Source: an uncultured Blastocatellia bacterium (GTDB taxonomy: Bacteria > Acidobacteriota > Blastocatellia > Chloracidobacteriales > Chloracidobacteriaceae). From it: a stretch of DNA of 59,500 bases. Made by a program: the position numbers and the translations under genes. How positions within the stretch are numbered: the first letter of the stretch is position 1; each line of letters starts with the position of its first letter. The DNA is taken from positions 1-59,500 of the forward strand of contig CALGZC010000020.1 in the NCBI GenBank assembly GCA_937934745.1. Direction: 5' to 3'. Under the pieces are notes generated by a model, which saw nothing but the letters and a program-made list of their open reading frames with translations, was not told the origin of the DNA and ran no database searches. Shown here one piece after another: positions 1 to 59,500 of this stretch.

Positions 1-183
1 CGGGATAGGCATCTGGTGCGAGAAGGGCGGGACACGCCTATGGGCGCTCGTTGAGCGGATGGCCTGTGGAGCGAACCGCAGTGGGAAGCCGCTCCCCTGC
101 CGGAGCGATTCCGGGGTGGTGCAATGCCGCGCCTGAGCGCCGGAGGAATCCCCGGCCTTCAGGCACCCGGGAAGGATGGCAAG
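1..183 (+). mobile_element. 3' remnant of an IS200/IS605-type (tnpB) element
   Basis: An open frame entering from the window edge (codons from 2, TGA at 134-136) includes ERMACGANRSGKPL, which resembles the ACG-containing tail of TnpB proteins. After its stop, bases 141-182 read like a diverged copy of the right end common in tnpB elements: AATCCCC, a GGCC-TTCA-GGC stem-loop at about 154-164, then GGATGGCAA at 174-182 where GGATGTCAA is usual. In such elements this segment also encodes the 3' end of the guide (omega) RNA. The stem is partly broken, so the copy is probably inactive. The match is to remembered family features, not an alignment. The body of the element lies outside the window. 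Confidence 0.5.
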
Positions 184-589
184 AAAACTCAGCCGACTGC
201 GGCGAACGCCCGCCCGCTCAGTGTTGTTGCCGCGAATGGTGATACCGACTCTTGCCGGGTTTAGAGCGACTGCTTTGCCCCTGCGCCGTCACATCCGCCG
301 CGTTTTGTAGATACGCATTTTGCAAGTAGCGGCAGCGGTGCCTTGCCGGGGCAGCTGCGCGGAAGCAGCTGTCCCCAGGCAGCGCATCGTGTCGGCCGGG
401 CCGCTTTGCTGACATCCGGGCCGGGAGACCGCTGCCTGCCGGATACGCCGACGTTGCGGAAAGCAGACTACCCAACGGCCGGACGTTGCTTATGATGAAG
501 GACAAACGCCCCGTCTCGTCAAGACACCTGAGCGGGTGTGCCTGCTTTAATTTTGCGTATGCTGTGTTTGTCGGTAGGAAGAGGACTGT
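184..589. other. Non-coding region upstream of nfu
   Basis: No convincing gene. The short open frames have no start signals or family character. A hairpin with arms 348-357 and 366-376 (GGGGCAGCTG against CAGCTGTCCCC, one bulged T, 8-base loop) is the clearest structure. A TATGCT at 558-563 could be a -10 element for nfu, but no good -35 partner is visible. Confidence 0.5.
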
Positions 590-1132
590 ATGCCGAAGAT
601 TTACGACATTGAATACACGCCAAACCCGGCGGCCCGGAAGATTGTGCTCAAAGAGCCGATTACCGCTCCTGGTGTGTCGTTAAGCTTTTCAAATGCGCAG
701 GACGCTGCCGCCCATCCGCTGGCGGAGGCCCTGTTTGCAATTCCACACGTGAAAAGCGTTTTTATGATGGATCGCTTCATTACCATCACCAAGGACAATG
801 AGGTGGAATGGGATGAGTTATTGCGGCAGGTGGCAATCCCAATTCGTGCGGCCGAAGCGGTTGGGGCTGGCACCCCGGCGGCACCCACAACAAAGCGTGG
901 CGAAAACCCTGACCTTGACCGCATCAACGACATTCTTGATGCCCGCATCCGGCCGGGCCTGGCCGGCGACGGCGGAGGCCTGGAAGTCGTCAGTTACCAG
1001 GACAATACCCTGGCGGTACGCTACCAGGGGGCCTGCGGTAGTTGTCCAAGCTCGATTTCTGGAACGCTCTACGGCATTCAGAGCATTCTCCGGGACGAGT
1101 TCAACCCTAACATCACAGTCATCGCCGTTTAG
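590..1132 (+). CDS. Nfu-type iron-sulfur cluster scaffold/carrier protein
   Basis: 180 residues with two domains. Residues 1-90 form an Nfu N-terminal domain (it begins MPKIYDIEYTPNPAARKIVL) and residues 103-180 a NifU C-terminal domain with the cluster-binding CxxC at Cys149 and Cys152 (GACGSCPSS). Family proteins bind a [4Fe-4S] cluster between the CxxC pairs of two subunits and pass it to target enzymes in the cytoplasm. The start is well set by AGGAAGAGG ending 6 bases before the ATG. It stands alone; the cysteine desulfurase lies 43 kb away. Family certain; the exact client proteins are unknown. Confidence 0.93.
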   Translation: MPKIYDIEYTPNPAARKIVLKEPITAPGVSLSFSNAQDAAAHPLAEALFAIPHVKSVFMMDRFITITKDNEVEWDELLRQVAIPIRAAEAVGAGTPAAPTTKRGENPDLDRINDILDARIRPGLAGDGGGLEVVSYQDNTLAVRYQGACGSCPSSISGTLYGIQSILRDEFNPNITVIAV

Positions 1133-1480
1133 TGCGCCCTTGCGTGCAGGCGGTTGCAAGGTGCGTGACCCCTGGGGATGGCCCTGGGCGATGGTGGCAC
1201 TCGGCTCCGGCGCGCTGCTTGCAGCGCAAACCCTGTGGGAGTCTGCTTGGAGGGAGGTCCACCCACCGGGGGCTGCGCCCTGACAAGGCTGACACACTGA
1301 CAATCGGCAGGCCCTGGCTACCGGCTTGAGAATGGGCCCAATTTATGCCATAGTCTTATGCATTAGATTTCGCACCGCAGTCACGTTCCGAAATCCCTCG
1401 GAATCTTGCTCGTAACCAATCTGCTGGCAAGCTGTATTGCTTCCGGGAGACTCAGCCATCCCTTTACGGAGGTTTCGAGT
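1133..1480. other. Intergenic region with a possible promoter
   Basis: No gene is supported. The first 180 bases are GC-rich with several short stems. The second part is AT-richer and holds the promoter candidate at 1326-1354 and the ribosome site of the next gene. Confidence 0.5.
1326..1354 (+). promoter_or_regulatory. Candidate sigma-70 promoter for the FecR-domain gene
   Basis: TTGAGA at 1326-1331 and CATAGT at 1349-1354 are separated by 17 bases, about 127 bases before the start codon at 1481. Each box is a partial match to the consensus. Confidence 0.3.
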
Positions 1481-2929
1481 ATGCAGCGTCCCTTTCTCAA
1501 GCTCAGTTTACTGGTGGGTGCGTACACGGTCGGTGCTGTATGGGCACCTGCCCAAGTAAGTCAGCCGTCGCCGGCTACGGAAGTTTCTATTCAAAACACC
1601 AATCGTACCTCGCTGCCCGAGCAGTTTATTGTTTCCGCCAAGGCCGGCACGATTAATTTTGCCGAGGGGATAGTGACGACGTGTCGTGCGAAAGACACCG
1701 ACAACTGGCGTCCTGTGACGGTCGGTGGGCGGCTTAAAGCCGGCGACCGGCTACGGACGGGCGCGGATGGGCGTGTCGAACTCTTACTCAATCCTGGCTC
1801 GTACCTCCGGCTCAACCGCGAAGCAGAAATTGTCTTGACCAACCCCAACCTCGATGCGCTGACTGTTGCCGTCATCCGGGGCAGCGCCCTGTTTGAGGTG
1901 ACCGGTACTGACGGCACGGAACTCCTCATGCGCATCCTGACCCCCAATGGCACGGTCAATCTGGCACGCAACGGCCTGTATCGGATCACCGTCCCGGTGG
2001 AGGGTGCGCCGACCGTTGCCATCCTCAAGGGGCGCATTGTTGTCGAGCAAGCTGGGAAATTGACGCCGGTCAAGGACAAACAGCTTGCCACGCTCACTGC
2101 CGACACGCTGACAACGGCTAAGCTTGACAAAAATCCGCCGGACGATTTTGACGCCTGGAGCCGCAATCGCGCTAAAACCATCCGCGACGCCAATGCTCGG
2201 CTCAAAGACCGTGACGTGCTGGCGGCTTTCAACGGTTGGCAGCAGAATGGGGCATACGGCTTTGGGTATGCGCCTTTCTTTGGCCTCTGGCTGTTTGACG
2301 CACGGTTGGGTGGGTACACCTTCTTTCCGTTTTACAGCTTTTGGAACTCACCCTACGGCTTTGCCTACGGGACAAGCTGGGGCTTACCCTGGGATTTCTA
2401 TCGTCCGGTGCTCTTGAACAACCCGCTGCGGCCAAACACACCGGTGACCACGGCAGCGCAGCCATCTCTGACACCCACGCCAGCAACGCCGTCTGACACG
2501 CCGGTTGACCCCCATAGACCCGGTCATGAACCGGTTGGCGAATTGGGCGCGCAGCGCCCGTTGCCGGCCTCCCGCCCAAGCCCAATGCCGCCCGGTCGTT
2601 TGTCGCTGATGCCGCATTGGGCTGCCGGACCGGCCGGTGATGACGATGCCCTGCCGGCATTGCCGCGCCGCGAGCTGCCTGCGCCGGTTACCCGCTCGGC
2701 GTATGATGCCGGTGGCTATGGCAAGCCGGGGTATGAGCCACCGATGCGCGGTGGGATCAGGCGCGGTGGGATGACGCCTGACTACGGTGGCGTACCGCTG
2801 CGTGGTGGCTACGGCGGCGATGCCGGGCCCGGCGGCAGCCCCGGTTACGACGGTGGGATGCGGCCGAGCGCTCCACTGCGAACCGGCGGTGAAGGTGTAC
2901 CCCGCACCCAAAGCCCAGTTGTAGAATAG
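1481..2929 (+). CDS. Secreted FecR-domain protein with Gly/Pro-rich tail
   Basis: 482 residues. The ATG at 1481 is preferred over an upstream one at 1406 because GGAGG precedes it at the right distance and it begins a clean signal peptide (MQRPFLKLSLLVGAYTVGAV, cleavage near APAQV). Residues about 55-215 match a FecR-type beta domain (GGRLKAGDRLRTGADGRVEL). The middle is rich in Phe, Tyr and Trp; the last 160 residues are Pro then Gly/Arg-rich low complexity. No sigma factor or TonB receptor is adjacent, so it is probably not a classical FecR anti-sigma protein. In Acidobacteriota such proteins are often uncharacterised envelope proteins. Function unknown. Confidence 0.8.
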   Translation: MQRPFLKLSLLVGAYTVGAVWAPAQVSQPSPATEVSIQNTNRTSLPEQFIVSAKAGTINFAEGIVTTCRAKDTDNWRPVTVGGRLKAGDRLRTGADGRVELLLNPGSYLRLNREAEIVLTNPNLDALTVAVIRGSALFEVTGTDGTELLMRILTPNGTVNLARNGLYRITVPVEGAPTVAILKGRIVVEQAGKLTPVKDKQLATLTADTLTTAKLDKNPPDDFDAWSRNRAKTIRDANARLKDRDVLAAFNGWQQNGAYGFGYAPFFGLWLFDARLGGYTFFPFYSFWNSPYGFAYGTSWGLPWDFYRPVLLNNPLRPNTPVTTAAQPSLTPTPATPSDTPVDPHRPGHEPVGELGAQRPLPASRPSPMPPGRLSLMPHWAAGPAGDDDALPALPRRELPAPVTRSAYDAGGYGKPGYEPPMRGGIRRGGMTPDYGGVPLRGGYGGDAGPGGSPGYDGGMRPSAPLRTGGEGVPRTQSPVVE

Positions 2930-2953
2930 GCTTGCCCACGTATCGGCAACTAA

Positions 2954-2986
2954 CTTGGCGGCCAACCAGACGGCCGCCAAGCTTTT
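2954..2986 (+). terminator. Rho-independent terminator
   Basis: A perfect 10-bp stem, CTTGGCGGCC (2954-2963) with GGCCGCCAAG (2972-2981), 8-base loop, followed by CTTTTT. It lies 25 bases after the FecR-domain gene. Confidence 0.88.
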
Positions 2987-2990
2987 TGCG

Positions 2991-3030
2991 AAAAACCATG
3001 CGTTCCAAAAAACCATGCTTTTTTGGAACG
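2991..3030. repeat. Perfect A/T-flanked hairpin overlapping a direct repeat
   Basis: CGTTCCAAAAAA (3001-3012) and TTTTTTGGAACG (3019-3030) form a perfect 12-bp stem around CCATGC. The 11-mer AAAAACCATGC occurs at 2991-3001 and 3008-3018. The hairpin follows the terminator at 2954-2986 directly and could stop transcription in either direction or mark the promoter region of the next operon. Confidence 0.7.
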
Positions 3031-3076
3031 AACAATCGTGTAGCGGTCGCTAGTGACGGCGTCAGTTGCAGCTCCG

Positions 3077-3880
3077 ATGGAGATAGAGTTTCTCGGTACG
3101 GGAACCTCGGTTGGTATCCCTATGATTGGCTGTGAGTGCGCCACCTGTACTTCGGACGATCCACGCGACCGTCGTTTACGGGTGTCACTACTGGTTCGTT
3201 ACCGCGGCGCACAGATTTTGATCGACCCGGCAATTGATTTCCGGCAGCAGGCGCTACGCGCTGGGTTGAAGTCTCTAGATGCCGTACTCATCACGCATGC
3301 CCACGCCGACCACGTCTTCGGGATTGACGATCTGCGGGCACTCAACTACCGCCAGGGCCCAATGCCGTGCTTTGCCAGTGCCGAGACCTGGCGCTATCTC
3401 TACCGCATGTTCGGCTACGCCTTCGGGCCACCGGGGCCGTCAAGCCGTCCCCGCCTAATACCGCACCTGATCGGCGGTGACTTTTCGCTCTGCGGCCTGC
3501 ACGTCACCCCGGTCGAGCTGCCACACGGAGACATGACCACGCTCGGTTTCCGACTCAATGATTTTGCCTACATCACCGACTGTAGCGCGATTCCCGATGC
3601 AGCCTGCGAACGGCTTCTGGGGTTGGATACCCTGGTCCTCGACTGCGTGCGCTACACACCCCACCCGACGCATCTGCACCTTCAGGCCGCACTGGACTAT
3701 ATTGCGCGGTTGCAGCCGAAGCGGGCCTACTTGACGCACATGGCGCATGACATCCGCCATACTGACCTAGAGGGGCGTTTGCCGCCCGGCGTTTGCTTAG
3801 CCTACGACGGGTTGCGCATTGCAGTGCGTCAGGTGATAAGTGTGGGCGCAGCATGCGGCTCTGAGGTCAGGGCCGGTTAG
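3077..3880 (+). CDS. Metallo-beta-lactamase fold hydrolase (PhnP-like)
   Basis: 267 residues from the ATG at 3077; a GTG at 3053 would add 8. The protein opens MEIEFLGTGTSVGIPMIGC, as in PhnP and related phosphodiesterases. The metal site THAHADH gives His74, His76, Asp78 and His79; later motifs are ELPHGD and YITD with downstream Asp/His residues (LTHMAHDIRHTDLE). PhnP members also bind a structural zinc through early cysteines, and CECATC is present here. Family members cleave cyclic phosphodiesters; no phosphonate genes are nearby, so the substrate is unknown. It opens a cluster with truA and uppS. No clear ribosome-binding site. Confidence 0.85.
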   Translation: MEIEFLGTGTSVGIPMIGCECATCTSDDPRDRRLRVSLLVRYRGAQILIDPAIDFRQQALRAGLKSLDAVLITHAHADHVFGIDDLRALNYRQGPMPCFASAETWRYLYRMFGYAFGPPGPSSRPRLIPHLIGGDFSLCGLHVTPVELPHGDMTTLGFRLNDFAYITDCSAIPDAACERLLGLDTLVLDCVRYTPHPTHLHLQAALDYIARLQPKRAYLTHMAHDIRHTDLEGRLPPGVCLAYDGLRIAVRQVISVGAACGSEVRAG

Positions 3881-4004
3881 TGCAGAACGCTACGTTGCAG
3901 ACGCAGTCACGCCACTGTGAGCAGAGACGGGTGGATGCCTGCTGGGAAGGTAGATGGATTTGGGGTCGCCCGTGCGCCGCGACATGCCCTACTTGAGACC
4001 TGCG

Positions 4005-4796
4005 ATGCCGCGCCTCAAGTTGACGGTTGAATACGACGGAACAGATTACGCCGGATGGCAGACGCAAACCAATGCGCCCAGTATCCAGAGCGTATTGTCG
4101 GCTGCATTTGTGCCGCTCACCGGTTGTCCCGCATTGCTTCACGCTGCCGGGCGCACCGACGCCGGCGTTCACGCCCTTGGTCAGGTTGTCCACACGGATG
4201 TTGTCCGGGCGCGCCCGGTGGAAACGTGGTGTGCAGCACTCAACGCGCATTTGCCACCCGACATTCGGGTACGCCGCGTTGAAGTTGTCGGCCCGGATTT
4301 TCACGCCCGTAAGTCGGCACGTGCAAAACTGTATCACTACGCTTTCTGGCGCAGCCGAATCGAAAGTCCGCGCTGGCGACGCTATACCCTCACCATACGG
4401 GATGCTCTGGACTGGGCCGCAATGGTAACGGCAGCGCAGCACTTTGTCGGTCGCCATGATTTTGCACCGTTTACCGTTACCGAGTGCGCTGTTCAGACAA
4501 CGGTGCGTACTATCCACTGGGTTGCCTGGTATCCGGCACCCGACGCGCCTGAACCGGGCCTAGGTGATCCGCTGTGGCCGTCGGAGTTGACGGCCGTCGC
4601 GTTCTACGGCGATGGCTTTCTGCGCTATCAAGTCCGCCGCATGGTGGGTGCGCTCCTATCCGTTGGTCGGCGTCGGCTGGCACCGGACGCGATCCGAGAC
4701 CTGCTTTGCGGGAAGATGCTTTGTGGGATAAAGCAATTTGTGCCAATCACCACTGCGCCGCCCCAGGGCTTGACGCTCATGCGTGTCGATTACTAG
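4005..4796 (+). CDS. truA: tRNA pseudouridine(38-40) synthase TruA
   Basis: 263 residues from the ATG at 4005, which gives the usual beginning MPRLKLTVEYDGTDYAGWQ; in-frame ATGs at 3954 and 3984 add residues unlike the family. The catalytic aspartate is Asp52 in GRTDAGVHA. Further TruA blocks are visible (FLRYQVRRMVGALL near the C-terminus). It converts uridines 38-40 of the anticodon stem-loop to pseudouridine. It lies in one direction with the hydrolase upstream and uppS 83 bases downstream. Identification is secure. Confidence 0.96.
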   Translation: MPRLKLTVEYDGTDYAGWQTQTNAPSIQSVLSAAFVPLTGCPALLHAAGRTDAGVHALGQVVHTDVVRARPVETWCAALNAHLPPDIRVRRVEVVGPDFHARKSARAKLYHYAFWRSRIESPRWRRYTLTIRDALDWAAMVTAAQHFVGRHDFAPFTVTECAVQTTVRTIHWVAWYPAPDAPEPGLGDPLWPSELTAVAFYGDGFLRYQVRRMVGALLSVGRRRLAPDAIRDLLCGKMLCGIKQFVPITTAPPQGLTLMRVDY

Positions 4797-4879
4797 TATC
4801 TGCCGCACTAACAAAAGGCCCGCACCGGCGACCATCGCCGCAACTACTCAAGCACAGTTTTAGTTTGTTGACATTGTGA

Positions 4880-5674
4880 ATGCACGAGTTTGAAACGCTG
4901 ATTGAACGCGGCTCACCGGATGACTTCCTCTTCCGCCAACTTGATCCTGCGCGCCTGCCGCGTCATCTTGCCATTATTATGGACGGTAATGGTCGGTGGG
5001 CTAAGCGTCGGGGACAAGCGCGCATCGCCGGGCATCCGGCCGGGGTCGAGGCCGTGCGAACAACGGTCGAAAACTGCGCCCGGTTAGGCATTCCAACCCT
5101 GACGTTGTACGCTTTCTCATCGGAAAACTGGCGACGGCCACGCTTGGAAGTCACAATGCTCATGCGCCTGTTGCAGGAGTGCCTGCGCCGGGAAGTGCCG
5201 TTGCTCAACCGCCATGGTGTGCGCCTGCGCTTCATCGGGCGGTTGGAGGCTTTGTCAGCTGAGATTCGCAAGGCGTTAGATTACGCCGTCACGATGACGG
5301 CAGACAACCACCGCATGACGCTCAACGTGGCACTCAACTACGGTGGGCGAGCTGAGATTGTGGATGCCTTGCGCGCCGTCGCCCGTGAGTTCAAGGTGCG
5401 CGGACGTTCGCTAGACACGCTGACCGAAGAGGATGTGGCGCGCCACCTGTACACGGAAAGCGATCCGGACCTGTTGATTCGCACCAGCGGTGAAATGCGC
5501 CTGAGCAACTTTCTGCTGTGGCAAATGGCCTACACGGAAATTTTTGTAACCGATACGCTCTGGCCCGACTTCAACCGGACTCACCTCTTGGAGGCGCTTG
5601 TCGCCTATCAACGCCGCAGTCGCCGGTTTGGAGGCGTCGAAACCGTTGGCGTTCCGGTGCCGGCGCTGGCATAG
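4880..5674 (+). CDS. uppS: Isoprenyl transferase / undecaprenyl diphosphate synthase
   Basis: 264 residues. The signature IIMDGNGRWAKRRG starts at residue 32, with Asp35 the Mg-binding catalytic aspartate. YAFSSENWRRP and the C-terminal LIRTSGEMRLSNFLLWQ complete the cis-prenyltransferase pattern. It adds isopentenyl units in cis configuration to farnesyl diphosphate to make the lipid carrier for peptidoglycan and polysaccharide. Seven bases separate its stop from the next gene. In many bacteria cdsA follows uppS; here a TPR membrane protein takes that place. Confidence 0.96.
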   Translation: MHEFETLIERGSPDDFLFRQLDPARLPRHLAIIMDGNGRWAKRRGQARIAGHPAGVEAVRTTVENCARLGIPTLTLYAFSSENWRRPRLEVTMLMRLLQECLRREVPLLNRHGVRLRFIGRLEALSAEIRKALDYAVTMTADNHRMTLNVALNYGGRAEIVDALRAVAREFKVRGRSLDTLTEEDVARHLYTESDPDLLIRTSGEMRLSNFLLWQMAYTEIFVTDTLWPDFNRTHLLEALVAYQRRSRRFGGVETVGVPVPALA

Positions 5675-5681
5675 TGCGTTT

Positions 5682-6962
5682 GTGAGTTACGCGAACGCCC
5701 ACCAATCACCTACCTACTGTGTCCAAATCGAACAGGGGCGCTATTACCTTGCCGCTGGGCTGATGCTGATGCTGTCCAGTGTGGCGTTTCGGATCGGTCA
5801 TCTGGCGGCTGGCGCAACACTTTTGGCGGCCTTTCCACTGCTGTTGGTGGCAGCGCGTTGGGAGTGGTTGGTGTTTGACGGTGTATCCCTGCGCCGTCGC
5901 GGACCATACGCGTGGCTGAAGGGCAAACTATTCGGCGCACGAACGCAGCTGACGCTTGCCGAACTGGAGTTCGTCGTTACGGACGTGGTGTACCTGCCTC
6001 TGGGCGGTGGGCGCTACCGGTTGCGCACAGTGTTCACCGGCGCGGATTTTGAAGTGGTGCTCTTGTCGAACGCTGCCGGGTATCCACCCTTGATGGCGGC
6101 AGTGTGTGCTGCAATTGACGAAGCCAAGTTGGATTTATCGTCTCTGCTGTGGCGGCACTACGGCTCGCCAGCACAGTTGTTAGCAGATGCCAAGATATTG
6201 GACGACAAAGAGCTAACCCGGATTCCGGCACAGTTGGCGCAGTCCATCGCCAACCATTTCACCCTGCTGGGAGACCTCACGGCGGCGCGGCGGTACTTCC
6301 AGGAGGCTTATGAACGCGCGCGCGGTAATCCGCAGTTGCTACTTGAAATGGGCTACTTTTTCCACCGTTTTGCAGTCGTGGACCATCCACGTTGGCGACT
6401 TCGCGCCGGAGCTTGCCTACGGCTGGCGGCCCGCTTGGCGCGACAGAAGCCACACTTGCTGGAGCGCATCGGCGAAGCGTACTGCGAACTGTTGGATTTT
6501 GTACGCGCCGAACGGTGCTTTCGGCGGGCCATCGAGTTAGATCGCAGCCTGTTCCGTGCCTACATTGGCTTAGCCGAACTCGCCTTTCGGGATGGGCAAC
6601 TGGCGCGCGTCGCGTACTACTACGACGCTGCTGCACAGGATGTGACCGACCCAATCCTACGGTGCCGGGCGCGACGTGAGGCCCGCTACTATGAACGCCT
6701 GAGTCGGGACGACGAGTACCTTGAGGCTGAGGTGCGGCGCATCACCCTGCTGCATCACATTCGGCAGATGCGAATGGTCGCAGGTTACGTCTTTTTCATT
6801 GCCTGGCTTGTCGTCGGTGTAGCAGGACGGCTTTCACCAGACCTTCAGGATGGTGGACTCGCTGTTATGGGGTCATCTGGCCTGGCCTGGCTGAGCCTTT
6901 CGGTCGGCCTGCGATGGCGTCGCAAACGGGTAGAAGTTTCCAAAACAATAGCTTCGGAGTAA
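5682..6962 (+). CDS. Membrane protein with PH-like segment and TPR repeats
   Basis: 426 residues if read from the GTG at 5682, 7 bases after uppS; a start inside uppS at 5598 would add 28 basic residues and looks less natural. Two hydrophobic segments at about 22-60 are followed by a beta-rich stretch that may be a bacterial PH-like domain, TPR-like helices at about 190-340 (LLGDLTAARRYFQEAYERAR, ERCFRRAIELDRSLFRAYIG) and two more membrane segments near the C-terminus. The TPR region would face one side of the membrane as a protein-binding platform. Coupling with uppS hints at envelope assembly, but no function is known. Confidence 0.75.
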   Translation: MSYANAHQSPTYCVQIEQGRYYLAAGLMLMLSSVAFRIGHLAAGATLLAAFPLLLVAARWEWLVFDGVSLRRRGPYAWLKGKLFGARTQLTLAELEFVVTDVVYLPLGGGRYRLRTVFTGADFEVVLLSNAAGYPPLMAAVCAAIDEAKLDLSSLLWRHYGSPAQLLADAKILDDKELTRIPAQLAQSIANHFTLLGDLTAARRYFQEAYERARGNPQLLLEMGYFFHRFAVVDHPRWRLRAGACLRLAARLARQKPHLLERIGEAYCELLDFVRAERCFRRAIELDRSLFRAYIGLAELAFRDGQLARVAYYYDAAAQDVTDPILRCRARREARYYERLSRDDEYLEAEVRRITLLHHIRQMRMVAGYVFFIAWLVVGVAGRLSPDLQDGGLAVMGSSGLAWLSLSVGLRWRRKRVEVSKTIASE

Positions 6963-7103
6963 GTCGCAAGGCGCACTGCCGAAACCCTCCATCGGAGGAA
7001 AAGCCGTGCGTTGTTTGCGCCGGTGAAGATGCCGGTCAGCTATACCGTAGCCCGGCTGCTGTAGCGGACGGCTCAGGCTGAGCACCCGCGCTCGACAGCC
7101 GCC

Positions 7104-8165
7104 CTAATGTCGCCGCTGTAGCATAAAGTCAGCATAGAGGTCGAGCAGGGTGCGATGCGGGCCGGACGGGAGAACCGCTAAGTGGCGCTTAGCCTCGACA
7201 AGGTATTCAATGGCTAAATTGCGTGCAAAGGCAATCGAACCGGTTTCCTCAAGCAGGGCGATTACCTCCGGCAGCTCGCCGTTGAGGTCGCGTTTGCCGA
7301 GCAGCTCCAGAAAGCGTGCGCGGGCAGCTGGCCGTGCGTGCTTGAGAAAGTGAATGACGATGAGCGTCTTTTTACCTTCCCGAATGTCCAACCCCAGAGG
7401 CTTGCCAAGCCGTAGTGGATCGGCCTGCAAGTCTAGAACGTCGTCCCAGATTTGAAACGCTGTGCCGATTTTCTCCCCGAAGGTCGCCATTGCTGCAAGA
7501 CTGTCCTCATTAGCATCGGCCGTCAACATGCCAAACATGCAGCCTGCCCGGTAAAGCGCCGAAGTTTTGCGCATCGCCATGGTGAGATAGTCTTGCACCT
7601 CAAGATCAAGCCGTCGCTCAAACTGCAGGTCGTCGCACTGGCCATAGCACATTTGCTTTGCAGTCTGCCCCAGTACGTGCACCATCCGCAGGGCATGGCG
7701 GCGAATGCGTGATGCTTGCTCAACGGCTTTGGCATAAAGTAAGTCGCCCACCAATAATGCCAGGCTCAGTCCGAAGCGCGTGTGCAGCGTTGGTTGTCCG
7801 TGGCGCTCCGAACTGCCGTCCATCAAATCGTCGTGAATGAGCGACAGGTTGTGCAGATACTCGACCGCCAGTGCTGGCGGAATGGCATCGTGCAGCGCGC
7901 CGCCGGCGGCTTCCGCCGTTGTGATCACCAGGAATGGGCGTAAACGCTTGCCCTTGCCTTCAAACAAATACGTTACCGCCCGCCGCAATTCTGGCTGACT
8001 AACTTCACATAGGTCCTCGGCAATGGCCGCGTCCACAAGACGGGCAACGGCTTGGACGCGCTCCAGCAGCGGCAGGAAGACCGGTGCCACGGCCGGTTCT
8101 GCAGCGGGAAGGGCAAGGCTGTTGGCTGCGGCGGCTGTTGTGATTGGGGGCATCGGCTTCGTCAT
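7104..8165 (-). CDS. Trans-polyprenyl diphosphate synthase
   Basis: 353 residues. Both aspartate-rich motifs are present: DDLMD at 112-116 and DDVLD at 241-245; GKGKRLRPFL is the upstream conserved block. The residues four and five places before the first motif are Ser and Leu, not aromatic, which in this family allows products of C20 or longer; the product could be geranylgeranyl diphosphate or a quinone side chain. It overlaps the upstream gene by 4 bases (stop and start share 8162-8165), so the two are translationally coupled. It is convergent with the TPR membrane gene, 141 bases apart, with no good terminator between. Confidence 0.92.
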   Translation of the reverse strand: MTKPMPPITTAAAANSLALPAAEPAVAPVFLPLLERVQAVARLVDAAIAEDLCEVSQPELRRAVTYLFEGKGKRLRPFLVITTAEAAGGALHDAIPPALAVEYLHNLSLIHDDLMDGSSERHGQPTLHTRFGLSLALLVGDLLYAKAVEQASRIRRHALRMVHVLGQTAKQMCYGQCDDLQFERRLDLEVQDYLTMAMRKTSALYRAGCMFGMLTADANEDSLAAMATFGEKIGTAFQIWDDVLDLQADPLRLGKPLGLDIREGKKTLIVIHFLKHARPAARARFLELLGKRDLNGELPEVIALLEETGSIAFARNLAIEYLVEAKRHLAVLPSGPHRTLLDLYADFMLQRRH

Positions 8166-8731
8166 CGGCGGCTCCCAATGACCAGTCGACTCGGCCGCTC
8201 ACGCGCCGACAGCGGTTCCTCGGTGACCGAAGCCGTTGGTGCAGAAGCCGGTATCGCGGCCAAGTCTTGCAGCCTCCGCTCAAGACGGCGGCGCTCAAAG
8301 GAACTGATTTCAGGAAACGCTTCGAGGTACGCACAGTATGCTGCGCAGGCGCCTCGGGTATCGCCGGCATACTCTAGCGCCCGCCCCAGCCAGGAGGCTG
8401 CTGCCCGCTGCAGCTCACGGTCGGTCTGAGGTGCCAACGCCACTCGCCGGAAATGCAACACGGCCTCCGCATACGCCCGCCGGCGAATGCAAACCTCCCC
8501 GAGCGCATACACATCCCGCCAGTCAACCTGGTCGCCGCTGGCAGCCTGCTGCAATTCTTGCGTCAGGGTTGCCAGCAAGCGTGCCTCTGCTGAGGGGCGC
8601 ACCCGCAACCACCAACGCCGCGCCCAGATTACCGGTGGCGTCAGCCGACGGAGGACCCACCAGGTCCAGCGTGGAGACCACAGTGCAAGGCGGGCTGCCG
8701 CAGCCACCACTCGAAACTTGAAAGATGCCAT
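8162..8731 (-). CDS. Small TPR-like helical protein
   Basis: 189 residues, first gene of a two-gene operon with the polyprenyl synthase. The first 45 residues are basic and tryptophan-rich (LWSPRWTWWVLRRL), perhaps a membrane anchor. Residues about 70-140 carry TPR-like helices (VDWRDVYALGEVCIRRRAYAEA, AGDTRGACAAYCAYLEAFPE). The C-terminal 35 residues are disordered. No family recognised; a partner or regulator of isoprenoid synthesis is only a guess from the coupling. Confidence 0.7.
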   Translation of the reverse strand: MASFKFRVVAAAARLALWSPRWTWWVLRRLTPPVIWARRWWLRVRPSAEARLLATLTQELQQAASGDQVDWRDVYALGEVCIRRRAYAEAVLHFRRVALAPQTDRELQRAAASWLGRALEYAGDTRGACAAYCAYLEAFPEISSFERRRLERRLQDLAAIPASAPTASVTEEPLSARERPSRLVIGSRR

Positions 8732-8843
8732 GCCAATGTCCTTGGTAAACGCACGCTGCGGGAACTCGTCCTACCATCCTACCCGAAGCCGGTTTAGTGA
8801 ACCAAGCCTCCGGACAAGCTTTCTACCGAAACGCCTCGCAATC

Positions 8844-8878
8844 AATGTGGGGCGCCCGACCGTCGGACGCCCCACATT
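8844..8878. repeat. Near-perfect 17-bp palindrome
   Basis: Arms 8844-8860 and 8862-8878 are complementary except one position, which becomes a G-U pair if transcribed from the minus strand. The centre is a single base, so as RNA the loop would need to open a few pairs. No T-tract follows on either strand, so it is not an ordinary terminator. It could be a protein-binding site or a short repetitive palindromic element. Confidence 0.65.
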
Positions 8879-9233
8879 CGCGCTGTCGGTTGCCTTACCG
8901 ACCCACGAAGTTTTGACGCGCACCGCAACCCCCCAAGCGTCAAGAGACTTGAAAACTCCCCCCGGAGTCGTCGTTCCAAGCCTCCAAACAAAAGCGATGC
9001 GCGCCAAGCCTGCATCATCTCGCTGAGCTGTGCCGACAGCTGGTGTTCTGCCACCGATGTTGGCTGCCGTTTGTAGCTCACACTGCAAGCCTACAGAAAA
9101 CGCTCAAATCGGTCAAGTTAATTTGCAAAGTTTTTTCCGAGGGACGGTGAAAGTCGTGCGGAAGGCGTAAGTTAGTTCCTAAGTAGATACAGAAGCGTAG
9201 TTTACTTTTGAGTTTTGACGGTCGACACCTGGG

Positions 9234-9285
9234 TTGACGCAATCGCCGATGTCGCTTAGAGTCTATTAAAAACGTCCAAAACGTT
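9234..9285 (+). promoter_or_regulatory. Candidate promoter and operator of the CarH-like gene
   Basis: TTGACG (9234-9239) and TAGAGT (9257-9262) are 17 bases apart. Just downstream, AACGT (9271-9275) and ACGTT (9281-9285) form an inverted repeat where a repressor could block initiation or elongation. CarH-type repressors bind around the -35/-10 region of their own promoters, so autoregulation is plausible but not shown. Confidence 0.45.
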
Positions 9286-9311
9286 CAGCCTCTCAGCTTA
9301 ACGGTTTTTTC

Positions 9312-10244
9312 GTGCCTCGCTCAAAGCGCTCTCCATCACCTGCCTTTGGTCAGTCGCCGACCTATTCCACGGCTGAAGTCGCACGTCTGTGGGGGGTTAG
9401 CGAATCATCTGTCAAGCGGTGGAGCGATAACGGCCTGTTGCCCTGTGTGCGGACGCCGGGTGGTCATCGGCGGTTCACCTTACAGGCTCTACTAGAGTTT
9501 CAGCGCACCACAGGAGAGAAACTCCTTGCGGAGCAAGGGCAGGGAGCGGGTCTTTCCGATGTGGAGCTGGCCATTGCCGCGCGCGACTGGTCTCAACTGC
9601 AGATGGTTTACTACAAAGTCGCAATTGCCGGGGATGAGGCAACCGGGGCGGCACTTTTAGAACAGTTGTATCGGAGCGGCCTGTCGCCCGTTGAGATCAC
9701 GGAGCAGTTGCTCACACCGGTCTTACACCTGATCGGTGACCGTTGGCGGCGTGGTGAACTCAATATTTGGGAGGAGCATCTGGCGTCACAGGTGACGTTA
9801 GCGGCGACGGAACACCTCCACCGACAGGTCCCACATGCGCCGCCCCAGGGGCGGCTGGCATTGTGCGGTTGCCCGGAAGGTGATTTGCACGAAATTGCCC
9901 TGCATCTGGTGGTCGAGGTACTGGAGACCGAGGGGTGGCGCGTGCTGTCGCTCGGGCCAAATACACCGCTGTTTTCCTTTGCTGACGCCATACAGCGGTT
10001 TGCGCCGCACCTGATCTGTATTTCGGCCACGATTGTACAGGATCTGGAGCGGCTACGACGCGACTATGGGCATTTTTACCAAATGGCCCGTCGGCATGGG
10101 GCGCGTATTGTGATTGGCGGTGCTGCTTTTGCCGACCCACAGGTCCGCAGCATCTTTGTCCATGATTTTCAGGCCGCTGGGCTGAGTGACTTTGTGGAAT
10201 ACCTCCGTCGAGAGTTCCCCACCGTGCCGCCGTCGGAACGGTGA
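9312..10244 (+). CDS. CarH/LitR-type B12-dependent light-sensing transcription regulator
   Basis: 310 residues, GTG start. Residues 17-65 are a MerR-type winged HTH (STAEVARLWGVSESSVKRWS, then RTPGGHRRF). Residues about 85-175 are the four-helix cap domain and about 180-305 a Rossmann-like B12-binding domain. Two diagnostic features of adenosylcobalamin photoreceptors are seen: the Wx9EH motif (Trp145, Glu155, His156) and the lower-ligand histidine in DLHEIA (His193). In characterised CarH, the dark AdoCbl form represses DNA and light breaks the Co-C bond and releases it. No ribosome site is visible, so translation may be leaderless or weak. cobQ is 14 kb downstream. DNA targets are unknown; carotenoid or photo-oxidative genes are usual. 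Confidence 0.88.
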   Translation: MPRSKRSPSPAFGQSPTYSTAEVARLWGVSESSVKRWSDNGLLPCVRTPGGHRRFTLQALLEFQRTTGEKLLAEQGQGAGLSDVELAIAARDWSQLQMVYYKVAIAGDEATGAALLEQLYRSGLSPVEITEQLLTPVLHLIGDRWRRGELNIWEEHLASQVTLAATEHLHRQVPHAPPQGRLALCGCPEGDLHEIALHLVVEVLETEGWRVLSLGPNTPLFSFADAIQRFAPHLICISATIVQDLERLRRDYGHFYQMARRHGARIVIGGAAFADPQVRSIFVHDFQAAGLSDFVEYLRREFPTVPPSER

Positions 10245-10447
10245 GCGCCGCCAGCGTTCCCGGGGGCAGGGGACGCCGGGACGACGGAAATTCTGCCCTG
10301 ACTGCGTGCGGAAATCATTCCCAAGCGGCGGTAAGTTAGCTAGATTTACATGTCGCAACGGCGCCTGCCGGCGGCGCACAGTCGGTTCTGCTCAATCGGG
10401 CATCTTTTCAACTGGGGATCTGTTCTGCCCCATCGGAGCCCATGGTT

Positions 10448-12478
10448 ATGTCAGTGACAAGAATTGCCGTTTTGCTTTCGGGCTGGCTTGTACTGGGTGA
10501 GCTTGTACTCGGTGAGTCTGTCGCCGTACCGGTACCTCTGCAACAACCATCGCCCAAGCTACAGAAGTCGTCTTCGCCACAGCCGAACGTGTCGCGTGAG
10601 CAACGTCTTAGGGCATACGAGAAATTCCTCCAGGCACGCTGCTATGTCGCCCAGGCCGATCCACTCAACGCAATGACTGCCTTCAAGGAAGTACTGGAGT
10701 TGGACCCGCAGTCGGCGGCGGTTCATGTCGAGCTCGGTAATCTCTATCTCGAAGCCCGTAACCTGCGTGAAGCCGAATACCATGCGCAGCAGGCCGTTGC
10801 ACTCGACCCGGAGAATGCGATGGCGCATTGGCTGCTCGGGCGGTTGCTGTACAGCCAGGCGCTGGGTCCGACGTTCGACCGTGCGAAGGCCCGCGAGGCT
10901 ATCGCTGCGTTTGAAAATGTCGCCCGGTTGGACAGTCTTAACTTGGATGTCTACCGGCTGCTCGGGCGGCTCTACCGCGATCTGAACGACGTGGACAACG
11001 CGCTGTCGGCCTATGCCAAACTCATCGGTGCCAATCAGGGTGGGCCGGAAGAGTTTGACGCAGCGACGGAGCTGTACTTCCGTAAGCGGCGTTACCGCGA
11101 TGCGGCCAGCATGGCGCGGCAGGCGTATGCACTCAGTGGTGAAAATCCTCAGTGGGGCTACAAGCTCTCGCAGGCGCTGCTGTATTCGGGGCAAACGGCG
11201 GAGGCGATTGAGGTGCTCCGTGAGCTGCTCGAAGAAAACGGCAACAACTTGCGGCTGACGCTGAGCTATGCCGAGGCGCTGATGCGTGGCGGGCGCTATG
11301 CTGAGGCCGAACAACAGGTCCAGCGGGTTTTGTCCGTGCGTCCGAACTACCCTGAAGCCCTGTCCATTCTCGCGCAGGTACAGCGGCGCAGCGGCCGCCG
11401 CGAGGAAGCTGTCAAAACCCTCCGGCAGGCGCTGGACGGGCAGGATGTGACCGAGACGCTGCCGCAACAGTACGCTTTGGCGGAAACGCTGGTTGAGTTA
11501 GGGCGGATCGAGGAAGCGGTTGCTGCCTATGAGGCGGCACTGCGCAGCGTTTCCAACCCGGATAACTCCGTGAGTGAAAGCCAGCGCGAGCGGGCCGAAC
11601 TGCTGCTGATGCGCATTGCTGCGGCTTACAAAGCTGCCGGGAAACAGGATCAGGAATTGGCGACCTATGCACGCATGCGCCGCCTACTTGGTGCGGACAG
11701 TACCCTGGCCGACTTGCTTGAGATTGAGTCACTGCGCAGCGAAGGGCGGTACGAAGAAGCCCTCAAGGCGGCACGTGTGGCCCGGCAGCGCTTTCCACAG
11801 GAACGGCAGTTTGTCTACCTCGAAGCGCAGGTTCTCTCCCGTTTGGGACAGCTCGACCAGGCGCTGACCGAGTTGAGGAAGGTTGCGGCGGAAGCGGATG
11901 ATGCCGGGGAAGTAGCGCAAATGCGGGCTATTGTCCTCAGCGATGCCAACCGATTTGAGGATGCCGAACAATCGGCGCGGCAGGCGGTGCGCCACGACGA
12001 GAAGAACATTGCCTACTTGGTGACGCTGAGTTCGATTCTTGAACGCCGCAAACAATACGCCGAATCGGAGCAGCTGCTGCGCACCGTGTTGGCACTCGAT
12101 CCGGACAATCCGACGGCGCTCAACAACCTGGGCTACTTTTTGGCCGAACGCAACGAACGCTTAGATGAAGCGCTGACGCTTGTTCAGCGGGCAGTCAATA
12201 TCGAACCCACCAACAGTTCCTTTCTAGACAGCCTGGGCTGGGTGTACTTCAAGCAGAATCGGCTTGACCTGGCCAAATACTACATCGAGCAGGCGCTCGG
12301 TTATGACCGGCGCAACGCGACGCTCAACGATCACTTGGGCGACGTACTGGAGCGCATGGGCGATCTTGAAGGAGCGCGTCGGCAGTGGAAGCTTGCACGG
12401 AGTCTGGCAACCGACCCGGAAGAAATCAATCGGATTGAAGCCAAATTGCAACGTGGCCAGACGGCCGAAACGCAGTAA
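10448..12478 (+). CDS. Large secreted/periplasmic TPR protein
   Basis: 676 residues from the ATG at 10448, which has GGAG nine bases upstream; an ATG at 10442 is too close to that site. A signal peptide (MSVTRIAVLLSGWLVLGELV) leads into a Pro/Ser linker and then at least ten TPR units from about residue 50 to the end (AMTAFKEVLELDPQSAAVHV, LGNLYLEARNLREAEYHAQQ, ALNNLGYFLAERNERLDEAL). Such proteins scaffold complexes or take part in outer-membrane assembly or polysaccharide export. It is the first of three same-direction genes with the LolC/E-like permease 24 bases on. Confidence 0.85.
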   Translation: MSVTRIAVLLSGWLVLGELVLGESVAVPVPLQQPSPKLQKSSSPQPNVSREQRLRAYEKFLQARCYVAQADPLNAMTAFKEVLELDPQSAAVHVELGNLYLEARNLREAEYHAQQAVALDPENAMAHWLLGRLLYSQALGPTFDRAKAREAIAAFENVARLDSLNLDVYRLLGRLYRDLNDVDNALSAYAKLIGANQGGPEEFDAATELYFRKRRYRDAASMARQAYALSGENPQWGYKLSQALLYSGQTAEAIEVLRELLEENGNNLRLTLSYAEALMRGGRYAEAEQQVQRVLSVRPNYPEALSILAQVQRRSGRREEAVKTLRQALDGQDVTETLPQQYALAETLVELGRIEEAVAAYEAALRSVSNPDNSVSESQRERAELLLMRIAAAYKAAGKQDQELATYARMRRLLGADSTLADLLEIESLRSEGRYEEALKAARVARQRFPQERQFVYLEAQVLSRLGQLDQALTELRKVAAEADDAGEVAQMRAIVLSDANRFEDAEQSARQAVRHDEKNIAYLVTLSSILERRKQYAESEQLLRTVLALDPDNPTALNNLGYFLAERNERLDEALTLVQRAVNIEPTNSSFLDSLGWVYFKQNRLDLAKYYIEQALGYDRRNATLNDHLGDVLERMGDLEGARRQWKLARSLATDPEEINRIEAKLQRGQTAETQ

Positions 12479-12502
12479 ACCGCCCGGGGCAGAGTCAGCG
12501 GC

Positions 12503-13762
12503 ATGGGTAGCGGCATGGGTTATGTGTGGTTCATCGCATGGCGCTACCTCCGGGCGCGGCGGCGGGCTGCCCTTTCCATTGCCGGCGGACTCGCCCTGTT
12601 AGGGTTGACGGTTGGCGTGTGGGCCTTGACGGTCGCCCTGGCCTTCCAGAGCGGGATGGAGGCTGAGCTGCGGAACAAAATCCTGGCCGGGACAGCGCAT
12701 CTCAACATCTTGCGCCGTGGCGGCGGTACGTTTGCCGATCCGATCGGCCTGACGGTGCGTGTCAGGGAAACGCCGGGCGTTCGGTCGGCGGTCGTGACGA
12801 CCTACCGCGAGGCGCTTTTGGTCAGTGGTTCACGGTCGGCGGCCGGCGTGCTCAAGGCTGTTGACCTGACCGAACGCTCGGATGCCCTGGACGTAACGCG
12901 CACCCTGGGTCCGGGCAGCCGATTGGCGGATTTAGCCCCAACGCAAGGGGTAGATGGAACAACACTTGACGGCATCATTCTCGGCAAGCGGCTGGCGCAG
13001 GAAGCTCAGTTTCGTCTCGGTGATGTTGTCGAGGCCCTGACGCCACAGGGACGCGGTGAACTGTCGCCGTTTGGTCGTCTGCCGGCCGCTTACCCGTTCC
13101 GGGTCGTAGGTTTTTTTGAGTCCGGGTTGTATGAGTACGACGCAGCTTGGGCTTACATTTCACTCGACGCCGCGCGCCACCTGACCGGTGACGAATCCCC
13201 GGCAACGGTCGTGCAGGTGATGCTGGACGATGCTAACGCCTACCGGACGGTGGCGGCGGCGCTTCAGGCACGTCTCGGGCCGGACTATGTGATTGAGGAT
13301 TGGGTGAGCTTGAACCGCACGGCCTTTGCCGCGCTGAATCTACAGCGGTTGGCGTTTGCCGTGGTGATCGGGCTGGTCATTCTGGTTGCCGCACTCAATG
13401 TCGTCACGACGCTCACCCTGTTGGTGACGGAAAAGCGCCGTGACATTGCCATTTTGCTGGCCTTAGGGGCGACACCACGCGCCATCCGGTTGATTTTTCT
13501 TGCGCAAGGGCTGGCGCTGGGCCTGCTGGGCGTGCTGTGCGGCGGGATGCTTGGCGCTGCCACAACCATCCTGTGCGACCGTTATGAGTTGATTCGGCTG
13601 GATGAGCGGATTTACTCGATTGCGTCTGTTCCGTTTCGCTTTTCTGCCCTGGATACGGCAGTGGTGCTCGGCGTCGCTCTGGGCTTGAGTTTGCTGGCCG
13701 CCGTTTATCCTGCCTGGCGGGCAGCAACGCTGAATCCGGTGGAAGGTTTGCGCCATGGGTAG
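12503..13762 (+). CDS. LolC/LolE-like ABC transporter permease
   Basis: 419 residues; the start may be the ATG at 12503 or 12515. The N-terminal pattern (FIAWRYLRARRRAALSIAGG, a membrane helix, then FQSGMEAELRNKILAGTAHL) is that of the LolC/E lipoprotein-release family. A periplasmic domain follows to about residue 275, then the FtsX-like region with three membrane helices (VVIGLVILVAALNVVTTLTL, the RDIAILLALGATPRAI loop that contacts the ATPase, and the last helix). No LolD-type ATPase is adjacent. It overlaps the HEAT gene by 8 bases. Release of lipoproteins or export of another envelope substrate is inferred from the family. Confidence 0.87.
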   Translation: MGSGMGYVWFIAWRYLRARRRAALSIAGGLALLGLTVGVWALTVALAFQSGMEAELRNKILAGTAHLNILRRGGGTFADPIGLTVRVRETPGVRSAVVTTYREALLVSGSRSAAGVLKAVDLTERSDALDVTRTLGPGSRLADLAPTQGVDGTTLDGIILGKRLAQEAQFRLGDVVEALTPQGRGELSPFGRLPAAYPFRVVGFFESGLYEYDAAWAYISLDAARHLTGDESPATVVQVMLDDANAYRTVAAALQARLGPDYVIEDWVSLNRTAFAALNLQRLAFAVVIGLVILVAALNVVTTLTLLVTEKRRDIAILLALGATPRAIRLIFLAQGLALGLLGVLCGGMLGAATTILCDRYELIRLDERIYSIASVPFRFSALDTAVVLGVALGLSLLAAVYPAWRAATLNPVEGLRHG

Positions 13763-16433
13763 CCTGAGCGTCATCTTCTGGTTACTGGGCAGTGTGTGCT
13801 TTGTGCGTGCGGCCGCAGGTGTTCCCCAAACGCCGCCCGATTGGGTGCAGCGAGGGGCGGCCGTCTCCGCCGCAACGACCTGCACGCCTGCTCTCCAGGC
13901 CGGACTGGAGGACACCCACTGGTACGTCCGGGCCTGCGCCATCCAAACCGCCGGACGACTCGGTTGTGCCGCCGTTGTCCCGGCGCTGATGGCGCGCTTT
14001 GACGCTGAAGACTGGGACAATCAGGCACGGATTCTTGCCGCGCTGGGTTCAATCGGCCACCAGGCCGGGTTTGAGCTTGTAGCGCGCGTTGCCGAAACAA
14101 CCGATGCCGGCCTGTTGCGTCGGACGGCGCTGGCAGCGCTGGCCGGCTTTGACACAGCGCTTGGTGAGTCGGTTGTGGCCCGCGTTTGTGAACGCCCGCT
14201 GACAACAGATGAGCAACGGATTGTTGCCCAGTACATTGCCCGTTTCCAATGCCGTGGATTGTCCGACCGACTGGCAGCCTGGGTCGGGCAGGATGTGAAC
14301 CTGGACCGCGACATTGCACTGGCGCGGTATCGGACGGGCGACCGGTCGGCCGGCACACGGGTCATTGCCGACTTTACGCACTTTGACGCGGCGTTTCAGC
14401 GTCTCCTGTTGGAGGATTGGGCGCGGCAGCCTGATCCACGCGCTGCACCGGTTGTGGTGCAAGCCTTGCGGTTCGGCCCATCGTCTCAGCGACCGGTTGC
14501 GGCGCGGGCCTGGGCAGCATACGCTGCTCAAGCGCCCCTAACGGAGACTCTGGACCTCCTGCCACTGGTTGCAGACGATGTGCAGATGGTACTGGCAGCG
14601 GCGGTGCGGCAGCATCCACCCGGCGATCTTGTTGCTGCCGTTATCGAGCGACTCACGGCTGATGCGTCGGCGCCTTCATCGGCAGCACAAACCGCTTATC
14701 TCAACCTTTTGGCATCGCATGACCGGGACGCGGTTGTGGAAGCGCTGCTGACCGCCCGGCCGGCGCACCCATCCACAGTTGACCGGGCGTTGGGGGCGCT
14801 GGGCGTGACACCGGAGGCGTTGCACGCGCAACTGGACAATCCGAACCTCACTGCCACGCAGCGGATCAAAATTGCCTTGCAGCTTGGGCAACTCGGTGAT
14901 GGAGGTGGTCTGGCTGCTTTGCAGCAGAGCCTGGTGGCCGCAGATGCGCCGACCCGCCGTGCGACTGTTGAGGCGCTGGCGCGCCTGGGAGATGACCGGG
15001 CCGTTGAACTCCTACCACCTGTGCTGGACGATGCCGACCCATCTGTTCGGGCAGCGGCCGTGGCCGCCCTGGCCCACTTCGGCGTCACGCCTGAACGTTT
15101 GGTGGAGCGCCTTGCGTCACCGAACAGTGCACTCCGTGCGGAGTCACTGCGATTGTTGGGAAGTCTTGGCAATGCCGCGCATGTCCCGCAGCTTGCGGCG
15201 CACCTGCGCCCTGGCGAACCACTGGCTGTACGGTTGGCGGCTGCCGCTGCACTCGGACGCCTTAGGCGGCCAGAGTCGGTCACGCCTTTGATGGCCGCCC
15301 TGGAGGACCCTGATCCGGCGCTGCGAAGACAGGTGGTGTGGGCGTTGGGCGACATCGGGGACGAGCAGGCGACAACGGCTTTGCTGCGCCTGTTGCAAAA
15401 CCGGGATACCGGGCTGGTTGTGGAAGCGATCCGCGTCCTAGCCAAGACACAATCGGCGGCGGCTGCGCCGTTGCTGGAAGCGCTCCGGCATGCGGATTGG
15501 CGGGTACGCGCCGCCGCCGCACAGGGCCTTGGTGACCGAGGTGATCCCCAGGTGTTGCCGGCCTTGGTCGGGGCGCTCAACGACCCCTCGGCGCTTGTAC
15601 GGTTCTATGTGCGGCAGGCGTTGCTCCGGCAGGGGGTGGTGCCATCTGCGGATTTGCTGGCGATCCTCGATCACCGCACGGCGCGTGGTTGGTATGGGGC
15701 ATACGAACTGCTGCGGCAGCTTGCCCCCGAGGCAGCCCGTCCTGAGCTGCTACGTCGCCTTGAATCAGACGAGCTGGGCAGCCGTGCCGTTGCTGCTGCT
15801 TTGTTGTGCGTCTACCGGGATACCGACACGCTTGAGGCTTTGTTGCACCGACTGGATCGGGAAAACCGTTTTCTGGTCCGCTGGTGGCTTGCGCGGTCAA
15901 TTGCCGCCTTCGGTGAAGCTGCCCGCGCACCGGCCGTCAAGCGCGCCCGGGCCAAGCAGCCGCGCTTGCAAGCCGATGCCTTGCGCATTTTGGGCTTGCT
16001 GTCCCCTGACCCAGATAGTCAAACCCTGCTGCGGGCGGCGCTGGCCAGCCCAGATGCACAGGTGCGTGCGGCCGGTGTTGAAGCGCTCGGCCGCACTGGC
16101 GATGTGGATACCTTGGCGCGGTTGCTGTCGCCACAGGCCGGCAGCTTTACGGTGACTCCTGACGAATTGACAGAGGCGCTGCTGGCCTGTGGCGAAGCAG
16201 GACGGTCGGCGCTGCGCCGGGCGGTCGCAGGTAGTGATGCTGCCGTGCGGGCGGTCTTACTCCACCGACTCGGTGAGGACGGCAATCCAGATGTGCTGCC
16301 GCTTCTTCTGGAAGCGACGCGCGATCCGTCTCCGCTGGTGCGGCAGGCGGCATATCGCGGTTTGGCGCGTCAATCAGACGAGCGTGCAGCACAGGCCCTG
16401 GCCACGGCCGCCGGACTAGACAGTCCACACTGA
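13755..16433 (+). CDS. Large secreted HEAT-repeat protein
   Basis: 892 residues with a signal peptide (MGSLSVIFWLLGSVCFVRAA). Nearly all the rest is HEAT/PBS-lyase type repeats of about 31 residues, for example ATRRATVEALARLGDDRAVE, DPALRRQVVWALGDIGDEQA and DAQVRAAGVEALGRTGDVDT. These form a curved solenoid that binds proteins. No catalytic domain is seen. The 8-base overlap with the permease gene shows coupling, so the product probably acts with the permease and the TPR protein at the inner face of the outer membrane or in the periplasm. Function inferred from context only. Confidence 0.85.
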   Translation: MGSLSVIFWLLGSVCFVRAAAGVPQTPPDWVQRGAAVSAATTCTPALQAGLEDTHWYVRACAIQTAGRLGCAAVVPALMARFDAEDWDNQARILAALGSIGHQAGFELVARVAETTDAGLLRRTALAALAGFDTALGESVVARVCERPLTTDEQRIVAQYIARFQCRGLSDRLAAWVGQDVNLDRDIALARYRTGDRSAGTRVIADFTHFDAAFQRLLLEDWARQPDPRAAPVVVQALRFGPSSQRPVAARAWAAYAAQAPLTETLDLLPLVADDVQMVLAAAVRQHPPGDLVAAVIERLTADASAPSSAAQTAYLNLLASHDRDAVVEALLTARPAHPSTVDRALGALGVTPEALHAQLDNPNLTATQRIKIALQLGQLGDGGGLAALQQSLVAADAPTRRATVEALARLGDDRAVELLPPVLDDADPSVRAAAVAALAHFGVTPERLVERLASPNSALRAESLRLLGSLGNAAHVPQLAAHLRPGEPLAVRLAAAAALGRLRRPESVTPLMAALEDPDPALRRQVVWALGDIGDEQATTALLRLLQNRDTGLVVEAIRVLAKTQSAAAAPLLEALRHADWRVRAAAAQGLGDRGDPQVLPALVGALNDPSALVRFYVRQALLRQGVVPSADLLAILDHRTARGWYGAYELLRQLAPEAARPELLRRLESDELGSRAVAAALLCVYRDTDTLEALLHRLDRENRFLVRWWLARSIAAFGEAARAPAVKRARAKQPRLQADALRILGLLSPDPDSQTLLRAALASPDAQVRAAGVEALGRTGDVDTLARLLSPQAGSFTVTPDELTEALLACGEAGRSALRRAVAGSDAAVRAVLLHRLGEDGNPDVLPLLLEATRDPSPLVRQAAYRGLARQSDERAAQALATAAGLDSPH

Positions 16434-16643
16434 CGCGCCAGCAGCAAAACCGGGGCGAAGCTACGTATCGTTGGAGGCAGCTAAGAACCTGAAAAAAATG
16501 GGGTGACTCGTCAACGCCTCGGCGAGTATGCTACAAACAGGTGCGTCGTGCCGCAAAGCCGCTCGGCGCAGCTTGCGTTACGCTCTCTATCGGCGGCCGT
16601 TTCCGGTCCGTGATACTCCGCACAATTGAGATGGTATCTGGCT

Positions 16644-17057
16644 ATGCCCCGCGTCGGCGGTGTCATTATCACGCATGGACAACTGGCGACCGAGCTACTG
16701 CACGCGGCAGAAATCATTGTCGGCGACATTGGCCATGTGCGCGCCGTTTCAATTGACTGGCATGACGACGTGGACATGGCGCGGAGCATCATCGAGCGCG
16801 TCATTTTGGAAGCCGATCAGGGCAGTGGCGTGGTGCTGCTGACCGATCTGTTCGGTGGTACGCCAACAAACTTGGCTATGGCGTACGCCGGACCCGTGCG
16901 TGTTGAAATCATCACCGGCGTCAACCTGCCGATGGTCATCAAACTGGCGACGGCTCCGGCCGACTGGACACTGCTCGATGTGGCGCGCTGTGTCAGTGAG
17001 CAGGGGCGCAAAAACATCCACCTAGCCAGCGAACTGGTCCAAAAGCGGACGGGGTAA
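16644..17057 (+). CDS. PTS EIIA component, mannose (ManX) family
   Basis: 137 residues from the ATG at 16644; a TTG at 16626 would add six. The phosphorylated histidine is His11 in GVIITHGQLA, and VLLTDLFGGTPTNLA is the second signature of the fold. It would take phosphate from HPr. No EIIB, EIIC or EIID gene is visible, as is typical of regulatory PTS clusters. HPr begins 75 bases downstream and EI follows. Confidence 0.92.
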   Translation: MPRVGGVIITHGQLATELLHAAEIIVGDIGHVRAVSIDWHDDVDMARSIIERVILEADQGSGVVLLTDLFGGTPTNLAMAYAGPVRVEIITGVNLPMVIKLATAPADWTLLDVARCVSEQGRKNIHLASELVQKRTG

Positions 17058-17131
17058 CCGAACGCTTCGCGGGCGCTTTGAGTGCCGATTGTACCCGGTT
17101 TCAGAGTTTGGCCACCCCAGAAAAAATCTCC

Positions 17132-17416
17132 ATGCCGCTTGAACGACTCGTTACTGTCGTCAATCCTCTCGGTCTCCATGCGCGCCCTTCAGCACGCTTG
17201 GTCATGGTTGTCAACCAGTTCCGAAGCCGTGTTCTGATTCGCCGCGCCGACGCCGGTGACTTTGTGGATGCAAGCAGTTTGCTCAACGTGATGTTCTTGG
17301 CCGCTGCGCAAGGCTCTCAACTGGTTATTCGCGCTGAAGGTGAAGATGAGGCAGCGGCAATTGACGCCGTCGCTGCCTTGTTTACCAACCCCCAGGAGGC
17401 ATCCCATGTCTTCTAG
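17132..17416 (+). CDS. PTS phosphocarrier protein HPr
   Basis: 94 residues from the ATG at 17132; an upstream ATG at 17078 would add 18 atypical residues. Phospho-histidine His16 lies in NPLGLHARPSARL. The segment ASSLLNVM aligns with the HPr regulatory serine region, with Ser49 at the place of Ser46, so an HPr kinase could act on it, though none is encoded here. Its 3' end overlaps the true start of the EI gene by 11 bases. Confidence 0.94.
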   Translation: MPLERLVTVVNPLGLHARPSARLVMVVNQFRSRVLIRRADAGDFVDASSLLNVMFLAAAQGSQLVIRAEGEDEAAAIDAVAALFTNPQEASHVF

Positions 17417-19154
17417 CCCGCTCACCGACAAAGAACTGTTGTTCAAAGGGGCGCCTGCTTCGCCTGGGGTCGGGTTTGGACAGGTTGTGCGTTTGGTCCC
17501 GCAGAGCCGCCCGCCGTTATTTATCAACGTTTTACCACACCGTGTGCCGATTGAGATTGCGCGCGTCAAAAAAGCAATGCAGCGCGCACGCCGCCATCTT
17601 GAGACCGTCAAGCAGCATTTTCGGGAACAAGCCGATCAGGGTTCAGCACACTTGTTGGACACCTACATTCTCATGCTCGATGATGCAGCGCTAACGCGGT
17701 TAATTGAAGACAATATCCGGCAGCACCGGATCAACGCCGAGTGGGCCGTCAAGCGCGCCGTCGAGTCTCTGTTGGCAGGCTTTGACCGCATGGAGGATGG
17801 CTACCTGCGTCAACGGCGCGACGACATTCGGGATGTCGGGCAACAGTTGATCGGTATTCTCTCCGGTCAGCCGCTGCAGATTCCACCACTGGATGCGCCG
17901 GCGGTGATTTTTGCCGACGACATTTTGCCGACGATGTTGGCCGAGATGAATCCGGCCAATCTGAGCGGACTTGTCACCGATGCGGGAGGCATCATGACGC
18001 ACGCTGCGATCATTGTCCGCAGCTTGGGCGTGCCAGCCGTCTTCGGCGCACGTGAAGCACTTGACCACGCGACAGATGGGACTCCCTGTATTGTGGACGG
18101 CTCGCAGGGAGAGGTCATTTTGTATCCCCGACGCGCCACGCAGACCGTTTATCTGGGCCGGCGCGCCGCCGAGCAACGACTGCGCCGGGATGGTCTGAGC
18201 GCCGCACGCTTGCCGGCGGTGACGCGTGACGGCGTTCCGTGTCACTTGCTGGCCAACATTGAGATTCAATCCGAGTTGCCGGTTGTTGAGCGCTCGGGCG
18301 CGCACAGCATTGGTTTGTTCCGGTCGGAGTTCATTGTGCCCAGTGATGCTGAAATGATGCCCGATGAAGACACCCAATGCGCCGTGTATCAGGCCATCAT
18401 TCAGGCCTCGCCGGACGGCGTCGCAACGATTCGGACGTTTGATTTCAGCAGCGACACCTTGCCAGAGCCACTGCGCTTTGTTGAAACCAACCCTGCCCTG
18501 GGCTTGCACGGTGTGCGGTGGTGGCTTACCCAGGAGTCAGTTGCCAGAACACAACTGCGTGCGATGGTGCGTGCCGCTCACCTTGGGGAGGTCAAGATTC
18601 TGCTACCGCGCGTGACGTGTTTGAGTGAACTACGGACGGCGCGCCGCCTGCTCAACGAAACACTGCAGGAAGTCGGCGTCTCCGGTACCGTCCGCCAACA
18701 GATTGAGCTTGGCGTCATGATTGAGACGCCGGCCGCTGTGCTCATTGCCGAGCGGCTGGCACGGGAAAGTGACTTTCTCTCTATCGGCAGCAACGACCTC
18801 GTGCAGTATTTGCTGGCCAGTGACCGGGGTAATGAACGGGTCAGTGCATTACAGCAGCCGCTGCATCCGGCCATCTTGGCGAGTCTGCGGCTGGTGGTCA
18901 CAGCGGCCCGGTCGGCACACAAGGTGTTGACAATGTGTGGTGAAATGGCAGCCCAGCCGGCGTGCGCGCTGGCGTTACTGGGGCTTGGCCTGCGCCGGTT
19001 CAGTTTGTCCCCGGCAGCGCTGCCGGGATTCAAGGCAACGCTGCGCCGGCTCTCCGTACGAGAGGCCGAGCAGTTTATTGATCAAGCTCTAGGGCTTGAT
19101 ACTGCCGGCGAGGTTGCCGCCCGTGCCGAAGCCTATCTTGCCAAATTGGCCTGA
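17406..19154 (+). CDS. ptsI: PTS enzyme I (phosphoenolpyruvate-protein phosphotransferase)
   Basis: 582 residues. The ATG at 17406 has AGGAGG seven bases upstream and lies inside the end of the HPr gene. The active histidine is His199 in GGIMTHAAI. The C-terminal PEP-binding barrel has GVMIETPAAVLIAERLA, IGSNDLVQYLLASDRGN and the catalytic Cys511 in TMCGEMA. It transfers phosphate from PEP to HPr. With EIIA and HPr it makes a complete phosphorelay without a sugar permease in view, so the output is probably regulatory. RapZ, often linked to this PTS branch, is 27 kb away. Confidence 0.96.
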   Translation: MSSSPLTDKELLFKGAPASPGVGFGQVVRLVPQSRPPLFINVLPHRVPIEIARVKKAMQRARRHLETVKQHFREQADQGSAHLLDTYILMLDDAALTRLIEDNIRQHRINAEWAVKRAVESLLAGFDRMEDGYLRQRRDDIRDVGQQLIGILSGQPLQIPPLDAPAVIFADDILPTMLAEMNPANLSGLVTDAGGIMTHAAIIVRSLGVPAVFGAREALDHATDGTPCIVDGSQGEVILYPRRATQTVYLGRRAAEQRLRRDGLSAARLPAVTRDGVPCHLLANIEIQSELPVVERSGAHSIGLFRSEFIVPSDAEMMPDEDTQCAVYQAIIQASPDGVATIRTFDFSSDTLPEPLRFVETNPALGLHGVRWWLTQESVARTQLRAMVRAAHLGEVKILLPRVTCLSELRTARRLLNETLQEVGVSGTVRQQIELGVMIETPAAVLIAERLARESDFLSIGSNDLVQYLLASDRGNERVSALQQPLHPAILASLRLVVTAARSAHKVLTMCGEMAAQPACALALLGLGLRRFSLSPAALPGFKATLRRLSVREAEQFIDQALGLDTAGEVAARAEAYLAKLA

Positions 19155-19910
19155 CCCGACGTGCGCTGAGCTGCCGCCGTTCAGGGCCGGGAAGGATCGC
19201 GTTGATGGCCGTTGCGACGCCCGGCAAGCTGTCCCTGTTTGGGTTTCAGTTGAGGAATGACGGTGGCTCGATAGACCGGTGCGCGATGGAAAGCGGCGCC
19301 CCACCGCAGCTTGCAGCCAAGTCGGACGGCGCCGTTGACGCGCCGCTGCGCAGCTTCAGGTGTCCGCCAGGCGCTTGCGCACAGCGCAGCAGCCGGTCTC
19401 CTCCCCCTGAGTCGCCACCTGAGGTTCAGCTACAAAAAGCCCACGTCTCCAGCCCAGCAGTGGCAACGCCCGCCGCGACTGCCTGCCCAAGACCTTGACC
19501 ACAATCGGTCAAACCCACGCGATGGTGGGGCGCAAGGTCTGGCAGGTGCGGCATCTGTCCACGTCGGCGACCGCCGCCGGGTGTCGGCAGACAAGCGCCG
19601 TTTGTTCAGCCGGGTTTGCGCGCGAGGCAGGCAGCTTTTGAGACTCAACGCCGATTGAGTTGGCGCGATTCCAGTTCTTGCGCGCGGGGGGCAAGAACTG
19701 GGAGACGAAGGGGTAGGATTTGGCAAGACACGGTTGCCGGGCGCGTCCGGCACGCCCGGATGGTCTGTGGAGCGCGCACAGGGGCATGTCAAGTTAGTGT
19801 TGGCCGTCTGCGGCTTCCTTGGGGGGCCCGACAGGGTGCTGGCCTCCAGGGAACGCATCATGCTGCGCCGGCCGGTTTTGCGCCGCTCCCAGGCGCACAG
19901 CTTGCACAGC
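19155..19910. other. Non-coding, structured region; possible transposon scar
   Basis: Open frames here on both strands have no starts, ribosome sites or family character. Several hairpins occur on the 3' side: ACTCAA/TTGAGT (19643-19660), an 11-bp perfect stem with a 9-base loop (19671-19701) and CCGGGCG/CGCCCGG (about 19737-19759). Just after them, CGGATGGTCTGTGGAGCG matches 17 of 18 bases of the tnpB-like tail at 57-74. It may be a decayed mobile element or a structured RNA. Confidence 0.4.
19671..19701. repeat. Perfect 11-bp hairpin
   Basis: CCAGTTCTTGC (19671-19681) and GCAAGAACTGG (19691-19701) flank a G-rich 9-base loop. There is no T-tract next to it. Confidence 0.65.
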
Positions 19911-22103
19911 TCAGACAATCCGCACCTCCACAATTTGATCCCGCCGCACAAGTCGGTCGAGCGTTTCCAGTCCGTTCACCACTTGGCCAAAGCACGTGTA
20001 ACCACCGTCCAGGTGCGGCTGCGGGAGGTGGCAGATAAACCACTGGCTTCCGCCCGTGTCTTTCCCGGAAAGCGCCATACCAACACTACCCCGGACGAAG
20101 GGACGTAGGTTGATTTCGCAGCGGATTTGGTAACCCGGACCGCCATCGCCGTCTCCACGCGGATCGCCGCCCTGTACGACAAAGTTCGGTACGACCCGGT
20201 GGAATGTCAAAGCATTGAAAAAGCCGCGTTCCGCCAGCTTCAGGAAGTTCTCTACGGTCAGCGGCGCATCTTCGGAGAAGAGCTCCAGCGTGAGCTCACC
20301 CTTGGTTGTCAGCACAACAGCGCGCGGATGCCGGGCGTGCTGCCGGATCAGGCGTCCATAGAATGCTTCCCTGTGAGGCACGCGACAGATACCGACGCGC
20401 TGACGCAACGCCGTGATCTGCGCTGCCCGTGCCTTTTCATCCAGGGTGTTCGGTAGGCGGCGCAGCAGGATATCCCCGGCCCGTTTGCGTACCAGCCAAT
20501 CTTTATCGCGGAGTGCGGCTTCAAACACGGTCTGGGTTTCGGGGTGGGGATCGGTGGCCAGCGCATTGAGCATAGCCAGGCGGGCATCATTTTGTGGGTC
20601 GTTTTGGGCTGCCTGGAAGGCCGTTGCCAGTGCGGTTCGAGTCACTGCGCTTGGCGGCAGGGCCGCCAACGCCGTGGCTGCCGTCGCACGAACCATCACG
20701 TCAGGATGGAGCAGTTCTGAAATCCAGAACTGAGCCTGCTCGGAAGTTCTTGGGACGGCATCCAGCAGCGCCTTCCGGGCGCGTGCGTCTAGGTCAGGCT
20801 GGGCCAGGAACATCTCCAGGACGCGCGCGCGTCGTTCGTCATCGGCCGGCAAGATGGACAGTCCGGCGAAGTAGTTGGACTGCGCCCACCAATTGTCGGT
20901 CGGCGGGAGGCGTGGCGCTGTGTCCAAACCGAAGAAGGCGTCTGCTCCCAACCGCGCCAACGCGACTTCAACTTCCGGGTTGGCACCGACGTATCCGGTT
21001 GGCAGCAGCCGCAGCCGTTCCAACAGGGGTTGGGCAGCGACTGCCTTTAGCCGGCCGAGCGTCTCGACCAGAGTGAGCATGGGCAGTAGCCCCGGCCAGG
21101 TTGGACGCTCGGCGGCCGGTACATCGGCATACTGCACCAACGCTTGTTCCAGGACCGTGATGAGCTTGGGTATGACCACTTCCGGAACGCGCGTCAGGGC
21201 CAGCGCCCGCAGGACAGCAATCTGCACCACGACGCCTTTGGCATCCAATGCTCCCAGTAACACATCCGTTGTTTCGGCATCCCCCAAAGCGCCCAGTACC
21301 CGCGCTAGCGCCACACGGACAACGTCCTGCCGTTCCCCCTGGAAATACCTCCGCAGGTTTTCGCGCTCACGCACCAGCGCCTGACCCACCTCCGGTAAGT
21401 CGCTCAAGCGGGCCAGTGCATTGGCTGCGTGGAAACGAATCGCGCCGTTATGGGATGACAACTGCTTGAGGAGTGCCGGCGCACTTTGCGCTTGCCGCAT
21501 GCGCATTGCGGCCGTCAAGCACAGTGCTGCCAATGCTTCTGCCTCACTGCCGGCCGGGATGGTTTCCGTCGGGGGTGGCAGCGAGTCCAGCACGTCCGCC
21601 AGCAAGGTCTGCACGGTATCCGCGTCGAGCGTCTGAGTGTTGGCGGCGACAATCTTCCCGATCGCTTCGGCGCAGCGGCCACGCACGGCATCAGTTTCGG
21701 TCCTGCGCCGTAAGGTCTGCCGCAAATCCTCTATCGGTTCGGTGCTCTCCAGTTCACCAATGGCAAAGGCTGCCATTGCGCGGACTTGTGGGTTATCGTC
21801 ATCATAGAGTCGCTCCAGGAGGAAGCGATAAGCGCGTGCGTCGCCAATCCGGCCAAGGGCGAGACAGGCGCGCCGGCGAACACGTGCGTTTGGAGAGCTG
21901 AGCAGATCAATGAACTCTTCCTCACTGTAGTAGCGTTCGTCCTCAAGCTGCAATAAGCGCGCAAACAGCCGCTGCGCCGCATGGGTGCGGCCCAGCACCG
22001 GCGGTGTCTGGCGGCGGCGCTGCGCAAGGGCCGTCCACGACCATCCGGGAAGCAGACAGAAAATCGAAAGAAAACGACGACGGGTTAGCATCAGTGAATG
22101 CAT
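19911..22103 (-). CDS. Tat-exported HEAT-repeat protein fused to a cyclophilin-type peptidyl-prolyl isomerase
   Basis: 730 residues. The N-terminus has a twin-arginine signal (LTRRRFLSIF, hydrophobic run, then ALAQ). Residues about 55-560 are HEAT repeats (ARVRRRACLALGRIGDARAY, NPQVRAMAAFAIGELE). Residues about 575-730 are a full cyclophilin domain: LTTKGELTLELFSEDAP, FHRVVPNFVVQGGDPRGDGD, GMALSGKDTGGSQWFI and YTCFGQVVNGLE, keeping the catalytic Arg of FHR and the Gln/Phe pocket residues. It would isomerise prolyl bonds of proteins held by the HEAT scaffold in the periplasm. It follows ftsH by 62 bases on the same strand, with a probable terminator between. Confidence 0.92.
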   Translation of the reverse strand: MHSLMLTRRRFLSIFCLLPGWSWTALAQRRRQTPPVLGRTHAAQRLFARLLQLEDERYYSEEEFIDLLSSPNARVRRRACLALGRIGDARAYRFLLERLYDDDNPQVRAMAAFAIGELESTEPIEDLRQTLRRRTETDAVRGRCAEAIGKIVAANTQTLDADTVQTLLADVLDSLPPPTETIPAGSEAEALAALCLTAAMRMRQAQSAPALLKQLSSHNGAIRFHAANALARLSDLPEVGQALVRERENLRRYFQGERQDVVRVALARVLGALGDAETTDVLLGALDAKGVVVQIAVLRALALTRVPEVVIPKLITVLEQALVQYADVPAAERPTWPGLLPMLTLVETLGRLKAVAAQPLLERLRLLPTGYVGANPEVEVALARLGADAFFGLDTAPRLPPTDNWWAQSNYFAGLSILPADDERRARVLEMFLAQPDLDARARKALLDAVPRTSEQAQFWISELLHPDVMVRATAATALAALPPSAVTRTALATAFQAAQNDPQNDARLAMLNALATDPHPETQTVFEAALRDKDWLVRKRAGDILLRRLPNTLDEKARAAQITALRQRVGICRVPHREAFYGRLIRQHARHPRAVVLTTKGELTLELFSEDAPLTVENFLKLAERGFFNALTFHRVVPNFVVQGGDPRGDGDGGPGYQIRCEINLRPFVRGSVGMALSGKDTGGSQWFICHLPQPHLDGGYTCFGQVVNGLETLDRLVRRDQIVEVRIV

Positions 22104-22165
22104 TGTCTAAGACACTCGTGTGCCTCGGAACACTGCGTGTCCCACTGGCAGACCGAAAAAACAGC

Positions 22166-24004
<1,839 letters not shown>

Positions 24005-24042
24005 AACTATCGTCCCCCACTGAAGCTACCATGTCAGCTACC

Positions 24043-25581
24043 ATGTCGGCGCGTGCGTTAATGGTGCTTGGAACGGCGTCTCATGTCGGCAAGTCACTGC
24101 TGGCAACTGGATTGTGCCGTATTTTGCGGCAGAACGGCTATCGTGTTGCGCCTTTCAAGGCACAAAACATGGCGCTGAACTCGGCGGCGACGCCTGACGG
24201 CGGCGAAATCGGTCGAGCGCAGGCGCTGCAGGCCGAAGCCTGTGATCTTGCGCCAACAACCGATATGAACCCGATCCTGATTAAGCCGTCATCCGACCAG
24301 ACGGCGCAGTATGTTGTGCAGGGCAAGGTGTGGCGCAACCTGACGGCGCGCGACTACTTCGATTTTCGTGTCCGTGAGTTGTTCCCACGAGTCTTGGCGA
24401 GCTACCGGCGGCTGGCCGCCCAGTATGATGTGGTCGTCCTGGAAGGGGCCGGCTCGCCGGCCGAAATCAACCTGCGCGACCGTGACATTGTCAACATGCG
24501 CATGGCGCACGCGGCCGACGCGGCGTGTATCTTGGTCGGGGATATTGACCGGGGTGGCGTGTTTGCGGCGCTGGTCGGGACGTTGGTTCTGTTGGACGCG
24601 CAGGATCGGCAACGCATCCGTGGCACGGTGATCAACAAGTTTCGCGGCGACCGGGCCCTGCTTGAGCCGGGGCTGGCGCTGCTGGAAGCCCATACCCGGC
24701 GGCCGTGCGTCGGCGTCGTGCCCTACTTGCCGAACCTCGGCCTCGAGGAGGAAGACAGTGTGGCGTTGGAAAGCCGCCGGACGGCCGCCCAAATGTGGCA
24801 GCCTTTGGATGACGGGCGTGATCGTTTGCTGCGGATCGGCGTTGTGGTGCTGCCGCTGATGTCCAATTTTACGGATTTTGATGCCCTCGCTGCCGAGCCG
24901 TCAGTCGCGTTGGCCTTTCTCGACCGCCCGGAGGACATTGCTGCCGCCGATGTCCTGATTCTGCCGGGAACTAAGCAGACCGTACACGACCTGCGCTTTT
25001 TACATGAGCGAGGTTTTGTGGCGGCGCTGCGCGCCCACGCGCAGCACAAGCCGCTCATCGGTCTCTGCGGGGGGATGCAAATGCTGGGAAGGCGCATCGA
25101 AGACCCTTTTGCCGTGGAAGGCGGTGGCGCAGCGGATGGGCTTGGTTTCCTGCCGATTGTCACCGTCCTACAACGCGAGAAAACGACGACACCGGCAGTC
25201 GGCCGGCTGCGAACACCGACGTTGTTCGGAGTGCCTATCGCCCAGCCGCAGGCCAAAGGCTATGAAATCCACATGGGGGAGACGGTTTATGCACCCGGCG
25301 CCACACCCCTGTTGACCCTGGTGCGAGCAACCGGTGCGACGCTGCCTGACGGTGCCGCTTCAGCCGACGGCCTGGTGATCGGAACGTACTTGCACGGTTT
25401 GTTTGACGACGATGACTTCCGCCGCTCGTTCATCACTGCTGCGCGGACGGCGCTGAATTTAGCTCCGGCAACAGAATTTCAACCCTATCGGGCAGAGCGT
25501 CGCCGCCGACTGGATCGCCTGGCCGACGCCTGTCGGCAGGCGCTGGATGTGGCTGCCATCCAACGCTGGTTGGGTTTTTAG
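24043..25581 (+). CDS. cobQ: Cobyric acid synthase
   Basis: 512 residues from the ATG at 24043, giving the usual MSARALMVLGTASHVGKS; another ATG at 24031 adds four residues. The N-terminal P-loop like synthetase domain includes FKAQNMALNS and VVLEGAGSPAEINL. The C-terminal glutamine amidotransferase domain has the nucleophile in LCGGMQMLG and the His in GTYLHGLFDDD. It amidates four side chains of adenosylcobyrinic acid a,c-diamide. No other cobalamin gene and no B12 riboswitch is seen near it. It may supply the cofactor of the CarH-like regulator. Confidence 0.95.
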   Translation: MSARALMVLGTASHVGKSLLATGLCRILRQNGYRVAPFKAQNMALNSAATPDGGEIGRAQALQAEACDLAPTTDMNPILIKPSSDQTAQYVVQGKVWRNLTARDYFDFRVRELFPRVLASYRRLAAQYDVVVLEGAGSPAEINLRDRDIVNMRMAHAADAACILVGDIDRGGVFAALVGTLVLLDAQDRQRIRGTVINKFRGDRALLEPGLALLEAHTRRPCVGVVPYLPNLGLEEEDSVALESRRTAAQMWQPLDDGRDRLLRIGVVVLPLMSNFTDFDALAAEPSVALAFLDRPEDIAAADVLILPGTKQTVHDLRFLHERGFVAALRAHAQHKPLIGLCGGMQMLGRRIEDPFAVEGGGAADGLGFLPIVTVLQREKTTTPAVGRLRTPTLFGVPIAQPQAKGYEIHMGETVYAPGATPLLTLVRATGATLPDGAASADGLVIGTYLHGLFDDDDFRRSFITAARTALNLAPATEFQPYRAERRRRLDRLADACRQALDVAAIQRWLGF

Positions 25582-25641
25582 AGATCGGCGCAGGCGTTGG
25601 GTGCATTCCACTTGCCCAGAATCGGCCCGGCAACTTGGTCT

Positions 25642-26721
25642 TCAACCAGACAGGAGAGCCTCCACAATGCGCCCGGCCGCCCGGCCGTCCCAGAGCGCCG
25701 GACGGCGCGGTTCAATCGGGTAAGGCCCACTCAGACAGGCTTCGGCCGCAGACAAAATGGCAGCGGGATTCGTTCCAACGACACGATTTGTCCCCTCCCA
25801 AACGGTGATGGGACGCTCGGTTGTTGGACGCAACGTAAGACAGGGAACACCTAGCGCCGTTGTTTCCTCCTGTAAGCCACCGGAATCCGTCAACACAAGC
25901 CGCGCCTGTCGCCACAGTTGTAGGAAATCCAGATAACCCAGGGGCGGCAGATAACGCAGTCTTGGCCCGGGCGGCAGGCTGAGTGCATCCAATCGCGACC
26001 GTGTTCGCGGATGAACCGGAAAGATGACCGGCAGGCGTTCGGACAACTGGACGAGCGCCGCCAGCAGCCGGCGCAGGGTTGGCGGGTCGTCCACGTTCGA
26101 AGGACGGTGCAGGGTCACAACGGCATAGGTTCCCGGCGACAGTTCTAAGGTGTCGAGTATCGGAGATGCCATGGCGCGGGGCAACGCTGCCAAGAGGCTG
26201 TCCACCATCACGTTGCCGACGCGCCGAATGCGCTCCGGCGCAATGCCCTCGCGCACAAGGTTGGCGTCGGCATCGGCGCTGGGTGTCAACAACAAATCGG
26301 CCACGGCGTCCACCAGGCGACGATTGATTTCTTCCGGCATGGTGCGATCGAAGCTGCGTAGTCCGGCTTCAACATGCGCGACGCGCAAACCACATTTGAC
26401 GGCTGTCAGCGTTGCCGCCAATGTTGCATTCACATCGCCAACAACCACCACCCAGTCCGGCTTTTCCTGCCGAAGCACAGGCTCCAGCGCCAACATCGTG
26501 CGCGCCGTTTGCTCGGTGTGTGTCCCCGACCCAATTCCCAACGCATAGTGAGGTGGCGGTAGGCGCAGATCATGAAGAAAGGCATCAACCAATGCGGCAT
26601 CATAGTGCTGCCCGGTATGGACAATGCAGTGGCGCACTGCAGCGTGCTGTGCCAGTTCCCAGGCAATGGGAGCAAGTTTGACAAAATTCGGGCGGGCACC
26701 GACGACGCTACAGATGTTCAT
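25642..26721 (-). CDS. wecB: UDP-N-acetylglucosamine 2-epimerase (non-hydrolysing)
   Basis: 359 residues from the ATG at 26721 (MNICSVVGARPNFVKLAP); an in-frame ATG at 26736 adds five. Family motifs are HTGQHYD, VVGDVNATLA, HVEAGLRSFDRTMPEEINR, TLHRPSNVD and TDSGGLQEETTALGVPCLTL. It interconverts UDP-GlcNAc and UDP-ManNAc for surface polysaccharide. It is convergent with cobQ (60 bases, no clear terminator) and divergent from the next small gene. It stands apart from other sugar genes. Confidence 0.93.
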   Translation of the reverse strand: MNICSVVGARPNFVKLAPIAWELAQHAAVRHCIVHTGQHYDAALVDAFLHDLRLPPPHYALGIGSGTHTEQTARTMLALEPVLRQEKPDWVVVVGDVNATLAATLTAVKCGLRVAHVEAGLRSFDRTMPEEINRRLVDAVADLLLTPSADADANLVREGIAPERIRRVGNVMVDSLLAALPRAMASPILDTLELSPGTYAVVTLHRPSNVDDPPTLRRLLAALVQLSERLPVIFPVHPRTRSRLDALSLPPGPRLRYLPPLGYLDFLQLWRQARLVLTDSGGLQEETTALGVPCLTLRPTTERPITVWEGTNRVVGTNPAAILSAAEACLSGPYPIEPRRPALWDGRAAGRIVEALLSG

Positions 26722-26930
26722 CCAAATTTTCGGCAAAGCGTCAGAGCTTAGGAAGAAAGTTTTTCATCTGGCGGGCAAGATCGTTTGGCCGGCCACATTC
26801 GCCCGTGAAGGGGTTCCTCACGATGATAGGCAACGCAGCAACTGCAAACCATTAGGTAGCGTGATTTGTAGCGTCATGCTTGGTAACTCAACGCAGCACA
26901 CGGTAGCTTTGTCGGGAGGTTTTTCAACCT

Positions 26931-27251
26931 ATGGGAGAACCAATGTACGGTATGCGACGCGCCAACGGTGAGTGGTTGACCACCGAAATTGACGGCGTCC
27001 GCTGTCTGCCGGTGTGCCGTGATGCCACCGCCGCACGGCGTGTTCACAGGCGGGTGGGGACATTGCTGGTGTATCGCCCACAGCCGTTGGATGCCAAGGT
27101 CATCGAGCGCCTGACACGCCAGACACCAGACTTGAAGTTCTGGCTGGTGGACGATTTTGATCCCAAGGCCGATTTGACACCCGGGCAGTGGTTATCGCCC
27201 GATGAGGTCATCACAACAGGCCACGACGATGACTACGCGGTAGCAGCCTGA
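26931..27251 (+). CDS. Hypothetical small protein
   Basis: 106 residues of no recognised family. GGGAGG lies ten bases before the ATG at 26931; an ATG at 26943 also has a purine-rich site. The middle (HRRVGTLLVYRPQPLDAKVI) and an acidic tail (TTGHDDDYAVAA) suggest a soluble cytoplasmic protein. It sits 19 bases before a radical SAM gene in the same direction and may be co-expressed. Its codon use resembles the neighbours. Confidence 0.6.
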   Translation: MGEPMYGMRRANGEWLTTEIDGVRCLPVCRDATAARRVHRRVGTLLVYRPQPLDAKVIERLTRQTPDLKFWLVDDFDPKADLTPGQWLSPDEVITTGHDDDYAVAA

Positions 27252-27270
27252 GACAAAGCCCCAACCGACG

Positions 27271-28095
27271 ATGGACCGACCAGCCGCACGAGCAACCGAC
27301 ATGGCACACGACATTGATCCGACAACGCAACTGCACCTGACGTACGTGTACGGCCCGGTGCCATCGCGTCGGTTGGGGCTGAGTTTAGGCGTCAACCCGC
27401 TGCCGGTGGAAACCAAAGTGTGTAACTTTGACTGTCCGTACTGCGAGTGTGGTTGGACGGTTTCCGACCGCCCAACCGGACGTCTGCCGAGCGTCGAGGT
27501 GCTTGTCTCCGAACTGGAGACCAAACTCGCCGCTTGCCGCGAACGGGGCCTGCACCTCGATGCAATTACCTTCGCCGGTAATGGTGAGCCGACCTTACAC
27601 CCCAACTTTCGCCAGATTCTTGAAACTGCCTGTCGGCTGCGCGATACCTATGCTCCACAGGCCAAGGTCGCGGTTCTGACCAACGCGACCCGTCTGCGTC
27701 AACCGGATGTCCGCGCCGGGCTGATGCGGGCCGACATCCGGCAGTTCAAACTTGATGCCGGTACGGAGACAATGTTTCGGCGGGTCGATCGGCCGTTTGG
27801 TAAGCTGACGTTGGCACGCATTGTGGACGACATCTGCGCCTTTGATGCGCCTAAAATGCTGCAGAGCATGTTTTTCCGCGGTCGGTCGGGGGGCGCACTA
27901 ATTGATAACACTGCCCCTGAGGAAGTCGCCGCTTGGCTTCAGCATGTGGCGCGGATTCATCCCACGGAAGTGCATCTGTACAGCCTAGATCGCACGGCCG
28001 CTGAGCCGACGCTGGAAAAGGTCACGCAAGCCGAGCTTGAGGCCATTGCAGAGCAAGTGCGGGCGTTGGGCATACCGGCCGTGACCTATTCGTGA
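27271..28095 (+). CDS. Radical SAM protein (COG0731-like)
   Basis: 274 residues; the start may instead be the ATG at 27301. The Fe-S motif is CNFDCPYC with Cys51, Cys55 and Cys58; Cys60 follows. The preceding YGPVPSRRLGLSLGVNPLP and the later TFAGNGEPTLHPNF (the glycine-rich SAM-binding strand) match a widespread family grouped with wyosine-synthase-like enzymes whose substrate is mostly unknown. The bacterial members do not make wyosine. No extra Fe-S domain is seen at the C-terminus. Confidence 0.88.
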   Translation: MDRPAARATDMAHDIDPTTQLHLTYVYGPVPSRRLGLSLGVNPLPVETKVCNFDCPYCECGWTVSDRPTGRLPSVEVLVSELETKLAACRERGLHLDAITFAGNGEPTLHPNFRQILETACRLRDTYAPQAKVAVLTNATRLRQPDVRAGLMRADIRQFKLDAGTETMFRRVDRPFGKLTLARIVDDICAFDAPKMLQSMFFRGRSGGALIDNTAPEEVAAWLQHVARIHPTEVHLYSLDRTAAEPTLEKVTQAELEAIAEQVRALGIPAVTYS

Positions 28096-28194
28096 CCTCC
28101 TCTTCGTGAACTCCTCGCGTTCCTCTGATGTAGAGACTCACGCAGGCGACACGCCCGTGCAGACGTGTCCCCAAGGCCGTTTCAGGCACACGGC

Positions 28195-29376
28195 TCAATA
28201 GCGACTAATGGGCGGCGACACAGGCGGGATGCTGACATCGCTGCTGCGCGTCGTGATCCGCCGTTCCATTTCCTCACGGGCTTGATCGCTCGTAGTCTGG
28301 ATGCCCTTCGTGCGCAAGATAAACTCATCGCGGTTACTGGCCCCGGAGAGTGCCTGTTCATAAGAAATCAGCCCACGATTGAGCAGATCATGCAGTGACT
28401 GGTCAAACGTCTGCATACCGTACTGTGATGTGCCCTGGGCAATAGCATCCCGGATATGGGGTGTTTTCTCCTGGTTGATGATGCAGTCCCGGATAAACGC
28501 CGTTGTAATCAGAACTTCCACTGCCGGAACACGCCCGGTCCCTTCTTTGTTGCGGATGAGACGCTGAGAAATGACGGCCTTGAGCACAGAAGCTAACTGG
28601 AGGCGAATCGCCTGCTGCTGGTGAGGTGGGAAAATCGAGACAATCCGTGTGATGGTTTCGGTGGCATCCAGCGTGTGCAGCGTAGAGAGCACCAAGTGCC
28701 CGGTTTCGGCGGCTGTCAGCGCCGTCTCGATGGTTTCTTGGTCGCGCATTTCACCGACCAGAATCACGTCCGGGTCCTGCCGGAGCGCACCGCGCAGCGC
28801 TTCGTTGAAGCTGCGCGTATCCACATCAACCTCGCGCTGATTGATAAACGACCGCCGGTCGCGGTGGAGGAACTCAATCGGGTCTTCAATCGTGATAATG
28901 TGGTCGGTGCGATGGCGATTGATGTGATCAATGATGGCCGCGAGTGTGGTGGATTTACCGGAGCCGGTCGTGCCGGTCACGAGCACCATACCGCGCCGTT
29001 CCTCGGCGATTTTTTCAATCACGGGAGGAAGTTGTAGTTCGGCAATCGTTCGCACCGACATCGGAATCACGCGAAGGACCATGCCAACTGCCCCGCGCTG
29101 CTGAAAGACGTTGCACCGAAAACGCCCTAGCCCGGAAACGCCATAGGCAATGTCCACCTCACACACGTCCTTGAAGCGTTGCTTCTGGCGGTTATTCATA
29201 ATGCTAAACGCCATTGCCAACGTGTCTTCCGGCGTCAGACGCGGAACGTCCGTCAGGGGCATGAGCTCGCCATAGACGCGAATAAATGGATGACTACCGG
29301 CCTTGAGATGAAGGTCAGACGCACCTTTTGCACATGCCATGGCCAACAAGGTGTCAACAGTCAACGGGGGTTGCAT
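28195..29376 (-). CDS. pilT: Type IV pilus retraction ATPase PilT
   Basis: 393 residues. GGGAGG precedes the start. Walker A is GTTGSGKST (135-143), followed by the Asp box (ITIEDPIEF), Walker B (DPDVILVGEMRDQETI) and His box (GHLVLSTLHT). The PilT-type segment after it (AIRLQLASVLKAVISQRL) supports PilT over PilB. It powers pilus retraction and twitching. It lies 29 bases after a PfkB kinase gene on the same strand. The other pilus gene in the window is a lone prepilin at 48994. The C-terminal 35 residues are Ser/Pro-rich and variable in the family. Confidence 0.95.
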   Translation of the reverse strand: MQPPLTVDTLLAMACAKGASDLHLKAGSHPFIRVYGELMPLTDVPRLTPEDTLAMAFSIMNNRQKQRFKDVCEVDIAYGVSGLGRFRCNVFQQRGAVGMVLRVIPMSVRTIAELQLPPVIEKIAEERRGMVLVTGTTGSGKSTTLAAIIDHINRHRTDHIITIEDPIEFLHRDRRSFINQREVDVDTRSFNEALRGALRQDPDVILVGEMRDQETIETALTAAETGHLVLSTLHTLDATETITRIVSIFPPHQQQAIRLQLASVLKAVISQRLIRNKEGTGRVPAVEVLITTAFIRDCIINQEKTPHIRDAIAQGTSQYGMQTFDQSLHDLLNRGLISYEQALSGASNRDEFILRTKGIQTTSDQAREEMERRITTRSSDVSIPPVSPPISRY

Positions 29377-29405
29377 AACGAAACCTCCCAGAGATGAATC
29401 AGCCT

Positions 29406-30329
29406 TCAGAAGCTGTGCTCAATGCCGTCAAAATAGGTCATGGTCTTAAACTGCCGATAACGCTCATTGATTTCCTCACGGGTCAGCGTCAACAACCGTT
29501 CCGTCCCAAAGGCCTCAATGGTGAAGGACGCCATAACCGAACCATAAATCATCGCCTTGCGGAGCGATTCCTCGTCCAAACCGCTACCGGTCGCTGCTAG
29601 GTAGCCCATGACGCCTCCGGCGAAGGTATCGCCGGCGCCGGTCGGATCGACCACATTTTCCTGGGGGAAGCCGGGAATCGCAAAGAACGAATTTTCCCCG
29701 AACAAGGTCGCCCCATACTCTCCGCGTTTGATGATCAGGCGCTTTGGCCCGAGCGCCATAATGGCTTTCGCCGCACGGATCACATTCGGGTCGCGCGCCA
29801 ACTGCCGCGCTTCCTCATCGTTGATGATGAGCAGATCAACACACTGGAGGGCTTCGCGTAGCTCACCGGGTGTGCCGCGAATCCAAAAGTCCATCGTATC
29901 CATCGCCGTCAACCGCGCCCGACTTTGCTGCCGGACATCGCGCTGAAGTGCGGGATGGGCGTTGCCGAGGAAAAGGTATGGGATGTCTTGCTGGGCAGCA
30001 GCAATCCGGGGCTGAAAGTCGGCAAAGACATTGAGCTGGGTGTCTAATGTTGTCCGGGTGTTAAAGTCATAGCCATATTCGCCTGTCCAACGGAACGTCC
30101 GCCCACCCGTGCGCCGCTCAAGTCCTGATAAGTCAATCCCCCGTGCGTCAAAAATCCGTTCATGCTCGGCTGTAAAGTCATCGCCAACAATGCCGACAAT
30201 GCTCACCGCCGTGAAAAATGAGGCGGCAATTGAAAAGTACGTCGCCGCCCCGGCCAGAATGTTCGCACGTTCGGCAAAGGGGGTTTTGACGTGGTCAAAG
30301 GCAACCGTTCCCACAACAAGAATGCTCAT
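29406..30329 (-). CDS. PfkB/ribokinase family sugar kinase
   Basis: 307 residues from the ATG at 30329 (MSILVVGTVAFDHVKTPF); an upstream start at 30479 adds 50 residues that run into the divergent promoter region. N-terminal Gly motif: ILAGAATYFSIAASFF. The C-terminal signature DPTGAGDTFAGGVMGY carries the catalytic aspartate. It phosphorylates a sugar or nucleoside; the substrate cannot be told. It is probably co-transcribed with pilT. The divergent S9 peptidase begins 227 bases away. Confidence 0.92.
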   Translation of the reverse strand: MSILVVGTVAFDHVKTPFAERANILAGAATYFSIAASFFTAVSIVGIVGDDFTAEHERIFDARGIDLSGLERRTGGRTFRWTGEYGYDFNTRTTLDTQLNVFADFQPRIAAAQQDIPYLFLGNAHPALQRDVRQQSRARLTAMDTMDFWIRGTPGELREALQCVDLLIINDEEARQLARDPNVIRAAKAIMALGPKRLIIKRGEYGATLFGENSFFAIPGFPQENVVDPTGAGDTFAGGVMGYLAATGSGLDEESLRKAMIYGSVMASFTIEAFGTERLLTLTREEINERYRQFKTMTYFDGIEHSF

Positions 30330-30556
30330 GAGCTGTGCGTCGCTTTCTGAAAACCTAACCAATGCGAAAAAAATCTTGCACCACAGCATGGAGAAACCGC
30401 CATCTGAAAAGCAAGTCTGAAAAAGACGGCCGCGCTGAGGGCAAGCGCCGCGCCTGAGCCGCACCTGACTGGCTTGCACATGACAGGCTTCTGGATGCCG
30501 GGCTAAATTGGCCGTTTCTGCTCACCACTTTGTCGCCTTTGGAGTCTCGTTGATTC

Positions 30557-32629
30557 ATGCCCTGTTTCAGGCTGTGTCGGTTCATCCTAGGTCGCTTACT
30601 ACCCAGCTTCGTCTGGATGTTGTTGTTGATGTGGGGCGTCACGCTCGCTGCGGCGCGCCCGATGACATTCGACGATCAAATGAAGGTTCGGCGGATTGTC
30701 AGCGCCGTGGTGTCGCCCGACGGGCGGTATGTTGCTTATGTCCAGGGTGTCACGGATAAGGCAGCCAATCGTGTCCAGTACGATCTATGGATCGTACCGG
30801 CCGGTGGCGGCGCACCCCGGCAACTGACCTTCGGGGCACGCTCGGCAACCGATCCTTGCTGGTCGCCCGACAGCACGCAGCTCGCCTTTGTTTCCAATCG
30901 CGACGGTAAGGCACAAATCTGGACCGTCGGCTTGCAAGGCGGTGAGCCGTATAAAGTCACCGATTTCTACACCAACGTTTCTGGCGTTCTCTGGGCAGGC
31001 GATGGGAAGCACCTCGTGTTTGTTGCAGAAGTATATCCTGAATGCCCGGACGAGGACTGCAACCGCCGCCGGTATGCCACGGCTGAAGCAAGTCAGGTCA
31101 AAGCTAAAATTGCCGACCGGCTGCTGTACCGGCACTGGGACAGCTTCAGGGACGGTCGCCGCCGGCACATTTTCGTCGTTCCGGTTGGCGGCGGCCCGGC
31201 GCGTGACCTCACCCCAGGCGACTATGACGCACCGCCGTTTAGCCTTGGCGGACGTGATTACGACCTATCGCCGGACGGTGCCGAACTGGCTTTCGCCCGG
31301 AATACCGACCGCGACGAAGCCATCAGCACCAACAACGACATCTTTCTCGTCCCGCTGGCCGGCGGCGAGCCAAAACGGATTTCCATCAGCCCGGGTTCGG
31401 ACACCCACCCGCGCTACTCGCCGGACGGGCGCTACATCGCCTGGCTGTCGCAGGATCAGGCAGGGTTTGAATCCGACAAAAAGCAGGTCCTCCTCTACGA
31501 GCGCGCCACCGGCAAGCTGCGCCGCCTGAGCGAGAAGGTAGACATCTCCTTTGAGGAACTTGCCTGGTCGCCGGACGGGCGCACGCTCTTTCTGGCCGGC
31601 GACCGGCACGGACAGGTGCCGATCTTTGCCCTCACGCTGGACGGTGATGACGCCCGGCCGCTGGTGGCCCAGGGCCAAAACGGCAACCTTTCGGTTGCCC
31701 CCGACGGCAAAACGCTGTACTTCACACAGTCTACACTGACCCGGCCGCATGAAATTTTCGCCGTTGCCACGACCGGCGGCGACCCCAAACCACTGACCCG
31801 TGTCAACGAGGCGCTGCTTTCAGAAATTCGCTTCGGTGTAGTCGAAGAAACCTGGTTTACCGGCGCAGATAACGCGCGGGTGCACGCCTTCATCGTCAAG
31901 CCGCCGCAGTTTACCGAAGGCAAAAAATACCCGATGATCCTATTGATCCACGGCGGTCCACAGGGGGCATGGTCAAACGGCTGGAGCTTCCGCTGGAATG
32001 CCCAGCTTTTCGCTGCACCGGGTTACGTCGTCGTGATGCTCAACCCCCGCGGCTCAACCGGCTACGGACAGGCATTTACTGATGAGATCAGCGGTGACTG
32101 GGGCGGGAAAGTCTATGTTGATCTACTCAAGGGGGTGGATCACGTCGTGGGCATGGGGTTTGTCGATCCCGCCCGCATCGGTGCCGCCGGCGGTAGCTAC
32201 GGCGGCTACATGGTCAACTGGATGCTGGGTCATAACACCGACAAACGCTTCAAGGCGTTTGTGTCCCACGCGGGCGTTTACAATCTGTTCAGCATGTACG
32301 GTGCGACCGAAGAACTGTGGTTTCCCGAATGGGAATTCAAAGGCAATCCGTGGGACAATCCCGAACTGTATGAAAAGTGGTCGCCCCACCGTTTCGCCCA
32401 CAACTTTGCAACGCCAACATTGGTCATTCACGGTGAACTGGACTACCGCGTACCGGTTGGTGAGGGGTTACAACTGTTTACGGCATTACAGCGCCGTGGT
32501 GTGCCGTCGCGACTGCTGTACTTCCCGGACGAGGGGCATTGGATTTTGAAGCCGCAAAACAGCGAACTCTGGTACAAAACCGTTCACGAGTGGTTCGCAA
32601 CGTATCTCAAGCCTGATGCGCCGCAGTGA
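30557..32629 (+). CDS. Secreted S9 family (prolyl oligopeptidase) peptidase
   Basis: 690 residues with a signal peptide or anchor at about 8-33. Residues about 45-420 are beta-propeller repeats with the WSPDGR-like pattern (CWSPDSTQLAFVSNRDGKAQ, RYSPDGRYIAWLS). The alpha/beta-hydrolase domain has the triad Ser547 (GGSYGGY), Asp629 (GELDYRV) and His661 (DEGHW). Dipeptidyl- or acylaminoacyl-peptidases of this family trim peptides in the periplasm. The next gene begins 8 bases after its stop, so the two are linked. Confidence 0.94.
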   Translation: MPCFRLCRFILGRLLPSFVWMLLLMWGVTLAAARPMTFDDQMKVRRIVSAVVSPDGRYVAYVQGVTDKAANRVQYDLWIVPAGGGAPRQLTFGARSATDPCWSPDSTQLAFVSNRDGKAQIWTVGLQGGEPYKVTDFYTNVSGVLWAGDGKHLVFVAEVYPECPDEDCNRRRYATAEASQVKAKIADRLLYRHWDSFRDGRRRHIFVVPVGGGPARDLTPGDYDAPPFSLGGRDYDLSPDGAELAFARNTDRDEAISTNNDIFLVPLAGGEPKRISISPGSDTHPRYSPDGRYIAWLSQDQAGFESDKKQVLLYERATGKLRRLSEKVDISFEELAWSPDGRTLFLAGDRHGQVPIFALTLDGDDARPLVAQGQNGNLSVAPDGKTLYFTQSTLTRPHEIFAVATTGGDPKPLTRVNEALLSEIRFGVVEETWFTGADNARVHAFIVKPPQFTEGKKYPMILLIHGGPQGAWSNGWSFRWNAQLFAAPGYVVVMLNPRGSTGYGQAFTDEISGDWGGKVYVDLLKGVDHVVGMGFVDPARIGAAGGSYGGYMVNWMLGHNTDKRFKAFVSHAGVYNLFSMYGATEELWFPEWEFKGNPWDNPELYEKWSPHRFAHNFATPTLVIHGELDYRVPVGEGLQLFTALQRRGVPSRLLYFPDEGHWILKPQNSELWYKTVHEWFATYLKPDAPQ

Positions 32630-32637
32630 GGAAGGCG

Positions 32638-33510
32638 ATGACCGAAGAACGTGAAGACGAACAAACCCCCGAGCTGGCAGACGTGCCACCGGCAATCAGC
32701 GAGGCGGAAGCGGCAGCCAAACAGGCGTTACTTGCCAAGCTCGATCTACTTCGTCGTGTCCAGCGCGCCCGCACCGGCACTCCGGAGGAGCGTCTTGACT
32801 TGGCCTTCGACGCTACCGATGACGTGCTGCACGCCCTGCTCGACAACGAAGCAACTGGCGAGGAGGAGTTGACCATTATTGCCCGCCGGCGGGATGTTTC
32901 GCATGAGGTTCTGCGCCGGATGGCCGGGGACCGGCGGGTGCAGGAAAGCCACCGCCTGCGGCGCATCCTTGTCCTCAATCCAAAACTGCCGGCATCAGCG
33001 GGCTTGCGCTTGGTGCCGAGCCTGTTTTTGTTCGACCTGGTCACGGTACTCATTACACCGGCGCTGCCGATGGAAATCAAAACGGCGGCGGAAAACGCGA
33101 TTTTGCAGCAGTACCAGAGTCTGCCGCTGGGACAAAAAATCACCCTGGCGCGGCGCGGCAACGGAGGACGGTTGCTGCCGCAGTTGCTTAACGATGCCAA
33201 CAGTGAGGTCGTCCGGGCGGTACTCAACAATCCTTTCCTCACGGAAAGCATTGTCTCCACGGCCGTCTGGAAAGCGACCCACCAACACGTCATTGTTCTG
33301 ATTGCCGACACAGCCCGGTGGGCCAACCGCAACTACGTCAAGATGGCGCTGCTGCGCAACCGCATGCTGCCTCTGGGACGCGCCGTGACGCTGGTGGGCA
33401 CGCTGACACCGGCGCAACTCAAGGAACTCAGCAACGACCCAGCTGTACCGGTTCAAGTGCGCAACCTGGTCATTCAGCAGATGAAGAAAAAACCTGGCGG
33501 CGCGCCATGA
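32638..33510 (+). CDS. Helical-repeat (HEAT-like) protein of unknown function
   Basis: 290 residues from the ATG at 32638, preceded by GAGGAAGG. It has no signal peptide. An acidic N-terminus is followed by paired helices resembling DUF2336/HEAT proteins (VSHEVLRRMAGDRRVQES, LLPQLLNDANSEVVRAVLNN, LKELSNDPAVPVQVRNLVIQ). No catalytic residues are evident. It is coupled to aroB by an ATGA overlap and follows the S9 peptidase closely. A cytoplasmic binding or regulatory protein is the most that can be said. Confidence 0.7.
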   Translation: MTEEREDEQTPELADVPPAISEAEAAAKQALLAKLDLLRRVQRARTGTPEERLDLAFDATDDVLHALLDNEATGEEELTIIARRRDVSHEVLRRMAGDRRVQESHRLRRILVLNPKLPASAGLRLVPSLFLFDLVTVLITPALPMEIKTAAENAILQQYQSLPLGQKITLARRGNGGRLLPQLLNDANSEVVRAVLNNPFLTESIVSTAVWKATHQHVIVLIADTARWANRNYVKMALLRNRMLPLGRAVTLVGTLTPAQLKELSNDPAVPVQVRNLVIQQMKKKPGGAP

Positions 33511-34739
33511 TCCACGCCATGACCGAGGGTTTAGCCGAACGTCCATGTCTTGCTTCCGTTGAGAACTGGCGCACCGTGCCGGTCAAATCTACGGGTGGAC
33601 AGTACAACATTCACATTGGGCCGGGTGTGTATCACGCCCTGGGTGAACTGCTCCGGCAAACCTTCGGCGACGGGTCGCGCACGGTTGTCATCGTCACCAA
33701 TCCAAAGGTGGCGCGGCACTATGCCGCCGCTGTCCTGGCCGGTGCCGAGGCGGCCGGATGGCGCGCTCATGTGTGTGTCATCCCCGATGGTGAGCGCTAC
33801 AAAACACTGCGGATGGTGGAGCGGATTTGGGCCTGCTGTATCGCACATCGGCTCGAACGGCGCGATGTGTTGTTGGCGTTAGGTGGTGGCGTGGTCGGCG
33901 ACCTGACGGGCTTTGCCGCGGCGACCTATTTGCGCGGCCTAGCCTATCTTCAACTGCCAACAACACTGCTGGCAATGATTGATAGCTCGGTGGGCGGTAA
34001 GACCGGCGTCAACCACCGTGCCGGCAAAAATCTGATCGGTGCCTTTCACCAACCGGCGTTGGTTGTCGCCGATGTGCAGACATTAGCGACCCTGCCACGC
34101 CGCGAATGGAACGCTGGTTGGCACGAAGCCATCAAGTACGGTATCATCGCGAGCGCTGACCTTTTTGCACGTCTTGAGTCCCAGTTGCTTCTTTCACCGC
34201 ATGGTAGCCGGTCATGGGACTGGTTGGTGGAAGTCATTGCTGACTGCTGTCGAATCAAGGCGGAGGTTGTTGCCCGCGACGAGCGTGAGCGCGGCGAGCG
34301 CCGGTTGCTCAACTTTGGTCACACCGTCGGTCATGCCCTCGAAGCGGTGACCGCATACCGGCGGTTTCGACATGGAGAAGCAGTTGGGATTGGCATGGTG
34401 GCTGCTTGCCGGATTGCTGCTCGGCTTGGGAAACTGTCTCTCACAGAGGCTGCACGGGTGGAGCATCTGGTGCAGAGAGTTGGGCGCATGCCCAGCACGG
34501 ACGGGATCACGGTTGCTGCCCTTATGGAAGCCATGCAGCGGGACAAGAAAGTGACCGAGGGCAAGCTGCGCCTGATCTTGCCGTCGCGGATTGGCGTCGC
34601 CGAAGAACAGATCGTCACTGCGGAAAGGATTGTTGCCGAATCCATTGCCTCTGTGCTGAAGTTTTTTGCAAGAAGCCGAAACAAGGATGCCGCCGAATGG
34701 CAGTCACCGGTATCTATCGAGAAGTCATCGGAACGTTAG
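33507..34739 (+). CDS. aroB: 3-dehydroquinate synthase
   Basis: 410 residues from the ATG at 33507, which overlaps the previous stop (ATGA); an ATG at 33519 is also possible. NAD- and metal-site motifs are intact: DGERYKTLRMVERIW, LGGGVVGDLTGFAAATYLRG, SSVGGKTGVNH, HEAIKYGII, NFGHTVGHALE and RHGEAVGIGM. It makes the first ring of the shikimate pathway. The protein is about 45 residues longer than usual, shared between a 30-residue N-terminal part and a polar C-terminal tail (ARSRNKDAAEWQSP). No other shikimate gene is nearby. Confidence 0.95.
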   Translation: MIHAMTEGLAERPCLASVENWRTVPVKSTGGQYNIHIGPGVYHALGELLRQTFGDGSRTVVIVTNPKVARHYAAAVLAGAEAAGWRAHVCVIPDGERYKTLRMVERIWACCIAHRLERRDVLLALGGGVVGDLTGFAAATYLRGLAYLQLPTTLLAMIDSSVGGKTGVNHRAGKNLIGAFHQPALVVADVQTLATLPRREWNAGWHEAIKYGIIASADLFARLESQLLLSPHGSRSWDWLVEVIADCCRIKAEVVARDERERGERRLLNFGHTVGHALEAVTAYRRFRHGEAVGIGMVAACRIAARLGKLSLTEAARVEHLVQRVGRMPSTDGITVAALMEAMQRDKKVTEGKLRLILPSRIGVAEEQIVTAERIVAESIASVLKFFARSRNKDAAEWQSPVSIEKSSER

Positions 34740-34759
34740 GAACAATTCACCGATGCCGC

Positions 34760-34794
34760 GAGGTAGCTACCCGAGGTAGTTATTGAGGTAGTTA
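34760..34794 (+). repeat. Three tandem GAGGTAGYTA repeats
   Basis: The 10-mer occurs at 34760-34769, 34773-34782 and 34785-34794, at a period of 12-13 bases. It lies between aroB and the hybrid kinase gene and could bind a regulator. Confidence 0.75.
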
Positions 34795-34854
34795 TCTCGG
34801 AGAACCTCAACCAAGCTGAACTCGTTGAAATAAGCACGGAATCTAGGCTGTTCC

Positions 34855-34901
34855 GCTAACTTCCCTCTCCTGAAGGCTTGGTGCTAACTTCCCTCTCCTG
34901 A
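34855..34901 (+). repeat. 19-bp direct repeat before the hybrid kinase
   Basis: The same 19 bases, beginning GCTAACTTCCC and ending CTCCTGA, occur at 34855-34873 and 34883-34901, 28 bases apart start to start. The second copy ends 24 bases before the ATG at 34926. Confidence 0.8.
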
Positions 34902-34925
34902 TTGCTCGGTGCGGTTGTAGCTGAT

Positions 34926-36773
34926 ATGTCCTCTCCAGAGTCCTTCGCTTCCACCTATGACTATACGCTTAGAAGTTACCTAGCGGGACAGGTGGACCTC
35001 ACAACGGCCATGGCAGCCCTGAAGGCACAGCTTGCTGCCACCGGTCAGCAGGACCTGACCTCCCTCACTGCTCTGCATCATCAGGCCCTGGCGGCTGTAG
35101 CCGAGACCGGACAACCCACCCCAACGGCAATGGCTCACGCCGGAGAACTCCTTGCAGCGTTACTGGCCGACCACTTCCAGACGGAGAAACAAACGGTCAT
35201 CACGAGCGTTTGGCGGACGGTTCTTGACCAACTGCCGTTGCCGGTTTGGCTTTTTGATCGTCAATCCCTGACGGCGTGCTATGCCAACCAGGCAGCGCTG
35301 CAACTGTACGGTTACACTGCCGACGAGTGGAGCGGGCTGCCCGTCGCTCAACTGGCGGCGGCCGAGGTGCGGGAGTCCTGGCTGGATTATCTTACCCGCC
35401 AGCCCTGTGAATCTGTTCCGCAGCGTGCTTTTACAGAACCCTCCGTCTGGCGGCACCAGACCAAAAACGCCTTGCCTCTCATCATTCACCTGAGCATCAC
35501 CACCTTCAAACTCAACGCCGGAGACGGATTCTGTATGGTGGTGATTGAAGAATCTCTCGGCCGACAGCAACGCGAGGAACAGCTCCGGCGGATGCAAAAA
35601 CTCGAAGCGATTGGCCAACTCACATCCGGGGTTGCCCACAACTTTAATAACATTCTGTCCGTCATCCAGGGCTACGCGGAAATGATCGGGGCGCGGTCGA
35701 GTCAACTCGACCCACGCCTGGCCAAACAACGGAAGGCGATTCTAACGGCTACAAAGCGCGGGGCGGAGCTGGTGCGGCAGTTGATGATTTTCAGTCGTAA
35801 AAGCGATGCCATCGCCCTTGTGCAAGACATCAATCCGATTGTCACCGAGGCGGCGCTCCTCGCCGAACGGATTCTTTCGGCGCGGGTGAACTTTACGTCC
35901 ACGCTGCACCCTGAACCCCTCTATGCCTCGGTGGATGCCGGGCAACTCTCACAGGCCCTACTCAACCTGGTGGTCAACGCGCGTGATGCCATGCCGGAAG
36001 GTGGTCGATTGACCCTGACAACCGACCGCGTCCGCCTGACGGCAGAGAACCTACAACTGTCACCCAAGCGAATCCGCGCCTGTGCCCTCCCACCCCAACC
36101 GGGCGACTACGCTTTGATTACCGTCTCCGACACGGGGATTGGAATGAGTCAGGAAACCCGCCACCGACTTTTTGAACCATTCTTTACAACCAAGCCGAGC
36201 GGTAAGGGAACGGGTCTGGGACTTTCGATGACGTACGGCTGTATTACGGAGCGCGGCGGCTTCATCGAAGTTGAGTCGGCGTTGGGCGTCGGTACGACGT
36301 TTTTCTTGTTTTTGCCAATTGCAGAACTCGACCCCCTGTCACAGCCGAAACCCCAGCCTGACTGGAAGCGGAGTGGCAAGTACAGCGGCCTTACGGTGCT
36401 GGTCGTCGAAGATGAAGATGATCTGTTGGAACTCACCTGTGAATGGCTGAGCGACGCCGGTTTCAATGTCATCGGAGCACACACAGCGGAAGAAGCCATT
36501 CACCAGGTGATCACCCAGCAGGGACGGCCAATTCACCTGCTTGTCACCGACGACATTCTGCCGGAAGGCGGCGGGTCGCGTGTCTTTGAATACGTCCTCA
36601 AGGAATATCCCGGTTGCCGGTGCATCGTCATGAGCGGCTCGTTTGGCGCACTGGAGCGGTCGGCCAAGCTGCATGAAGACGTGGTCTTTCTCCCCAAACC
36701 GTTTAGCGAAAATGAGCTGCTGCATGCCGTCAAGCAGGCGATCATCGGACAACGTGGCCTGCCGCAGTCGTGA
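34926..36773 (+). CDS. Hybrid sensor histidine kinase (PAS-HisKA-HATPase-REC)
   Basis: 615 residues from the ATG at 34926; a TTG at 34902 could add 8. A helical N-terminal region (1-95) precedes a PAS domain at about 100-215 (LPVWLFDRQSLTACYANQAA). The phosphorylated histidine is His238 in VAHNFNNILSVIQGYAE, of the common HxFNN subtype. The HATPase has LNLVVNARDAM, ISDTGIGM-like SDTGIGMS and GKGTGLGLSM. A receiver domain fills 490-610 with acidic residues VEDEDD, phospho-acceptor Asp542 and Lys in LPKPF. No membrane segment, so it senses a cytoplasmic signal. It has no partner regulator here and overlaps the glycerate kinase gene by 4 bases. Confidence 0.94.
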   Translation: MSSPESFASTYDYTLRSYLAGQVDLTTAMAALKAQLAATGQQDLTSLTALHHQALAAVAETGQPTPTAMAHAGELLAALLADHFQTEKQTVITSVWRTVLDQLPLPVWLFDRQSLTACYANQAALQLYGYTADEWSGLPVAQLAAAEVRESWLDYLTRQPCESVPQRAFTEPSVWRHQTKNALPLIIHLSITTFKLNAGDGFCMVVIEESLGRQQREEQLRRMQKLEAIGQLTSGVAHNFNNILSVIQGYAEMIGARSSQLDPRLAKQRKAILTATKRGAELVRQLMIFSRKSDAIALVQDINPIVTEAALLAERILSARVNFTSTLHPEPLYASVDAGQLSQALLNLVVNARDAMPEGGRLTLTTDRVRLTAENLQLSPKRIRACALPPQPGDYALITVSDTGIGMSQETRHRLFEPFFTTKPSGKGTGLGLSMTYGCITERGGFIEVESALGVGTTFFLFLPIAELDPLSQPKPQPDWKRSGKYSGLTVLVVEDEDDLLELTCEWLSDAGFNVIGAHTAEEAIHQVITQQGRPIHLLVTDDILPEGGGSRVFEYVLKEYPGCRCIVMSGSFGALERSAKLHEDVVFLPKPFSENELLHAVKQAIIGQRGLPQS

Positions 36774-37912
36774 TTGGTGCGGTGCTCATTGCCCCAAACG
36801 GATTTAAGGGCACGCTGTCGTCCATTAGTGCCGGGCGGGCTATCCAGCAGGGCATACGGCGAGCCTGTCCCGGCGTGCCCACAATTCGCTTCCCGCTCAG
36901 CGATGGAGGACGCGGCTTTCTCGATGCACTCCAAGCAATGTATCCCAACCTCCGGCGGCATCAGGTCAAGGTGCACCCGCCAGTTGGACGACCCATTGCC
37001 GGTTTCTTTCTAGAGGGGCCGGACGGCGTGGCGTATGTGGAAATGGCAACGGCATCCGGCATTCATCTGGTGCCCGACGCCGTGCGCCGGCCGGCCGAGC
37101 TTTCCAGCTACGGAACCGGTGAACTACTCCGGGCCGTAATGGCGCGACCGAGCGTTCACACGATTGTCATTGGATTGGGTGACACGGCAACCCTCGACGG
37201 CGGGGCCGGTATGCTCAAAGCGTTTGGCGTCAGGCTGCTGGACGGCCGCGGTGAGCCGGTGGCAGATGGCAATCGTGGACTGGGGCAAGTTGTGCGGTTG
37301 GATGTGTCGACCGTGCATCCCGCGCTGATTGCCTTTCAGGCGCGTGGCGGAAAGGTACGCTGTGCTTGCGACGTACATAACACCCTGCTCGGCCCTGAGG
37401 GAGCCGCCTACACGTTTGGGCTCCAGAAAGGGGCTGCCCCTGATGAACTCCCACAACTCGAGGCCAACTTGCAACACTGGACTGACGTGGTTGAGCATAC
37501 ATTCGGCCGCCGTGCACGGGACCTCCCCGGGGCAGGTGCAGCCGGCGGGGCCGGCTTTGTGCTCGCCGCCGGACTGGGGGCGGAACTTACGCCGGGCGCG
37601 CCCTGGCTGACCGAGTGTTTGTCCTTCCAGACGGCGCTGGCGCAGGCAGCAGCCATTGTGACCGGCGAGGGACAACTTGACCACCAATCCCTCGCCGGCA
37701 AAACCACAGGCTATTTGGCAAAACTCGGATGTGCGCGCAATATACCGGTCATTGCCTTTGCCGGGCGCGTTGCCCTCACAGAAACCGATTGGCGGTCGGC
37801 AGGTTTTACCGCCGTTTACGAATTGCCCCCGCACCGACCGCGGCATGCCAGACAGGCCCTGGCGGATTATGTTGCCGGCACCTTGGTGCGCTGTGACTTC
37901 TGTACAATGTAA
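36770..37912 (+). CDS. Glycerate kinase (GarK/GlxK family)
   Basis: 380 residues starting at a GTG that overlaps the kinase stop (GTGA). It opens MIGAVLIAPNGFKGTLSS, the family's N-terminal block, followed by FPLSDGGRGFLDALQ (usually DGGEGT), VIGLGDTATLDGGAGML and VTGEGQLDHQSLAGKTTGYL near the end. It phosphorylates glycerate to 2- or 3-phosphoglycerate. The Arg in place of Glu in the DGGEGT motif is unusual but the rest of the site is intact. Co-translation with a histidine kinase is unusual and may just reflect a compact operon. Confidence 0.9.
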   Translation: MIGAVLIAPNGFKGTLSSISAGRAIQQGIRRACPGVPTIRFPLSDGGRGFLDALQAMYPNLRRHQVKVHPPVGRPIAGFFLEGPDGVAYVEMATASGIHLVPDAVRRPAELSSYGTGELLRAVMARPSVHTIVIGLGDTATLDGGAGMLKAFGVRLLDGRGEPVADGNRGLGQVVRLDVSTVHPALIAFQARGGKVRCACDVHNTLLGPEGAAYTFGLQKGAAPDELPQLEANLQHWTDVVEHTFGRRARDLPGAGAAGGAGFVLAAGLGAELTPGAPWLTECLSFQTALAQAAAIVTGEGQLDHQSLAGKTTGYLAKLGCARNIPVIAFAGRVALTETDWRSAGFTAVYELPPHRPRHARQALADYVAGTLVRCDFCTM

Positions 37913-37915
37913 GTG

Positions 37916-39148
37916 ATGCTCACCGCCCACTGGTTTGACTTGCTGCTGCTGCCGTTGCTGGGACGTGGGCTACTGCGTCTGTGGGAAGGACGGCAATTGC
38001 TCCGGTACGTGCAGCATTGTGTCGCAGCGCGGACCCAACCCAGGGCATACGCTCCGTTTGTGACGGTTATTGCGCCCTGCAAAGGTGACGAGGAAGGTCT
38101 CCGCCGTAGTTTACCGACGCTGACAGCGCTGGATTTTCCGCACTATGAGGTCATCTTCGTGGTCGAAAGTGAAACGGATACGGCCTGGCCGCGACTGACC
38201 GCCTGGGCACAACAGCACCCCGACCGGTTACGTGTGGTTGTCGCCGGACAGTCCACCGACAGCGGCCAGAAGGTTCACAACCTGCTGGCCGGCGTCCGTG
38301 CTGCGCGACCTGAGAGCGAAGTCCTGGCCTTTCTCGATTCCGACGTTGAAATCGCACCGGATTGGCTCAGAGAGCTGGTCGCTCCCCTCGGTGACGCGCA
38401 GGTTGGGGCCACCGGTGGCATGCGGTGGTACTCGCTCGCCGGTGCCGACTTGCCGAGTTTGTGGCGCGCCAACTGGAATACGGTGATTCTCACCAACCTC
38501 CATCCCACCGGCACAAGCTTCGTCTGGGGTGGCTCGATGGCACTGCGGCGCGCAACGTTTGAGCAACTGGGCCTGGCTGAGCGGTGGCGCGGGACGCTCA
38601 GCGACGACTACACGGTCAGCGCCGTCTTGCGAGAACACCGGCGGCGCATGGTGTTCGTCCCCACCTGCCTCGTCGTCTCGCCCGATGGCATCGGTTGGCG
38701 TGACCTGTGGGAGTTCACCACACGCCAGATCGTCATCACGCGCGTCTATCACCCTGGAATGTGGCGGGTCGCCCTGTTGTGGTACAGCTTTTTTACCGTT
38801 GTGACGCTCGGCATCGTTGCGGAGAGCATTGGGGATGGCCTCACAGGACGGTTTTCTACGGCCCAACTGGGAAGTGTGCTGCTTGTCCTGCTCGGTGCGC
38901 TCGACGATAACCTTTCCCTGAGCGCAGTGAAGACGGTGCTGGGTGCACGGCACATCGGCGACCGAGGCCGGCGGCTCCTGTTTTGTTTACTCCATATCCC
39001 AACAGCCATGTTGTACACTACTAATACAATTGTTGCACTGTTCCGCCGGGTTGTTGTTTGGCGCGGTGTAGCGTATCGGCTGGTCTCGGCACAACACACA
39101 CAGATTCTCGCGCGCAGGCCGCCGCTCGTCCCCACAAAACCGTCATAA
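37916..39148 (+). CDS. Family 2-like membrane glycosyltransferase (ceramide glucosyltransferase/HpnI type)
   Basis: 410 residues from the ATG at 37916; a GTG at 37913 directly precedes it. One N-terminal membrane segment leads to a GT-A domain: VTVIAPCKGDEEGLRRSLP, the metal-binding DSDVE, GGSMALRRATFEQLG, the base-like DDYTVSAVLREH, and the acceptor motif RQIVITRVYHP in the place of (Q/R)xxRW. Two or three membrane helices follow. The closest families are ceramide glucosyltransferase and HpnI of hopanoid synthesis. The acceptor lipid is not known; no hopanoid genes are nearby. Confidence 0.87.
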   Translation: MLTAHWFDLLLLPLLGRGLLRLWEGRQLLRYVQHCVAARTQPRAYAPFVTVIAPCKGDEEGLRRSLPTLTALDFPHYEVIFVVESETDTAWPRLTAWAQQHPDRLRVVVAGQSTDSGQKVHNLLAGVRAARPESEVLAFLDSDVEIAPDWLRELVAPLGDAQVGATGGMRWYSLAGADLPSLWRANWNTVILTNLHPTGTSFVWGGSMALRRATFEQLGLAERWRGTLSDDYTVSAVLREHRRRMVFVPTCLVVSPDGIGWRDLWEFTTRQIVITRVYHPGMWRVALLWYSFFTVVTLGIVAESIGDGLTGRFSTAQLGSVLLVLLGALDDNLSLSAVKTVLGARHIGDRGRRLLFCLLHIPTAMLYTTNTIVALFRRVVVWRGVAYRLVSAQHTQILARRPPLVPTKPS

Positions 39149-39161
39149 GAGGGGCTGCCGG

Positions 39162-39395
39162 GTGGCTTGCCGAACAACCTTGGTTGAAGGTTTAGACTAC
39201 TACATTGAAGCAGGGTGCTGTGTCTTCACGAGGCAGTTTTTACTGAAGCGCGGCTACTGCTGTGGGTGTGGCTGTCGCCACTGCCCATACCGCCGCGCCA
39301 CTGCACCGGCGGATGCAGGCCAAGTCGCCTTCGAGCGGGAAGCAGATACGGGTCCGGCTCCGGTACCGGTGCAGCCACCGGGTTATCCTCAGTAG
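39162..39395 (+). CDS. Cysteine-rich DUF5522 protein
   Basis: 77 residues, GTG start 13 bases after the glycosyltransferase stop. LDYYIEAGCCVFTRQFLLKR and GYCCGCGCRHCPY match the DUF5522 family, whose conserved cysteines suggest metal binding. The C-terminal half is Ala/Pro-rich and not conserved. Function unknown. It is probably the last gene of the kinase operon. Confidence 0.82.
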   Translation: MACRTTLVEGLDYYIEAGCCVFTRQFLLKRGYCCGCGCRHCPYRRATAPADAGQVAFEREADTGPAPVPVQPPGYPQ

Positions 39396-39508
39396 CGCGT
39401 GTTCCCTCGTATTGAAAACGGGCAGGGGACGCGCCACCAACGGCGAACCCCACGTAGGCGGTGGGACGGCAACCTTCGGCAAGCGCATCCGGCGATACTG
39501 CCCCTGCC

Positions 39509-40708
39509 CTAGCGGCGGCGGTAAAACGGTGGACGGCGGCGGTTTCGCGCTTCGGCTTCCTGTTGTTTGGCGCGGTGGTAGAGGGCTTCGATATCGGGGT
39601 GGAGCCGGCCGGGGTGGTTTTCTTCAAATAGTGGTTGCAGCCGGCCGTCTGGATGAATAAACCCTGTCCTGAGGGGAACGGGGCGTTCAGGATGTGCCAC
39701 GAGCCGACACTCAACACCCCGCGTCCAGGTCACCCATTCGGCCAACTCACGTGCGTTGCCGACCGTTGCTGAAAGCATCAGCAGGCGCGTTGAAGCGGGC
39801 GTGTAGATGATAGATTCCTCCCACACCACGCCACGGTTCTGGTCGCCAAGGTAGTGCACTTCATCGAACACGACCAGGTCAGGAGCGCCCATCACACCCG
39901 TGCGGGTCATCGCATCGTACAGTCCATTGCGGTAAATCTCGGTGGTCGCAATTTTGAGCGGTGCATCGGGGTTGATCCGTCGGTCGCCGGTGATGAGGCC
40001 AACGGCGTCGGGGCCGAACTTACGGCTAAACTCGCGGAACTTATCGTTGGAAAGGGCTTTGAGTGGCGAGGTGTACCAGGCCGTTCCGCCCCGTTCGAGC
40101 ACGCGCCGAATGGCCTGTTCGGCAATCCAGGTTTTGCCCGATCCGGTCGGTGCAGCAACCATGACATCTAACCCCTGTTCGGTCACAATATCTACAGCGA
40201 CCAACTGAAACGCATCTGGAAGAAACGGCTGGGGGTCGGGTGTCCCAATGCCTTCCAACAACTTCTTGAGTGCAGCGCGTCGGTGGCGCTCACCCTGAAA
40301 ATCGTGGTAATCAAGGTGCGGTCGTGGCCGACGGCGCTCAATGTCGCGTATTTCCTCAACAACCGTCGCCAACCCAATGGTCAGCAGACTGACCACCTGT
40401 TGCGCCGGAATGAGTTCGCCCGGTTCCAACGCTGCCGTGAGAAGCTGCAGCACACGCTCGCGTGCTTTTACATCTACCTCAGGGGTGGACTCCGCCAACC
40501 ACGCACGGACTTGTTCGACGGAAAGCCGGGCCACTTCATAGAGCCGCTGCGCCGTTGCCGTGTGGATCTGCGCTTGCTGTACCACTTGGTCAATTAACCG
40601 GGCCCGGTTGCCGGCAGGCCGGACGGACGTTCCTAAAACGCCCCGTAAGTGCAATGTATCAACGCTTTCGGCCAGGCAACGCAGTCGCTCTTCTGTCAGT
40701 TTGAGCAT
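39509..40708 (-). CDS. DEVH-box (Ski2-like) helicase with only the first RecA lobe
   Basis: 399 residues. After a 150-residue helical N-terminal part come motif I APTGSGKT (186-193), motif Ia TSPLKALSNDK, motif II DEVH (282-285) and motif III SAT (313-315). The gene then ends in a basic tail (RNRRRPPFYRRR). Motifs IV to VI of the second lobe are absent, and no frame downstream (minus strand, below 39509) encodes them. Full-length relatives run to about 700-900 residues. It could be a truncated gene that still makes a DNA- or RNA-binding ATPase, or one that needs a partner lobe. Codons show no stops within the frame. Confidence 0.88.
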   Translation of the reverse strand: MLKLTEERLRCLAESVDTLHLRGVLGTSVRPAGNRARLIDQVVQQAQIHTATAQRLYEVARLSVEQVRAWLAESTPEVDVKARERVLQLLTAALEPGELIPAQQVVSLLTIGLATVVEEIRDIERRRPRPHLDYHDFQGERHRRAALKKLLEGIGTPDPQPFLPDAFQLVAVDIVTEQGLDVMVAAPTGSGKTWIAEQAIRRVLERGGTAWYTSPLKALSNDKFREFSRKFGPDAVGLITGDRRINPDAPLKIATTEIYRNGLYDAMTRTGVMGAPDLVVFDEVHYLGDQNRGVVWEESIIYTPASTRLLMLSATVGNARELAEWVTWTRGVECRLVAHPERPVPLRTGFIHPDGRLQPLFEENHPGRLHPDIEALYHRAKQQEAEARNRRRPPFYRRR

Positions 40709-40878
40709 GATCTCCAGCTAAGCTGCCTTTTGGGGGATTGCGATGCCGGATGGTGATGAAGCACCATGCACTATGACCCAGGCAACGCCACACGTGCAAT
40801 GCACACCTAACGCACGCTAACCACCGTTTCCGCCGGGCAGGTACTGCCGACAAGACCCTTCGAGGAGATAACGCCACC

Positions 40879-41139
40879 ATGATGACCGTCTATTCAGTTT
40901 GGGCCGCAGGACTAGGCTTGGGCTTGGCGAGCTTGCTTGCCATCGGGCCGGTCAGTGCGGATGTCAAGTATCGCCTCTACTGCGCCAACGGCAAACTTGA
41001 AGTGGACACGCGCACACCGGAGCAGATGCAGCGGGCACGTGGGCAGGTCTGTTTGTTGGGCGAGTACGATACGCGCGCGCAGGCCGAAGCTGCCGCCGAC
41101 CGACGCGGTGGGAGTGGCGCGCCGTGTACCTGTCCGTGA
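40879..41139 (+). CDS. Small secreted protein
   Basis: 86 residues. GAGGAG stands about 12 bases before the ATG. A signal peptide (MMTVYSVWAAGLGLGLASLL, cleaved near VSA-D) leaves about 59 residues with four cysteines (YCANGK, GQVCLLGEY, and CTCP at the very end), probably forming disulfides in the periplasm. No family recognised. It is convergent with the next gene, 6 bases apart. Confidence 0.72.
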   Translation: MMTVYSVWAAGLGLGLASLLAIGPVSADVKYRLYCANGKLEVDTRTPEQMQRARGQVCLLGEYDTRAQAEAAADRRGGSGAPCTCP

Positions 41140-41145
41140 AGGTTG

Positions 41146-41919
41146 TCAGGGCGCAGGCAATCGTTGCCGCGCTTGTTCTGCCTCCGGTGTGTGGGGATAG
41201 GACTTGATAAGCCGCCGATAGGCAGCGCCGTCGTACCGATACTGCTTGTTTGCCGGGTCATAGCGGAACTTGATGCCCAGCCGGTTGTAGCGGTCAAGCG
41301 CCGGGTCGTTGTCAAAGTAGGCTGTTTCGTCGGCATTGCCGGAGGCCATTCGTTGCCGGACGCGCGGCGCGGCGCGACGCTGGATGACTTGCGCTTCTGC
41401 GGTGGCCGTTTCACCCAGCAGCAACAACGCTGCCGGCATCTGTGGCGACCGGCGAAACAGCGTCTCAAACAGCCGACATAACCGGAGCCGTTCGTAGCCG
41501 CCGGTTTCGGCCCGGGCTAGCCTTAATAAACGAAGGTCATCACCGCCCCGATCGGGGTGGACGACTGCCCGCCGGTCAAGCCAGCCGCGGGTGCGCCGTG
41601 TCACTGCCACAAACAGGTAGGTTCTTCCGTCCACAACCCGCGGCCGGCTCACGATGTACACCCGCCGCCCGACGCGCAGCCGCTGCTTGAGGTCGCCGTC
41701 AGGACGAGGCGTGACGCGCAGCGCGGCCAGGGCTGCATCGGCAACAAATGCCACCCGTGCGCCGGTTCGTGCAACCCACGTCGGACGTTCTTCGGGGCCG
41801 TCATCGGAGACGGCGGCTTCCTGCGCTCGGCCTGTACCGCCGCACAATGCCAACCAGGCGATCAGTACAAGCGACGCGATGAGGCGTCTGCTAAAGTCGC
41901 TCGGCAAAATCCAATTCAT
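41146..41919 (-). CDS. Secreted SH3-like protein of unknown function
   Basis: 257 residues with a signal peptide (SRRLIASLVLIAWLALCGG). Residues about 45-125 look like a bacterial SH3 fold (VAFVADAALAALRVTPRPDG, GRTYLFVAVTRRTRGWLDRR). The C-terminal half is helical and ends in a TPR-like piece (AAYRRLIKSYPHTPEAEQAR). Its start overlaps the threonine synthase stop (ATGA), so it is the last gene of a minus-strand operon. A cell-wall binding role is possible from the SH3 part only. Confidence 0.7.
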   Translation of the reverse strand: MNWILPSDFSRRLIASLVLIAWLALCGGTGRAQEAAVSDDGPEERPTWVARTGARVAFVADAALAALRVTPRPDGDLKQRLRVGRRVYIVSRPRVVDGRTYLFVAVTRRTRGWLDRRAVVHPDRGGDDLRLLRLARAETGGYERLRLCRLFETLFRRSPQMPAALLLLGETATAEAQVIQRRAAPRVRQRMASGNADETAYFDNDPALDRYNRLGIKFRYDPANKQYRYDGAAYRRLIKSYPHTPEAEQARQRLPAP

Positions 41920-43307
41920 GACGCCGTCAACGGTGGTGGCTCTGCTATGAGGTCAAGAATGACCCGCCGCAGAACATCGGCATCGGGTGGAACGCGGCGT
42001 GGCGCATTGGCGAAAGCCGAGGTTATCAGGCCCTCTGCACGCGTCAGGTGCATTTCGCGTTCGGCATCGGTAAACAGTTGACCAGTGTGGTACTGCACGG
42101 TGAAGTCCGGATCCTTGAGCGCGTTGCCGGTCAAAATGGCAACCACGTCCTCTTCAGGGTGGACGCAGCCTTCGGCAACCAGACGGCGGAGCCCGGCCAC
42201 GGTGGCGGCGCTGGCCGGCTCGCAGCCGATGCCATCCCGTCCAATCACAGCTTTGGCATCGGCAATCTCCTGGTCAGAAACTATCGTACAGGTACCGTGC
42301 GTCCAATCCAGTGCCCGGACGGCTTTCCACCACGACACCGGATTGCCGATTTGAATTGCCGTCGCAAGCGTCTTAGGTTCCGTTACCGGCCGTCCATTGC
42401 CCTGCCGCCCTGCCGCGTACCACTGTGCCAGCGGCGCGGCACCCTCTGCTTGAACGACGGTGAGCCGTGGCATCCGCGTGATGAGGCCTAAGTCGTAGAG
42501 TTCCTTGAAGCCTTTGCCGAGTGCTGAAACATTCCCCAGGTTGCCGCCGGGCACGACCACGCGGTCAGGAACACGCCACCGCCGTTGCTGCAACAACTCA
42601 AAGGCGATGGTTTTTTGGCCTTCCAATCGAAACGGATTGACCGAGTTGAGTAAATACAGCGGGGTTGTGCGGGCCATTTCGCGCACGAGCCGCATGGCGT
42701 CGTCGAAATTGCCGTCAATCTGAAGTGTCACCGCCCCGTAGTCGAGGCTCTGTGCCAGTTTGCCGTAGGCAATGCGTCCACCCGGAATAAACACCAAACC
42801 GTGCAGACCGGCGCGGGCAGCATAGGCCGCTAACGACGCCGATGTATTGCCCGTACTGGCACATGCGACGGCTTGGGCACCGACCCGCCGTGCCTGCGCC
42901 ACCCCGGTCGTCATGCCGTTGTCTTTAAACGAACCGGTCGGGTTCATCCCCTGATGCTTGACCGTTAACTGCTTGAGGCCCGTGTAGCGCGCACTGCGTG
43001 GGGCATCCCACAGAGGTGTGTTGCCTTCGCCCAGCGTGACGATCTGACAGGGGGACGTTGCAAAGGGGAGGAGTTCCCGGAAGCGCCACACACCGCTGAC
43101 GTCGTGCGGATGATATGACGCACGTCGCGCATCAAAGGTGGCAAACACGTTGTCCAGCTCGGCGCGCCGCCACTCATAGCACACATCTAGCAGACCACCG
43201 CAGCGTTCGCAGGTGTAGATACGCTCACCTGCGTCGTAGGTCGCCCGGCAGGTCGTCTCAATGCACTGAAGATACGCAACGGGGCGCGGAAAGGCGTTGG
43301 GGGACAT
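41916..43307 (-). CDS. thrC: Threonine synthase
   Basis: 463 residues. The PLP lysine is Lys128 in MNPTGSFKDNGMT. Other family blocks are TLGEGNTPL, CASTGNTSASLAAYAARAGL and the phosphate loop VPGGNLGNVSALGKG. The first 45 residues carry a zinc-ribbon-like set CIETTC and CERCGG, common in one ThrC group. It converts O-phosphohomoserine to threonine. It follows iscS by 19 bases and overlaps the SH3-like gene by 4. Confidence 0.94.
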   Translation of the reverse strand: MSPNAFPRPVAYLQCIETTCRATYDAGERIYTCERCGGLLDVCYEWRRAELDNVFATFDARRASYHPHDVSGVWRFRELLPFATSPCQIVTLGEGNTPLWDAPRSARYTGLKQLTVKHQGMNPTGSFKDNGMTTGVAQARRVGAQAVACASTGNTSASLAAYAARAGLHGLVFIPGGRIAYGKLAQSLDYGAVTLQIDGNFDDAMRLVREMARTTPLYLLNSVNPFRLEGQKTIAFELLQQRRWRVPDRVVVPGGNLGNVSALGKGFKELYDLGLITRMPRLTVVQAEGAAPLAQWYAAGRQGNGRPVTEPKTLATAIQIGNPVSWWKAVRALDWTHGTCTIVSDQEIADAKAVIGRDGIGCEPASAATVAGLRRLVAEGCVHPEEDVVAILTGNALKDPDFTVQYHTGQLFTDAEREMHLTRAEGLITSAFANAPRRVPPDADVLRRVILDLIAEPPPLTAS

Positions 43308-43326
43308 CGGATGTCAGGCCGCGCTT

Positions 43327-44496
43327 TCAGGCAGCAGCGCAGGTTTGGGCTAGGCGTTCCACTGTTTTCGGCAACACATCAACGACCCGCGCAATGTCGG
43401 CGGCCGTTGTTTCGCAACTCAAACTGATGCGAAGTGAGCCGCGCACCCGTTCAGGCGGCAACCCCATGGCGCGTAAAACGTGGCTTGGCTCGGTCGAACC
43501 AGACGAACAAGCCGAACCGGTTGACACGGCAATGCCGGCCAGATCAAGCGCAATGACCAGTCGGTTTGCGTCGTAGCCGTCGAAACCCAGGTTGCTGATG
43601 TGCGGCAGGCGTGGTGATGCACTGCCGTTCACAGCCAGACCTGGTATCCGGAGCTGAAGCTCGCGTTCGAGTTCATCACGCAACGTGCGGATGGTGACCA
43701 TTTGGTCAAGCCGTTCGGCAGCCAGTTGCGCGGCACACCCTAGGGCGACAATGTTGGCGACGGCTTCCGTTCCGGCGCGGCGGTCGCGTTCCTGGTGGCC
43801 GCCAAGCTGCTGCGCCGCGAGCCGGACATGCTTGGCAACGTAGAGCGCACCGATGCCCTTCGGAGCGTGGATTTTGTGGCCGGACAGCGACAGCAAGTCC
43901 ACCCGCAGTGTCTCAACGTTGACCGGGATTTTGCCCACTGCCTGGACAGCGTCCGTATGAAGAAAAATGACCTGCCCACGCCGGCGGCGTTCGGCAACTA
44001 GGGCACCGATGTCGGCAACCGGCTGGAGTGTGCCGACCTCATTGTTGGCAAGCATCACCGTAACAAGCAGGGTGTCGTCCGTGAGGGCAGCGGCAACGTC
44101 ATCCACGGTCACGCGCCCAGCTGCGCTGACCGGCAAGTACGTCACACGCACCCCATCGGACTCCAACGCCTGGCAGGGTGCCAGAACCGACGGGTGTTCA
44201 AAGGCACTTGTGATGATATGGCACGGGTTGCCGCGCCTGTAGGCACTGGCGATGCCCTGAATGGCAAGGTTGTTGGCCTCGGTTCCGCCGCTCAGGAAGG
44301 TTACTTCGGCAGGCGCGGCCCCGATGAGCGCTGCGACCTGCCGCCGCGCCCGTTCAACGGCGGCACGTGCACGCTGTCCGAAGACGTGAATGGACGAGGC
44401 GTTGCCGAACTGCTCGGTCAAATAGGGCAGCAAGGCGGCAGCGACCTCCGGCAGGACACGGGTTGTAGCCGCATTGTCAAGATAAATTGGCGACAT
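43327..44496 (-). CDS. iscS: Cysteine desulfurase (IscS/NifS)
   Basis: 389 residues. PLP lysine Lys208 in SLSGHKIHAPKGIG; catalytic Cys330 in STGSACSSGS, with a following CSSGS loop typical of IscS-like enzymes; FLSGGTEANNLA and HTDAVQAVGK complete the fold. It supplies sulfur for Fe-S clusters, tRNA thiolation and thiamine. No iscU or iscR is adjacent; the Nfu carrier and thiS-thiG are elsewhere in the window. It lies in an operon with thrC. Confidence 0.95.
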   Translation of the reverse strand: MSPIYLDNAATTRVLPEVAAALLPYLTEQFGNASSIHVFGQRARAAVERARRQVAALIGAAPAEVTFLSGGTEANNLAIQGIASAYRRGNPCHIITSAFEHPSVLAPCQALESDGVRVTYLPVSAAGRVTVDDVAAALTDDTLLVTVMLANNEVGTLQPVADIGALVAERRRRGQVIFLHTDAVQAVGKIPVNVETLRVDLLSLSGHKIHAPKGIGALYVAKHVRLAAQQLGGHQERDRRAGTEAVANIVALGCAAQLAAERLDQMVTIRTLRDELERELQLRIPGLAVNGSASPRLPHISNLGFDGYDANRLVIALDLAGIAVSTGSACSSGSTEPSHVLRAMGLPPERVRGSLRISLSCETTAADIARVVDVLPKTVERLAQTCAAA

Positions 44497-44544
44497 AAAC
44501 CGAGCCCTGAAGCAATTCCAATTCCATCAAGGTAGCGATCCAGA

Positions 44545-45249
44545 TTAGCCAGCGTAGCGCCGCAACGCTGTGTACAGGCGCGCGGCCTCCCTTGGACGTG
44601 GGAGCGTCCCTTCGACCACTTCGCGACTGGCAACGGCGCGACCGTACAGAACTTTGTTGGCCTCATCATCAACTTGCAACGTCGCACCTTCCAGTGAAAT
44701 CCCGGCAAACACGCCCTGCGAACGGGAGTAAGCTAAAATCTCAGCCTGCATCTGGATGTCGGTGCCGGCCTTAAGGTTACGCCCGACCGGGCCGGCTGCT
44801 ACGGAAGCATCCACCCCGAGCTGAAATTTGTTGGAAGCCAGTTTTTCAATACCACGGCGATTCATCACCAGTAAGATGATGTCGCTGCTTTGGCCACCAA
44901 CTTGCAAACCAAAGCTGCCACCGCCAAGCGTCACAAAACCCGGCGGCCCCCACTGCCGGTTCGGTTGCCGGACAACCATCAGCCCGCGTCCAAACTGTCC
45001 GCCGACAATGAGCGCCCCTTTCTTGAGGCCCGGAATGAAGACCAAACCGCCACATTGGCGCAACAGGCTTGGTGAAATCCCCTGGTCCGGCGCGCGCACA
45101 ATCTCCGTTAGAATCTGTGCCGACCGGTTGAGCCGTGCCTGTACCTTGCCGTCAAGTTTGATAACAGCCGCCTCAGCGGCTAACTGTCCGGTTACAAACG
45201 ACCCGCCAAGCAGCAGTCCGGCAGCGGTCGCACAAAGCCAATGACGCAT
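44545..45249 (-). CDS. Secreted SYLF-domain (Ysc84-like) lipid-binding protein
   Basis: 234 residues from the ATG at 45249, which has GGGAGG upstream; an earlier ATG at 45309 is not supported. A signal peptide (MRHWLCATAAGLLLGGSFVT) is followed by a SYLF domain over the rest: GLVFIPGLKKGALIVGGQFG, VTLGGGSFGLQVGGQSSDII, GRNLKAGTDIQMQAEILAYS. Related eukaryotic domains bind phosphoinositides; bacterial members are periplasmic and uncharacterised. It heads the iscS-thrC group, 48 bases upstream of iscS. Confidence 0.9.
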   Translation of the reverse strand: MRHWLCATAAGLLLGGSFVTGQLAAEAAVIKLDGKVQARLNRSAQILTEIVRAPDQGISPSLLRQCGGLVFIPGLKKGALIVGGQFGRGLMVVRQPNRQWGPPGFVTLGGGSFGLQVGGQSSDIILLVMNRRGIEKLASNKFQLGVDASVAAGPVGRNLKAGTDIQMQAEILAYSRSQGVFAGISLEGATLQVDDEANKVLYGRAVASREVVEGTLPRPREAARLYTALRRYAG

Positions 45250-45451
45250 TACCGAGTACCTCCCGTAAAGTGTGCGCCTCCAAACAGTGTCAAGTGGCGC
45301 CGAAAACATTCAATGACAGGGGCGAAAAAGGTGGTATGTACGGCGTGAGCAACAGTTCGCCCGATTGACAACCGTACCATGTTATCCAAGGCTTTTGTCT
45401 GATTCAATGTCACTGCGACCGGCTGCCACAAGCCATCTGAGGTAAACGCTT

Positions 45452-46000
45452 ATGACGACAACAGCGCCCGTCAAACGCAACTGGAAGCAGACCCTAGAGC
45501 GGTTCTTTATGTTGGACTTGCTCAAAGGTTTTGCACTGACGTTCAAATACACGAAAAAAGTGCTGACCGAACCACGCGGTACAGGCGGCAATCCCCTGCG
45601 CGGTGCCTACACGGAGTTTTACCCTGAGGAGCGTCCGAAGGTCAGCGAGCGGTTTCGCGGCGCGCCACGTTTGAACCTCGACCCGGCGACCGGCGACACG
45701 CTGTGCATTGCCTGCAATTTGTGTGCCCTGGCCTGTCCGGAAAACTGCATCAACGTCGGAGCCGTCAACCGCGTCGTGATGGAAGACGGCAAACCCAAGA
45801 AAAAGAAAGTTTTAGCAACGTATGTTTACGACACGTCACGCTGCATGTTCTGTGACCTCTGCGTCGAAGCCTGTCCGACTGACTGCATTGAGTTGACGCA
45901 GGAATTCGAGCTGGCGAGCTACAACCGGGCCGGTATGGTCTGGGATCGTGAACACCTTGAAAAGGGACGCGACATCGTCCGCTACGGTCGGCTCAACTAA
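45452..46000 (+). CDS. nuoI: NADH-quinone oxidoreductase subunit I
   Basis: 182 residues. Two [4Fe-4S] motifs: Cys85, 88, 91 and 95 with Cys99, and Cys131, 134, 137 and 141 with Cys145 (CMFCDLCVEACPTDC). The amphipathic N-terminus (LLKGFALTFKYTKKVLTEP) is typical of NuoI, which passes electrons inside complex I from the peripheral arm to quinone. TGAGGTAA lies before the ATG. No other nuo gene is in the window and a strong terminator follows, so it is a single-gene unit. Confidence 0.95.
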   Translation: MTTTAPVKRNWKQTLERFFMLDLLKGFALTFKYTKKVLTEPRGTGGNPLRGAYTEFYPEERPKVSERFRGAPRLNLDPATGDTLCIACNLCALACPENCINVGAVNRVVMEDGKPKKKKVLATYVYDTSRCMFCDLCVEACPTDCIELTQEFELASYNRAGMVWDREHLEKGRDIVRYGRLN

Positions 46001-46030
46001 GTTCTACCGATTGAATCTCCGATATGTTTC

Positions 46031-46066
46031 CTGGGATGCGCGCACGTGCATCCCAGCCTTGTTTTT
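46031..46066 (+). terminator. Rho-independent terminator after nuoI
   Basis: CTGGGATGC (46031-46039) pairs with GCATCCCAG (46048-46056) around an 8-base loop and is followed by CCTTGTTTTT. It lies 30 bases after the nuoI stop and before rapZ. Confidence 0.85.
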
Positions 46067-46102
46067 GGGGTTGCCGGTCGGCGCCGGGCAGCCTAGGCTG
46101 CC

Positions 46103-47023
46103 GTGTGGCATCAAACGATTGTGGCCAACGCCATGCCTCGCCGATCATCAGCTACGACACCACGCTTCGTCGTCATCACCGGTCTGAGCGGATCCGGGAA
46201 GCAATCCGCACTCAACACGCTGGAAGATCTGGGCTACTTCGGCGTAGACAACCTCCCTGTTGCTTTGCTGCCGACCTTTGCCGAGCTATGCCGGCGCTCA
46301 GAAGGCACCCTTGCACGGGCGGCCGTTGTTGTTGATGCCCGAGAGCCGGCCTTTGTTGCTGCTTTCCCCGCTGCCTATGCCCGCCTCCGGGAACTGGTCG
46401 GAGACGTCCGGTTACTCTTTTTCGAGGCAACAGATGAGGTCCTCATGCGCCGCTACAGCGAGACGCGCCGTCCCCACCCATTCGATGCCAGTAGTCGGCA
46501 AACGCGCGGCCTGCGGGCTGCCATTGCGGCCGAACGCGCAGTACTGGCCCCTATTCGGGAACTTGCCGACCGCGTCATGGATACGTCTAACCTGACCATC
46601 TATGACCTGCGACGACAGCTCGGCGCAGCGCTTGGCGAGGGCAAAGGTGGGCGGATGCGCGTCCTGCTCTTGAGCTTTGGCTTCAAGCATGGTGTGCCAA
46701 CCGAAGCCGACCTCATCCTTGATGTTCGTTTTCTTAAGAACCCGCACTATGTTCCTGAGCTGCGCCCACTGACCGGTCGGGATGAACCGGTTGTGACCTT
46801 TTTGTCGGCGGATGAAGAAGTCCAAGAAACACGAAAGCGGCTTGTGGAGTTGTTGACGTTTGTTATCCCACGTTACGCCCGCGACGGGCGCAGCTACCTC
46901 ACGATTGCTATCGGCTGTACCGGCGGCCGGCACCGCTCGGTGATGCTCGCCGAGGCGTTGGCGAAGGAAATCCGCAAACTCCACTTCGCCGTCCGTGTTC
47001 GCCATCGAGACATGGCCAAGTAG
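46103..47023 (+). CDS. rapZ: RNase adapter protein RapZ
   Basis: 306 residues; the start could be the ATG at 46133. The P-loop GLSGSGKQSA and the VDNLPVALLPTF block are diagnostic, and the C-terminal domain has TIAIGCTGGRHRSVMLAEAL. In E. coli RapZ senses GlcN6P and steers RNase E to small RNAs; in other bacteria it binds UDP-GlcNAc. It is often beside PTS genes; here it is alone, 27 kb from ptsI. Confidence 0.94.
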   Translation: MWHQTIVANAMPRRSSATTPRFVVITGLSGSGKQSALNTLEDLGYFGVDNLPVALLPTFAELCRRSEGTLARAAVVVDAREPAFVAAFPAAYARLRELVGDVRLLFFEATDEVLMRRYSETRRPHPFDASSRQTRGLRAAIAAERAVLAPIRELADRVMDTSNLTIYDLRRQLGAALGEGKGGRMRVLLLSFGFKHGVPTEADLILDVRFLKNPHYVPELRPLTGRDEPVVTFLSADEEVQETRKRLVELLTFVIPRYARDGRSYLTIAIGCTGGRHRSVMLAEALAKEIRKLHFAVRVRHRDMAK

Positions 47024-47058
47024 TGCGTGGGACGCAAGCTCGCGCTGGTACCTGAAGC

Positions 47059-47080
47059 CGGTACACGAAATCGTGTACCG
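47059..47080. repeat. Perfect 10-bp palindrome after rapZ
   Basis: CGGTACACGA (47059-47068) and TCGTGTACCG (47071-47080) are exact reverse complements with two bases between. No T-tract follows. It may be an operator site or stabilise the 3' end of the rapZ transcript. Confidence 0.7.
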
Positions 47081-47184
47081 GGAGGCACTGCGTCGGTTGG
47101 CCTATACGAAATGGTGTCCTGCCTGCTGGGGACACTTTCGGTAGGCAACTAGAAAAAGATAACAGAGTTACAAAAAAAAGATTT

Positions 47185-47219
47185 ACAGCCTGGACTGTAT
47201 GGATGTTGGCTGTCTTTTT
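47185..47219 (+). terminator. Possible weak terminator upstream of 47321
   Basis: ACAGCC (47185-47190) pairs with GGCTGT (47208-47213), with a 17-base loop and C plus five T after it. An A-tract precedes the stem, so it could work in both directions. The stem is short. Confidence 0.35.
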
Positions 47220-47320
47220 ACAACCTAACCGCCGTCCGTGGCACAGCGTTTGTCCTTCCATCTGGTACCACGGCGGAGCGCTCTGGGCGGTCGCCAGTTT
47301 TCACAACGGAGGACACGACA

Positions 47321-47875
47321 ATGACATCAGTGAACTTGATGAAGCCGTCGCAAACACTGAAGCTGGTTGCCGGAGGTGTGGCCCTGCTGCTGTTGGGCGG
47401 CGGTATTGGAGCTGTGGCGACCCGCCCAAGTTTGCCGCCGACTCCAACAGCACGGGTGGCACCGGTGCCGGCGCAACCGGTTTCGGTGGCCGTGCCGGCT
47501 TCTGCAGCAGAGGGAACGGTTCAGATTCAGAGGCAGTCGTACCGCTTAGTCCCCGTAGAAGACCATTCTGCGTCACCGGCCCAGGTGACGACGACACAGG
47601 TGCCGCCGGTGCGTCGGAATCGAAACGCACAGACCCGCCAGGTGCAGGTTGCCAGCCAGCGCGTGTACTACAACTATGACCAGGCGTCCCCTGGCCGGCG
47701 GCGTGATTCGTGGTGGCAGCGCAATCGGCGTGACGTACTGACGATTGCGGCCGGAACGGGTCTCGGTGCCGGTGTTGGCGCATTGGCCGGCGGTAAGAAG
47801 GGAGCCGGCGTCGGTGCGCTTGCCGGCGGCGGCGGTACGGCGCTGTACACGTACGGCCTGCGCCCGCGCAACTAA
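47321..47875 (+). CDS. Hypothetical protein with membrane anchor and glycine-zipper tail
   Basis: 184 residues. CGGAGG precedes the ATG. One N-terminal membrane helix (LKLVAGGVALLLLGGGIGAV) is followed by a Pro/Ala linker, a basic segment with YYNYDQASPGRRRDSWWQR, and a glycine-zipper-like C-terminus (GTGLGAGVGALAGGKKGAGV), which may form a membrane hairpin. Similar YMGG-like proteins are common in Acidobacteriota with no known role. The next gene follows by 50 bases without a terminator. Confidence 0.75.
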   Translation: MTSVNLMKPSQTLKLVAGGVALLLLGGGIGAVATRPSLPPTPTARVAPVPAQPVSVAVPASAAEGTVQIQRQSYRLVPVEDHSASPAQVTTTQVPPVRRNRNAQTRQVQVASQRVYYNYDQASPGRRRDSWWQRNRRDVLTIAAGTGLGAGVGALAGGKKGAGVGALAGGGGTALYTYGLRPRN

Positions 47876-47925
47876 GCTTCTGGGTGGGCAGCCCGTTCAA
47901 CACCAGGTAAGAGAGGGCTTTCCCA

Positions 47926-48888
47926 ATGGAACAGACAGCACGCCTCACGTGCGCGAGATTCGCTCGGTATCGCCTCTTGGTAACAGCGCTCGTCCTGACG
48001 AGCGCTACCGCCTTTGCTGCGCACCGGTCGCCTGCCAAGCTCGGACCGACTGCAAAACAGGTAGCGCTGCCTGCACCAGTTGCCTGGCAGGAGAATCGGT
48101 GGGGGCTGTGCGTACCGGTATGGGTTAACGAAGTCGGACCGTTTACATTCGTTGTGGATACCGGTGCCGGTATCACGTTGCTGTCATCCCGTGTGGCACA
48201 CCAGGCCCGTGTGACCGACACTGGACAGGTCGTCATTCTGCACGGCACAGGACGAGGGCCGGGCATTGCCCGGCCCTTGGTTGCCGTACGGACGTTGTCT
48301 CTCGGCAGCACCGACAACCGATTGCCTCATGCCGGCCGAATGGCCGTCACGCCGACCCTCCCTCCCGCCGTGGATGGCGTTCTCGATCCAACCGAAGTTT
48401 TTGCCGCAACGGGCTACGAGCTCGACTTCCCCAATCAGACCCTAGCACCCCTTTCCAAGGTGCGGCTGCCGACGGGGGCAACCACACGGTGGTTGCCGGA
48501 AGTCAACGGGCGGAGGCCGTTTGTCCGCGTCAATGGGCAGGCAACGGCACTCATTGACACAGGGTCGAGTTTTGGGCTGGCCATTCCGGCATCAAAAGCC
48601 GCGACCTTCGGCCTTCCGACCACGATACGAAGCACTCGCCGAGCATGGGATGTCGCCGGCAGCTCATTTGAGGTTGCGCGTGCTACGTCAACCAACGTCT
48701 GGCTAGATCATCTGTCCCTTGAACAGATACCGACGGACATTCTCTACGGGGTGGACGCGGCCACGCCACTCTTACTTGGCCGGGACGCCTTACGTCCATT
48801 TCGGATTGCTTTTGACCTGCCTCGACGCACGATTGTCTTTCAACTTGTGGATCCGAGGACGGGGAAGCGTTCTGCCACATACGGCTGA
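47926..48888 (+). CDS. Secreted retropepsin-like aspartyl protease with two DTG motifs
   Basis: 320 residues with a signal peptide ending near AFA-AHR. Two separate aspartyl-protease half sites are present: VVDTGAGITLLSS (Asp78) and LIDTGSSFGLAIP (Asp211). Each is followed about 60-85 residues on by a hydrophobic-Gly region (VDGVLDPTEVF and LLLGRDALRPF). A single chain could fold as an intramolecular two-lobe protease, unlike one-lobe retroviral enzymes. Substrate unknown. It lies behind the glycine-zipper gene in the same direction. Confidence 0.85.
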   Translation: MEQTARLTCARFARYRLLVTALVLTSATAFAAHRSPAKLGPTAKQVALPAPVAWQENRWGLCVPVWVNEVGPFTFVVDTGAGITLLSSRVAHQARVTDTGQVVILHGTGRGPGIARPLVAVRTLSLGSTDNRLPHAGRMAVTPTLPPAVDGVLDPTEVFAATGYELDFPNQTLAPLSKVRLPTGATTRWLPEVNGRRPFVRVNGQATALIDTGSSFGLAIPASKAATFGLPTTIRSTRRAWDVAGSSFEVARATSTNVWLDHLSLEQIPTDILYGVDAATPLLLGRDALRPFRIAFDLPRRTIVFQLVDPRTGKRSATYG

Positions 48889-48993
48889 TCGGTATGCTTT
48901 GTAGCGCCGCACAGCCTGAGCCTAAGTCTTGCCTTTAGACAACATGTTCAGTAAGCTGCTGCCTAACTGATCTCAAGACTCGACTCGAACGGG

Positions 48994-49545
48994 ATGGGGC
49001 TGCGTCGCTTGCAACAGCGCATTGCCAATTGGCGACACCTTGCTGGTCATGGTTTCGCCTGCGTGCGTGGTGCGAGTTTGATTGAAGTCCTGCTTGCCAT
49101 TGCCGCCCTTGGTATTTTGCTGGCGCTGTCGTTTTCGGCTTACCGATGGGCAGTTGTTGCCGCTGCCGAGCGCCGCGCCGTCAACCATCTCCGCACCATG
49201 GTCACGGCACAAACGGCCTACTATGCCACATACGGTCAGTTTGGTACTTGGGAACAGTTGATTGACCAGATGGGACTCTTGGATGGGTTTGAGCGTCGGT
49301 TAGCAGGCATAGCGGCCAGCGAGGTCATCGGCGATGGGTGGTATGGCTATAGCCTGCGCTTTGAGTCCAACGCCGCCGGTTTCACGCTGGACGCCGACCC
49401 ACAGATGGCCTACATCCGGCGCTGCCGGCGCTTTCGGTATCGCCTGCGGTCCACGGTTTCCCGTCGTCAAACTGCGATGATTTTGGTGGCTCCACCGAGC
49501 GCAAGTGCACCGCCGGAATCAGCCTACCAACCCTTCAATCCATAG
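48994..49545 (+). CDS. Type IV prepilin-like protein
   Basis: 183 residues. The class III signal is clear: a 26-residue basic leader, Gly26 before Ala27, Glu31 at mature position +5, and a hydrophobic helix (ASLIEVLLAIAALGILLALS). The C-terminal part has aromatic residues but no disulfide pair. It could be a major pilin, minor pilin or pseudopilin; the sequence QTAYYATYGQFGTWEQL resembles pilin-like proteins of Acidobacteriota. It is a lone gene, with pilT 20 kb away. Confidence 0.86.
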   Translation: MGLRRLQQRIANWRHLAGHGFACVRGASLIEVLLAIAALGILLALSFSAYRWAVVAAAERRAVNHLRTMVTAQTAYYATYGQFGTWEQLIDQMGLLDGFERRLAGIAASEVIGDGWYGYSLRFESNAAGFTLDADPQMAYIRRCRRFRYRLRSTVSRRQTAMILVAPPSASAPPESAYQPFNP

Positions 49546-49596
49546 GTTTACCCATGCTTGGGAGACGTTTGCTGTTTTCAATCGAAGGAGGGATTC

Positions 49597-49986
49597 ATGG
49601 TTATGGTTCACAAACGTTTACTGATCACTCTGCTGGTCGCCTTGCTGTTGACCGGCCTGGGCAGTCTGGGCAGCACGTATGCTCAGGAAACGCCACCGAC
49701 CGAGGAAGCGACCGCTCCTAAGAAACGCAAGTCCCGCGCCAACAACCCCAATACCATCTACGGCAAAGCGCAGACCATCCTCAAGGAAGCCGGACTCTAT
49801 CAGGGCGAAGTCACGGGCTACAAAAACGCCGAGACAACCGAAGCCATTCGCAAGTATCAGGAACAGAATGGTCTCAAAGTGACCGGGACACTCAACAACG
49901 AGACCCGCGAAAAGATGGGGCTGCCCAAACGCAAGGCACCGGCGAAAAAACCTGAAGAGGACGGCCAAACTGCGCCCTCTTCATAG
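49597..49986 (+). CDS. Secreted peptidoglycan-binding-like domain protein
   Basis: 129 residues from the ATG at 49597, with GGAGGG seven bases upstream; a TTG at 49558 is less likely. A signal peptide (LLITLLVALLLTGLGSLGST) precedes a Lys-rich spacer and a PG_binding_1 domain at about 53-105 (KAQTILKEAGLYQGEVTGYK, TTEAIRKYQEQNGLKVTGTL). The tail is Lys/Pro/Glu-rich. It probably binds the wall and has no enzyme domain. The terminator at 50053 ends this unit. Confidence 0.87.
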   Translation: MVMVHKRLLITLLVALLLTGLGSLGSTYAQETPPTEEATAPKKRKSRANNPNTIYGKAQTILKEAGLYQGEVTGYKNAETTEAIRKYQEQNGLKVTGTLNNETREKMGLPKRKAPAKKPEEDGQTAPSS

Positions 49987-50052
49987 GGTCGTTCTGCTCC
50001 ACTGTCCGGTGTGCGCTCAGGAAGCGGTTGGACAACGGGTTTGAAAGTCCTG

Positions 50053-50094
50053 ACGGTTTCGGCGTATGTTCACGGTGCCGAAACCGTTTTTCTT
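50053..50094 (+). terminator. Strong Rho-independent terminator
   Basis: CGGTTTCGGC (50054-50063) pairs perfectly with GCCGAAACCG (50077-50086), extended by one A-T pair, with TTTTTCTT following. It lies 12 bases before the thiS start, leaving no room for a promoter between them. Confidence 0.9.
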
Positions 50095-50105
50095 GATCGC
50101 TTTCT

Positions 50106-50309
50106 ATGGAAATCACCATCAACGGCGAAAAACGGGTCTTGGCCGACCAGGTGACGTTAGCGGAACTGCTGGTGGAACTTGGCCTGCCCGACCTGCGCCG
50201 TGTCGCCGTTGAACACAACGGCAACCTTGCCCCGCGTGAGCAGTGGAGTACGCTCCGGTTAACAGACGGTGACCGACTCGAAATCGTTCACTTCGTTGGC
50301 GGCGGCTAA
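50106..50309 (+). CDS. thiS: Thiamine biosynthesis sulfur carrier ThiS
   Basis: 67 residues of ubiquitin-like fold. It begins [20 protein letters not shown] and ends in the required Gly-Gly (VHFVGGG), which is adenylated and thiocarboxylated before giving sulfur to ThiG. It has no visible ribosome site. thiG begins 22 bases after its stop. ThiF and ThiO are not in the window. No TPP riboswitch is upstream. Confidence 0.94.
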
Positions 50310-50331
50310 GCCGTCACATCTGCCACAAACC

Positions 50332-51135
50332 ATGCCTGACGCTTTGCCTCCCGATGATGCCCTGGTGATTGCCGGCCGCCGGTTTACTTCGCGGCTCATG
50401 ATCGGCACGGGCAAGTATCCCGACTTTGAAACCATGCGTGCGGCGCATCAGGCGTCGGGCGCGGAAGTGGTGACGGTCGCTGTCCGGCGAGTCAATCTGG
50501 CCGACCGTTCGACCGGATCGCTGATGGATTACTTGGACCTCGACCGGATGCTTATTCTGCCGAACACGGCCGCGTGTTACACGGCAGAAGAAGCCATCCG
50601 TACTGCCCGCCTGGGGCGCGAACTGCTTGGGACACCCTGGGTCAAGGTGGAAGTTATCGGCGACGAAAAAACCCTTTTTCCCGACAATGCCGGTCTTATT
50701 GAAGCCACGCGCGTGTTGGCGAAAGAAGGGTTCATCGTGCTGCCCTACTTCAATGACGACCTCGTTGTTGCACGACGACTGATTGACGCCGGGGCAGCTG
50801 CCATCATGCCGCTGGCGGCCCCCATCGGATCAGGACTGGGCATCCAGAACTTCACCACGCTTCGTATTCTGCGCGAAATGATTACCGAGGTGCCGATCAT
50901 TGTCGATGCTGGGGTCGGAACAGCCTCGGATGTCACCATCGCGATGGAAATGGGCATGGACGGCGTCTTGCTCAATACAGCCGTGGCCACGGCGAAACAT
51001 CCGCCGCTGATGGCTGCGGCAATGAAACGCGCGATCGAAGCCGGTCGCTTGGCCTATTTAGCCGGACGAATGCCACGCCGACTTTATGCCAGCGCGAGCA
51101 GCCCTCTGGACGGCCTCATTGGGCCGCGTCCGTGA
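50332..51135 (+). CDS. thiG: Thiazole synthase ThiG
   Basis: 267 residues from the ATG at 50332 ([18 protein letters not shown]); an upstream ATG at 50269 lies inside thiS. The Schiff-base lysine is Lys105 in [31 protein letters not shown] and [20 protein letters not shown] are further signatures. It forms the thiazole phosphate of thiamine from deoxyxylulose phosphate, ThiS thiocarboxylate and dehydroglycine. It overlaps the SDR gene by 4 bases. Confidence 0.96.
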
Positions 51136-51905
51136 CGATGTTTCGTCTGGACGGTAAAACAGCCATCATCACCGGCGGCTCCAGCGGCATCGGACGTGCC
51201 ATTGCTGAACTCTTCACCGAAGTCGGGGCGCGGGTTGCGATTGTGTCACGGCGATTGTCGGCCGGACAGGAAACAGTGGCCCATTTGACCCTGATGGGCG
51301 GCCAGGCGATTCACATTCAGGCCGATGTCTGCCATGAAGCCGATGTCCGACGTAGTGTAGAGGCAACCCTGGACCGCTATGGACGCCTGGATATTGTCAT
51401 CAACAATGCCGGGGTCAACCGTCGCGTCACCCTTGAGGCAACGACCGACGATGATTGGCAAGAGACTTTCGATGTCAATGTGCGGGGCGCGTTCCTGTAC
51501 GCCAAGTATGCGATACCGCATTTTCAGAGGCAGCGGCAGGGGTGCATCATCAACATTGCAGGACTGTTAGGTGTCAAGGGCGGTGCAGGCGCATCCCCGG
51601 CGTTTGCTGCCTCGAAAGGAGCGCTGCTGTCACTGACAAAATCGCTGGCCGTGCGCTATGGCCGCGATGGGATCCGGATCAATTGTATTTCACCCGGCTT
51701 TGTCCCCACGGAAAGTAACCGGCGACTCATTGATGACGCGCCTGATCCGGTAGCACGTCGCCGTGAGTTTGAGGCAGGTTATCCTCTGGGCCGGCTGGGG
51801 CGGCCGGAAGACATTGCCTACGCTGCCCTGTATTTGGCCTCCGGTGAAGCGGGTTGGGTAACGGGGATCAATCTGGTTGTTGACGGTGGTTTACTCGCCA
51901 AGTGA
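51132..51905 (+). CDS. Short-chain dehydrogenase fold protein lacking catalytic Ser and Tyr
   Basis: 257 residues with a complete NAD(P)-binding half: TGGSSGIG at 14-21, NNAG at 91-94 and the Asn of the tetrad at about 116 ([10 protein letters not shown]). The active site differs from the family. Where NISS or NIAS is usual the protein has NIAG (Gly144), and where YAASK is expected it has FAASK (Phe158, codon TTT), with Lys162 kept. The rest of the family pattern is intact to the C-terminus ([23 protein letters not shown]). It is probably a pseudoenzyme or a changed-chemistry enzyme. It is translationally coupled to thiG, though no link to thiamine synthesis is known. Confidence 0.9.
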
Positions 51906-51954
51906 GGCACAACCTAGGGGCACGCAGAGGCCAACTCTGCTTAGGCTTCCTTGG

Positions 51955-52578
51955 TCAGTCCTCTCTGCGGGGCAGCACCGGTCGGGTGGCCGACAGCGTC
52001 CGCGGCCGAGAAACGGTTTCCGTCGTGCTTGGTGGAACGCCGTCGGACGGCTTTGGCCGCGCGATCACCATCTTTTCCGGGAAAATGTAGCCGGCAAACC
52101 AGTATCGGCGCCGAACGCCGCGATCCAGATTCGTGGAAAAGGGCAGAAACGACTGGCTAATGCGATTGAATCCGCCGCTTGCTTCACCGTCACTGTTGAC
52201 GCGCCAGTTCATCTCGCTGATGAGAATGCCGTCCTCGTACACATCGTCCACAATGGCGACATGCCCGCGCCCTGCGTTCTGCCAGACAATGATTGCGCCA
52301 ATGCGTGCATCGCGTGGGTTAGTACTGATCTGCCACCCTTTTTCCTGTGCCGCGCAGAGCCACTGCCCGCCGTCACCGCGCCAGTCAATGCCGCCTTCGG
52401 CGACGGCAAAGCGATCAAACACCTGCGCTGCATAGTAGGTACAATACCCCCAGGAAAACCCCTTGTAAGGCTGGCGCAGGTTGTCCTCTGTCTGTGCTGT
52501 CGCCACGGCCCCCAAAGCCAGCACGGCCGCTGTCGCCAGACAAAAACGGCAAACCTGCGTTCTCAAGTGAAGAACCAT
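51955..52578 (-). CDS. Secreted CHAP-domain peptidoglycan hydrolase
   Basis: 207 residues with a signal peptide (LATAAVLALGAVATAQ). The CHAP site shows Cys46 (GYCTYYAAQ) and His106 (GRGHVAIVDDV), followed by an Asn in the expected place (MNWRVNSDGEASGG). Such enzymes are amidases or endopeptidases that cut cell-wall peptides. It is convergent with the SDR gene, 49 bases apart. The upstream region faces rsmD and is non-coding. Confidence 0.88.
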   Translation of the reverse strand: MVLHLRTQVCRFCLATAAVLALGAVATAQTEDNLRQPYKGFSWGYCTYYAAQVFDRFAVAEGGIDWRGDGGQWLCAAQEKGWQISTNPRDARIGAIIVWQNAGRGHVAIVDDVYEDGILISEMNWRVNSDGEASGGFNRISQSFLPFSTNLDRGVRRRYWFAGYIFPEKMVIARPKPSDGVPPSTTETVSRPRTLSATRPVLPRRED

Positions 52579-53278
52579 GGCAATTCACCCTTACAACGTA
52601 CCGGACGTAGGAACAAACGGGCGGCCATTTACCCTGCGACAAAAGCCTGTGTCAAGCTTTTTATCGGTGACAGCTATAGAGGTGATACAGCTATCAGGCG
52701 ATTCGGTGTTGTCGCCCACGCCCGTCAACGAGACTCTCAACGGTGAGACTGTCAAAACGCCAAACCGACTTTGGCTTGGTGTGGCGACGAAAGGCATGCC
52801 TTGTCAGGGTGCAGTCCCCCACAGATGCTTGCGGTGAGCTTGGCAGTATCCATAAGCAAGGCGATGCTCCGGGGCCGGTGATGGCGTCCGGCACATTCGT
52901 TGGCGACAGGACCGTAAGCGTGTTATGCGTCTTATGCTGCCTGAGGGTTATGCATGTGGGCAACGGCAACCGGTGCCGGCTCGAAAGCCCTGACCAGAGC
53001 CAATGTCACCAATTGGCAGGTGTCAGGCGGTATCCGCTGCCGGGATGGAAGGCGGCCGGATGCTCCACGGCCGGCACACAACGTAGGCGCGGTGTGCCGG
53101 CGCACTGTGGCGGGATTACCCTGTGTCTGGGTAGTTTGCTTGAGAAGACAAATGCACCGCGCAGATATTGCCAGACCTACCGTTGTGGCACTGATCTGTT
53201 CACTAATCGCCTGCTGGAGCAGATGGGGGCATAATTGCGGTTTCAGGCATACACGAGCCTCCTTCAGGAGGAGAGCCT
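52579..53278. other. Long non-coding region between CHAP and rsmD genes
   Basis: No gene is supported; a 163-codon plus-strand frame lacks any family character. It holds a two-unit 15-base direct repeat (GAGACTCTCAA at 52730-52740 and GAGACTGTCAA at 52745-52755), a small palindrome TGATACAGCTATCA (52683-52696) and a 9-bp hairpin (53071-53100). The last 60 bases give the rsmD ribosome site. Confidence 0.5.
53071..53100. repeat. 9-bp hairpin, CCGGCACAC/GTGTGCCGG
   Basis: The arms 53071-53079 and 53092-53100 are exact complements with a 12-base loop; no T-tract follows. Confidence 0.6.
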
Positions 53279-53830
53279 ATGCGCGTCATCGCCGGTATTC
53301 ACAAAGGGAAGCGGTTGCGCAGCAGCAATGGGCTCCAGGTGCGCCCGACCTCTGACCGGTTGCGCGAAACATTATTCAACATCCTGGCCCCTTCGATTGC
53401 GGGTACGGACTTTCTGGATTTATGCGCCGGGTCTGGGGCCGTCGGCATTGAAGCGCTCAGTCGTGGAGCAGCACGGGCGACCTTTGTTGAACGCTCACGC
53501 CGGGCGCTTGTGGCGCTGGTGGAGAATCTCGCGCGCTGCGGCATTGGCGATGAAGCTGAACTGGTGCAGCGTGATGCCCTAAGCGCCCTCAAACAGTTTA
53601 TTCAGGCGGGCCGGCGCTTCGATTTCATTTTTTGTGATCCACCGTACGCCGCACCACTGTACCTACCGCTGCTGGAATTGTTGGGCACCCAGCCCCTGCT
53701 TAAGACAGACGGGCAACTGATCATCGAACACCACGCCAAGCATCCAAACGTGGAGTCAATCGGTTCGCTCCGCCGTTTCCGAGTCATCCGCCAGGGGGAA
53801 TCAGCGCTTAGTTTCTTCAGTTGTCTGTGA
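53279..53830 (+). CDS. rsmD: 16S rRNA (guanine966-N2)-methyltransferase RsmD
   Basis: 183 residues; AGGAGGAG stands before the ATG. It begins MRVIAGIHKGKRLRSSNG. The SAM site is DLCAGSGAVGIEALSRGA, and the catalytic motif is CDPPY, with Cys in place of the usual Asn/Asp before Asp-Pro-Pro-Tyr. It methylates G966 of 16S rRNA. Its 3' end overlaps the corC-like gene tail to tail by 30 bases. Confidence 0.93.
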   Translation: MRVIAGIHKGKRLRSSNGLQVRPTSDRLRETLFNILAPSIAGTDFLDLCAGSGAVGIEALSRGAARATFVERSRRALVALVENLARCGIGDEAELVQRDALSALKQFIQAGRRFDFIFCDPPYAAPLYLPLLELLGTQPLLKTDGQLIIEHHAKHPNVESIGSLRRFRVIRQGESALSFFSCL

Positions 53831-55171
53831 AGTCGGCACAGCCTTGCGCAGGCGTACCCGGCGAATGGCGCGTCCGTCGCTTTCCAGGACTTCCACCTCC
53901 AGCCCACGTATGATGAAACGTTCCCCGGTTGCGGGTACCCGTTCCAGTTCAGAGATAATGAAGCCGTTGACGGTCTGTACATCGTCCCCGGACAACTCCC
54001 GCTCGGTGACGACTTCCACCTTACGAATCTCGGCACTGCCGCGTACTAACCACGTGCCGTCAGTTTCCACCAACACATCTGCTTCTGCGGCCGATTGATC
54101 CTCATCTTCAATTTCGCCGACGATTTCTTCGAGAATATCTTCAACTGTGACCAAACCCGCCACGTCGCCGTACTCATCAATGACCAGCGCAATTTGCATT
54201 GCCGACTTGCGCATGTCTTCCAACAAGTCGGCAATCCCCTTGCTTTCCGGGACAAAGTACGCCGGCCGCACAATCTCACGCACGGGGATGTCCTCACGTC
54301 CGCTGAGCAGGCAATCCAGGGCGTCGCGGATGAACACAATGCCTACGATGTCGTCAGAATCCTGTTCAAAAACCGGCAGCCGCGAGTGGCGTTCGCGCGT
54401 CATTGTCTCTCCGGCTTCGCGGACGGTGGACGATGCCCGGACGGAAATGATGTCAGGGCGCGGCGTCATGATTTCCCGCACAGCCGTATCGCTGAACTCA
54501 ATGACCGACTGGATAAGTTCGCCTTCCTCCTCCTCGATGATGCCGGCTTCCTCACCGACATCAATGAGCGCCTGGATGCTTTCCTCTTCGGTCGGTGGTA
54601 GAGAATCCGGCGCTATACTGCGCTCCGGCTCAACCCGAAAACGGGTGATCACGTGGCGCATTGGGCGGACAATCGGTTGGACGGCGCGAAAGTACAGTTG
54701 AAACCAAGGCAGCAGCCGCAATAGGTAGTCTTCGGGCTGGTTCTGCACCAGGATGCGCGGTAAGATTTGCCGCACCGGAACGACCAAAAACAACGCCCCC
54801 CCAAGGGCAACTGGCCAGGCCAACGGGGATGAGAAGCGCTGCGCTACCCAGATCGCCACTGCCGTGATGACCAACGTTCCTGTTTGTAGCCCTAAGGACA
54901 GGCTCAACCAGAACTCCAACCGGTGGCTGAGCAGGTGGCGTAAAAAAACACGCTGCGGGGCTTCATCCGGCATCTCGGCCGCCAGCGACCGCAGCGTAAC
55001 TTCGGAAATCGAGCCGTGGGCGCTTTCAACCAAAGCCAGAAAGAACAAGCCGGCGGCGGTCACGAGCGCGAGGGCTAGCGCATATTCCATAGACCAACGC
55101 GCGTTGCTCGAACAGCGACGCAAAAAACCAACGGACCCCGAACCGAACCAACCGGTGGGGTAAACTACCAT
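53801..55171 (-). CDS. CNNM/CorC family transporter (DUF21-CBS-CorC/HlyC)
   Basis: 456 residues from the ATG at 55171, which overlaps the ybeY stop; an ATG at 55090 (MEYALALALVTAAGLF) would give 429. It has a DUF21 membrane domain with about four helices up to residue 165, a CBS pair at about 245-360 (MTPRPDIISVRASSTVREAG, FIRDALDCLLSGRED), and a C-terminal CorC_HlyC domain at about 370-445. Such proteins take part in Mg or Co efflux or homeostasis; older annotation as hemolysin is misleading. Association with ybeY is widespread. Confidence 0.9.
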   Translation of the reverse strand: MVVYPTGWFGSGSVGFLRRCSSNARWSMEYALALALVTAAGLFFLALVESAHGSISEVTLRSLAAEMPDEAPQRVFLRHLLSHRLEFWLSLSLGLQTGTLVITAVAIWVAQRFSSPLAWPVALGGALFLVVPVRQILPRILVQNQPEDYLLRLLPWFQLYFRAVQPIVRPMRHVITRFRVEPERSIAPDSLPPTEEESIQALIDVGEEAGIIEEEEGELIQSVIEFSDTAVREIMTPRPDIISVRASSTVREAGETMTRERHSRLPVFEQDSDDIVGIVFIRDALDCLLSGREDIPVREIVRPAYFVPESKGIADLLEDMRKSAMQIALVIDEYGDVAGLVTVEDILEEIVGEIEDEDQSAAEADVLVETDGTWLVRGSAEIRKVEVVTERELSGDDVQTVNGFIISELERVPATGERFIIRGLEVEVLESDGRAIRRVRLRKAVPTSQTTEETKR

Positions 55172-55677
55172 GCAGTCGGCGACGCCAGAAACCGCCGCCG
55201 CAACCGACGTTCGAGGCGCGTCATTTGCCCCGCGTCCGTCTCGTGGTCGTAACCACACAGGTGGATGACGCCGTGAATGACGAGTCTTTGGATTTCTTCT
55301 GCGAATGTCAAGGCGTGGCGTGCGGCATAACGCCGGGCCGTTGGCGTGGCGATGACCACCTCGCCCAGCAGGGGACGCCCGCCGTCCAACGTGACGGCCG
55401 GTTGATTGAAAAACCAGGCCTCACGCTGGAGCGGCGTGTGATCGTATGGCGAAGGGAGCGCTAAATAAACAAACGATAACACGTCGGTCGGGGCCGCGAT
55501 GTTTCGGTACGTCTGGTTGAGGCGCTGCATAAGCTCGTCGCCGACAAATACGATATTTACGTCAACGGCGGCGGCCAGGCGAGGGCCTAGGACGGTCTCC
55601 AGCGTCGCCTGTGCGACCTGGGTGATCACTGTGCGGTTGAGGCGTTCACAGCGCTGCCGATTGAGGACATAGACCAT
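55165..55677 (-). CDS. ybeY: Endoribonuclease/rRNA maturation factor YbeY
   Basis: 170 residues. The zinc site HGVIHLCGYDH gives His135, His139 and His145. The upstream GEVVIATPTARRYAARH region fits the family. It acts in 16S 3'-end processing and ribosome quality control. It overlaps the CorC-family gene by 7 bases if that starts at 55171. The window has no phoH or era in the usual place next to it. Confidence 0.93.
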   Translation of the reverse strand: MVYVLNRQRCERLNRTVITQVAQATLETVLGPRLAAAVDVNIVFVGDELMQRLNQTYRNIAAPTDVLSFVYLALPSPYDHTPLQREAWFFNQPAVTLDGGRPLLGEVVIATPTARRYAARHALTFAEEIQRLVIHGVIHLCGYDHETDAGQMTRLERRLRRRFLASPTAW

Positions 55678-55756
55678 AGACTGCGATCATACAACTTCCT
55701 CAAGTGACCACGGAACTGGTGTGAAGAAGCCGTGCAGTGCAGCAGTGCGCTGCTCC

Positions 55757-56737
55757 TTACGGCTGTGCGCTCAGGCGGTGCAGCGGCAAAGAATGACCGG
55801 CAAAGAATGACCAAATGACCTCCGTGGCGTGAATATCCAGACACTGGTTGCCGACCAGGCGCGGAGCCTTGGGCGTGTTCCCGCCGGGTATCTGATGCCC
55901 GCCGCCCAGCAAGGCGTAGAGGACGACTTCCGGCTCGGCGTCGGACGCTTTCCACCGGCGAACTTCAACCCGACACCCATCATTCGGCGCCAGGTCGGGA
56001 AGCCGCTCGACAGTCGGCCGGTCCGGCAAGCGGGCGGCCGTCCGCCAGAACTCGACCGTTGCCTCGGTCGAGAGCACCGCGCCGTACGCGCGGCCGAGGA
56101 CGCGGACTTCCCCGCCCTGCCACGGCATCATCGGGTCATCGGTGCCGTTCATGATGAGAACGGGCAGCGCCCGCGCCGGCGTCTTATCCTGGAGATTGGC
56201 CGGCAGGTTGGCGATGCCGGCGGCAATGGCCGCCAACCGGTCGCCCAGCTCAATCCCCAGGCGGTAGGTCATCATCCCGCCGTTTGAAAAGCCGGTGACG
56301 TACATCCGGCTCGGATCGGCTTTGCCGGCCTGGATGAGGTCGTCCATCGCCGCCCGGATGAAGCCAACGTCGTCCACGTCGGCATTGCCTTTCGAGCGGC
56401 GAAAGGTTTTCCCGCGCCCATCGTTCCACTGGCCGTCCACGCCCGCCGGATAGACGGTGATAAAGCCTTCTCTGTCGCCCAGTCGGGCGAACCCAAAGCG
56501 GCGCTCCATTTCCTCGGCGCCGGCGCCGCCGCCGCCGTGTAGCACGAAAACCACCGGGCGCGGTCCCTTCGCCGCGCCGGTCGGCTCGTGCAGGTAGTAG
56601 ACGCGCGTCAATCCGCCATGACTCAACGCGCGCTTGGACAGCTTGGGCGACGCGGCGACACTGGGCCGACTCGTCGCAAGCCAGCCGATGATGCCTCCGC
56701 ACAGCCCAAGCCACAACGCGAGCAATCGCCATCGCAT
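55757..56737 (-). CDS. Secreted PHB-depolymerase/feruloyl-esterase-like hydrolase
   Basis: 326 residues from the ATG at 56737 (MRWRLLALWLGLCGG, signal peptide); an ATG at 56770 adds 11. It belongs to the LpqC-type esterase group: PVVFVLHGGGGAGAEEM oxyanion region, nucleophile Ser141 in GFSNGG, Asp in NGTDDPMMPWQGG and a C-terminal His in GGGHQIPGG. The substrate is a carboxylic ester, unknown. It faces the GR-repeat gene divergently across 298 bases. Confidence 0.9.
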   Translation of the reverse strand: MRWRLLALWLGLCGGIIGWLATSRPSVAASPKLSKRALSHGGLTRVYYLHEPTGAAKGPRPVVFVLHGGGGAGAEEMERRFGFARLGDREGFITVYPAGVDGQWNDGRGKTFRRSKGNADVDDVGFIRAAMDDLIQAGKADPSRMYVTGFSNGGMMTYRLGIELGDRLAAIAAGIANLPANLQDKTPARALPVLIMNGTDDPMMPWQGGEVRVLGRAYGAVLSTEATVEFWRTAARLPDRPTVERLPDLAPNDGCRVEVRRWKASDAEPEVVLYALLGGGHQIPGGNTPKAPRLVGNQCLDIHATEVIWSFFAGHSLPLHRLSAQP

Positions 56738-56770
56738 TGTTCCAAAGCCTCCCTGCCTATCGCGCTTCAA

Positions 56771-57035
56771 CGTGAAAGCCGTCGCGGCTTTGGACGCCGC
56801 CCGGGCGCGGAAAGTCGGCTTTTCGCCGCGCCGCCGGCCCAGCGCGCCGGGGGCAGACGATTTGGTATGGCCGGGCGCGCCGTCTTACACGATATGGGCT
56901 GGCGCGGGGCGGCCGATGAATCAAAAAGGCGGCGGCGCGCCTGAAAAACAAGCGAAAAGCGCGTTTTGCCCGAGCGTGGCACGCAAGTTGTTCTTTAAGG
57001 CGTCCGACATCTTTGGCCGTGGAGGAAAAAACGCC
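56771..57035. other. Divergent intergenic region
   Basis: The stretch between the esterase and GR-protein genes is GC-rich with an AT-richer part near 56925-57035 that could hold promoters. No gene is supported, although frames remain open on both strands. Confidence 0.4.
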
Positions 57036-57533
57036 ATGATGATGACGACGATAACCACCCCGCGACCTCGCATCTCCGCCTTGGGCATAGCGTTGCTCGG
57101 CTTGTGGTTACTGGTTGGCGCGCCGCTGCCGGCCGCCGCGCAGAGCTGGGACCCGTGGGGCGCGAGCGACCCGCGTTTCAACCGGCGTCCGCCCTCGGAG
57201 CAGTGGGTGCGCGAGCGGGGACGCGATATTGGCTTCCAGATTGGCTTTGAAGACGGGCGCAACGACCGCCGCCGCGGCTTTCGCCCAAATTTCCGCAACG
57301 CCACGTATGAAAACGCCATGCAGGGCTTCCAGCGCGAATGGCGGCATGACGGCAACTACCGGCGCGGCTTCCGTGACGGCTACCGGGCCGGTTACGAGCA
57401 AGGCTACAACGACCTGCGCGGCGGGCGCGGGCGCGGGCGCGGACGCGGGCGCGGCAATGATTGCGGCCCCGACTGGCGCGGCAATCGCGATTGGGGCTGG
57501 CAGCAGGGACGCGGCAACGGGCGATTCGATTGA
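57036..57533 (+). CDS. Secreted protein with GY and GR repeats
   Basis: 165 residues from the ATG at 57036, with GGAGG about 10 bases upstream; the frame stays open far upstream but without a ribosome site. The signal peptide ends near AAA-QSW. The middle has repeated Gly-Phe/Tyr-x-Asp/Ala-Gly units (FQIGFEDGRNDRRRG, FRDGYRAGYEQGYNDLRGG) and the end has an Arg-Gly run and Trp/Asn-rich tail. It is a low-complexity envelope protein, unknown function. A strong terminator follows. Confidence 0.8.
   Translation: MMMTTITTPRPRISALGIALLGLWLLVGAPLPAAAQSWDPWGASDPRFNRRPPSEQWVRERGRDIGFQIGFEDGRNDRRRGFRPNFRNATYENAMQGFQREWRHDGNYRRGFRDGYRAGYEQGYNDLRGGRGRGRGRGRGNDCGPDWRGNRDWGWQQGRGNGRFD
57419..57453 (+). repeat. 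GC-only hexanucleotide repeat coding for Gly-Arg
   Basis: About five GGGCGC-type units in tandem, one with a GAC variant, inside the GR-repeat gene. Unit number could change by slippage and would change protein length in steps of two residues. Confidence 0.75.
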
Positions 57534-57587
57534 CGGGCAAGGTGATTGAGGATTGCGATTGAAGCGTTCGGCAATGTCTAAAACGGC

Positions 57588-57626
57588 GCGGCGGCGGGCT
57601 AACACGACTCGCCGCCGCTTTTCTTT
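57588..57626 (+). terminator. Rho-independent terminator after the GR-repeat gene
   Basis: GCGGCGGCG (57588-57596) pairs perfectly with CGCCGCCGC (57610-57618); TTTTCTTTT follows directly. It lies 55 bases after the stop of the GR gene. Confidence 0.88.
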
Positions 57627-57752
57627 TGCGTCTCTTTTGCGTCGCCACCTCTTCTAGTCAACAGCTTTGGCCACCGACTCGACAGCCGCCTGGTTTTTGG
57701 TCACAATCGCCTGCCGGCAAGCTTTCAAGGCTCACGGTTTTGAGGGGCGTTT

Positions 57753-58937
57753 ATGGTGACGTTTCGGCGCGCGCTGCGGCTCGACCACATGCAATCTTCC
57801 TCGACGATGGCCGCGACGGCGGCGGCGGCGCGCCTGCGCGCCGAAGGGCATACGGTCATTGATCTGGGGGCCGGCGAGCCGGATTTCGAGACGCCGTCCA
57901 ACATCCGTCAAGCTGCCGTTCAGGCGCTGGAGGAAGGCAAGACGCGCTACACGCCCGCGTCGGGGATCGCCGAACTCAAGCAGGCTATCGCGGACTACAT
58001 CGCGCAGGAGACCGGGACGCGCTATCCGACCAACGCCGTGATTGTTTCGGCCGGCGGTAAACAGACCATCTTCAACGCGCTGGTGAGCATCATCAATCCG
58101 GGGGATGAAGTCGTCATTCCCGCGCCCTACTGGGTGACGTTCCCCGAAATCGTCGCGTTTTGCGGCGGCGTCAGCGTCTTCATCCCGACGCATGAGCATG
58201 ACTTTCGGCTGACGGCGGACATGATAGAGCGCGCGCTGACGCCGCGCGCCAAGGCGGTCATCGTCAACTCGCCGTCGAATCCGTCCGGCGCGGTTGTCCC
58301 GCCGGAGGCCATCCGCGACATTGCCGAGCTATGCGCGGCGCGCGATCTGTGGCTCATTTCGGATGAGTGCTACTACAAGTTTGTCTATCCGCCGGGACGA
58401 CCGTTTTCGGCGGCGAGCCTGCCGGCGGCGCTGCGCGAGCGGGCGTTGGTTTCCGGGTCGCTGTCCAAGACCTACGCGATGACGGGCTGGCGGATCGGCT
58501 ACGCGCTGGCGCACCCGGATTGGGTAGCTGAAATGACCAAGGTGCAGAGTCATTCAACCTCCAACCCGACTACCTTCGCTCAATGGGCCGCGATTGAGGC
58601 GTTGCGCGGCGGTCAAGCGTCCGTGGCGGCCATGCTGGCCGAGTATCAAGCTCGGCGGGACTGGATTGTGCCGGCGCTGGCCGAGCTGCCCGGCGTGACC
58701 TGTCGGCAGCCGGAAGGCGCGTTCTACGCCTTCCCGGACTTTTCAGCTGTCCTGGCGAAAGTCGGGCTGCGCGACGCGGACTTCGCGCAGCGCCTGTTGG
58801 AAGAGGCCCATGTCGTCGTGACGGCCGGCTCCGCCTTCGGCGCGGATGGTTATTTGCGGATTTCCTACGCCAACTCTCTGGAGAATCTCCGGCGCGGCGT
58901 GGAAAACATTCGGGCGCTGATCGAGCGGCTCGGATAG
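57753..58937 (+). CDS. Class I aminotransferase, aspartate aminotransferase type
   Basis: 394 residues. Family blocks: IDLGAGEPDFETPSNI, YTPASGIAELKQAIADYI, the NPSGAV loop (VNSPSNPSGAV), ISDECYYKF and the PLP lysine Lys239 in SGSLSKTYAMTGWRIGY. It is of the aspC/Igamma type that transaminates aspartate with 2-oxoglutarate, and some relatives also accept prephenate. The start is the ATG at 57753, following a GGGGCG-type weak site. It stands alone after a terminator. Confidence 0.93.
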   Translation: MVTFRRALRLDHMQSSSTMAATAAAARLRAEGHTVIDLGAGEPDFETPSNIRQAAVQALEEGKTRYTPASGIAELKQAIADYIAQETGTRYPTNAVIVSAGGKQTIFNALVSIINPGDEVVIPAPYWVTFPEIVAFCGGVSVFIPTHEHDFRLTADMIERALTPRAKAVIVNSPSNPSGAVVPPEAIRDIAELCAARDLWLISDECYYKFVYPPGRPFSAASLPAALRERALVSGSLSKTYAMTGWRIGYALAHPDWVAEMTKVQSHSTSNPTTFAQWAAIEALRGGQASVAAMLAEYQARRDWIVPALAELPGVTCRQPEGAFYAFPDFSAVLAKVGLRDADFAQRLLEEAHVVVTAGSAFGADGYLRISYANSLENLRRGVENIRALIERLG

Positions 58938-58990
58938 TCGCCGCTGCATGGGCGGAAAAGCGTCCGGCGCGGGAAAGAGGGGGATGACCT

Positions 58991-59500
58991 ATGAGCGACT
59001 TGATGAGCGGTTTGCTTCAGCAGTTGACTGGGCCGGCCGTTTCCCAACTCAGTCAAGCGATCGGCGCCGACGAAGCGGCGACGAGCAAAGCGGTGGCGGT
59101 GCCCCTGCTGGTCAGCGCGCTGGCGCGCAACGCCGCTCAGCCGGAAGGCGCGCAGGCGCTGCACCAGGCGGTCGTCAAGGATCACGATGGCAGCCTGCTC
59201 AACGATGTCGCCGGCTTTTGGGGCGGCGGCCAGGCGGGCAGCGGCGGAGCCGGCATCCTGCGGCACGTTCTGGGCGAGCAACGCCCGGCGGTGGAATGCA
59301 ATCTCGCGCAATCCACGGGGCTGGCGCCTGCGGCGACCGGGCGCCTGCTCGAGCTCCTCGCGCCGGTCGTCATGGGCTGGTTGGGGATGACCCAGCGTCA
59401 ACAGGGCCTCGACGCAAGCGGCATCGCCCATCTACTTTCCGGGCAGGTCAGGGCCATGCCCGGCAATATCCTCAGCACGCTCAACACGTTGCTCGATGCC
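58991..59500 (+). CDS. DUF937 family protein (cut by the window end)
   Basis: The frame is open for 170 codons to the last base without a stop, so the gene continues outside. It begins MSDLMSGLLQQLTGPAVSQL and has paired helices typical of DUF937: AVAVPLLVSALARNAAQPEG, then a Gly-rich stretch (FWGGGQAGSGGAGILRHVLG) and a second helix pair. The family is of unknown function and usually cytoplasmic. GGGGATGACC precedes the ATG. Confidence 0.85.
   Translation, partial: MSDLMSGLLQQLTGPAVSQLSQAIGADEAATSKAVAVPLLVSALARNAAQPEGAQALHQAVVKDHDGSLLNDVAGFWGGGQAGSGGAGILRHVLGEQRPAVECNLAQSTGLAPAATGRLLELLAPVVMGWLGMTQRQQGLDASGIAHLLSGQVRAMPGNILSTLNTLLDA

Follow-up and report, generated by a model that had tools for sequence, protein, structure and literature searches.

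Organization of the carH locus

The window, that is the whole stretch of 59,500 nucleotides that was analysed, corresponds to contig C20. Its genome (G000) measures 3.29 Mb and belongs to a family set of 10 genomes (G000-G009) in four genera. A gene for a CarH-type photoreceptor is read rightward, and on the opposite strand a conserved structured RNA, a small TPR-like ORF and a polyprenyl diphosphate synthase gene follow one another (Table 1). The space between is occupied by two divergent candidate promoters, each with a predicted operator box.

Table 1. Features of the carH locus in window coordinates. Counts for neighbouring genes refer to the window and eight other genomes (G004 left out).
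Feature	Position	Strand	Description
Polyprenyl diphosphate synthase gene	7104-8165	-	IdsA/GGPP-synthase-like; beside carH in 9/9 genomes examined
Small TPR-like ORF	8162-8731	-	Weak profile matches only; downstream of the RNA; in 7/9 genomes examined
Promoter-like element TTGGTT-N18-TAGGAT	8776-8805	-	Precedes the TPR/polyprenyl synthase genes; TTGnnn-N17/18-TAGGAT in 8/10 genomes
Conserved structured RNA	8908-9007	-	100 nt; three stacked helices and two conserved G-rich stretches
Divergent promoter TTGACC-N17-TAGGCT	9088-9116	-	Faces the structured RNA; TTGAC[CT]-N17/18-TAnnnT in 10/10 family genomes
Distal box AAAACGCTC-AAATCGGTC-A (predicted)	9097-9115	+	Overlaps -35 and spacer of the divergent promoter
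carH promoter TTGACG-N17-TAGAGT	9234-9262	+	TTGACN-N15/19-TAnnnT in 9/10 family genomes, absent in G009
Proximal box AAAACGTCC-AAAACGTTC-A (predicted)	9269-9287	+	Two 9-bp direct repeats just past -10; includes the inverted repeat noted earlier
carH-type gene (CtMerR ortholog)	9312-10244	+	GTG start, 310 aa; predicted AdoCbl photoreceptor/repressor; 8JBS match E=1.7e-148
N-terminal winged-helix DNA-binding domain	9360-9506	+	BldC/HTH_17 type; residues 17-65
Four-helix B12-binding subdomain	9618-9818	+	Wx9EH (Trp145, Glu155, His156); Arg146 at the TtCarH His132 place
Rossmann B12-binding subdomain	9858-10133	+	GxxH (lower-axial His193) and GxxxP

The adjacent synthase is nearest to the IdsA/GGPP synthase models, yet scores below their cut-offs. 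A second polyprenyl synthase is encoded elsewhere in the genome (351.8 bits against an FPP-synthase subfamily cut-off of 275, and 350 of 460 bits with the CrtE model), so the synthase beside carH cannot be assumed to serve carotenoids. Further away, at 3053-3880, an MBL-fold hydrolase comes near the GPMC system model (309.7 of 360 bits).

The host is a green photosynthetic bacterium, as the first-pass annotation had supposed in calling it a phototroph: two of its genus mates are Chloracidobacterium, a chlorophototrophic genus (PMC4376005, PMC8245765, PMC12816986). The same annotation had taken cobQ as a sign that the cell may make its own B12. CobQ is indeed encoded at 24031-25581; own synthesis did not hold up, CbiC of the de novo corrin pathway being not found in the 99.89% complete genome by a search whose control was positive in 7/14 genomes. 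According to the accessible parts of the literature, the greater part of the B12 pathway is missing from the genus, which probably obtains the cofactor by salvage, auxotrophy or salvage having been reported, and strain BV2-C grew without added B12 on a mix of 13 vitamins (PMC4376005, PMC8245765, PMC12816986). The host thus appears to salvage B12, and CobQ is no proof of de novo synthesis. C. thermophilum requires light, and its cells lyse at more than 50 umol photons m-2 s-1 (PMC4376005); under such conditions a light switch would be of use.

The CarH-type photoreceptor

The open reading frame had been given as 9234-10244; the frame itself stands, but it begins at 9312, and the -35 hexamer starts at 9234. 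A stop codon (TAA) in frame at 9267-9269, seen by eye, precludes a longer version. In the domain search the 310-residue protein shows the CarH architecture, a MerR/HTH_17 domain followed by two B12-binding domains. Trp145, Glu155, His156 and His193, on which the earlier assignment to the light-sensing class was built, are present and invariant in 5/5 sequences of an alignment of the window protein with four others, in which the GxxW, GxxH and GxxxP motifs are all retained as well. The residue of the bis-His light state in Thermus thermophilus CarH (TtCarH), His132, is replaced by Arg146, also in 5/5 sequences.

In the PDB search the structures 8JBS and 8JBT come far ahead of Thermus CarH (1.6e-20 and 2.3e-20). 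They represent the dark and the light state, respectively, of CtMerR (WP_157850694), whose light-sensing domain constructs bind AdoCbl, undergo photolysis in green light and pass from tetramer to monomer (PMC11796333). CtMerR likewise has Arg at the place of His132, and the residue there varies among photoreceptors (PMC11796333). Ct presumably stands for Chloracidobacterium thermophilum, and on visual comparison the 8JBS sequence closely resembles that of G004. The solved light-sensing domain and the tested light response of this ortholog support the earlier reading of the gene as a CarH-like AdoCbl photoreceptor. The NCBIfam CarH equivalog model gives 85.9 bits, below its cut-off of 400, and the name used here is therefore "CarH-type" rather than certified CarH. 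The prediction that 9312-10244 encodes a CarH-type AdoCbl photoreceptor is supported, and the protein is largely known through CtMerR, with which it shares orthology, identical signature residues and the Arg in question; the additions made here are the predicted DNA sites and the divergent structured RNA. The closest ortholog outside the genus (L097) comes from a record titled Actinomycetota with a scaffold named Acidobacteria, and it falls in the Chloracidobacteriaceae family set.

The CarH proteins of T. thermophilus, Bacillus megaterium and Myxococcus xanthus have the AdoCbl sensor, the Wx9EH motif and the lower-axial His in common with the window protein. TtCarH differs in possessing His132, which has no equivalent here, and in its DNA-binding domain.

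A DNA-binding domain of the BldC type

The N-terminal domain matches the NCBIfam BldC model with E=2.6e-12 (46.4 bits, below the 77-bit cut-off). Its closest solved relative after CtMerR is BldC (PDB search; 6AMK, 1.6e-6, and 6AMA, 3.8e-6, vs 0.0017 and 0.0026 for TtCarH), so that the domain lies nearer to BldC than to TtCarH. The DNA-binding domain of CtMerR itself has just 25% identity to that of TtCarH, and its authors propose an "alternative DNA-binding site" (PMC11796333); DNA sites or targets of CtMerR are not given in the available parts of that paper, the only one in the literature searched in which CtMerR was found.

BldC binds sites composed of 9-bp repeats, e.g. AATTCGGAC and AATTCGGTC, with contacts that include Arg30 and His46 (PMC5859096). 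The places of these two residues correspond, in the PDB-alignment mapping, to Arg36 and His52 of the window protein and are kept in 10/10 family genomes, and the BldC contact Lys26 is a Ser in the same alignment. No second match to this DNA-binding domain was found in the own genome at E<=0.001. Given the nearness to BldC and the conserved Arg30 and His46 places, the CarH-type protein is, as far as the sequence tells, a BldC-type reader of 9-bp repeats fused to a CarH light sensor, which would bind the boxes described below. It resembles BldC of Streptomyces in the type of DNA-binding domain and in the (here predicted) tandem 9-bp repeats of the AATTCGGAC kind, and is unlike it in the fusion, BldC being a protein of 68 residues without an effector domain.

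Two predicted operator boxes

The carH promoter is the sole promoter-like match in 8700-9340 by the consensus scan (shuffles gave 0.2 on average) and coincides with the candidate proposed in the first-pass annotation. Pattern-free alignment of the upstream regions of 8 genomes revealed two conserved sites, not one; the distal site, 172 bp upstream of the proximal one, had been overlooked. A search with a pattern derived from them then gave two boxes per genome in 10/10 family genomes. Of the 21 columns of these 20 sites 12 are invariant, 11 of which the pattern itself demands; the pattern-free alignment shows equal conservation. Each box consists of two 9-bp direct repeats RAANCRNYC and a terminal A, 19 bp altogether. 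The repeat consensus fits 39/40 half-sites, the one exception being in the distal box of G007, and 40/40 carry A at positions 2 and 3 as well as C at position 9, bases that the search pattern fixed. The BldC consensus, with which these predicted half-sites were compared, begins AT-rich and has C as its ninth base.

The exact pattern AACGNYCAAANCRNYCA occurs twice in G000, both times beside carH, and both boxes match it exactly in 7/7 genus genomes; the distal site of G007 has one mismatch. Exact matches away from carH were found in G004 (2), G001 (2) and G006 (1) and, among the matches listed, in G008 (1), G009 (1) and G007 (3). With one mismatch allowed, the totals relative to the reversed-pattern control are 19/8 in G000, 14/13 in G004, 15/5 in G003, 21/9 in G006, 9/2 in G002, 16/10 in G001 and 21/19 in G005 and, among the matches listed, 87/56 in G007, 19/22 in G008 and 48/50 in G009. 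Several totals are near the control, and weak matches are therefore mostly background. In the window, 14 matches with up to three mismatches compare with 8.1 expected by chance; the two boxes have zero mismatches and the other 12 have three. The evidence for the boxes as predicted operators is their conservation across genera rather than the genome-wide count.

As further operators in the own genome, the 17 one-mismatch sites were rejected: they reach matrix scores of at most 17.9, vs 26.2-34.1 for the 20 boxes, and 17/17 are inside frames that run 146 to 913 codons from stop to stop. A site in G001 (L127), with a matrix score of 22.7, was likewise discarded, as it is within an open frame. No box was found within 1.5 kb of 3 SQS_PSY or 2 photolyase-family matches (best score 7.4). 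Two squalene/phytoene synthase-family genes adjoin each other on contig C52 of G000 (L128 and L130), and a third is located on C38 (L129).

TtCarH operators are 11-bp direct repeats (PMC8156234). In the T. thermophilus, B. megaterium and M. xanthus systems, as predicted for the window, direct-repeat operators overlap promoters; the differences are the repeat length (11 bp vs the 9 bp predicted here) and the lack of a predicted box at the carotenoid-type loci tested here. The distance between the boxes varies irregularly across the family genomes (133-178 bp), and DNA looping is therefore not indicated.

The divergent promoter and the structured RNA

The form TTGAC[CT]-N17/18-TAnnnT has a single match on both strands of the window, 1 of 67 occurrences of TTGAC[CT]. 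The consensus scan of 8700-9340 did not report this promoter because its -10 element fits TATAAT at only 3/6 positions. The stretch between the distal box and the RNA is 65-97 bases long and poorly conserved, which is atypical for a small RNA.

The RNA block itself is 0.90-0.98 identical to the window in the 7 closest genomes, vs 0.35-0.52 for the flanks and 0.57-0.71 for carH, and reaches 96-98% within the genus. In G007 and G009 the identity is 0.65, vs 0.22-0.38 for the flanks and 0.47-0.50 for carH, whose start was placed only roughly for G007, G008 and G009 in this comparison. Folding of the single sequence gives z=-4.4 for the minus strand and z=-2.4 for the plus strand. Over 12 copies, 363/369 cells pair on the minus strand (98.4%), 62 of them as G-U, vs 302/369 with 1 G-U on the plus strand. 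The consensus folding energies are -69.4 for the minus strand and -39.1 for the plus strand. Eight base pairs are changed on both sides (shuffled mean 2.1, reached by 0/500) in this 12-copy alignment, which was fitted to the structure and so favours the covariation result; an earlier MAFFT alignment of 10 copies shows 7 such pairs. Of the five covariation measures, one, the number of further pair types, is less pronounced (22 vs 19.4, reached by 37/500 shuffles).

The RNA model matches in 10/10 family genomes and in 0/4 other genomes of the order. In a phylum sample searched with stricter filters the RNA is present in 6/396 genomes, all six in the Chloracidobacteriaceae family set. When 58 relatives were searched at the DNA level alone, the copy in G009 escaped notice, and weak, incomplete matches appeared in G026 (E 0.001) and G042 (E 0.003); both were discounted as copies outside the family, the model yielding 15.2 bits over 48 bases in the former and nothing in the latter. 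Rfam 15 has no match for 8000-11000 of the window at E<=1, nor for the loci L073-L075 at the gathering threshold, so that the RNA, about 100 nt long and covarying, is of the same general kind as the structured bacterial RNAs of Rfam and matches none of the families. No tRNA or tmRNA was found.

G002 and G003 carry two tandem copies. In one Chloracidobacterium genome tandem copies lie at 10261-10360 and 10454-10553 of L068 (193 bp apart), and in a second one at 11210-11309 and 11419-11518 of L069 (209 bp apart). The terminator search in 8700-9340 found 0 (shuffles mean 0.9). Past the RNA, the minus strand contains a hairpin GTCGG..CCGAC (8885-8902) and then a palindrome GTGGGGCG..CGCCCCAC (8847-8875), neither with a T run; a hairpin made of other bases occupies the place of GTCGG..CCGAC in several genomes of the genus. 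In G007 (L074), seven T are found within a few bases of the closing helix, resembling a terminator, a feature missing, by eye, from the other copies. The likeliest reading of the RNA is a separate small RNA, favoured by the intervening promoter-like element and the tandem copies; the RNA may in addition run on into the polyprenyl synthase genes as their leader. The literature on CarH, LitR and Chloracidobacterium small RNAs or riboswitches contains nothing on these boxes or this RNA in the parts available, subscription journals being mostly outside that scope.

Proposed regulation and alternative explanations

Taken together, the features of the locus suggest that the AdoCbl-bound CarH-type protein represses both carH and the divergent structured RNA through the two boxes, and that light or lack of B12 frees both; we consider this to be correct with a probability of roughly two in three. 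In the dark, AdoCbl would hold the protein as a tetramer, as demonstrated for the light-sensing domain of CtMerR. The tetramer would bind the two boxes, of which the proximal one lies at the start of the presumed carH transcript and the distal one covers the divergent -35 and spacer, and so would repress carH and the leftward transcript bearing the RNA. Green light, or the absence of AdoCbl in a B12-salvaging cell, would convert the tetramer to monomers and release both promoters. The existence of the RNA as a transcript and its role are part of the proposal. A box of two repeats provides two sites for a tetramer that has four DNA-binding domains, which counts against the proposal. A further step, put forward tentatively and with less confidence than the repression itself, is that the RNA represents a new structured noncoding family whose transcription is gated by light through a B12 photoreceptor, the signal being passed possibly mainly through the RNA, since the RNA and carH are the only strong targets predicted for the regulator.

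The RNA could instead be the 5' leader of the TPR and polyprenyl synthase genes, a cis-acting attenuator or stability element, with the CarH-type protein controlling a second promoter, inducible by light, for isoprenoid synthesis. The synthase follows the RNA on the same strand wherever examined, the terminator search was empty, and CarH proteins in other bacteria govern carotenoid synthesis (PMC8156234). We nevertheless regard this as unlikely, in view of the promoter-like element that separates RNA and genes in most of the genomes, the tandem duplication of the RNA, and the second synthase, which leaves the adjacent one only putatively carotenoid. A plus-strand RNA with C-rich loops, a remnant of coding sequence or an element acting at the DNA level would account for the two C-rich runs of the plus strand, for its folding better than shuffles and for the short ORFs that cross the block. 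This is very improbable: G-U pairs and consensus energy both point to the minus strand, a minus-strand promoter is present throughout the family, and the RNA copies differ by indels of 1, 2 and 4 bases, which break any frame and disfavour a coding reading.

In respect to the boxes, their recognition by the CarH-type protein is a prediction, and with Lys26 of BldC replaced, another regulator might bind them while the CarH-type protein has other targets. Such an arrangement is improbable, as the exact matches in the own genome are solely beside carH, all the family genomes have boxes there, no second match to this domain was found there at E<=0.001, and the repeat type suits a BldC-type domain. 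The first-pass annotation had proposed a simple self-repressing CarH with the inverted repeat AACGT-N5-ACGTT as its operator. The repeat, AACGTCCAAAACGTT at 9271-9285, is indeed present just past the -10 element, and with one mismatch allowed the window contains somewhat more of these dyads than chance predicts (6 vs 1.95, a level reached by 1/100 shuffles). It is kept at 3/10 proximal sites (window, G001 and G004), vs 20/20 sites for the direct repeat, and was rejected as an operator; a genome search for it, suggested at the time, turned up 3 places (1 for the reversed-pattern control) and lent the idea no support. This model is hardly credible, and what survives of the self-operator is autoregulation, which the direct repeats support as a prediction.

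Repression of carH and the divergent RNA by the CarH-type protein, if correct, would combine parts already known separately, the light sensor of CarH and a domain of the BldC type that reads 9-bp repeats. The light response of CtMerR has been studied and its DNA target is absent from the accessible parts of that work (PMC11796333); the predicted boxes supply a precise, testable operator and regulon. The structured RNA is a new object for study, and a direct switch from light to RNA is predicted. In a phototroph that salvages B12, this switch would report the B12 supply besides light.
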